The position numbers and the translations under genes are program-made. Below the pieces are notes generated by a model. That model saw nothing but the letters and a program-made list of their open reading frames with translations. It did not search any database and was not told where the DNA came from. A DNA stretch of 32,230 bases, taken from NCBI GenBank assembly GCA_009779405.1, contig WREI01000024.1:1-32230 (forward strand), written 5' to 3'. Positions 1 to 32,230 of this stretch are shown piece by piece. Numbering within the stretch: position 1 is the first letter of the stretch; the number at the start of each line of letters is the position of its first letter. This DNA comes from Clostridiales bacterium (GTDB lineage: Bacteria > Bacillota > Clostridia > Christensenellales > CAG-138).

Positions 1-86
1 ACGGTGATATACTCCAAGCCCACGCGCGGCACAACGCCGCCCTTGAGCGCGTGGATCAGAATGTTGGCAATGCGGCTGGGGATCAT
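1..86 (-). CDS. DUF2791 / BREX-type ATP-binding protein, N-terminal fragment
   Basis: The minus strand opens with ATG at 86, preceded five bases upstream by GGAG, and reads 28 codons to the window edge. The peptide begins MIPSRIANILIHALKGG and continues with VPRVGLEYIT. From memory this matches the very conserved N-terminus of the DUF2791 (pfam10923) P-loop ATPases, annotated as BREX-system ATP-binding domain proteins and often found beside helicases and TerB-domain proteins. The P-loop itself would lie outside the window, so the ATPase assignment rests on the N-terminal signature only. It is the fourth gene on this strand after the helicase, the helical-repeat protein and the hydrolase, and the direction and helicase partner fit the family. 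Cut by the window edge, not by mutation. Confidence 0.6.
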   Translation of the reverse strand, partial: MIPSRIANILIHALKGGVVPRVGLEYIT

Positions 87-175
87 GGGGGCTCCTTCGG
101 TTTCAATTGTAGGGGCGCGATATCGGCGGCTCCCGCAGGAGACGCCGCGCCCTGATGGCTCACTTGAATCACCTT

Positions 176-204
176 ATTATACCGCAACCGCACGCAGGAA
201 TAAA
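176..204 (-). promoter_or_regulatory. possible promoter for the DUF2791 gene
   Basis: On the minus strand a perfect TATAAT lies at 181-176, with a weak -35 (TTTATT, 204-199) 17 bp upstream. The ~80-base leader between it and the ATG at 86 contains a G/C-rich inverted repeat (about 113-152) that could fold into a hairpin. The -35 is poor, so this is tentative. Confidence 0.35.
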
Positions 205-222
205 GCCCATAATTCGTGACAG

Positions 223-867
223 TTAAATGGCATTGCCGATTACAGCGATTATAACCTCCGCACAACCCCACGGATTCTCCAGCATCGGCAGGTGGCAGGT
301 GTCCCGGATAAAATGAAACTGCAATTTGGCTAAGCTTTCCGCGTCCAGGTTCAAATCATCCGTCCGCCCGGCATAGTCTGGCTGCCCTCTGTCACCCATT
401 AAAATATGGATCGGCATTTTGGCTGCCTTCACAAGCGGCGTGAAATCGAAATCGCCTTGATAGCTCTGCTTTAGGGCGACCGAATAATAGGGGGCTTCCC
501 GCCGGAACATTTCCATAAGCGCGTCCCGGTGCCGCGCTGCGTTTTGGGGCAGGAGCAAATTCCGATAAAACGCGTTTGCGGGGCGGAGGTTTGTCTCTAT
601 AAGTATAAACCGCGCCGCCCGCACGCCAAACGCCGCCAACTGCAAGGCCACCAGACCGCCCATGCTGTGGCCGACTATGCAGTCATAGGATGTATACGCC
701 AATTGCAGCGATAATTGTGCCGCTATATCTCGCGTGGCGCATGCGTTTTGCAGTGTTTCGTGCGCATAATCCGCAAAACAACAGTCCCACGCGGCAGGCA
801 AGTGCGGCAGCAGGGGCTTCCATATTTCGCTTGTGCATTGCGCACCGGGAAGGAATAATATATGCAT
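223..867 (-). CDS. alpha/beta hydrolase
   Basis: A 214-residue alpha/beta-hydrolase-fold protein of the minimal, lid-poor type. The start is followed by the first strand HILFLPG and the oxyanion region. The nucleophile elbow is GHSMGG (Ser about residue 68). A candidate catalytic Asp is in GDRGQPDY, and the His is in DTCHLPMLENP near the C-terminus, so the triad looks complete. No signal peptide is visible, so it should be cytoplasmic. I prefer ATG at 867 because the first core strand starts there; a TTG at 891 would add eight residues. Neither has a strong ribosome site. It lies between the helical-repeat gene and the DUF2791 gene, all on one strand. The substrate cannot be read from the sequence; esterase or lactonase-like enzymes share these motifs. 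Confidence 0.8.
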   Translation of the reverse strand: MHILFLPGAQCTSEIWKPLLPHLPAAWDCCFADYAHETLQNACATRDIAAQLSLQLAYTSYDCIVGHSMGGLVALQLAAFGVRAARFILIETNLRPANAFYRNLLLPQNAARHRDALMEMFRREAPYYSVALKQSYQGDFDFTPLVKAAKMPIHILMGDRGQPDYAGRTDDLNLDAESLAKLQFHFIRDTCHLPMLENPWGCAEVIIAVIGNAI

Positions 868-1002
868 AGGTGCATTATACCTCGTGGACAACAGCTCGTG
901 AAGTAAGACCTCTGTTTTGCGGGTTCAGCTCTGTCCCAAAACTGCATACCGTGTTGGTTGCATGATTGCCGCCGAGCCGAATGTGCAGACGCGACCACAC
1001 AC

Positions 1003-2379
1003 CTATTCCGCCCCGGATGCCGCCCTCTCCCTGCGCCGCTTCACGCGCCGGGCGAACTTTCGGGTATCGTCATAGGAATCATACAGGCATTCTTCGAGCA
1101 TGTCGTCCGTCAACACCCCGCAATGCTGCATGGCTTGCACGATGCCGCACCTGCAAAAAGAGCAGTCGCCCTTTTGGTAGGCACGGAGCAGTATGGGCAG
1201 CGCGGCTGTGGAGCGGTGGTGCGTATAGATATCGCGCAGATCCATTTGGACATCATGCGAAATCGTTTTGGTCTTCTCCATGGCGCGAAGGATAACGGCG
1301 TCGTCGGATTTGCGGTAGTTTCTGTAGAGCAGGCTGAGCGCGCCCGATTCCAATCCCTTGTTCTCCAATAACTGCATCGCTAGTTCGTGCAGGCGTTTGT
1401 CTTTATGCTCTCTCAATGTGTCCATGGCGGCTCCCGCAAGCAATTCATGCTCCGATTGCGCATATGCAAGCAGGGGCATTATATCTATCGGGAATACGTT
1501 TGGCCAAAATTGCAGGAGGAGCAGCGCTTTCACTGTTTTATCCTCCTCGCGCAGAACGGCCTGCGCCAGTTCTATGCGCTCTTGCTCGGATGCTCTGTTC
1601 ATTATTGTATACTTGCACTCCATTAGAAAACTGTGCATTTTCAAGCGTGGATTCTCATCTGTGGCGGCTTCTTTTGCAGCTTGTAACAGCATATCAACTG
1701 TCGGTTGTATTTTTTCGGTCCTTTCCCGCTCATAGTAAGAATCCTCTGCTTCTATGCTGTCGACGAGCGCCGCGATTGCGAGGGATTTGCCGCAGGCACT
1801 GCTGTAAAACTTTTCGATCCGTTCCTTGCCGAACTTGTCTTCCGCTCTGTGCCTGTACCAAAGATCATAGGCCGTTCGCCTGTGAGGCTTCTTTATGCAC
1901 ATTTCACCCACAGCGTTTGCATATCTCTTGAAAGCCGCAAAGCCTTCAAAACACCAAAGCGTACAGGCGAGTTCATCCCACTGCATGCCCTCATCCACAT
2001 GGAAATTCTGCAAAAGCTTTTCGCCCTTTTGCGCAAAATAATCATATTTTGTATAGAGCGTCTCTCTCGCGACCGCGTACCCGTCCCCGGCATAGAGATA
2101 CAAAATCCTCGCCAGCTGAAAGAACAGTTTATCGTTGCAGCGCGAATGGAACTTCTGAATGACGGGCTCCAGAAAGTATTCCGGCTCCCGGATCGCCCAA
2201 ACGGCATAATACAAATAGTCCCCCTTCGTGCCCTCGCACTGCCAGTCATACGAAATATCGCGCAGGCAGCAGCGCAGGACGAGTTCCCGATACCGCGCGC
2301 GCTCCTGGTTCTTCTGCAATTCGAGGATGGCGCTGCCGAGACCTCGGCGCAGGGATTGGGAGAAGGTTGTTTCGGTCAT
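1003..2379 (-). CDS. helical-repeat (HEAT-like) protein of unknown function
   Basis: A 458-residue, probably soluble protein with no signal peptide or membrane segment. I do not recognise a named family. The first half is rich in aromatic and charged residues. Roughly residues 270-450 look like successive amphipathic helix pairs, as in HEAT or armadillo repeats, with a small Cys cluster (CSFCRCG) near residue 410 and a very basic C-terminus. The start at 2379 has an excellent ribosome site (TAGGAGGG). The gene begins 12 bases after the helicase stop, so the two are almost certainly co-transcribed and possibly coupled. A helical-repeat partner beside an SF2 helicase suggests a scaffold or nucleic-acid sensor role, but that is inference from position. 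Confidence 0.75.
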   Translation of the reverse strand: MTETTFSQSLRRGLGSAILELQKNQERARYRELVLRCCLRDISYDWQCEGTKGDYLYYAVWAIREPEYFLEPVIQKFHSRCNDKLFFQLARILYLYAGDGYAVARETLYTKYDYFAQKGEKLLQNFHVDEGMQWDELACTLWCFEGFAAFKRYANAVGEMCIKKPHRRTAYDLWYRHRAEDKFGKERIEKFYSSACGKSLAIAALVDSIEAEDSYYERERTEKIQPTVDMLLQAAKEAATDENPRLKMHSFLMECKYTIMNRASEQERIELAQAVLREEDKTVKALLLLQFWPNVFPIDIMPLLAYAQSEHELLAGAAMDTLREHKDKRLHELAMQLLENKGLESGALSLLYRNYRKSDDAVILRAMEKTKTISHDVQMDLRDIYTHHRSTAALPILLRAYQKGDCSFCRCGIVQAMQHCGVLTDDMLEECLYDSYDDTRKFARRVKRRRERAASGAE

Positions 2380-2391
2380 ATTTCCCTCCTA

Positions 2392-5049
2392 TTAATTCAC
2401 CATCTTCATCCGCTTCAAAGCAATCTCATTCGCGTTCAAATAAGACCGTTGTTTGCAGCGCACGAGCTGCTTCCTGCCCTCGGCTGTGCGCGTATAAATC
2501 AGTTCAAACCCGCCCGCCTGCTTTTTCAGCTGCGCGGCCAGGGCCTGCGCGTTTTCCTTTTTTGTGCCGAGACAGGCGGGGCAGGCATAGCTGTTTATAT
2601 AGGACAGACCGCCCAACTTCTTCTTCTGGATGATCACATAGCGCGGGTTGTCGATGGCGGACAACAGCTCGGCCACTGATTTGGAGAAGAGCTCGTTGTC
2701 ACGCGCGCTCGCGTCTTTGAGCAGACAGTAGACATACCCGTCCGCCGATTTGCGCATGGTGAGCCGGGCCGCGCCGCTCTCCAGCAGTCCCTGCGCCTGC
2801 ATGGCCCGCAACAGGCAGTTGGCCAGGGTTTGGACCGTCTTTTGGGGCGAGATGAATTGCAGGATTTTGCGTAGGCCGATCAGCACAAAGATGGCGGCAA
2901 TCCCGCAGACGAGTCCCGCGAGAACCTTGGCTATGGCCGTCTCGCCGAAGATGGGGAGTATCAGCAACAGGCGCGTCAAGGCGAACGCGAGGGTGCTCCA
3001 CAGCAGCACGGCCATCAGATTCTCCGCCAGAAATCCCTTGGGGCGCAGTGCTTTGGGCAGCTCACAGCTGTCACTGACCTGTGGCCGCGCGTATTGCCCG
3101 AGCAGTTTGTCCCAACTCTTCGTCATATCCTCCCGCGCGGCGGCGAGACGCAGGGTCTCCGCGTTGATGTTCGCAAAGCCCGCTTCGTTATAGGGCGGCT
3201 TGACGATATCGATGCGCTCTATCCCGCTCTCAATCGTACCGCCGTTGTAGGAGGGCGCGAGGAAGCCGTCAAAGCGCCGCGTCAGGGTGGTATAGTCGTC
3301 ACTGATGATGTTCCCGCTGTCCGCGCCCGGTTCGAGCGTCACCAAGTGCCAGATATTCGCGGTCTTTTTCGGGTCGTTCCTGTCCGTGCGGATGGCGCGC
3401 CCCCGCATTTGGTTGCTGAGCATAAAGCTGCCGACAAAGCTGGCCAATATCAGCGAGTTGATGCAGGGGCTGTCCCAACCCTCGCCCAAGAGGGACTTGG
3501 TGCCGATCAGAATTTGGATGAAGCCCGCCTGCAGGGCTTCGGTCAGCACGGCGACCTTATGCTTGTTGGAGGAGCCGATGGTGAGCTCGGCATAGGGGGC
3601 GTTCGGCAGGGCCTTTGTTCGCATCTCGCAACCCTGCCGCGCCGCAATCGCGCGCACATCATTCACAATCCCGTTTGGCACGATCACCAAAGTCCCCGAA
3701 AGCAGGGCTATCCTCGCCCGGTCGCCGACACTGCGCCGCACGGCCTCGAAGATGGGGACCGTACCCATCACACCGATTACCGCGTCCGTCCCGACGATGG
3801 GCAGGGTCTCCTTCTTGATAAAATCGGTCAAAATCAGCATGCGCAGACCCTCGCCCAAGTCGGCGTATTCGGCGCGGACGATCTCATCTATGGCCGAAAG
3901 CTTGCCCATGGAGTTGCTCAGCATCTTCTTAATCTTGCGGTCGCCCGTCAGGCAGGGGAGAGACCCGTTCATCAGGCCCTGCCGATGCAGCGCGCCGCGT
4001 ATCTCCTCCACCTCCCGCGCGCCGAACAGCTCGGGCATGCGCAGAAGCAGGGCCAGCGCGGTCTGTGCGGTCTCCAAGTTATATGCCTTCTGCCCCCTCG
4101 GTGACAGCATAGCCACCAACCGCGGCGGCACGGCCAACTTCGCCCGCGCGCACAGCACCAACAGCGCGGCAAACGCATCCGGCGCGTCAAAGAGGGTCTC
4201 CTCCATATTTGTATAGTCTTGCAGGATACGCGAACGGTTGATTGCAGACTTAAAAGCTTCACCCTGCAAGATAGAATCCACGCATTCCTGCGCCCGCCGT
4301 TGAAAGCCCGCCAACAGCTCCCGTTCCTCGCGGGTGGGATAGGAAAAATAGATATAATCCTGATGCGGACAGAGCGTCTTTTGTTTGACCAACTGCGGGA
4401 TAAATATCTCCGCGTCAATCTCGCCGCAGAGCGAGATATAGCGGTTCCATTCCGCCGCCGTGCTGTCATAGGGTGGGGTGGCGGTCAGCGCGATGATTGT
4501 AATATCGCCCTTATAGGCCGCGATAAAGCCCTCCAGGGCCTTCTGCCACTCGCTTTTCAGGTGATGCGCTTCGTCCAAGCAGATGGTCTTGATGCCCGCA
4601 CGGCGCACGGCCTTCATCAAATCGAAGCCCGCGTAATCCTCGGTCTCGGCATGTTCCAACTGTCCCTCATTGTCGCCTTCGATTATCTCATCGCTCAGTT
4701 TTTTATTGTAAGCCGCATGCAGAGCCTGATAGGTGACGGATGTAATCAGTTTCGGGGCCTTCAAAGTATAGGATACCACCTCGTCCACCCGCGCGGGCTC
4801 GGCCATAAAGCCCTCGGCAAAGCGCTCGCCCCACTGCTGACGTATCGTGACGCCCGGCGAAAGCACCAGTGCGGGCGCGCCGAGCCGGCGGATCAGCTCC
4901 AAGCCCAAAATCGTCTTCCCGCTGCCCGGCGCGGCGACGATATGTATGCTCTGATTGCGCAGATATTTCTGCGCGTTATCCAACACCTTTTGCTGATAAT
5001 CGCGAAAGGTCCCGCGGAAGCGGAAATTGGTGAAGTTCACTATTGGCAT
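2392..5049 (-). CDS. SF2 DEAD/DEAH-box helicase with C-terminal membrane hairpin
   Basis: An 885-residue helicase of the COG1061 / type III restriction-subunit type. Visible motifs: Q-like FRDYQQ near residue 17, Walker A APGSGKT (40-46), motif II DEAH (159-162), motif III TAT (189-191), a motif V-like LLGEGWDSPCIN and motif VI QMRGRAIRTDR in the second RecA domain. Residues about 678-725 form two long hydrophobic stretches separated by a short loop, which looks like a membrane hairpin. A ~150-residue C-terminal domain follows, containing a CPACLG Cys pair. Membrane anchoring is unusual for this superfamily. It is the first gene of the minus-strand group. It is preceded by a promoter-like sequence and has a modest ribosome site (AGGA) five bases before the ATG. 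Function is likely nucleic-acid remodelling in a defence or stress context; the direction of action and the substrate are unknown. Confidence 0.85.
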   Translation of the reverse strand: MPIVNFTNFRFRGTFRDYQQKVLDNAQKYLRNQSIHIVAAPGSGKTILGLELIRRLGAPALVLSPGVTIRQQWGERFAEGFMAEPARVDEVVSYTLKAPKLITSVTYQALHAAYNKKLSDEIIEGDNEGQLEHAETEDYAGFDLMKAVRRAGIKTICLDEAHHLKSEWQKALEGFIAAYKGDITIIALTATPPYDSTAAEWNRYISLCGEIDAEIFIPQLVKQKTLCPHQDYIYFSYPTREERELLAGFQRRAQECVDSILQGEAFKSAINRSRILQDYTNMEETLFDAPDAFAALLVLCARAKLAVPPRLVAMLSPRGQKAYNLETAQTALALLLRMPELFGAREVEEIRGALHRQGLMNGSLPCLTGDRKIKKMLSNSMGKLSAIDEIVRAEYADLGEGLRMLILTDFIKKETLPIVGTDAVIGVMGTVPIFEAVRRSVGDRARIALLSGTLVIVPNGIVNDVRAIAARQGCEMRTKALPNAPYAELTIGSSNKHKVAVLTEALQAGFIQILIGTKSLLGEGWDSPCINSLILASFVGSFMLSNQMRGRAIRTDRNDPKKTANIWHLVTLEPGADSGNIISDDYTTLTRRFDGFLAPSYNGGTIESGIERIDIVKPPYNEAGFANINAETLRLAAAREDMTKSWDKLLGQYARPQVSDSCELPKALRPKGFLAENLMAVLLWSTLAFALTRLLLILPIFGETAIAKVLAGLVCGIAAIFVLIGLRKILQFISPQKTVQTLANCLLRAMQAQGLLESGAARLTMRKSADGYVYCLLKDASARDNELFSKSVAELLSAIDNPRYVIIQKKKLGGLSYINSYACPACLGTKKENAQALAAQLKKQAGGFELIYTRTAEGRKQLVRCKQRSYLNANEIALKRMKMVN

Positions 5050-5074
5050 ACCGTCCTGTCGTTATTGCGGTTCT

Positions 5075-5103
5075 ATTATAAGGACTTTCGGGTTGCCGCG
5101 CAA
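5075..5103 (-). promoter_or_regulatory. promoter of the helicase gene group
   Basis: On the minus strand TTGCGC (5103-5098), a 17-bp spacer and a perfect TATAAT (5080-5075) stand 26 bases before the helicase ATG. The first three bases of the -35 fall inside the left arm of the inverted repeat at 5101-5238, so the repeat element may supply half of this promoter. Confidence 0.5.
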
Positions 5104-5238
5104 TGTTCAATGCATCAACGCGCAAGGGGCAATGGCGGTGGGGGCAATGCTCAACGCGCAATGTTTTCCTCAATTAAAAAGAGATGCCGGAGACATCTCC
5201 ACAACCATTGTGTGTTGCGCGTTGATACATTGAACATT
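5101..5238. repeat. imperfect inverted repeat, 24-bp arms
   Basis: Arms at 5102-5125 and 5215-5238 are reverse complements with a single mismatch (23 of 24). A partial third copy of the arm motif lies at 5150-5162, and a GAGATG/CATCTC hairpin at 5181-5199. Within the arms, units ending in CAATG or CAACG recur every 7-9 bases. The architecture matches the other inter-genic repeat elements of this window with yet another unit sequence. It fills the gap between the ZIP gene and the helicase. Confidence 0.75.
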
Positions 5239-5254
5239 TCCTTCTCCCTATATC

Positions 5255-5284
5255 TACTGCCTGCTGCCCACTGCCTATTGCCTA
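5255..5284. repeat. heptad array (TACTGCC type, four units)
   Basis: Four consecutive 7-bp units (TACTGCC, TGCTGCC, CACTGCC, TATTGCC) end on the stop codon of the ZIP gene, whose TAG is read from the complementary strand of the last bases. Read in the ZIP gene's direction the units are GGCARTA-like, the same family as the array at 6734-6761 after glmS, which lies in inverted orientation. Confidence 0.8.
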
Positions 5285-6064
5285 TCCCAGCGCCACATCC
5301 ATCACCATCATAATCGCGAAGCCCAGCAGCACGCCTATTGATGCAAGCATTTTATTGTCCCGGAAGGATTCGGGGATCAGCTCCGAACAGACGACGGCGA
5401 TCATCGCTCCGGCGGAGAAGGAGAGGGCCAGGGGCAGGGCGCTGCGCATGCAGAGCGCGAACAGCACGCCGAGTACCCCGGCGATCGGCTCCACAAGGCC
5501 CGAAGCCTGCCCCGCCATAAAACTTTTCATTCGCGAGGCACCGTCGCGGCGCAGCGGCATCGCCACGCACACGCCCTCGGGGAAGTTTTGCAGGCCTATG
5601 CCTATTGCGAGCATCGCGGCGCCCTGTGCGGTTGCGCCCTCTATGCCGAGTGCCGCGCTGCCGAACGCCACGCCGATGGCCAACCCCTCGGGAATGTTGT
5701 GCAATGTCACGGCAACGGTAAGCAAGATGGAGCGTTTTGCCGCCACCCCGTTGCCTGCGGTAGTTTTTGTAAGCAAAATATCGGAGCCGATGATAAAACC
5801 GCCGCCCAAAAGGAAGCCTAAGGCGGAGGAAAGCCAGGCACTGCCGCCCAACTCCGCGGAGAGTTCAATCGCAGGCGCCAGCAGCGACCAGAACGAGGCC
5901 GCGATCATCACGCCCGCGGCAAAGCCCATCATCAGATCCAGAACCTTGCGGTTCATTGTCTTGAAAAAGAAGACCAGGCCTGCTCCGAGTGCCGTGACAA
6001 GGTATGTGAAAAGGGTGGCAAGCAGGCCCTGCCATATGGGTCCCAGCGCGAAAAACCATAACAT
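5282..6064 (-). CDS. ZIP family metal transporter
   Basis: A 260-residue integral membrane protein of the ZIP (zinc/iron permease) family with about eight hydrophobic segments. The diagnostic motif HNIPEGLAIG marks the metal-binding TM4, and QNFPEG supplies the TM5 partner, as in bacterial ZupT-like proteins. The family carries divalent metals such as zinc, iron or manganese into the cytoplasm. I chose ATG at 6064 because it has GGGAG nine bases upstream and leaves the first membrane helix near the N-terminus. An upstream ATG at 6130 would add 22 polar residues and run into the divergent promoter at 6131. The stop codon lies inside the heptad array at 5255-5284. It is transcribed away from the glutamate mutase operon and shares its upstream region. 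Confidence 0.9.
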   Translation of the reverse strand: MLWFFALGPIWQGLLATLFTYLVTALGAGLVFFFKTMNRKVLDLMMGFAAGVMIAASFWSLLAPAIELSAELGGSAWLSSALGFLLGGGFIIGSDILLTKTTAGNGVAAKRSILLTVAVTLHNIPEGLAIGVAFGSAALGIEGATAQGAAMLAIGIGLQNFPEGVCVAMPLRRDGASRMKSFMAGQASGLVEPIAGVLGVLFALCMRSALPLALSFSAGAMIAVVCSELIPESFRDNKMLASIGVLLGFAIMMVMDVALG

Positions 6065-6130
6065 CCGTAAACGCTCCCAACATAATCTGTTTTTACAGTA
6101 TGCGGGAGCGGGTTTGGTTGTTATTTTCAC

Positions 6131-6158
6131 TTGACATCCCCAAAAGAATTGCTACAAT
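6131..6158 (+). promoter_or_regulatory. strong sigma-A type promoter of the glutamate mutase operon
   Basis: A perfect TTGACA (6131-6136), a 16-bp spacer and TACAAT (6153-6158). Transcription should start near 6165, giving a leader of about 160 bases before glmS. No other promoter-like pair fits between the leader hairpin and glmS. Confidence 0.75.
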
Positions 6159-6199
6159 TGTATCGTACAAAATTGGATGAAAACACGAGAGGATCGATT

Positions 6200-6268
6200 A
6201 TGAAAATCGACACGGAATCTGTTGCAATGCGGGTTTTCGTTGGGGGGCGTGTATCTTTTTTACTATAA
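6200..6268 (+). CDS. possible 22-residue leader peptide before glmS
   Basis: An ATG at 6200 with AGAGG six to seven bases upstream opens a 22-codon frame (beginning MKIDTESVAMRVFVGG) that stops with TAA at 6266-6268, ten bases before an intrinsic-terminator hairpin. Position between promoter and terminator is that of an attenuator leader peptide. There is no run of one amino acid that would reveal the sensed molecule, so translation of the frame is unproven. Confidence 0.35.
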   Translation: MKIDTESVAMRVFVGGRVSFLL

Positions 6269-6277
6269 AACATGCAC

Positions 6278-6301
6278 AAAAAGCGCGGAATCGCGCTTTT
6301 T
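6278..6301 (+). terminator. intrinsic terminator / attenuator hairpin in the glm leader
   Basis: A perfect 10-bp stem (AAAAAGCGCG, 6278-6287, with CGCGCTTTTT, 6292-6301) and a GAAT loop: G/C core followed by five T. It stands only 24 bases before the glmS ATG, downstream of the only good promoter, so the operon must be expressed by read-through or conditional antitermination. Confidence 0.6.
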
Positions 6302-6325
6302 GCGCTGTGACAGAGAGGAAGGGCG

Positions 6326-6748
6326 ATGGATAAAAGGAAGATCGTGCTGGGCGTTATCGGCTCGGATGTGCATGCCGTCGGCAACAAGATATTGTATCAC
6401 GCGTTTACGGACGCGGGCTTTGATGTGACGAATTTGGGCGTGATGGTCTCGCAGGAGGAGTTTATCGAAGCCGCGGTTGAGACGGCCGCGGACTGCATCG
6501 TCGTCTCCTCGCTCTACGGACACGGCGAGTTGGATTGCCGCGGCCTGCGCGAAAAGTGCGACGAAGCGGGCCTGCACGGCATCCTCCTCTACGTCGGCGG
6601 CAATATCGTGGTCGGCAAGCAGCCCTTTGCTGAGGTGGAAGCCCGCTTCCACGCGATGGGCTTTGACCGCGTGTTCGGCCCCGGCACCAGCCCGGAGGAG
6701 GGGATTGGGGCGTTGAGAGCGGATCTGGGGATGGGCAACAGGCAGTAG
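6326..6748 (+). CDS. glmS: glutamate mutase (methylaspartate mutase) subunit S
   Basis: The small, B12-binding subunit of glutamate mutase (140 residues; mutS in older naming, unrelated to mismatch repair). It carries the base-off/His-on cobalamin signature: Asp14-x-His16-x-x-Gly19 (SDVHAVGNK), Ser61-x-Leu63 and Gly91-Gly92-Asn93. His16 ligates cobalt from below. With GlmE it forms the enzyme that rearranges (S)-glutamate to (2S,3S)-3-methylaspartate. The ribosome site is GAGGAAGGG just before the ATG. The stop codon (6746-6748) lies inside a GGCARTA heptad array, so the last residues (GNRQ) are repeat-encoded. First gene of the glmS-glmL-glmE-mal operon. Confidence 0.97.
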
Positions 6749-6761
6749 GCAATAGGCAATA
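6734..6761. repeat. heptad array (GGCARTA type, four units)
   Basis: Four 7-bp units (GGCAACA, GGCAGTA, GGCAATA, GGCAATA) span the glmS stop codon and fill the glmS-glmL gap. The AATAGG in the last unit is the only ribosome-site-like sequence before glmL. It is the inverted counterpart of the array at 5255-5284. Confidence 0.8.
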
Positions 6762-6766
6762 GTATT

Positions 6767-8080
6767 ATGAATCCAATCTTACTCATCGACTACGGCTCCA
6801 CAAACACCAAAGTGACGGCGGTCAGTTTGGCGGAGGGTCGCGTGCTCGGGCGGGCGGCGGCGGATACCACGGTCGATGCGGGGTTGGATCTGGGGCTGGA
6901 GCGGGCCTTGCATCTGTTGCGGCAGCAATGCGGGGATTTGCGCTTTGAGACGCGGCTTGCCTGCTCCAGCGCCGCAGGCGGATTGCGTATGGCAGCCTGC
7001 GGATTGGTGCCGGAGCTGACCGGCAAGGCGGCAAAAATGGCCTGTCTCGGCGCCGGGGCCAAGCTGGTCAAGACCTACAGCTACCGTATGACCGACGAGG
7101 ATATAGCGGAGCTGGCGGGTTTGCGGCCCGATATATTTTTGCTGACGGGCGGCACGGACGGGGGCGACAGCGCCTGCATATTGCACAACGCGGCGCGGCT
7201 GGCGGACTGCGAATGCGCCTTCCCCATCCTGATCGCCGGGAACCGCGGGGCGGCGGCGGACTGCGAGCGGCTCCTGCAAGGGCGGGAGACCTATCGCTGT
7301 GAAAACGTGATGCCCTCCCTGCACAGGACGAACATCGCGCCCGCGCAGGCGAAGATACGCGAGCTCTTTTTGCGACGCATCGCGCGGGTCAGGGGCTTGG
7401 ATACGGTGTTGATGCCGACGCCCGCCGCCGTGATGTCGGCCCTGGAGCTGCTGGCCTCAAGAACGGGCGACTTGTTGGCGGTGGATTTGGGCGGCGCGAC
7501 GACCGACGTCTATTCTATGGCGTCGGGTGCGCCCCGGCATGAGAATGTTATCCTCAAGGGTCTGCCCGAGCCCTATGCGAAACGCACAGTGGAGGGGGAT
7601 ATCGGGATGCGCATCAACGCGCCCGGTATCGTGGCGGCGGCAGGCCTGCCCTTTGCAGCAGAAGCCGAGGAGCTGGCGCAAAACCCGTCCATACTGCCGC
7701 AGACCCCGGCCCAATGCGCGCTGGACGCGACCCTTGCGGCAGCGGCGTTGGAGATCGGTCTCACGCGCCACGCGGGCAGTATGGAGGAGGTCTATACGCC
7801 CCTGGGCCGCGCCTATGCGCAGACCGGGAAGGATTTATCGGATCTAAAGACCCTGGTCCTCACCGGGGGCGCGCTGGTGCACAGCCCCGATGCCGCGCGG
7901 ATAGCCGCAGGCAGCCTGCGCAGCGCGCAAAAGGCGGGCGTGCTCTGCCCCAAGCGGGCGGAGATTCTGGTGGATCGCAACTATATTTTATACGCCGCGG
8001 GACTGTTGGCGGAGAGAGAACCCGGCGCTGCACTTATGATTATGAAAAAGGAGCTAATACAGGAAGATGGAACTGCGTAA
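6767..8080 (+). CDS. glmL: GlmL/MutL, glutamate mutase accessory ATPase-like protein
   Basis: A 437-residue member of the ASKHA (actin/hexokinase/Hsp70 fold) superfamily, found between glmS and glmE in glutamate-fermenting clostridia. The first phosphate loop is [15 protein letters not shown] at the N-terminus, the second is [12 protein letters not shown] near residue 240, and a [11 protein letters not shown] segment is near residue 125. By analogy to other ASKHA reactivases it is thought to chaperone or reactivate the B12 enzyme, but its biochemical role is not firmly established. It is not the mismatch-repair MutL. The coding sequence overlaps glmE by 14 bases in another frame, indicating translational coupling. 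Confidence 0.93.
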
Positions 8081-9515
8081 CAAGCGGCTGACGGACGCGG
8101 AATTTGCGGCACAGCGGAGCGAAGTGTTGGAGCAATGGGCGACGGGCCGCGATGTGAATATGGAGGAGGGGATTGCCTATCAGCGCTCCCTGCCCAAAGA
8201 CAAGATATTCTCCCGGCGGCTCTGCAGCGCCAAGGCGGCGGGGACGACCCTCATCCAGCCCCGCGCCGGGGTCGCGCTGGTCGATGAGCATATCCAATTG
8301 CTGCAATATCTGCAAAATGAGGGCGAGGCCGACCTCCTGCCCACGACCATAGACAGCTATACGCGCCTGAACCAATACGGAAAGGCCGAGTTGGGCATTG
8401 CGGAGTCCGTCAAGGCGGGAAAATCCATGCTGAACGGCTTTCCCGCGGTCAACCACGGCGTCGCGGGCTGCCGCCGCATCATAGACGCGCTCGACGCCCC
8501 CGTGCAGGTTCGCCACGGCACGCCCGACGCGCGGCTCTTGGCCGAGATCACCTATTGCGGCGGCTTCACGAGCAACGAGGGCGGCGGCATCAGCTATAAT
8601 ATCCCCTACGCGAAGAACGCGGATCTCATCAAGACGATACGCGACTGGCAGTATGTCGACCGCCTGACGGGCATCTATGAGCAGGCGGGCGCGCCGATCA
8701 ACCGCGAGCCCTTCGGCCCCCTGACGGGTACGCTGGTGCCGCCCTGCGTCTCGCACGCGGTCGCGATCATCGAGAGCCTGCTGGCCGCCGAGCAGGGCGT
8801 GCGCAATATCACGGTCGGCTACGGGCAGTGCGGCAACTTAGTGCAGGACGTCGCGGCGATCAAGACCCTGCAAAACCTGACCGATGAATATTTGCGCAAA
8901 TACGGCTACGGGGACGTGGTCGTCACCACGGTTCCCCACCAGTGGATGGGCGGCTTTCCCCAAGACGAGTCCAAGGCCTTTTCCGTTATCAGCTGGGGCA
9001 GCACGGTGGCCGCATTGGCCCACGCGACCAAGGTTATCGTCAAGACCCCCCACGAAGCGATGGGCATCCCCACGATGGAGGCCAACGCGCAGGGCCTGCG
9101 CTGCACCAAGCAGATGATCTCCATGTTGCGCGACCAGTCCATTGAGGAGCGCGCCATCGCCGATGAATGCGCGCTGATCTTCGCCGAGACCCGCTGTATA
9201 CTGGACAAAGTGTTCGAGCTGGGGGAGGGCGACCTCGCCGTCGGCGCCGTGCGCGCCTTTGCCGCGGGCGTGCTGGATATCCCCTTCGCCCCCTCGCGCA
9301 AGAACGCGGGCAAGCTCCTGCCCGCGCGCGACAACGACGGCGCCATCCGCATCTTCAATCCCGGCAACCTCCCGTTTTCCCCCGACCTCTTGGCCTTCCA
9401 CAAGGAAAAGATCGCTGCCCGCGCAAAGGCCGAAAACCGCGAACCCTCCTTCCAGATGCTGATTGACGACGTGTACGCGATCAGTAAGGGAAGGTTGGTG
9501 GGGAGACCGAAGTGA
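8067..9515 (+). CDS. glmE: glutamate mutase (methylaspartate mutase) subunit E
   Basis: The catalytic large subunit (482 residues, close to the 483 of the Clostridium cochlearium enzyme). It is a TIM barrel that holds substrate and radical. The residues known to bind glutamate are all present at the same positions: Arg66 (LIQPR), Arg100, Arg149 (VRH), Glu171 (SNEGGG) and Tyr177. That agreement supports both the start at 8067 and full activity. With GlmS and adenosylcobalamin it converts glutamate to 3-methylaspartate by a radical carbon-skeleton rearrangement. Its start lies inside glmL. The stop codon is immediately followed by a GGAAAG-type repeat element that separates it from mal. Confidence 0.97.
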
Positions 9516-9593
9516 GGAAAGTTGAAAGAGGAAAGATAGAGTGGGCGGAGAACATGGAAATTCCTTATCTTTCCACTTTCCTCTTTCCTCTCC
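9514..9593. repeat. heptad-arm inverted repeat element (GAGGAAA type)
   Basis: Left arm (from 9514) reads GAGGAAA, GTTGAAA, GAGGAAA, GATA; the right arm (9565-9593), read on the other strand, gives GAGGAAA, GAGGAAA, GTGGAAA, GATA in the same phase. The loop holds a GGAAATTCC palindrome. The left arm includes part of the glmE stop codon. Could act as a processing or pausing hairpin between glmE and mal. Confidence 0.85.
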
Positions 9594-9629
9594 TCCTCCA
9601 CGCACCCCGTACAGAAAGGAATGCTCGAA

Positions 9630-10868
9630 ATGAAAATCACCCACGCCCTCGCTTCCCCCGGCAAGACCGGATTCTTCTTCGATGATCAAAAGGCCATCAA
9701 GGCCGGGGCTGTGGCCGACGGCGAGAGCTATCGCGGCGCGCCCCTGACCCCCGGCTTTTCCGCCGTGCGACAGGCGGGGGAGAGCGTCTCCGTGCAACTC
9801 ATTCTGGAGGACGGGCAGGTCGCCTGCGGGGATTGCGCCGCTGTGCAGTATTCGGGCACGGGCGGCCGCGATCCGCTGTTTTTGGCCCGCGAGTTCATCC
9901 CGTTTATGGAGCGGCATGTGTTCCCGCTGCTGGTCGGGCGCGAGATTACGAGCTTTCGCGCCATGGCGGACGCTTTGGAGAATTACACGATAGACGGCAA
10001 GCGCCTACACACGGCGATACGCTACGGCATGTCACAGGTGATTCTGGACGCGGTAGCGAAGTCGCGGAAGCAAATGATGTGCGAGGTAATCGCAGAGGAG
10101 TACGGTACGGATTTGCGCGCCGCACCCATCCCCATCTTTACGCAGACGGGCGATACGCGCTATAACAACGCCGATAAGATGATCCTCAAGGGCGCGCAGG
10201 TGCTGCCGCATGCCCTCATCAACAATGTCAAGACCAAGTTAGGCGAGCGCGGCGAGCTGCTGCTGGATTATATCGTCTGGCTCCGCAAGCGTATCCTCTC
10301 CCTGCGCACGAGCGAGGACTATAACCCGGTCCTGCATATCGACGTCTACGGCACCATCGGCATTATCTACGGCGAGGATTACGAGGGCATGGCGGGCTAT
10401 CTGGAAACCCTCGCAAACGCCGCAAAGCCCTTTGCCCTGCGTATCGAAGGCCCCATGGACGCGGGCGGGCGCACGGAGCAGATGCTGGCCCTCTCCCGCC
10501 TGACCGCGCTGGTCGACGCGCGCAATATCCCGGTAGAACTCGTCGCCGATGAGTGGTGCAACACCTTAGAGGATATTCAGTATTTCGCCGACAATCGCGC
10601 GGGGCGTATGGTGCAGATCAAGACGCCCGATCTGGGCGGCATCGGCAATGTCGTGGAAGCGGTGCTCTATTGCAAACAGAGGGGCATAGGCGCCTATCAG
10701 GGCGGCACCTGTAACGAGACCGACCGCTCCGCGCAGGTCTGCGTCCACCTCGCGATGGCCACCCGCCCCGACCAAATCCTCGCCAAGCCCGGCATGGGCG
10801 TGGATGAGGGGTATATGATTGTGTTTAATGAGATGCAAAGAATAATCGCTTTGCTCTCGCATCGATAA
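9630..10868 (+). CDS. mal: methylaspartate ammonia-lyase
   Basis: A 412-residue enolase-superfamily enzyme that removes ammonia from (2S,3S)-3-methylaspartate to give mesaconate. I chose ATG at 9630, nine bases after AAAGGA; the ATG at 9621 directly touches that site. With this start the catalytic His (VLPHALINN) is residue 194 and the catalytic Lys (IKTPDLGG) is residue 331, exactly the numbering of the Clostridium tetanomorphum enzyme. Mg-binding acidic residues are in the HIDVYG, EGPMD and ADEWCNT segments. It acts directly after GlmES in the methylaspartate route of glutamate fermentation. The stop codon sits in the stem of a perfect hairpin. Confidence 0.97.
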   Translation: MKITHALASPGKTGFFFDDQKAIKAGAVADGESYRGAPLTPGFSAVRQAGESVSVQLILEDGQVACGDCAAVQYSGTGGRDPLFLAREFIPFMERHVFPLLVGREITSFRAMADALENYTIDGKRLHTAIRYGMSQVILDAVAKSRKQMMCEVIAEEYGTDLRAAPIPIFTQTGDTRYNNADKMILKGAQVLPHALINNVKTKLGERGELLLDYIVWLRKRILSLRTSEDYNPVLHIDVYGTIGIIYGEDYEGMAGYLETLANAAKPFALRIEGPMDAGGRTEQMLALSRLTALVDARNIPVELVADEWCNTLEDIQYFADNRAGRMVQIKTPDLGGIGNVVEAVLYCKQRGIGAYQGGTCNETDRSAQVCVHLAMATRPDQILAKPGMGVDEGYMIVFNEMQRIIALLSHR

Positions 10869-10924
10869 AGCTCACGCTTTATCGATAAGGTATGATTTCC
10901 GCCGCACAGGTCGCCGGAAATCAT
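10861..10924. repeat. two perfect hairpins at the end of mal
   Basis: Stem one pairs 10861-10871 with 10876-10886 (11 bp, loop TCAC) and includes the mal stop codon. Stem two pairs 10892-10901 with 10915-10924 (10 bp, 13-base loop). Neither has a T-tract, so these are not classical terminators. They resemble the hairpin cores of the repeat elements but lack heptad arms. Confidence 0.65.
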
Positions 10925-10979
10925 GGATTAAAACCTCTGCTGCACTCTCCAGCTGATAGTGAAAGGTGTAATTTTATTT

Positions 10980-12365
10980 ATGGAAGAATTCCGAATACTC
11001 TCCACCACAGCCATTTTAGGCTACGGCTTCCCGCTCGCTTCCTTCGAGGAGGGCATGAGACGCAAGCCGCACCTCATCGCCGTGGACGCGGGGTCGACCG
11101 ATCCCGGGCCATATTATTTGGGCGCGGGGGTTTCGTTTACGGATCGGGATGCCGTGAAGCGCGATTTGGAGATTATGATTGCGGCGGGCGTGGCGCATGG
11201 CATCCCCGTTGTCATCGGCTCGGCGGGCGGCAGCGGCGGTGCGCCGCATCTGGAACGGGACCGGGAGATCATTGAGGAAATCGCGCGCGAAAAGGGCTTG
11301 TCTTTGCGGCTGGCGGTGATTCATTCCGAATTGGACAAGGCGTTTTTGCAAGGCGAATTGCAGGCGGGCCGTATCACCCCCTTGGAACCCGCGCCGCCGC
11401 TCAGCGCCGAGGCGCTGGCCGCCAGTTCCCGCGTTGTGGCGCAGATGGGCGTGGAGCCGTTCCTCGCGGCCCTGCAATCAAACCCGGATGTCGTCCTCGC
11501 GGGCCGCGCCTATGACCCCGCCTGTTTCGCGGCGCTGGCCATCGCGCGCGGTTATGATATGGCACTGTCCCTGCATATCGGCAAAATCTTGGAGTGCGCG
11601 GCCATCTGCGCGGTACCGGGCAGCGGTTCGGACTGCATGTTCGGCTATATCGGCGCGGATTATTTCCGATTGGAGCCCCTCTCGCCCGCGCGAAAATGCA
11701 CAACCCTCTCGGTCGCCGCGCATACGCTCTATGAAAAATCCAACCCCTACATACTGCCCGGCCCCGGCGGCCACCTCGATCTGCACGCTTGCAGTTTTGC
11801 GCAGGAGACGGAGAACACGGTTACGGTACGCGGGACGAAATTCGTGCCGAGCGAGCCCTATACCGTCAAGCTCGAGGGCGCCCGCAGGGTGGGCTATCGC
11901 ACGGTCTCCGTCGCGGGTACGCGCGACCCCGTGATGATTGCCGAGATAGACGCAATCACCGCAGGCGTGCGCGCGCGGGTCGCCGATAATTTCCGCGGCA
12001 AAATAGAAGACTATCACCTGCGCTTTATTATCTACGGGCGCGACGGCGTGATGGCCGATATGGAGCCGCACCCCGTCACCGACAACTGCCACGAGTTGGG
12101 CATTATCATCGAAGCGACCGCCGCCACGCAAAAGGAAGCGGACACGATCTGCGCCTCCGCCCGCTCCACCATGCTCCACTTCGGCTATGAGGGCCGCCGC
12201 TCCACCGCGGGCAACCTCGCCTTCCCCTATTCCCCCAGCGACTTCCACGCGGGCGAAGTCTACGAGTTCAGCGTGTACCACTTGTTGCGGACGGATGAAC
12301 CCGCGGACTTGTTTCCGGTGGAGGTTTTGACTGTGGGCAGTGTGAAGTGTGGAGTGTGTGAGTAG
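10980..12365 (+). CDS. AtuA family protein (DUF1446)
   Basis: A 461-residue protein of the acyclic terpene utilization AtuA / DUF1446 family. It has the glycine-rich N-terminal segments ILGYGFP, IAVDAGSTDPGP and VIGSAGGSGGAPH characteristic of the family, then AGRAYDPA and a conserved middle region. The family has no settled biochemical role; it was named from the citronellol pathway of Pseudomonas. Its place directly after mal and before DUF4387 suggests a role in glutamate/mesaconate metabolism here. A GTG at 10959 is possible, but ATG at 10980 is better placed after AAAGGTG. The last residues (about from 453) are encoded by the left arm of a repeat element. Confidence 0.88.
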   Translation: MEEFRILSTTAILGYGFPLASFEEGMRRKPHLIAVDAGSTDPGPYYLGAGVSFTDRDAVKRDLEIMIAAGVAHGIPVVIGSAGGSGGAPHLERDREIIEEIAREKGLSLRLAVIHSELDKAFLQGELQAGRITPLEPAPPLSAEALAASSRVVAQMGVEPFLAALQSNPDVVLAGRAYDPACFAALAIARGYDMALSLHIGKILECAAICAVPGSGSDCMFGYIGADYFRLEPLSPARKCTTLSVAAHTLYEKSNPYILPGPGGHLDLHACSFAQETENTVTVRGTKFVPSEPYTVKLEGARRVGYRTVSVAGTRDPVMIAEIDAITAGVRARVADNFRGKIEDYHLRFIIYGRDGVMADMEPHPVTDNCHELGIIIEATAATQKEADTICASARSTMLHFGYEGRRSTAGNLAFPYSPSDFHAGEVYEFSVYHLLRTDEPADLFPVEVLTVGSVKCGVCE

Positions 12366-12461
12366 GGGCGGATAGCATCCGCCCGTAGGAATCGAAAGCG
12401 ATTCCAATTAAATAAAAATGCCGCAGGCATTTTCACCTTAACTCCACACTCCATACTCCGT
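12339..12461. repeat. heptad-arm element with three core hairpins (AGTGTGR type)
   Basis: Left arm: AGTGTGA, AGTGTGG, AGTGTGT from 12339 through the AtuA stop codon. Right arm: ACTCCAC, ACTCCAT, ACTCCGT (12441-12461). Between them are three hairpins: GGGCGGAT/ATCCGCCC (12366-12384), GGAATCG/CGATTCC (12388-12405) and AAAATGCC/GGCATTTT (12415-12433), with an A/T-rich linker. The last two are the core pair shared with the elements at 15983, 21915 and 26357. Confidence 0.88.
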
Positions 12462-12485
12462 ACCCCTGCACGAAAGGATCATGCC

Positions 12486-12803
12486 ATGAAAATAGCTCTT
12501 TCCGAAATAACCGAAGTCATCCGCAGTAAAAACGCGGGCCCGTATGAACTGACCTTCGACATCATGTTCAAGGACTACGCGTGGTTCGAGCGCGTCTGCG
12601 CCGCGAAGGTTTTCAATAAGCCAATGGCGGCGGCGCTGTTCCGCATTCCCTTGGAAGACGTGCTCGGCGTCGTGGAATTCCGTCCCGCCAAAGCCATCAA
12701 AATCACGATACGCCGCCCCATCCCCTCGGGCAATATCGGCGAAACGGACGTATACGGCGCACAGCAGCACGGGCCGCTGATTGACTTGGTGATTGAAATC
12801 TAA
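12486..12803 (+). CDS. DUF4387 domain protein
   Basis: A 105-residue cytoplasmic protein that is a single DUF4387 domain; recognisable segments are ITEVIRSKNAGPYELTFDIMF near the start and FRPAKAIKITIRRP with SGNIGETDVYGAQQHGPL toward the end. I recall this domain as a frequent partner of AtuA-family proteins, encoded next to or fused with them, so the pair probably forms one enzyme or complex. The function is unknown. The ribosome site AAAGGA is seven bases before the ATG at 12486; the ATG at 12481 opens a frame that stops at once. Last gene of the methylaspartate group. The stop codon runs into a short AACTCWT heptad array. Confidence 0.88.
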   Translation: MKIALSEITEVIRSKNAGPYELTFDIMFKDYAWFERVCAAKVFNKPMAAALFRIPLEDVLGVVEFRPAKAIKITIRRPIPSGNIGETDVYGAQQHGPLIDLVIEI

Positions 12804-12815
12804 CTCATAACTCTT
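12802..12815. repeat. short heptad array (AACTCWT type)
   Basis: Two units, AACTCAT and AACTCTT, then AACTAAA, starting inside the DUF4387 stop codon. A single arm without a visible partner; the unit sequence matches the right arms at 16074 and 22007. Confidence 0.5.
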
Positions 12816-12840
12816 AACTAAAACACGCATACTAAGACAC

Positions 12841-14076
12841 ATGAAACGTAGATTGACAGCTATGCTGCTTGTGTTTTTCCTGCTCTGCGGATGCAAACCG
12901 GGGCGCGCCCTGCAACCGAACAATACACCCGCGCCCGCCGCGCCTGCGACGGAAGAAATTGCGGCGCCTGCACCCGCAAATCTTCCCGACCTTTCCGCCT
13001 GTGAAATCACTTTCGCGGGCGACGACGGCGAACAATTGACCATATCCGCCGAACAGTGCGGGCTGTATTCGGACGGATACAATCTGCTCCTCTATGAAGA
13101 ACAGTTCAACGCGCTCTGCGCGCATCTGGCGGGCGAATTCAACCGCGAAGCCGTGGATGCCGCCGCAAATGCCGATGCCGTGAGCTATGCAGAGCCCTTT
13201 ACCGCCACGCCCGCGCAAAGCGGGCGCGAATTGGACAGCACCGCCCTGCGTGACGCGCTCTTGCGACTGGATTTTTCGGCACAGCAAACGCGGATCGAAC
13301 TGCCCTTTGCCGAGCTGCAGCCCGCCGTAAGCGACGATGCCTTGACGCGGGATAGAACCCTGCTGGCGGAGTTTTCGACCTCCTTTGACAGCAGCGGCCT
13401 GAGCAAGAAGGGGCGCGTGCACAACATCACAAAGGCCGCCGAGCTGCTGAACGGCACGGTTTTGCAGCCGGAGGAGACGGGTTCTCTGAACGAGATTCTG
13501 GGCGATCGCAATAAAAAGAACGGCTGGAAAATGGCGAACGCCATCTCGGGCGGCACCTATGTGGAGGAATACGGCGGCGGGGTCTGCCAGGTATCGAGCA
13601 CCCTGTTCAACGTATGGATGCTTGCGGACCTCGAGGTCGTCAAGCGCTATCACCACAGCTGGCCTATGAGCTATGTGGACGCCGGGCGCGACGCGACCAT
13701 CACCACGGACAAGAAGGATTTGGTGTTCAAAAACAACAGTTCCGCGCCGCTCTATATCTTCGCGACCGTGGACGCCGAAGCCAAGACCATCTCCGTCAAG
13801 GTCTACGGTCAAAAAACGGGCGACTGGGCCAGCATCGAAATTGAAACGGAGACCATCAAGGAGCTGCCCGCCGACGACACCATCATCAAATTAGACGAGA
13901 GCCTGCCCCACAACACCAAGGAGGAATTCAAGCGCAAGCGCAACGGCCGCATCACGCGCACCTGGCGCGTCTACCGCGACGCGGCAGGCAACGAAATCGA
14001 TCGCGTCATGTTGTATGAAGACACCTATTCCCCGGTGCAGGGGGTGACGTATGTGTCGGCGGATATTTATTATTAG
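12841..14076 (+). CDS. VanW family lipoprotein
   Basis: A 411-residue exported protein. The N-terminus is a lipoprotein signal with the lipobox LCGC (Cys about residue 20), followed by a Pro/Ala-rich spacer. The VanW core occupies roughly residues 180-335 and has the family hallmarks FSTSF, NITKAAELLNG, EEYGGGVCQVSSTLFN and the YHHSWPMSYVDAGRDATI segment. A C-terminal tail follows with a TRTWRVYRD segment that resembles G5-linked VanW proteins. VanW is named from a vancomycin-resistance cluster, but most members sit outside such clusters and have unknown envelope-related roles. No clear ribosome site precedes the ATG at 12841, which is unusual here. The stop codon is directly followed by a TTCTCAG heptad array. 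Confidence 0.9.
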   Translation: MKRRLTAMLLVFFLLCGCKPGRALQPNNTPAPAAPATEEIAAPAPANLPDLSACEITFAGDDGEQLTISAEQCGLYSDGYNLLLYEEQFNALCAHLAGEFNREAVDAAANADAVSYAEPFTATPAQSGRELDSTALRDALLRLDFSAQQTRIELPFAELQPAVSDDALTRDRTLLAEFSTSFDSSGLSKKGRVHNITKAAELLNGTVLQPEETGSLNEILGDRNKKNGWKMANAISGGTYVEEYGGGVCQVSSTLFNVWMLADLEVVKRYHHSWPMSYVDAGRDATITTDKKDLVFKNNSSAPLYIFATVDAEAKTISVKVYGQKTGDWASIEIETETIKELPADDTIIKLDESLPHNTKEEFKRKRNGRITRTWRVYRDAAGNEIDRVMLYEDTYSPVQGVTYVSADIYY

Positions 14077-14155
14077 TTCTCAGTTCTCAGTTCTCGATTC
14101 TCAGATGCTGAGAGCAGAGCTTGTTGCTTAAATACAGGCAACTGAGAACCGAGAA
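14077..14155. repeat. heptad-arm element (TTCTCAG type)
   Basis: Left arm TTCTCAG, TTCTCAG, TTCTCGA, TTCTCAG (14077-14104) starts on the base after the VanW stop. Right arm CTGAGAA, CCGAGAA (14142-14155) is its complement. The loop of about 37 bases has no obvious second hairpin pair. Confidence 0.85.
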
Positions 14156-14204
14156 CTTATATTATGTGCGTTTTCTGCTTTTCAAGCAGACACGCAGGTT
14201 GATA

Positions 14205-14963
14205 TTATTTAGTGTGTACATATTTTCTCGTTACATCATCCGGTAGATAAATAACAAACTTGCAATGAAAATTGCCATCTAAAGCTGACGAAACAACATC
14301 ACCCTTTAACGCCGCGTCAAGCACCGTTTCCCAAAACATCAAATTATGCCCTAAGCTGCAATAGCACATGGTTTTTGAAACCGGGAGATCACTGAGGATT
14401 GATTCGCGGGCGAATTGGCAATGACACATATAGTACTGCTTCTTTTTAGTATCTTTTGCATGCAAATAATCCAGTGTCCGAAAGGGTATTGCGGTGGCAA
14501 GAATCTTATCGCCATACCTTTTGCCATAGAATAAATCGTCAATGCTGTTTACAAAATCATACACTTCCGTAGTGATTGGCTGACCGTAAAATTCTGTTTG
14601 ATTATGCAAATGGTCATGTAATTCTTTCATTTGCTCATCTCGGAGAGCTTGTGCAAAAGTATCGATATCACCATAATGCAAAAATTTTTCTCTTGCCCAT
14701 ATAAAATCTGCGCGCTCCAATCCATGTCTAACCTGTGAAAACACTTTATTCGCCATATTATTATCTGCAATCCGATCAAAGCGTGAGATAAGTAACTCCG
14801 TGCTTCTGCTTAATTCAGCATCGCTCATACTCGAGGTTGGGACATTGTTCGCAGTAAGCTCGTCCCAGATATTCTCGCCTAAATTTTCATTGATATGTTC
14901 CTGCATTTTGCGGATAATACGTTCATTACTCGGCCAGTTTTGGCTGCTTAGTGAATCGCCCAT
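14205..14963 (-). CDS. protein of unknown function with CxC and CYCSxG motifs
   Basis: A 252-residue soluble protein, markedly richer in A/T-ending codons (Asn, Lys, Ile) than its neighbours. The N-terminal half is helical and charged. The C-terminal half holds two Cys motifs, MCHCQFARESIL and MCYCSLGHNLMFWETVL, then ends with a pattern (small residue, G, then CKFVIYLP) like the end of 4-vinyl-reductase (V4R) type ligand domains. I recall similar Cys-motif proteins in Clostridia grouped as a DUF (possibly DUF6144) but am not sure. Metal or small-ligand binding is a guess from the cysteines. The ribosome site AGGGGA precedes the ATG. The codon use and the A/T-rich flank to 15234 suggest recent acquisition. 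Confidence 0.65.
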   Translation of the reverse strand: MGDSLSSQNWPSNERIIRKMQEHINENLGENIWDELTANNVPTSSMSDAELSRSTELLISRFDRIADNNMANKVFSQVRHGLERADFIWAREKFLHYGDIDTFAQALRDEQMKELHDHLHNQTEFYGQPITTEVYDFVNSIDDLFYGKRYGDKILATAIPFRTLDYLHAKDTKKKQYYMCHCQFARESILSDLPVSKTMCYCSLGHNLMFWETVLDAALKGDVVSSALDGNFHCKFVIYLPDDVTRKYVHTK

Positions 14964-15234
14964 TATCTCTTCCCCTATCTCTGTGCTATAACACAGCTAA
15001 ACGAAAATATGAATTCACTCCGTCCGGAAATGTCAGAGTGGGCTACACGCTTAGGATAAGCGGGTAATACACTTCTCACTCCCGACGATATTACGTGCGG
15101 AACGCACAGCCAGTATACAGCAAAACGGAAAATGCAGCAACAAATATTTCGCCGCTGCTTACTGCAGGGCTTAAAAAATATTCTGACTACGCAATCAACT
15201 CACCATATGAAATGGCTTCATTGGATGCGGGTTC
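14964..15234. other. A/T-richer non-coding gap
   Basis: No convincing ORF. It carries small hairpins (CGCTTA/TAAGCG at 15049-15063 and GTGCG/CGCAC around 15094-15106) and the upstream region of the 14205-14963 gene. No heptad array, tRNA or recognised RNA motif was seen. Confidence 0.4.
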
Positions 15235-15969
15235 TTATCTATAAATCTGCACCCTCCCCGGAAACACCTGTCTCAGCGCATCCGTGAGCCGCGTGCTCGG
15301 CGTGCCTGCGAGGTCGTAGACCACGATACGGCCCGGGGCCATGCCCGTCAGAATCTGGACGATGCCCTCGGGGGAGTAGTCAATATATTCGATGCGGACG
15401 TCCGAATCGTCGGTGAGGGTATAGGTTCCCTCCGCGTGGATGCAGAGCCGCAGTTCGCCGATGCGGTTTTTTTGCGTGTCCGCGAGTTTGCCCATCGCCT
15501 GCATCAGTTCGAAGAATTCCATTTGCAGCAGATGTTCCGCCGCCGCCTGCTGCACGCAGAGCTGCCAGAGCAAAAGCTGCCCGCGCATGCGGAAGCGCAT
15601 ATAGCCGTCGAGCGCAATGCGCCGGTTTTCGCCGAGATAGGCGGCCAACTCGCCCTGCAGCGCGTCCAACTGTTCGCGGCGGCGGGCGTGGGCAATGGCT
15701 TCCGTGAGCACGGCTTCCTTTTCGGCCAGGGTCAGCGGCAGTTTATCCGCCATCCCGGCCAATTCCAGGGTCTGCAAATCATGCGCCAGCAGACGGCCCA
15801 GCGCCTGTGCGAGACTTTCCCGCGCATAAGCCCCGCGCAAAGTCACCGCAATCGCGCCGCCGGGCGCCGTATCCAACGCGAAACTCGCCCCCGCCTGCGA
15901 AAGACGGCGGCCAAGCAATGCTTTCAGGTCGACCTGATATGTTTCTGCACTGATAAACCAAGAGGGCAT
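15235..15969 (-). CDS. ytxC: YtxC-like sporulation protein
   Basis: A 244-residue protein matching the YtxC family (putative sporulation protein). The diagnostic stretch is about residues 110-175: an ENRRIALDGYMRFRM segment, then a helical region with EFFELMQAMGKLADTQ, then short strands. No signal peptide or membrane helix. In Bacillus the gene is associated with sporulation, with no defined biochemical role. I chose ATG at 15969, which has a perfect AAGGAG; a longer frame to 16089 would translate the repeat element at 15983-16107 and is rejected. It is divergent from the HtrA gene, with the repeat element between the two. Confidence 0.75.
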   Translation of the reverse strand: MPSWFISAETYQVDLKALLGRRLSQAGASFALDTAPGGAIAVTLRGAYARESLAQALGRLLAHDLQTLELAGMADKLPLTLAEKEAVLTEAIAHARRREQLDALQGELAAYLGENRRIALDGYMRFRMRGQLLLWQLCVQQAAAEHLLQMEFFELMQAMGKLADTQKNRIGELRLCIHAEGTYTLTDDSDVRIEYIDYSPEGIVQILTGMAPGRIVVYDLAGTPSTRLTDALRQVFPGRVQIYR

Positions 15970-15982
15970 GGGGGCTCCTTTT

Positions 15983-16107
15983 AGTGAAGAGCTAATAGTG
16001 AAGAGTGAAGAGTTATCATAGAAATGCCTGTGGCATTTCTTAAATTTAAGAATCGCTTTCGATTCTTTCAACAACTCTTCACTCTTCACTCCTCACTATT
16101 AACTCAT
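15983..16107. repeat. heptad-arm element with two core hairpins (AGTGAAG type)
   Basis: The clearest copy. Left arm: five heptads from 15983 (AGTGAAG, AGCTAAT, AGTGAAG, AGTGAAG, AGTTATC). Right arm: heptads from 16074 (ACTCTTC, ACTCTTC, ACTCCTC, ACTATTA, ACTCATA). The core contains a perfect 9-bp hairpin AGAAATGCC/GGCATTTCT (16020-16040), a TTAAATTTAA linker, and an 8-bp hairpin AAGAATCG/CGATTCTT (16048-16067). It lies between the divergent ytxC and htrA genes, three bases from the ytxC ribosome site. Confidence 0.92.
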
Positions 16108-16225
16108 ATGTCTTCCCCTCCTATTCTGTGCCGCTGCCCCGCTTCTTATGAGAGCGCAATGCGTGCGCGCGGTGAACTTTCCACAAAATCTTCTCAATTC
16201 CTTCTGCCTGCATTCATATTTCGTG

Positions 16226-16231
16226 TATAAT
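16226..16231 (+). promoter_or_regulatory. candidate -10 element for the HtrA gene
   Basis: A perfect TATAAT stands 48 bases before the HtrA start. The sequence 17 bp upstream is a poor -35, so an activator or alternative sigma factor may be involved. Confidence 0.4.
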
Positions 16232-16279
16232 ATACATACACCGAAACGGAATCCCGTATGGAGAAAGGGCAATTTGTAC

Positions 16280-17536
16280 ATGCGTTATTATGAGAACGAT
16301 TCCTATTATCCCGCCCCGCCGCCGATGGCGCCGAAGAAAAAGAAGGGTATAAAGACATTTCTGTCCATACTGCTGGCCGTGGCCCTCTTGGGTGCGGCGG
16401 TATTCGGGGGTGTGTTGCTGGGCAAGACCGCCCTGGATCGCAAGGCGGAGGTGCAGCCGACGCGCGCGCCCCTCGTCACGGCCGCGCCCGCGCAGAACAC
16501 GAACACGCCGCAGGAAGAGGGGCTATTGCAACTGACGCCCGGCGGCGGCACGGCGGCCTTCCGCGAGAGCGGGCCGTTCACCAAGGCGCAGGTCTGCGAA
16601 TTAGCCGCGCCCAGCGTGGTGGGCATAGACGTCTCTGCGCAGTATGCGGGCAATTATTACGGCCTGCCGGGCGGGCAGACGGGCAGCGGCTCGGGCGTGA
16701 TTGTGACGGAGGACGGCTATATCGTCACCTGCCTGCACGTGATCAACGGTGCGGACGCAATCAGCGTCACATTGAACGACGACCGCAGTTTTGAAGCGAC
16801 CGTCGTGGGCTATGACACCCGCAACGATATCGCCATCATCAAAATCGAGGCGACGGGCCTGACGCCCGCCGCACTCGGCGATTCGGATACCGTGACCGTG
16901 GGCGAGGAGGTGCTGGCCATCGGCAACCCGCTCGGCGAACTGCGCGGCACCGCGACCGCGGGCATCATCTCCGCGACCAAGCGCTATGTGGAGGTCGAGG
17001 GCATGCCGATGACCCTGCTGCAAACGGACGCCGCCATTTCACCGGGCAACAGCGGCGGAGGGCTGTTCAACGCCCGCGCGGAGCTGATCGGCATCGTGAA
17101 CGCCAAGACCATGAACAATTCCGCCGAGGGTTTGGGCTTCGCCATCCCCCTCTCCAGCGTATTGACCGAGATGAACGACCTGCTGCTCTTCGGCTATGTC
17201 AAGGGCCGCGCCTATCTCGGCGTATATACGCAGGACGTGACACTGCGCCGCGGCGGCAGCGATGCCTGGGGCCAATATTTCGGCGTTCCCTGCGTGCAGA
17301 TCGCGGATATCGTGCCGGACAGCGCCGCCGAGCGCGCGGGGCTCAAGATAGGCGACCTCATCCTCGCCGTGAACGACACGGAGATTACCTCCGGCGCGCA
17401 ACTCTCCGCCACCGTCGCCCAATTCAACGCGGGCGACAGCGTAACCCTGACCATACAGCGCGGCGCAGGCCAGGAGATGGAGGAACTGAAAATCGAGATC
17501 GTGTTTGGGGAGCGGGTGCCGGAACCGAATCCGTAG
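16280..17536 (+). CDS. HtrA/DegP-like trypsin-type serine protease with PDZ domain
   Basis: A 418-residue membrane-anchored protease. There is a short Pro/Tyr-rich cytoplasmic N-terminus, a basic KKKK stretch and one membrane helix at about residues 30-53, then a Pro/Thr-rich linker. The protease domain has a complete triad: His153 (CLHVIN), Asp183 (RNDIAIIKIE) and Ser258 (SPGNSGGG). A C-terminal PDZ domain follows at about 305-400 (YLGVYTQ, then SAAERAGLKIGDLILAVND). The domain faces the outside, where the family degrades or refolds damaged envelope proteins. ATG at 16280 follows AGAAAGGG. It converges with the AlbA_2 gene over a hairpin-rich gap. Confidence 0.93.
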   Translation: MRYYENDSYYPAPPPMAPKKKKGIKTFLSILLAVALLGAAVFGGVLLGKTALDRKAEVQPTRAPLVTAAPAQNTNTPQEEGLLQLTPGGGTAAFRESGPFTKAQVCELAAPSVVGIDVSAQYAGNYYGLPGGQTGSGSGVIVTEDGYIVTCLHVINGADAISVTLNDDRSFEATVVGYDTRNDIAIIKIEATGLTPAALGDSDTVTVGEEVLAIGNPLGELRGTATAGIISATKRYVEVEGMPMTLLQTDAAISPGNSGGGLFNARAELIGIVNAKTMNNSAEGLGFAIPLSSVLTEMNDLLLFGYVKGRAYLGVYTQDVTLRRGGSDAWGQYFGVPCVQIADIVPDSAAERAGLKIGDLILAVNDTEITSGAQLSATVAQFNAGDSVTLTIQRGAGQEMEELKIEIVFGERVPEPNP

Positions 17537-17570
17537 GGGCAAATAAACGTTTGCCCCGCCGTGTACGGCG
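17536..17570. terminator. back-to-back hairpins between convergent genes
   Basis: GGGGCAAA (17536-17543) pairs with TTTGCCCC (17550-17557), and CGCCG (17557-17561) with CGGCG (17566-17570). The first stem begins on the last base of the HtrA stop codon. The gap between the convergent HtrA and AlbA_2 genes is only 77 bases. There is no long T-tract, so terminator function is inferred from position. Confidence 0.5.
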
Positions 17571-17613
17571 ACTTATTCATAAAAATGAAAGGGCGTTGCA
17601 CATATCATGCCGA

Positions 17614-19056
17614 CTATCCGCTGTAATACATCTGGTTGCGGCTCTTTGGTTTATCGGGAATCGTCATCTTCAGCCTGCCGTTCGCCAGCAGCGGGTTTAT
17701 ATAGCGCGCCATCATATAGGAAACTGACGATAAGTTTAGCTCTTTCGCAAGTTCAGCCCTATTTTTCGGCTTTGCGCAGAAGCGCAGCAGCCTTTCCGTT
17801 ACGTCCATATCATCTGTGCTGCCTGTTGGCCGTGTTTCATTATTGTTATAGAGCGTAGCGCGAAACGCGCCGCGCGTGGATTCAAACACGGGCGCGGGCA
17901 GGTTTGCGGCGTCCATTTCATAGCGTATGGTCGGGATGCCGGAGAATCGGTTTTCCGTGTCAATCAAGACTTCCAATGCGGCGGCGATGGAGGGATTGCG
18001 CGTATCGGTGCCCGTTTTCCCCAAGCTGTCGAGGGTTGCGCGTCCATACAAGCCGCCGGGATTTTCGACTTCCAAGCGATCTGTGTAGAAGAGGATGCGT
18101 ATGGGGGAGCTTTCGGTGTGCCTGCTGTAATCCCTGTGAATCAGCGCGTTCAGAATAATCTCGCGTATGGCTTTTATCGGATACTCCGTCTTGTCGGCCC
18201 GCTTGCCGTTCTTATCTATAATCGTGCGCACTTTTATGTTTCGCTGCACAAAGGCCATCGCGCCGTCCAACTGTTCGGGGAGGCTTCCGCCTATTCGTTT
18301 GTTGTCGATAAAGCGCGCACCGTCGTCCGCGACATGCCCCATCCGGTAACCCGGCACCACAAGCGCGGTAATATCAAAGCCCGAAAAATTCGCCTGCGGA
18401 TATAGCCCAAAGAGCATCACGCCCGCGAGGGTTGGTCTCCCCTCTTTATATAAACCGCAGAGCGTCAACGCATCGGCATCGGAAAGGTTTGCGAAATTCG
18501 GTTTTTCCACTCGTATTTTGGAGAGAAACAGGTTGACCCGCGCCTCGTTCAAATTTGCACCGATGCCCTCCGGCACGGGGCGCAACTCGTCCTGGATTTT
18601 GCGTTTATAGACTTCATAGCTGTAAATCTCATATTCGGTCATGGGAAGATCCGCATCGCCGACGCGCACAAAGGAACCGCGTGTCCGCCCCGCGCCGCGA
18701 TAATAACAGGGCTTCTCAAACGCATCACACTCGGAGATTTCCGCACTGACTATGGTTTTGCCGTCCAACTGCGCGACCGTGAACAGCGGGCGCACAATCG
18801 GTTCCATCTGGCCCGCCTGCTCCGTTACCGCGGTCTGCAAAGCCTGCGCATCATACACGCCGCAAATCTCATAATTGTTATCCTGATCAATCCCAAAGAG
18901 TATCGTTCCGCCGCCCGCCTGATTGGAAAAAGAAGAAAGCGTGTCATACAGGCGCTTCGGTGTGCCGCCAAACGCTTTCTTCAACTCGACGTTATTCCTC
19001 TCGCAACGCAGGTTTATGCAATCCAACGCCAATTGTCTCAGTTCTTCCGCAAGCAT
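17614..19056 (-). CDS. AlbA_2 (Schlafen-like) domain regulator with C-terminal winged helix
   Basis: A 480-residue protein. The N-terminal AlbA_2 domain (about 1-125) shows the family signature: NNVELKKAFGG, a segment with LSSFSNQAGGGTILFGI, and later GSFVRVGD. The middle region resembles the ATP-binding HATPase_c_4 domain of COG2865 regulators, with IKAIREIILNALIHRDYS as the N-box-like helix and RLEVENPGGLYG. The C-terminus (about 420-480) is a winged-helix segment (NRAELAKELNLSSVSYMMARYINPLL) suited to DNA binding. I chose ATG at 19056, six bases after GGAGG; the ATG at 19062 touches that site. The promoter is loaded with 9-bp operator copies, implying autoregulation. Confidence 0.88.
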   Translation of the reverse strand: MLAEELRQLALDCINLRCERNNVELKKAFGGTPKRLYDTLSSFSNQAGGGTILFGIDQDNNYEICGVYDAQALQTAVTEQAGQMEPIVRPLFTVAQLDGKTIVSAEISECDAFEKPCYYRGAGRTRGSFVRVGDADLPMTEYEIYSYEVYKRKIQDELRPVPEGIGANLNEARVNLFLSKIRVEKPNFANLSDADALTLCGLYKEGRPTLAGVMLFGLYPQANFSGFDITALVVPGYRMGHVADDGARFIDNKRIGGSLPEQLDGAMAFVQRNIKVRTIIDKNGKRADKTEYPIKAIREIILNALIHRDYSRHTESSPIRILFYTDRLEVENPGGLYGRATLDSLGKTGTDTRNPSIAAALEVLIDTENRFSGIPTIRYEMDAANLPAPVFESTRGAFRATLYNNNETRPTGSTDDMDVTERLLRFCAKPKNRAELAKELNLSSVSYMMARYINPLLANGRLKMTIPDKPKSRNQMYYSG

Positions 19057-19085
19057 TTCCATCCTCCGCACTCTTCGTTGCACAT

Positions 19086-19181
19086 ATAATATCATAAAAT
19101 AACTCAAATGCAAGCGAAATAACTCAAATGATTTGAGTTATTTAACGAAACAATTTGAGTTGTTGTCGCGAAATTTGAGTT
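19086..19181 (-). promoter_or_regulatory. promoter with five operator copies (AACTCAAAT)
   Basis: On the minus strand TTGCAT (19113-19108), 16 bp, TATTAT (19091-19086). The 9-mer AACTCAAAT occurs exactly at 19101-19109 and 19121-19129, and its complement ATTTGAGTT at 19131-19139, 19153-19161 and 19173-19181. Copy one lies in the -35/-10 spacer, copies two and three form a perfect palindrome just upstream of the -35, and copies are spaced 20, 22 and 20 bp, about two helical turns. This is the layout of a cooperative repressor; the adjacent AlbA_2 regulator is the obvious candidate. Confidence 0.75.
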
Positions 19182-19210
19182 ATTGCGATGATCTGTCCTC
19201 TTGTCGACAT

Positions 19211-19243
19211 AAAAACCGCCCCGCATAGCGCGGAGCGGTTTTT
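19211..19243 (-). terminator. intrinsic terminator of the beta-propeller gene
   Basis: AAAAACCGC (19211-19219) pairs with GCGGTTTTT (19235-19243), with additional G/C pairs inside. It lies 14 bases after the stop codon at 19257 in the minus direction and is symmetric enough to work both ways. It insulates the AlbA_2 operator region. Confidence 0.8.
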
Positions 19244-19256
19244 ATTCGCGTTCGCT

Positions 19257-21335
19257 TTACAGCTTCACCACCGCCAGTTCCACCAAGCTATCCAACGACA
19301 GCACATATATCCTTGTCGCGGTGACGACATAGAAGCAGTCGTTGATATACATGCCCCTTGCGTCGTCGAGCCAGTAGCCGTCGCTGCTGAGCTTGATAAT
19401 GCCCAGTTCGGCGAAGCCTGTGCGCGCGTCATAGCTGTAGACATAATAGCTGCCCTCGGCGGGGAAGGCGATCAGGTTCTTCTGCGCGTTTACGAAGATG
19501 GCCTTGTGGTTCCAGGTGGCCGAAGACCAGGTGGCCTTTTTCAGTATGGACGTATGCAGCTCCCGCACATCGGCGTTGTTCGCGATGCTGTACATGGAAA
19601 GCTTCAGGTTGCCCGTGCGCCCGGCGTCGTCCGCGTCATAGCCGAAGCCGAAGAGCAGGCCCTCGCCGTAGGGGTGCAGATAGGCGGAGAAGCCCGGCAC
19701 TTTTAACGCTGAGAGAACCTTGGGGTTGCGCGGGTCCTTGAGGTCGACCGCGAACAGCGGGTCGGTCTGGCGGAAGGTGACGAAGTAGGCGATATCGCCC
19801 ATAAAGCGCACGCTCTTGACCTGCTCATCCTCGCCCAGACCCTCGACCTTGCCAATCAGGTTCAGCTTCGCGTCCAACACATAGAGACAGTTGTCCTGAT
19901 GGTTCGTCCAGTCGCCGTACTCGTCTATGCCCTCGGTATAGATGCGCTGGCTGCTGCTGTTGCGGTTGACGACAAAGCGGAAGGTATCGCCCGCAATATC
20001 CATCGAGAACTGGTTGAGCAGATTGCCTTCGATGCTGCCGCTCGCCGTCTCGGTGATCTTGCCGCCGTCGACGGTCAGCAGCGCGAGGTTGACGCGGCTG
20101 CCGCTGAAGATGTCGGTATAAAGCCTGCCGTTGCTGTCGCGCTTCTCCTCACTGTTTTTGCTCGTCCAGCTGCTCTCGGCCAATAAGAGGTTCTTCCCGT
20201 CAAAGTAGACCGTGCCGCTGTTGCCCGAGAGTGCGAGCGTATCGGTAAAATTGCGCCCGTCCGCAAGGGAAACGGAGGTCAGGATCGTATAATTCGCGGT
20301 CTCCGCCTCGGGGCAGATGACGATGTCGTCAATAGGCAGGATGCGGTATGCGCCGTCCACTTCCACGCCGGGGCAATAGGCTTCCAAGTCCCTTGGCTGG
20401 ACGGGGAAGCTGTAGATGGGAGGATACTGCGCGCTGATGATATAGAGGTAGCCGTTTGCCATGCGGGAATTGGTATAGCTGCCGTCCTGCGCCAATTCTG
20501 CCGCCTGCTTGGGCTTCGCGCGGTCGGAGACGTCCACCGTCACCACAATGGTCTTGGGTACATAGTGCTCATAGCCGCCCGGATAGATCCTGCTGTCCTT
20601 GTCGTCCAAGTGCGCGGGCAGAGGGCGTATGCTGTGGCTGGAGAAGAGGACGAAGACCTTATCGCCCGCCAGATACATCTCCATGGGCCAGGCGTTGTCC
20701 TTGGCGTCGCCCGTGACTTCGAGCTTCAAAGTGGCGACGACCGCACTGTTCTCGCCGTCCGCCTTTACGATATAGAGCTTCTTATTCTCCTGCGAAAGCA
20801 CATAGATATAGTTCCCGTCGGTCTTGACGATATCCGCCTCGTCGATGCCCGCCACCTGCACGTTGGTGCCGGAATAGTCGGGGTCGGTGCCGCCTTCGTC
20901 GCCACCGGGCATGGGCGGCGGTTCCGGCGCAGCGGCCATCCCGTCATCGGTTGTGGAGAACTTGGCATTGACATCCATATCCAGCGCTACTTCCGCTTCG
21001 GCAAAATCCATAAAGCCCCAGCCGCGCATCGGGGTGCCGTAGCCATAGCCCCCGCGCGCCATCAGGCTGTCGTACAGTTCCTCATAGCTGGCCGGATAGA
21101 TAAAGCCGCCATCCTTGGCCGCCGCGGAAAATATTACATCTTTCGGCAGATCCGCCGCCGCCAGTTGTTGCGGCCTGCGGCCACCTAAGCTGCCCAGCGC
21201 AAACGCGCCGCCCGCGACCAAGCAAAGGCAGAGCGCTGCCGCCATCACCCGCGTCCAAACGCGGAATCGGTTTTTCTTCTGCGCCTTTTGCGCGCGCAGT
21301 TCACGGATCAGTTCGGGACGGGGTTGTATTTTCAT
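19257..21335 (-). CDS. membrane-anchored beta-propeller domain protein
   Basis: A 692-residue protein of the Beta_propel (pfam09826) family. A ~27-residue basic cytoplasmic head is followed by one membrane helix (about 28-48), an Ala/Pro/Gly-rich linker, and then the propeller, which opens with the family signature TNVQVAGIDEADIVKTDGNYIYVL near residue 150. Repeated blade-like segments (for example FMGDIAYFVTFRQTDPLFAVDL) run to the C-terminus. The domain should face outside; the family has no assigned function. ATG at 21335 has AGGGAGG five bases upstream. It lies 26 bases after the sigma factor stop, in one operon. The short cytoplasmic head plus membrane helix would suit an anti-sigma factor or sigma-controlled sensor, though no known anti-sigma motif is visible. 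Confidence 0.88.
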   Translation of the reverse strand: MKIQPRPELIRELRAQKAQKKNRFRVWTRVMAAALCLCLVAGGAFALGSLGGRRPQQLAAADLPKDVIFSAAAKDGGFIYPASYEELYDSLMARGGYGYGTPMRGWGFMDFAEAEVALDMDVNAKFSTTDDGMAAAPEPPPMPGGDEGGTDPDYSGTNVQVAGIDEADIVKTDGNYIYVLSQENKKLYIVKADGENSAVVATLKLEVTGDAKDNAWPMEMYLAGDKVFVLFSSHSIRPLPAHLDDKDSRIYPGGYEHYVPKTIVVTVDVSDRAKPKQAAELAQDGSYTNSRMANGYLYIISAQYPPIYSFPVQPRDLEAYCPGVEVDGAYRILPIDDIVICPEAETANYTILTSVSLADGRNFTDTLALSGNSGTVYFDGKNLLLAESSWTSKNSEEKRDSNGRLYTDIFSGSRVNLALLTVDGGKITETASGSIEGNLLNQFSMDIAGDTFRFVVNRNSSSQRIYTEGIDEYGDWTNHQDNCLYVLDAKLNLIGKVEGLGEDEQVKSVRFMGDIAYFVTFRQTDPLFAVDLKDPRNPKVLSALKVPGFSAYLHPYGEGLLFGFGYDADDAGRTGNLKLSMYSIANNADVRELHTSILKKATWSSATWNHKAIFVNAQKNLIAFPAEGSYYVYSYDARTGFAELGIIKLSSDGYWLDDARGMYINDCFYVVTATRIYVLSLDSLVELAVVKL

Positions 21336-21361
21336 GTTGACCTCCCTATATTTTTCTTCCA

Positions 21362-21859
21362 TCATAATTGTTCGTTCTCCTTCCAGGATTTTTGGAGCGT
21401 CTGACGCGCGCGGAACAGCCACGATTTCACGGTGGATTCCTTGCTGTGCATCAGGTTTGCGATTTCCGCAACGGAATAGCCCTCGGCATAGTGCAAGTGG
21501 AACGCGGTCTTCTGCTTTTCGGGCAGTGCGGCGATCAGTTCATACAGTTCCGCGCCGCTCGCATCCTCTTTGGAGAGGTTCAAAAGCGCCGCATCGCCCA
21601 CGGTATGACGCCGAAATGCGCTCGCGAGCAGGTTTTTGCTGCAATTGGCGGTTGCGGTCAGGAGCCAGGCGCGCTGGTGCTCAAAACTTTCAAACGCGGG
21701 ACTGCGCCGCAGGCAGCGGAAAAATACCTCTTGCAGCACATCCTCCGCGTCTTGCCGGCTGCGCGTCCGCAGCAGGGCAAGGCGATACACCATGTCCGCA
21801 AATTCCAAATACATCGCGTCTATCCCCAGCGGGACGGACGACCTCGTGCTTTGTTCCAT
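21362..21859 (-). CDS. ECF sigma factor
   Basis: A 165-residue extracytoplasmic-function sigma-70 factor. Region 2 contains YLEFADMVYRLALLRTRSRQ followed by DAEDVLQEVFFRCL (core RNA polymerase and -10 contacts) and RAWLLTATANCSKNLL. Region 4 has LPEKQKTAFHLHYAEGYS and the helix-turn-helix AEIANLMHSKESTVKSWLFRAR for the -35. The ribosome site AAAGGAGCT is well placed before ATG 21859. It is co-transcribed with the beta-propeller protein, the likely partner or target. An ECF-like promoter upstream suggests that it drives its own operon. Confidence 0.93.
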   Translation of the reverse strand: MEQSTRSSVPLGIDAMYLEFADMVYRLALLRTRSRQDAEDVLQEVFFRCLRRSPAFESFEHQRAWLLTATANCSKNLLASAFRRHTVGDAALLNLSKEDASGAELYELIAALPEKQKTAFHLHYAEGYSVAEIANLMHSKESTVKSWLFRARQTLQKSWKENEQL

Positions 21860-21880
21860 TGTAGAGCTCCTTTACACACA

Positions 21881-21907
21881 TAATACCATGGAGGGGTGGG
21901 AAAGGTT
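21881..21907 (-). promoter_or_regulatory. ECF-type autoregulatory promoter
   Basis: On the minus strand GCAACCTTT (AACCTTT at 21907-21901) is followed after 14 bp by GTATTA (21886-21881), 21 bases before the sigma gene. The AAC at -35 and the GTA at -10 are typical of ECF-dependent promoters, which commonly precede their own sigma genes. Confidence 0.55.
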
Positions 21908-21914
21908 GCAGTGG

Positions 21915-22030
21915 AGTGAAGAGTTAAGAGTGAATAGTGAAGAGTTGCGGTAAGAATCGCAAGCGATTCTTAAAATTAAGGAAATGCCACAGGTATTTCT
22001 ACCATAACTCTTAACTATTCACGATTCACT
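21915..22030. repeat. heptad-arm element with two core hairpins (AGTGAAG type)
   Basis: Left arm from 21915: AGTGAAG, AGTTAAG, AGTGAAT, AGTGAAG, AGTTGCG. Right arm from 22007: ACTCTTA, ACTATTC, ACGATTC. Core: perfect 9-bp hairpin AAGAATCGC/GCGATTCTT (21952-21971), an A/T linker, and near-perfect GAAATGCC/GGTATTTC (21981-21999). The hairpin order is the reverse of that at 15983. It lies between the divergent sigma and binding-protein genes. Confidence 0.92.
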
Positions 22031-22078
22031 CAAAAGCCGCATACCATATCTTGACCCATAATAACAAGGAGGAATTTT

Positions 22079-23149
22079 ATGCGCAATGCAATCAAATGGG
22101 CGGCCCTGCTGCTCTGTGTTCTTATGATAGCGGGCCTGTTTACCGCCTGCGGCGAGAGCAAACCTGCGTCGGTGGATCCGATCGATACCCCGCTTGTGCA
22201 GGTGCCGGAACTGCCCGCCCCGACGCCGCGGCCCGACCTGAAACCCATCGAGCTGCACGAGGTGACGCGCTCCGTGTTCTATGCCCCGCAATATGTGGCC
22301 TGCAGCCTGGGCTATTTCGCCGACGAGGGCTTGGATGTGCGGATCACGACCAGCGGCGGTTCCGACAGGGCCATGACCGCGCTGCTGGCGGGCGAAGCGG
22401 ACTTCGCGCTGGCCGGGCCGGAGACGGCGGTCTATGTCTATAACGAGGGCAAGGCCGACCATCCCGTGATGATCGCGCAGATCACCAAGCGCGACGGTTC
22501 GTTCTTGATAGGGCGCCGGGAGAACCCGGACTTCACATGGGAGGACCTGCGCGGCACTTCGGTCATCGGCGGGCGCAACGGCGGCATGCCCTATATGACG
22601 CTGGTCTGGGTGCTCAATGAATACGGCTTGGTCGCGGGGAAGGATTTGGAAGTGATCGATTCCATCCAGTTCAACCTGATGGCGGGCGCGTTCGAGGGTG
22701 GCACGGGCGACTATGTGACCCTGTTCGAGCCGACCGCGACCGAGTTTCAGAACGCGGGCAAGGGCTTTATTTTGACCAGCATAGGCCTCGACAGCGGCAA
22801 TATCCCCTACACCTGCTATCACGTCGCGCCTTCAACGCTGACAAAGGACCCCGGCACGGTCGAAGCCTTTTTGCGGGCCGTATACCGCGCCCAGCAATGG
22901 CTGATTACGGCGACGGACGAGGAAATCGCGGTGGCCATGCAGCCCTGGTTCCCCGACACCTCGATCGAAAGCCTGACCATCGTCGCCCGGAGCTATCGCG
23001 CCAGCGACGCATGGAAGACCGAACTCGAAATGTTCGAAGAGGACTACAACCGCATGCTCGACGTCATAGAATTCAACGGCCTGTTGACGGGGAGACCTCC
23101 GTTTGGGGAGATATTTGACAGCACGTTGGCGAGGAAGGTGCAAGGCTAA
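22079..23149 (+). CDS. NMT1/SsuA-like ABC substrate-binding lipoprotein
   Basis: A 356-residue exported lipoprotein: N-terminal signal with lipobox FTAC (Cys24), Pro-rich linker, then a periplasmic-binding-protein type II fold of the NMT1/THI5/SsuA group (SVFYAPQYVACSLGYFADEG, then a GGSDRAMTALLAGEADFALAGPE segment). Relatives bind sulfonates, nitrate or thiamine precursors for uptake, and the ligand cannot be told here. The ribosome site AAGGAGG is six bases before the ATG. No permease or ATPase gene lies nearby, so it is an orphan in this window. The stop TAA is directly followed by a GAGGAAA-type repeat. Confidence 0.9.
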   Translation: MRNAIKWAALLLCVLMIAGLFTACGESKPASVDPIDTPLVQVPELPAPTPRPDLKPIELHEVTRSVFYAPQYVACSLGYFADEGLDVRITTSGGSDRAMTALLAGEADFALAGPETAVYVYNEGKADHPVMIAQITKRDGSFLIGRRENPDFTWEDLRGTSVIGGRNGGMPYMTLVWVLNEYGLVAGKDLEVIDSIQFNLMAGAFEGGTGDYVTLFEPTATEFQNAGKGFILTSIGLDSGNIPYTCYHVAPSTLTKDPGTVEAFLRAVYRAQQWLITATDEEIAVAMQPWFPDTSIESLTIVARSYRASDAWKTELEMFEEDYNRMLDVIEFNGLLTGRPPFGEIFDSTLARKVQG

Positions 23150-23220
23150 GAGGAAAGTGGAAAGTGGAAAGTTAAGGCATTTCCATGTTCTTTGCTTGCT
23201 CTATCTTTCCACTATTTTTC
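23150..23220. repeat. heptad-arm element (GAGGAAA/GTGGAAA type)
   Basis: Left arm GAGGAAA, GTGGAAA, GTGGAAA (23150-23170) starts on the base after the binding-protein stop. The right arm (23202-23220) reads back as GTGGAAA, GATA and contains the stop codon of the opposite gene (TAG at 23214-23212). The unit sequence is shared with the elements at 9514 and 24704. Confidence 0.85.
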
Positions 23221-23862
23221 AAACCGCGGCACCTTCCCCAGCACCGGGATCTTTAAGAAGCGCTCCACATCCTTCTCGCTGCGCACCGTGGTGTTCAGCA
23301 TTTCGACCGCCAGCGAGAAGGCCGCCGCGCCGATCAGGCCCGCGATAAAAGCGACGACCGTGTTGCGCAGGGAGGCCGGTCCCGTCTGCCGCGCGGCGGA
23401 AGCGGGCTCGATGATCGTAATATTGTCTGTCGCCAGCATCTCGCTTGCCACTGTCTTGCTGATCTCCGACAGCGCGCGCGCAACGCCCTCGGCCCGCTCC
23501 CGGGTGCTGGCGGAGACGGTGATCTTGACGACGCGCGTGTCCGGTATTTTGACCACGCTGATGCTGCAGCCGCGCACCTGCCCCAGTTCAAGCCCGCACT
23601 TTTCGGCGGTCTGCTGCAGTACGGGCGTGGTGGTGACGATGATGCGAAAATCGTTGATGATGTTCGCCGAGAGCGAGAGGTCGGCACCCGAGACGTTGTT
23701 CTCATCGTGGAGCTTGAACACCAGAATCTGCGCTTCGCTCGTGTAAACGGGCGCGGCAATCGAGTAGAAATAGAAGCCCGCCGCCATAGCCGCCAGCACG
23801 GGCAGTATGATGATGAGCAGCATCCACTTGCGAAGGATGGCGATGATGTCGGAAATGGACAT
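23212..23862 (-). CDS. Wzz/YveK-type polysaccharide co-polymerase subunit, paralogue 1
   Basis: A 216-residue membrane protein of the Wzz / capsular polysaccharide chain-length family. It has a short cytoplasmic start, a membrane helix (about 11-33), an extracellular domain opening with APVYTSEAQILVFK, a second membrane helix (about 165-187) and a C-terminal tail with RSEKDVERFLKIPVLGKVPRFEK. That tail matches the juxtamembrane end (EDVE, P-LG-VP) that contacts the partner tyrosine kinase in Gram-positive systems. No kinase is in the window. The ribosome site AAAGGAG is eight bases before the ATG. The final codon and stop are in the right arm of the repeat at 23150. Confidence 0.85.
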   Translation of the reverse strand: MSISDIIAILRKWMLLIIILPVLAAMAAGFYFYSIAAPVYTSEAQILVFKLHDENNVSGADLSLSANIINDFRIIVTTTPVLQQTAEKCGLELGQVRGCSISVVKIPDTRVVKITVSASTRERAEGVARALSEISKTVASEMLATDNITIIEPASAARQTGPASLRNTVVAFIAGLIGAAAFSLAVEMLNTTVRSEKDVERFLKIPVLGKVPRFEK

Positions 23863-23883
23863 GTGGTGGTCTCCTTTGTGGTT

Positions 23884-23955
23884 AGGTTACAGGGGTTAGG
23901 GGTTAGGGGGCAGGGGGACAGACTACGAATACAGGGTCCTGTCCCCTGTTCCCTG
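23884..23955. repeat. heptad-arm element (AGGGGTT/AGGGGAC type)
   Basis: Left arm from 23884: AGGTTAC, AGGGGTT, AGGGGTT, AGGGGGC, AGGGGGA. Right arm (about 23939-23955) reads back as AGGGAAC, AGGGGAC, AGGACCC. An ACAGG/CCTGT hairpin (23931-23942) forms the tip. The element overlaps the 3' end of the small gene at 23903-24094. Confidence 0.82.
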
Positions 23956-24094
23956 CAATTCTCGCCCAGCCCGAAGCGGCTTCCCGCTTTGTCTTTTCGA
24001 TCAGCTCTTTCGGGCAGAGACCTTTCGTTTCTTCGTAGTTTTCATATCGTATGATATGGATGTCCTCGATGGTAAATCGGTCGCTTGTTTGCAT
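23903..24094 (-). CDS. small conserved-looking protein coupled to Wzz paralogue 2
   Basis: A 63-residue protein. ATG at 24094 has AAGGAG seven bases upstream and lies four bases after the stop of Wzz paralogue 2, so translation is coupled. The first ~45 residues (FTIEDIHIIRYENYEETKG, then CPKELIEKTKREAASG) resemble small proteins seen widely in Clostridia, of the kind with IDDIHKIREENYE, which I know as hypothetical or antitoxin-like. The last ~17 residues, after WARI, are encoded by the repeat element at 23884-23955 and are unlike the rest (CPPAP end), so the original C-terminus was probably replaced. Confidence 0.6.
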   Translation of the reverse strand: MQTSDRFTIEDIHIIRYENYEETKGLCPKELIEKTKREAASGWARIAGNRGQDPVFVVCPPAP

Positions 24095-24098
24095 ATAA

Positions 24099-24731
24099 TC
24101 ACTCCTTCCGCGTGATGCGGGCAAAGAGCAGGACAACCGCGGTCTCGATCAAAACAAGCGCGACGCCCGCAAGCAGCGCAATCAGTGCAGAAGCCAGCAC
24201 GTTTTGCAGGGTTGTGGGGCCCGTGTCTTGCGCGGCGGAAGCGGGTTCAACCATCAGTATGTATATGTTTTCCGCAGTCCACATATCAATTGCCACTTCC
24301 ATGCTGATCTCGGTCAATGCGGCGGCTACGGTCTCGGCGCGTTTCGGATTGGCGGAAGAGACGGATATTTTGGCTACGCGCGTTTCCGGGATTCGCGTTG
24401 CGCGAATGCTGCAATTGTTCAGCTGTTCGATCGTTAGGCCGCAGGCAGCAGCGGTCTGCTCCAATATAGTCCGGGAAGTGACAAGATCAAGGTAATCGTC
24501 GAGAAGGTATCTGGTACCCGTTGGGTCGACGTTTCCGGTGAGATAGGTATTGTCACTCATCTTAAACACCAGCACCTGCGCTTCGCTTGTATAGACGGGG
24601 GCAGCGACAAACTGATAAAAACAGAAGCAACAGATACCCGCCGCCAGTGCGGGCAGCAGTATGAGCAGCCGCTTCCGCCCGCGCAAAATCGCTGCAACAC
24701 GCTCTTTTCTCTTTCCTCTTTCCACTTTCAT
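24099..24731 (-). CDS. Wzz-type membrane protein, paralogue 2, with repeat-derived N-terminus
   Basis: A 210-residue paralogue of the 23212-23862 protein: AAILRGRKRLLILLPALAA aligns with its AILRKWMLLIIILPVLAA, and APVYTSEAQVLVFKM is nearly identical. A second membrane helix lies near the C-terminus (about 180-203), and the kinase-contact tail is missing; the protein ends ARITRKE. The first ~10 residues (MKVERGKRKE) and the ribosome site (GAGGAAAG) are encoded by the heptad array at 24704-24745 and have no counterpart in paralogue 1. Role presumably in surface polysaccharide length control; no glycosyltransferases are nearby. Confidence 0.82.
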   Translation of the reverse strand: MKVERGKRKERVAAILRGRKRLLILLPALAAGICCFCFYQFVAAPVYTSEAQVLVFKMSDNTYLTGNVDPTGTRYLLDDYLDLVTSRTILEQTAAACGLTIEQLNNCSIRATRIPETRVAKISVSSANPKRAETVAAALTEISMEVAIDMWTAENIYILMVEPASAAQDTGPTTLQNVLASALIALLAGVALVLIETAVVLLFARITRKE

Positions 24732-24745
24732 CTTTCCTCTTTATT
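24704..24745. repeat. heptad array (CTTTCCT type, six units) overlapping a start codon
   Basis: Six consecutive 7-bp units: CTTTTCT, CTTTCCT, CTTTCCA, CTTTCAT, CTTTCCT, CTTTATT. The CAT of unit four is the start codon of Wzz paralogue 2 read on the minus strand; the last base touches the stop of the carboxypeptidase-like gene. No inverted partner lies beside it. Confidence 0.88.
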
Positions 24746-26295
24746 TAAAACTTCTTCATAAACTTCTTCTTCCGCCCCATCCGGATCGAGAAAAACACAA
24801 TCACCGCCACGCCGGGGACTATGATGGCGAGCATCTCCCAGCGGAAGGTGGGGAGCAGGGATTGCGGGCCGTCGGGGACGTCCGCATCCGGCACCACGAG
24901 GTCGGCCAGGTCCAGGGCGGTGGCCTCGCCCACCACAAAGAGGGGCGCGGCGATAAAGGGGCGGCCCTGGTAGTAGACGACGGCGGGCGCGAACTCCGTA
25001 CCCACGGGCTTGGGTCGGCTCCAATCCCCGATTGCGCCCTCGTCTATCGCCATCGTAAAGGAGCTGTAGCGGTTGCGGTCATACAGTTCCGTTAAAACGG
25101 CATAACTGGCCCTGTCGGTCGTCCGATACTGTGCGGTGCCTGTAAGGTCCAATGCGCGGACGGGATAGCTGCAATTGTCCGTATGCGCCGCCAAGGTGCC
25201 GCGGCAGCGCGGGCATTTCTGTTCGCGGAGCAGGGCCGCAAACATGGCGCGGCAGTTGAGGATGCCAAAGCCCCCTTCGGCGGCCGCCAGCATGCGCGGA
25301 GCCGCGGTCGGCAAGGCCCCCGCCGCGCTGCCGCAGAGCAGCACCTGCCCCTGCCAGCGCCCGTTCGCGTTCGGAAAGGCCCAATTCGTGTCCCGCCCGA
25401 GGGCAAAGACCGTACCCCGCGCCGTGCCGTGATAGGCAAAGCCGCTGAGTTCGGGCTGATAGTAATCCCCCGCCGGGTCGCGCAGGTCGTCCCCGCGCCA
25501 GACGGGCGCTACGCCCGCGCGAACGAGACAACCCCAGAGATAATCCGTATTGCAAAGCTTTTGCGCGTCCGGCTGCTGATACAGGGCGTATAGGAGCCGC
25601 GCCAGATCGGCTGCCGTCGTCGTTTGCCCGCTGCCCTCCTGCGCGTAGAGGTCGGTATAGACCGTGTTCGTCATCCTGAGACGCGCGGCCTCCTCGTTAT
25701 AGGCCTGCAATGCGCCCGCGACCGCGAAATAGGCGGGGGCGCCCGCCTGGGTCTTGCCCGTTTGCACGGCGACGGTCTGCGCCAGCGCGGCGGCGGCGGC
25801 ATTGCTGTCGCAGAGCAGTACGGCGGCGGCCAGCTCGCAGACGCGATAGGTGCCGGGCGGGAGCAGGAACGCGTTTTCATCGGGCTCCTCCGGGGCTTCT
25901 CCGGCGGCGGTCAGATGCTGCTCCGTCAGGACAACGCGCGCGTTCAGGCCCAAATGTTTCAGCGCGAGTTCCACGGCCATCAACCCCGCGACGCTGCCGA
26001 GGTTGTCCATCTCAGCGTCCGCGCTTTTGGAAACCAGCACATCCCCGCTCTGCGGATTCAGCAGCACATAGGACGAAAAGTTCGGCGTCAGATCCGCGCT
26101 CGGAAAATACGATTCGGAGACAAAGGCCTCGCGGAAGACGGCGGGCAAAGTATCCGTGCCGGGGCTGATGGTATAGACCGTCTCCACGTCATTGCGCACC
26201 CACTCCGTTTCCGGCGCAGGTGTCTCGGCGGCGGCGACGGGCTGTATGGGCAGAAAAAGGAGGCATAGCAATAATATGCAGATTATTTTCTTCAT
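24745..26295 (-). CDS. D-Ala-D-Ala carboxypeptidase homologue lacking catalytic motifs
   Basis: A 516-residue exported membrane protein with a cleavable-type signal (about 1-22), a peptidase S11 (PBP5-like) fold, and a C-terminal membrane helix (about 482-505) followed by a basic tail. The fold is clear from SSYVLLNPQSGDVLVSKSAD and the long SxN-like helix. The three active-site motifs are degenerate: SxxK reads SVAG (Ser101 kept, Lys replaced by Gly104), SxN reads DSN (in CDSNAAAA), and KTG reads YHG in SGFAYHGTARG. A CPRC pair lies in the middle. It is probably a non-catalytic wall-binding or regulatory relative. RBS AAAGGAGG; promoter at 26322-26350. Confidence 0.78.
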   Translation of the reverse strand: MKKIICILLLCLLFLPIQPVAAAETPAPETEWVRNDVETVYTISPGTDTLPAVFREAFVSESYFPSADLTPNFSSYVLLNPQSGDVLVSKSADAEMDNLGSVAGLMAVELALKHLGLNARVVLTEQHLTAAGEAPEEPDENAFLLPPGTYRVCELAAAVLLCDSNAAAAALAQTVAVQTGKTQAGAPAYFAVAGALQAYNEEAARLRMTNTVYTDLYAQEGSGQTTTAADLARLLYALYQQPDAQKLCNTDYLWGCLVRAGVAPVWRGDDLRDPAGDYYQPELSGFAYHGTARGTVFALGRDTNWAFPNANGRWQGQVLLCGSAAGALPTAAPRMLAAAEGGFGILNCRAMFAALLREQKCPRCRGTLAAHTDNCSYPVRALDLTGTAQYRTTDRASYAVLTELYDRNRYSSFTMAIDEGAIGDWSRPKPVGTEFAPAVVYYQGRPFIAAPLFVVGEATALDLADLVVPDADVPDGPQSLLPTFRWEMLAIIVPGVAVIVFFSIRMGRKKKFMKKF

Positions 26296-26321
26296 GGTGC
26301 CTCCTTTTGCTTGTTTTCGAT

Positions 26322-26350
26322 AGTATACTTAAAAATGGGGGAGATGGCAA
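26322..26350 (-). promoter_or_regulatory. promoter of the carboxypeptidase-like gene
   Basis: On the minus strand TTGCCA (26350-26345), a 17-bp spacer, and TATACT (26327-26322), 27 bases before the ATG. The repeat element at 26357 begins seven bases upstream of the -35. Confidence 0.65.
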
Positions 26351-26356
26351 TTGGGG

Positions 26357-26470
26357 AGTTAAGAGTTAAGAGTGAATAGTTAAGAGTTGTGGTAGAAATA
26401 CCTGCGGTATTTCTGATTTAATTTGGAATCGCTTGCGATTCCTACCAAAACTCTTCACTCTTCACTCTTA
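26357..26470. repeat. heptad-arm element with two core hairpins (AGTTAAG type)
   Basis: Left arm from 26357: AGTTAAG, AGTTAAG, AGTGAAT, AGTTAAG, AGTTGTG. Right arm from 26450: ACTCTTC, ACTCTTC, ACTCTTA. Core: perfect 9-bp hairpin AGAAATACC/GGTATTTCT (26394-26414), A/T linker, perfect 8-bp hairpin GGAATCGC/GCGATTCC (26425-26442), with flanking GGTAG/CTACC that lets the whole core nest. It ends four bases from the fucO stop codon. Confidence 0.92.
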
Positions 26471-26474
26471 ATTG

Positions 26475-27620
26475 TCAAAACGCCAGTTCGTAAATCTCCG
26501 CCGCGTTCCCCGTATGCAAAGGTCTCGGATTATCCGCCGCGCAGGCGTCCTCCACCGCCATTTTGGCCATGCGCGCGAAGTGCTCACGGGTTACACCCAC
26601 GTCAGACAGGCGTTCGGGTATGCCGACCAATTTGCTGAGCGCGCGGACGGCGGCGACGGCGGCGGCGCGGTACTGCTCCGGCCGCATGGTGGAAGTCTTA
26701 TGCACGCCCATGGCCTTGGCGATGGCGCGATAGCGGTCACCCGTCATCTCCGCGTTGAATTCCATCACATAGGGGAGGAGTATCGCGTTCGCGACGCCGT
26801 GGGGCACATGGTGTATGGCCGAGAGCGGGTGGGCCAGCGCGTGGCAGGCGCCCAGCCCGCAGTTGGAGAAGGCCATGCCCGCAAGGTATTGCCCGAGGGC
26901 CATGTTTTCCCGCGCGATGGGCAGGGTGCAGGAGAGTTTCAGGTGTTTGGCGATGCATTCGACCGCTTGCAGGGCAAAGATATCCGTCATCGTCCAGGCG
27001 CGGCGGCTGCAATAGGCCTCGATCGCATGGGTCAGCGCGTCCATGCCCGTAGCGGCGGCCAAGGACTGGGGCATGCCCGCCATCATCTCGGCGTCGATAA
27101 AGGCGACGCGGGGTATGCAGTTGTCGTCCGCGCAGAGGAACTTGCGCTCCCGCTCCTCGTCGGTAATGACATAGTCAATCGTCACCTCCGAGGCCGTCCC
27201 CGCCGTCGTGGGTACGGCAAACAGGCAGATGCCGCGGTTTTGCGTCTGCCCCACATGCTCCAAACTGCGCACGTCCATGTGCTCGGGATTCGCCACAACG
27301 ATGCTGATGCCCTTGGCGGTATCAATCGGCGAACCCCCGCCGACGGCGACGATAAAATCACAGCCGCTATCGGCAAACTTCTCCGCCCCGTTCTGCACCG
27401 CCCCGATGCTCGGGTTGGGCAATACCTCGTCAAAAATAACATACTCCACCCGACTCGCCTGCAAGGACGCAATCACGGGCCGCAAGGCGCCGAACTTGAC
27501 CAAATTCCGATCGGTGACAATAAAAGCCCGCCGAAAGCGGCGCTCCACCGCTTCCGGCCCGATCTTGGCCACACAGCCATTGCCGAAATACGATTCCGTA
27601 TTGAGAATGATATGATGCAT
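26475..27620 (-). CDS. fucO: lactaldehyde reductase (iron-dependent alcohol dehydrogenase)
   Basis: A 381-residue group III iron-dependent alcohol dehydrogenase, very close in length and sequence to E. coli FucO (382). Motifs: dinucleotide-binding GGGSPIDTAKG (94-104), PTTAGTASEVT (137-147), and the metal site with Asp194 and His198 (GMDALTHAIE), His260 (ACHALAHP) and His274 (VPHGVAN). It would reduce L-lactaldehyde to 1,2-propanediol with NADH, an end step in fucose or rhamnose breakdown. No deoxysugar genes are nearby, so a broader alcohol dehydrogenase role is possible. ATG 27620 follows GGGGAGGG. Confidence 0.88.
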   Translation of the reverse strand: MHHIILNTESYFGNGCVAKIGPEAVERRFRRAFIVTDRNLVKFGALRPVIASLQASRVEYVIFDEVLPNPSIGAVQNGAEKFADSGCDFIVAVGGGSPIDTAKGISIVVANPEHMDVRSLEHVGQTQNRGICLFAVPTTAGTASEVTIDYVITDEERERKFLCADDNCIPRVAFIDAEMMAGMPQSLAAATGMDALTHAIEAYCSRRAWTMTDIFALQAVECIAKHLKLSCTLPIARENMALGQYLAGMAFSNCGLGACHALAHPLSAIHHVPHGVANAILLPYVMEFNAEMTGDRYRAIAKAMGVHKTSTMRPEQYRAAAVAAVRALSKLVGIPERLSDVGVTREHFARMAKMAVEDACAADNPRPLHTGNAAEIYELAF

Positions 27621-27677
27621 GAAGCCCTCCCCATCGCGGTTTGCCGCAACTCTTCATTCTAATTGTATCATATTTTG

Positions 27678-29114
27678 TCAGTTGAGAAAAGTGCAAATAT
27701 CCGCGTCATCGCCGTCATCCGCGTCATCGCCGTCATGCCCCTGTGTGAATATGTGCCTGCGCTCGCTGCCGCTGCGCGTGCGCCTGTGCCGGATGCCGTC
27801 ATTTTTCAGCAGTTCCGCTTCTATGAGGTTTATCTTGTGTGACAATGCGGAGGTCGTCTGCGCAAGTTCCCCCGTCTCCATCAGCGCGCTTGCCGTACCC
27901 TCCCAACTGCCCCCGCCTTCCGCAACCAGGCGGCGTATCGTTTGCACAATCGGGTTCTCGGCATACTCTTTGGCCTTGCGCTTCTCGTAGAGCTCCGCCG
28001 AGACGGCTGTAATACGCCACTCGCAGCTCTTTTTGTCCAACTCAAGAGTCAGAGAGGTCTCCTCGCAGTCGCGCCCCGTGACGTGGAGCGTGCCGGCGCT
28101 GCTCTCGCGCTCGCGGGCGATGAGGAGTATGGTATCCGCCGCGCCCGTGATGGCGTTGGTGCCGGAGACCATCTCAAAGATATCGTTCTCGGACTGCATC
28201 TTGCGGTTGTGGTGGATGAGCAGTATGCAGATGCCCAGCGAATCCGCGAAATTCTTGATTTTCGCCAGATCCTCATAATCGCCCGCATAGGCCCCGCGTC
28301 CGCCGCCCGCGCTGTCGCGCACCATTTGTAAAGTATCGATGATCACCAAGCGAAGCTCGGGATGCAGCTCCTTGCGCCGCTTGACGGAATCCAGCAGGCC
28401 GCCGGAAAGAGTATTGCGGCGGACATCAAAGCGCAGTGCGGCGGGGGCTTCCCGCGCGCCGCAGAGCATGGCCTGCCTGGCCTGTATGCGGCGATAGCCG
28501 TCCTCCAAGGCGAAATACAGCACACGCCCCTGTGTCACCTCCCGGCCCCACAGGGCTTCCCCCGCGGCTACGCGCAGGGCTATCAGCAAGGCCAGCCAGC
28601 TCTTCCCTTTCTTGGGCGCGGCGGTGAGCAAACAGAGCCCCTCGGCGGGCAATATGCCCTCCACCAGATAGGTGAGCGGCGGCAGCTCGGCGGCGGCCAG
28701 CTCGTCCCCGCCTATGTCATCGTCCGCCGTCGCGGGCGCGAGGGTATGGCTCTGCACGCCCGGCGGGGTATAGGGCACAAGCGCGTATAACTCCGCCAAC
28801 AGGGCGTGCAAGCGCTCCTCCGTTTCCTCCATCACAAAGTCCACAAGGTCGCCATAGGCCTGCAAATCCAGAATGCGCAGGCTGCCCGCCGAAGTGTACA
28901 GTTTTTGCGCCACGCGAACCATCGACTGATAGCCAAATTCCCCATTCGTCGCGATCAGCACGACATCCTTGCCGCGCGATAGGCGCCGGAGCTGCATTTG
29001 CTTATCTGTGTGCGTCCAATCCTCCGTATCCGCTGCATTATAGCCATAGTTATCCCGCAGTATCTTCGCTTCCGGCTCATTCTCAATGATGCACAGTATC
29101 GTATCCCGATTCAT
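27678..29114 (-). CDS. RepA-like AAA ATPase (AAA_25) with degenerate Toprim-like N-terminus
   Basis: A 478-residue protein. Residues ~165-172 are a Walker A (APKKGKSW) and ~250-257 a Walker B (LVIIDTLQM), with the LLIHHNRK and SGTNAITGAADTILLI motifs of RepA-type hexameric helicases found in plasmids, phages and integrative elements. The first ~100 residues look like a Toprim fold (VVLIATNGEFGYQSMVRVAQ against the usual DNDxxG), but the acidic DxD is lost. A winged-helix-like segment follows the ATPase at about 400-440. The last ~17 residues (repeats of Asp/Gly/Ala) are encoded by the 9-bp array at 27701. I chose ATG 29114 after AAAGGGGACAGG. It is probably a remnant or solitary gene of a mobile element. 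Confidence 0.8.
   Translation of the reverse strand: MNRDTILCIIENEPEAKILRDNYGYNAADTEDWTHTDKQMQLRRLSRGKDVVLIATNGEFGYQSMVRVAQKLYTSAGSLRILDLQAYGDLVDFVMEETEERLHALLAELYALVPYTPPGVQSHTLAPATADDDIGGDELAAAELPPLTYLVEGILPAEGLCLLTAAPKKGKSWLALLIALRVAAGEALWGREVTQGRVLYFALEDGYRRIQARQAMLCGAREAPAALRFDVRRNTLSGGLLDSVKRRKELHPELRLVIIDTLQMVRDSAGGGRGAYAGDYEDLAKIKNFADSLGICILLIHHNRKMQSENDIFEMVSGTNAITGAADTILLIARERESSAGTLHVTGRDCEETSLTLELDKKSCEWRITAVSAELYEKRKAKEYAENPIVQTIRRLVAEGGGSWEGTASALMETGELAQTTSALSHKINLIEAELLKNDGIRHRRTRSGSERRHIFTQGHDGDDADDGDDADICTFLN
27701..27736. repeat. 9-bp tandem array (CSSCGTCAT type, four units)
   Basis: CCGCGTCAT, CGCCGTCAT, CCGCGTCAT, CGCCGTCAT: two exact 18-bp repeats. In the minus direction it encodes the acidic tail of the RepA-like protein. 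An inverted counterpart lies at 29220-29246, so the gene is bracketed. Confidence 0.88.
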
Positions 29115-29219
29115 CTGTCCTGTCCCCTTTGTGTTGATGGGACTATCATAACATGTGGATTTTGCGGGAATTCTTATAATTCGGCGTTTGGGCAGGGAAT
29201 ATATGGGTATCGTGCTGCG

Positions 29220-29246
29220 GTGACGCGGATGACGGCGATGACGGCG
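29220..29246. repeat. 9-bp tandem array (ATGACGGCG type, three units)
   Basis: GTGACGCGG, ATGACGGCG, ATGACGGCG, ending five bases before the CotH stop codon. It is the reverse complement of the unit at 27701-27736 and lies upstream of the RepA-like gene. Confidence 0.85.
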
Positions 29247-29251
29247 ATTTC

Positions 29252-31477
29252 CTACAGTATATACACACTCACAGTCCAGCTGCTCGGGTCGAACACGATT
29301 TTCAGCGTAAACGTTCCTTCGGGCATGCTTTGGCTGCAAATGACGTTGATATTGCCGTTGTTGCCGGAGGTGTTGAGCGTGATATAGTCGCCCAACGCCG
29401 TCGTTTTTATATCGGTGTAGCCCCAGGTCAGGTCAAAGCTGCCGTTCGTGATGCGGAAGCGATAGGGATAGGTCAGCGTGCCGCCCGCTTCTTGCGGCAG
29501 GGCGCGGGGCAGGGTATAGGTCTTTTCATAGCAGCCCGTCTCGGGGTTATAGGTCATCCTTTGATCCGGGTCGTTGGGTGAGAAGTCCGCGCCGCCCGTC
29601 AGTTGCGTCGTACCGGTGACAAAATAGCCCTCCTGCTGCACAACGGGGGGTTGCATGGCGCTGCCGTCTTGCGCGGCGGTCGCAAAGTCCTTTGAATAAT
29701 AATCATGCAGCCAATTGGCGCGGGAGACGGACCAGTCGCGCAGGAAATCGAACATGCCGTCGAAGGTATCCGCATAAGTCTGCCGGGTCGTCGTCAGATT
29801 CGGATGTATGAAATCCAAGCGGTTCTGGGGCGGAATCCAGCCGAAGCCGTTGGCGTTGACCGCAAGCGCCCACAGCTTGCCGTTCATCGCGCCGGTCTCC
29901 TGTAAGAGCGATCGGTATTCCTCGAAGGATTGCAGGCGCCGGTTCGGGCTTTTGGACTTGATCTCGCCGCTCAACACCCGCATCACATCGGGCATGTATG
30001 CCTTCCAAATGTCCGCGACCAGGGGCTCCGCGCCCGCGCACTTGATAAACAATGCGAGGAAATTGTTCGCGCCGCAGTTTTTCACATACATGCCGTCGGG
30101 ATGCTCCAAATCGCTGCCGCCCGTGCTGGCATAGTTCGCCAGGTTCCCGAGCGAGACGTCGAAATCCCAGACCGGCGTGGCGAGGAACTTGTCACGGGAT
30201 GCGTCATAGGTGAAGAAGCAGCTGTTATAGCCGCCGTCCACGTCCTTGGTGAACTCCCGAACGATATACATCTTCGCAAAGGTATCCAAGTCGGCGATCT
30301 CGGCCAAAGTATCCAGACTGCCGCTGTGGAGCGCGTCCTCCAACTGCTGATATTTCTGCTTGATAAAGGCGAGCTGCGCCGCCCCGGCCTCCGTTTTGGC
30401 GTCCGGCTCAGGATCCTTGAGCACGCCCTTGTTGCGGCGCGTCGTCGTCACATAGACGTCGCTGTCCTCCGCGCTCCCGCAGAGCTCGATGGCAAAGTTG
30501 AAGTTGGCGGTTTGGGTGTCGGACGCATTGTCCTTCAGCGAAATGAGACTGTTCTTGCCCAGCGCAATCTTATTGCAGAGCAGATAAGTACCTTGATACT
30601 GCCCGTTCACATAAAAATCGACAAAGCGCGAAGCGGGTGAATAGGGCAGCGCCAGTTCATCCGCCATATCGTACATCATGCGGTTGCGCAAGCTTGTCGC
30701 GTCCTGCCAGTTGCTCAGCAGCGTAAACTTTCGGCCATGCAGACCGCTCCAGGATATTTCATCCTTGAAATGCATGTTAAACGGCTTCTTGGGATTGCCC
30801 CAGGTGGAATTGCCGCGGCCCCGGAACTTGCTCACCTCGCCCCTTTGCAGATTGCCGAGACCGTCGGCCAGCACGAACTTCCCGATGATCTCGGTGCTCT
30901 TGGCCCTGCAGGCGGCCCCAAAGCGCGTGGGATCATAGTTTTTGCCGTCGTCTTGGGTGTTGAAATACAGGGCGCCCTCGGTAGTGGAGCGCATAAAGCG
31001 GAGCGTCGTGCGCACGGCGCCCGTGACGGCGGCGCCCTTGTCCACCGCGTAGGGGATCACCACGCTCTGCCCCGGCTCAATCGCCGTGCCGTCGATTTCA
31101 ACGGCGGTTCGGTATCCGTTGTATATCTCCACAAACTGCATTGCGGTCGAAACGGGCAAAAAGAAGGTATAGCTGCCGCCCAAACTCGCCCACTGTATCC
31201 AGGCATCCTCATCCGGGTCAGCCGAAAGCACGCCGTGCGCATAGAGCGCGTCCCCGCCGAGATAACCCGGAATCTCGGGATAGCGCGGCGGCGCGGCGGG
31301 TCCGGGCTTGGGCGGCGCGGGCGCCGGATCATCCGTATCCGCTGGGGCAACGGCTTCGCCGATCACAGGCGCCGCGCCCTGCCGCACCGCGATCACCACG
31401 ACGGAAACGACCAGCAAGACGGCCGCCGCGATCAGTATCGCGACCAGGATTACGGAAGTTTTTTTGGTTGGGGTCAT
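29252..31477 (-). CDS. CotH kinase-family protein, membrane anchored
   Basis: A 741-residue protein with one N-terminal membrane helix (about 8-31), an Ala/Pro-rich linker, and a CotH domain (about 200-600). Signature stretches are KFRGRGNSTWGNPKKPFNMHF (about 216-236) and the metal-binding PVWDFDVSLGN (about 434-444). CotH proteins are atypical kinases that phosphorylate spore-coat proteins in Bacillus, though many clostridial members are surface proteins of unknown target. The last ~120 residues form a beta-sandwich-like module (YPYRFRITNGSFDLTWGY, then a G-N-I-N-V segment), similar to starch-binding SusE/F-type or CBM-like domains. ATG 31477 has AAGGAG nine bases upstream; the longer frame is rejected. 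Confidence 0.88.
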   Translation of the reverse strand: MTPTKKTSVILVAILIAAAVLLVVSVVVIAVRQGAAPVIGEAVAPADTDDPAPAPPKPGPAAPPRYPEIPGYLGGDALYAHGVLSADPDEDAWIQWASLGGSYTFFLPVSTAMQFVEIYNGYRTAVEIDGTAIEPGQSVVIPYAVDKGAAVTGAVRTTLRFMRSTTEGALYFNTQDDGKNYDPTRFGAACRAKSTEIIGKFVLADGLGNLQRGEVSKFRGRGNSTWGNPKKPFNMHFKDEISWSGLHGRKFTLLSNWQDATSLRNRMMYDMADELALPYSPASRFVDFYVNGQYQGTYLLCNKIALGKNSLISLKDNASDTQTANFNFAIELCGSAEDSDVYVTTTRRNKGVLKDPEPDAKTEAGAAQLAFIKQKYQQLEDALHSGSLDTLAEIADLDTFAKMYIVREFTKDVDGGYNSCFFTYDASRDKFLATPVWDFDVSLGNLANYASTGGSDLEHPDGMYVKNCGANNFLALFIKCAGAEPLVADIWKAYMPDVMRVLSGEIKSKSPNRRLQSFEEYRSLLQETGAMNGKLWALAVNANGFGWIPPQNRLDFIHPNLTTTRQTYADTFDGMFDFLRDWSVSRANWLHDYYSKDFATAAQDGSAMQPPVVQQEGYFVTGTTQLTGGADFSPNDPDQRMTYNPETGCYEKTYTLPRALPQEAGGTLTYPYRFRITNGSFDLTWGYTDIKTTALGDYITLNTSGNNGNINVICSQSMPEGTFTLKIVFDPSSWTVSVYIL

Positions 31478-31517
31478 AAAGGGGGGCTCCTTTTGCGCTG
31501 TGCAACTTTTGTCTTTT

Positions 31518-31526
31518 ATTGTAACA
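31518..31526 (-). promoter_or_regulatory. extended -10 promoter of the CotH gene
   Basis: On the minus strand TGTTACAAT (31526-31518) is an extended -10 (TG-N-TACAAT) with no good -35. It would give a ~34-base leader to the ATG at 31477. Confidence 0.5.
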
Positions 31527-31548
31527 TGAATCGCAGGCAAAATGCACA

Positions 31549-31577
31549 TTGAAAAATACAAAAATCGGGCTTATAAT
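31549..31577 (+). promoter_or_regulatory. promoter of the 31610 lipoprotein gene
   Basis: TTGAAA (31549-31554), 17-bp spacer, TATAAT (31572-31577), divergent from the CotH promoter. Confidence 0.75.
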
Positions 31578-31609
31578 CAAGATCAAGAAATGAAGAGGAG
31601 GTATTGTAT

Positions 31610-32107
31610 ATGAAAGCCCTTCGTCTGCTGCCCATACTGCTGGCAGCCCTGCTCCTGTTTGCATCCGGCTGCAGGCCCTTGCCCGCGCAACCCGAAACTA
31701 CGCCCATCGCCACAGCCGCCCCCACCGACGCGCCCGCGGAGAGCGTGTCCGCCGAAGGCGGCATTCCCGCGTTTACACCCCTGCCGGGCAACCCGCAGCC
31801 CAACCGCGCGGTGATCTTCGATCCCGGTTATCAGTACGTCGAGCTGCCCGCCGCCGCGGTCACGGAAGCCTGGGATCTGGTCACCGCGATGCGCTATCAG
31901 CCGACGGCGGACTATCCCTTTATAATGGACTACTATACCATTTGGTTCTGGCGGGGCGCGCAGCAACTGCTCGTTGTAGAGGTCTACGGCAACGGCGCGT
32001 ATTGCGTCTATGTCGGCGACGACCCCTTCTACACCTTCTATTGGCTTGAAAGCGGCGAGTTGAGCTATGACTATTTGGCAGGGTTGTTTGCGGCGGCGGG
32101 GGGATAG
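31610..32107 (+). CDS. small lipoprotein of unknown function
   Basis: A 165-residue exported protein with a lipoprotein signal ending at FASGC (Cys about residue 21), a Pro/Thr/Ala-rich spacer to about residue 55, and a compact C-terminal domain with many Tyr/Trp (FIMDYYTIWFWRG, then VYVGDDPFYTFYWL). I do not recognise the family. GAGGAGG eight bases before ATG 31610 sets the start; a TTG at 31604 is too close to it. It has its own promoter and is followed, six bases after the stop, by an insertion sequence edge. Confidence 0.8.
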   Translation: MKALRLLPILLAALLLFASGCRPLPAQPETTPIATAAPTDAPAESVSAEGGIPAFTPLPGNPQPNRAVIFDPGYQYVELPAAAVTEAWDLVTAMRYQPTADYPFIMDYYTIWFWRGAQQLLVVEVYGNGAYCVYVGDDPFYTFYWLESGELSYDYLAGLFAAAGG

Positions 32108-32113
32108 GCCTAG

Positions 32114-32230
32114 GCAGTGTCGACATGAGATCATGCAATAACCTTTAGCCACAGGAAAAGGCAGCGGACGATCACGGCGCCGACAAATGCAACTGTAGTT
32201 TTGGCATAACGCGTGGCAATGCCGCGCCAT
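32114..32230 (-). mobile_element. edge of an IS5-type insertion sequence
   Basis: The transposase fragment at 32131-32230 marks an insertion sequence entering from the right edge. The likely end is near 32114, preceded by CTAG (32110-32113), the usual target of IS5-group elements. The other end and the target duplication are outside the window, so the exact boundary is inferred. Confidence 0.6.
32131..32230 (-). CDS. IS5-family transposase, C-terminal fragment
   Basis: The last 32 codons of a transposase, cut by the window edge and ending at TGA (32133-32131). The peptide starts WRGIATRYAKTTVAFVGAVI and continues VRCLFLWLK, which is the standard C-terminus of IS5/IS427-type DDE transposases (RxIATRYxKxxxxFxxxxxxxxxxxWL). 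The DDE residues would lie upstream, off the window. The overlapping minus-strand frame starting MARHCH is out of frame with this and is not real. Confidence 0.75.
   Translation of the reverse strand, partial: WRGIATRYAKTTVAFVGAVIVRCLFLWLKVIA

Follow-up and report, generated by a model that had tools for sequence, protein, structure and literature searches.

In the SPADE survey of prokaryotes (PMC6344855), seven-base words proved to be the commonest kind of tandem repeat between genes, with nothing that clearly points to what they do. A further example is the direct heptads of the word TAACTGA in the Beggiatoaceae (PMC4679880). Like the tandem heptamers of these reports, and like the STRR of cyanobacteria, the repeats that we describe here consist of degenerate 7-base tandem units, are intergenic and are patchily distributed over many phyla (PMC4679880, PMC6344855). 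However, the earlier reports are mainly of direct arrays, whereas here we find word-matched inverted pairs that enclose hairpins. Inverted pairs are known from Xanthomonas where, in the parts of the study that we draw upon, GGGAATC heptads are variable, mostly intergenic and form 70–75 close convergent (inverted) pairs per genome, with prominent inverted pairs beside different genes in two species (Rehm et al. 2015, PMC4692102). Those parts concern a different word, focus on the G-quadruplex and do not describe a conserved hairpin pair between the arms, which is present here. Tandem heptamers and, in Xanthomonas, inverted heptad pairs are already known.

Other described systems are built from hairpins. 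The small dispersed repeats (SDR) that Elhai reported from Nostoc in 2008 are said to be tiny hairpin elements with compensatory changes, often inside heptameric repeats and with nested insertions; they differ from our elements in phylum and in sequence. REPINs, in turn, need a RAYT. The REP/BIME, REPIN and GTAG repeats share with our elements two head-to-head hairpins, heterodimers, an intergenic location, a clover or long-hairpin fold, compensated subfamilies and clustering (PMC3116915, PMC3733652). The hairpin arrangement is thus that of the GTAG REPs and REPINs, but the conserved GTAG and the flanking RAYT are not found: the tag, carried by more than 90% of members of most GTAG REP families (PMC3116915, PMC3733652), is weak, no RAYT is adjacent, and heptad arms are added. 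A preliminary description of this DNA recognised no described clostridial family and named REP/BIME elements and heptad repeats as the nearest concepts. We judge these to be the right neighbours, and Rfam gave no match at gathering score in the window (the whole 32,230-nucleotide stretch analysed). The sequence words of the elements have no match in the literature searched, nor, to the extent that our sources cover the literature on these repeats, did we find inverted heptads of matching words combined with a hairpin pair and a fixed polarity.

The window is contig 24 of a 2.5 Mb genome that is 92.66% complete. The preliminary description held that four of its intergenic elements share one plan, and a direct reading of the sequence finds all four, E1 to E4, with the hairpins as it gave them (Table 1). 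Each consists of a heptad arm, a GAATCG-type hairpin (hairpin 1), an A/T linker, an AAATNCC-type hairpin (hairpin 2) and inverted heptads, with E2 and E4 oriented opposite to E1 and E3. The hairpins stand head to head across the linker, with stems of about 7–8 bp, loops of 3–4 nt and tags outside. The hairpin-2 pattern occurs four times in the window against 0.36 expected from shuffles; the hairpin-1 pattern has four exact occurrences, and its shuffle figure of 2.28 allows two mismatches. All four elements fold, into a four-way junction in E1 and a three-way junction in the others, with DNA z-scores of -6.7 to -10.2, and the arms form the outer stem of the junction in DNA and RNA folds alike. 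A GC-rich hairpin like the extra one in E1 also lies within a heptad arm elsewhere in the genome (L077 8177).

Table 1. Positions in the window of the parts of E1 to E4 and of three further sites with the same plan.
Feature	Positions	Strand	Basis
E1 left arm, class B heptads (AGTGTGR)	12339..12364	+	sequence; class B family
E1 extra GC-rich hairpin GGGCGGATAGCATCCGCCC, between left arm and hairpin 1	12366..12384	.	sequence, fold
E1 hairpin 1, GAATCG type	12388..12405	.	sequence, pattern search
E1 hairpin 2, AAATGCC type	12415..12433	.	sequence, pattern search
E1 right arm, inverted class B heptads	12440..12463	-	sequence
E2 left arm, class A heptads	15983..16014	+	sequence
E2 hairpin 2, GAAATGCC type	16020..16040	.	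sequence, pattern search
E2 hairpin 1, GAATCG type	16049..16066	.	sequence, pattern search
E2 right arm, 81% complementary to E2 left arm	16073..16104	-	
E3 left arm	21915..21945	+	sequence
E3 hairpin 1	21953..21970	.	sequence, pattern search
E3 hairpin 2, stem with one G-T pair	21981..21999	.	sequence, pattern search
E3 right arm	22006..22030	-	sequence
E4 left arm	26357..26387	+	sequence
E4 hairpin 2, AAATACC type	26395..26413	.	sequence, pattern search
E4 hairpin 1	26425..26442	.	sequence, pattern search
E4 right arm	26449..26476	-	sequence
GAAAG-type heptad inverted pair, same plan, other word	9514..9591	.	
AGTTCTC heptad inverted pair, same plan, other word	14074..14157	.	
CAATG-type arms around AGAGATGCCGGAGACATCTC hairpin, same plan, other word	5102..5238	.	

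The genome-wide covariance-model search that the preliminary description proposed did find further copies. A model built from an alignment of 17 copies matched the genome at least 128 times, counted by strand, with E values of 0.01 or lower. These matches fall at about 82 distinct places, which is a lower bound, because scoring covered the best 150 of 1122 candidates. Searching stretches of the genome gave 84 distinct places, each of which was extracted and read by eye; the genome-level work is based on searches and about 350 kb of stretches. The GAATCG-type hairpin GAATCGNWNNCGATTC occurs 36 times in the genome on the forward reading and not at all in the reversed control. The covariance model gave 10 weak matches in the sister species (G001) and, among the other 39 relatives, one weak match in one family member and none in the remaining 38. 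The exact hairpin pattern is absent from 84,980 species genomes and viral contigs, the source genome and its very near relatives being excluded. All 81 copies that could be placed, using a simple codon-usage gene caller, lie outside predicted genes.

Compensated stem changes, which were noticed in the four window copies, hold up on 47 two-hairpin copies picked by the covariance model rather than by motif. These have 24 distinct stems in the hairpin-1 slot and 18 in the hairpin-2 slot. Among the distinct stems 83–100% are paired at each position of hairpin 1 and 78–100% at each position of hairpin 2, against 63–85% and 51–90% when partners are shuffled, one invariant A-T pair apart. The third pair of hairpin 2, for example, is T-A in 16 copies, G-C in 17, A-T in 11 and G-T in three. 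We have shown that the window elements belong to a dispersed intergenic family with compensated hairpins. The hairpin-1 slot may hold AATCG, AACCG, ACAGC or AATTCC types, and some copies carry mutually inverted hairpin-2-type stems in both slots. Other copies have a single hairpin, in several a further hairpin (ACCGTGCCGATGTATCGGCAC) stands next to hairpin 1 or to hairpin 2, and in some GC-rich hairpins are nested within the arms. The hairpins are therefore movable modules, whose types are swapped between copies.

The arms differ in length from copy to copy. Their innermost unit is GTTRYGG, closing on CCRYAAC, and they end in AGTTRYGG...CCRYAACT, a junction common to dozens of sites. Class A consists of the words CTTAACT (85), CTTCACT (74) and ATTCACT (65), as read on the right arm, while the fourth combination, ATTAACT, is seen five times against 27.5 expected. 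Word order inside the arms is random, with 37 identical neighbours against 36.4±5. The class of the first heptad agrees between left and right arms in 50 of 52 pairs (41 AA, nine BB and two mixed), yet class A words at equal positions match only as often as permuted ones. The 'complementary heptads' of the preliminary description thus stand as a shared word family and fail as a match of single words: the complementarity of the outer heptads arises because the two arms draw on one family. This shows that the arms share vocabulary and polarity, not base-by-base pairing. That they avoid perfect palindromes is unsupported (longest perfect run 9.50 against 10.22±0.67, p 0.14). As in REP mosaics, the outer end of an arm is often bordered directly by a palindromic repeat rich in GC (GTAGGGGCGAGGCATGCCTCGCCC type; L078 5180-5235, L011, L042, L049, L079 5523, L076 1264 and L089), several copies of which carry a GTAG tag.

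The plan extends beyond this sequence, being shared by many words in both species. Within 202 kb of the source genome we find 43 period-7 tandem arrays, against 0–9 at the other periods from 4 to 14 (1, 3 and 0 at periods 5, 6 and 8), and within 120 kb of the sister genome 32, against 0–6. They use 17 and 18 different word cycles, respectively. For 33 of 43 arrays in the source genome and 20 of 30 in the sister, the same word recurs in an inverted partner within 220 bases; controls gave one and six direct partners, and four and two with the word of another element. On average a spacer contains 1.2 perfect hairpins in the source genome and 1.1 in the sister, against 0.04 and 0.07 when shuffled. 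Purines predominate in the 5′ arm of 39 of 41 pairs overall and of 13 of 14 from the sister, the latter being the fairer figure because the words of the source genome are related to each other. Beyond these species, more than 115 stretches from bacteria of many phyla contain the exact class A array. Inverted partners lie within 250 bases for 15 of 76 of these arrays, against four and one in controls, and 14 of the 15 pairs are convergent, as in the source genome (p 0.001). Sulfurovum, Ruminococcus and other Clostridia have the AGTTRNGG junction followed by different hairpins. The distribution is patchy, as only 12 of 391 genomes in a class-wide sample have the array.

Several other heptad families were encountered. 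One with GAAAG words carries a core motif, AGATAGAGTRRGCGGAGNAYATGGACAT, in place of the two hairpins (window 9514-9591, 23149-23213 and 24702-24742; L061 9538 and 11118; L062 18133; L076 7625). Upstream of a gene at window 23886-23960, GGGTTAG-type heptads are followed by a CTGTCCCCTG inverted arm, and AGGCAGT/AGGCAAT heptads and their complement lie between genes at 6740-6762 and 5250-5285. At two sites of the sister genome (L338 4113-4230 and 6882-6991) heptad arms frame a longer, different palindrome, TCATTCTGAGC...GCTCAGGATGACA.

For 14 element sites the corresponding position was located in the sister, where 11 lack an element (E2, C5:6721, three on C11 and six on contigs 16 and 49) and three have one. 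Most of the empty sites are simply shorter and one holds an unrelated spacer. The occupied sites (C5:5030, C5:8624 and C11:18458) differ from the source genome in words and hairpins; the alignments of C11:18458 and of site 12040 on contig 16 are anchored on one flank only. An occupancy of three in 14 roughly fits the density of arrays in the sister, therefore we claim turnover rather than site conservation and have dropped the idea of conserved orthologous slots. The empty sites could also reflect loss in the sister rather than gain here. MITEs are marked by fixed terminal inverted repeats and a target-site duplication; the present elements have inverted arms of variable length, and at 60–75% identity to the sister a duplication could not be read.

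What kind of element is this? The reading that we favour, and to which we give an even chance, is a REPIN-type DNA repeat, short and non-autonomous. Its two head-to-head hairpins stand on an A/T linker within inverted arms of seven-base words, and it would be spread as folded single-stranded DNA by a putative trans-acting factor, the arms then being remodelled. The unit may expose its two hairpins on the stem formed by the arms, and the factor may cut or copy the folded unit. Slippage and template switching would then reshuffle, lengthen and shorten individual heptads, keeping both arms in one word family and mending the stems to pairing. Present-day movement is not evident: there are no near-identical core pairs among the copies compared, and copies with more similar cores do not have more similar arms (Mantel p 0.21), which gives no support to joint copying of arms and cores. 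With no near-identical copies and arms that do not travel with their cores, movement is either old or followed by fast remodelling. The earlier view that the elements are 'not just recent copying' is borne out to this extent, although the family is still dispersed and the sister sites are mostly empty. The transposase genes also count against a mobile repeat, since the three Y1_Tnp genes of the source genome, two of them RAYT-like, have no heptad array or family hairpin beside them. We reject the idea that Y1 transposases accompany the arrays, as no lag-7 array was found at 21 Y1-bearing loci; three array-bearing genomes have no Y1 match, though their arrays are not full elements. With their GGGGAC/GTCCCC-type ends the two RAYT-like genes (L020 830-1625 and L019 1130-1940) resemble the class that Di Nocera et al. 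describe as flanked by TIRs.

The strongest rival is a purely mutational origin, in which slippage makes the arrays, fold-back template switching inverts them and quasi-palindrome correction mimics compensation, with only the small hairpins being copied around and no mobility of the whole element. The random word order, the dominance of three words over the fourth, arms that agree in word family and not in detail, and a plan common to many words in two species all speak for it. Pure slippage does not explain a period of seven rather than five, six or eight, and it accounts for neither the fixed purine-rich 5′ arm nor the common AGTTRYGG/CCRYAACT junction. We think this origin unlikely, at about half the standing of a mobile repeat.

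More doubtful still is a transcribed element, in the form of a structured RNA, leader or inter-cistronic, through which operon mRNAs would be stabilised or regulated. Co-directional genes flank 56 of the 81 placed copies, which typically fill the tight space from a stop codon to the next ribosome site, often with the arms abutting the two; full copies are in sense more often than antisense (25 to 10, p 0.017), and the RNA folds are strong. However, 18 copies lie between divergent and seven between convergent genes, the orthologous genes of the sister manage without the element, and Rfam has no match. In the transcribed sense G-U pairs are no more frequent than the complementary A-C pairs (5 against 7), which counts weakly against selection on the RNA fold. 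The preliminary description had proposed a selected structure, either RNA or folded single-stranded DNA; of these two a DNA element fits the lack of a G-U excess better.

Least probable is a plain GTAG-REP or REPIN family moved by a RAYT with unrelated simple repeats as flanks, which would suit the head-to-head hairpins with GGTA outside, the same hairpin family in both slots of some copies and the two RAYT-like genes, but which fits poorly with an exact GTAG in the first 8 nt of only 22 of 65 cores and CTAC in the last 8 nt of 24 (GG is found in 61), with Y1 genes that the repeat does not flank, and with arms that are word-matched and inverted and therefore not unrelated flanks.

Tentatively, and with less confidence than we place in the mobile DNA repeat, we propose that many intergenic heptamer arrays across phyla belong, as arms, to a single general class of element, defined by word-matched, convergent arms, a purine-rich 5′ arm and enclosed hairpins, in which the plan persists although words and hairpins change from one sister species to the other. 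If true, this would imply one trans-acting machinery with a 7-base spacing. The source genome and its sister supply a testable anatomy for such a class, namely inverted, word-matched and polarity-fixed arms around hairpins, together with presence and absence at orthologous sites. From the layout we can suggest where at least some of the widespread, unexplained seven-base repeats of bacteria belong, and the heptamer, so far a statistical oddity, would become an element that can be examined for movement and for a binding partner.
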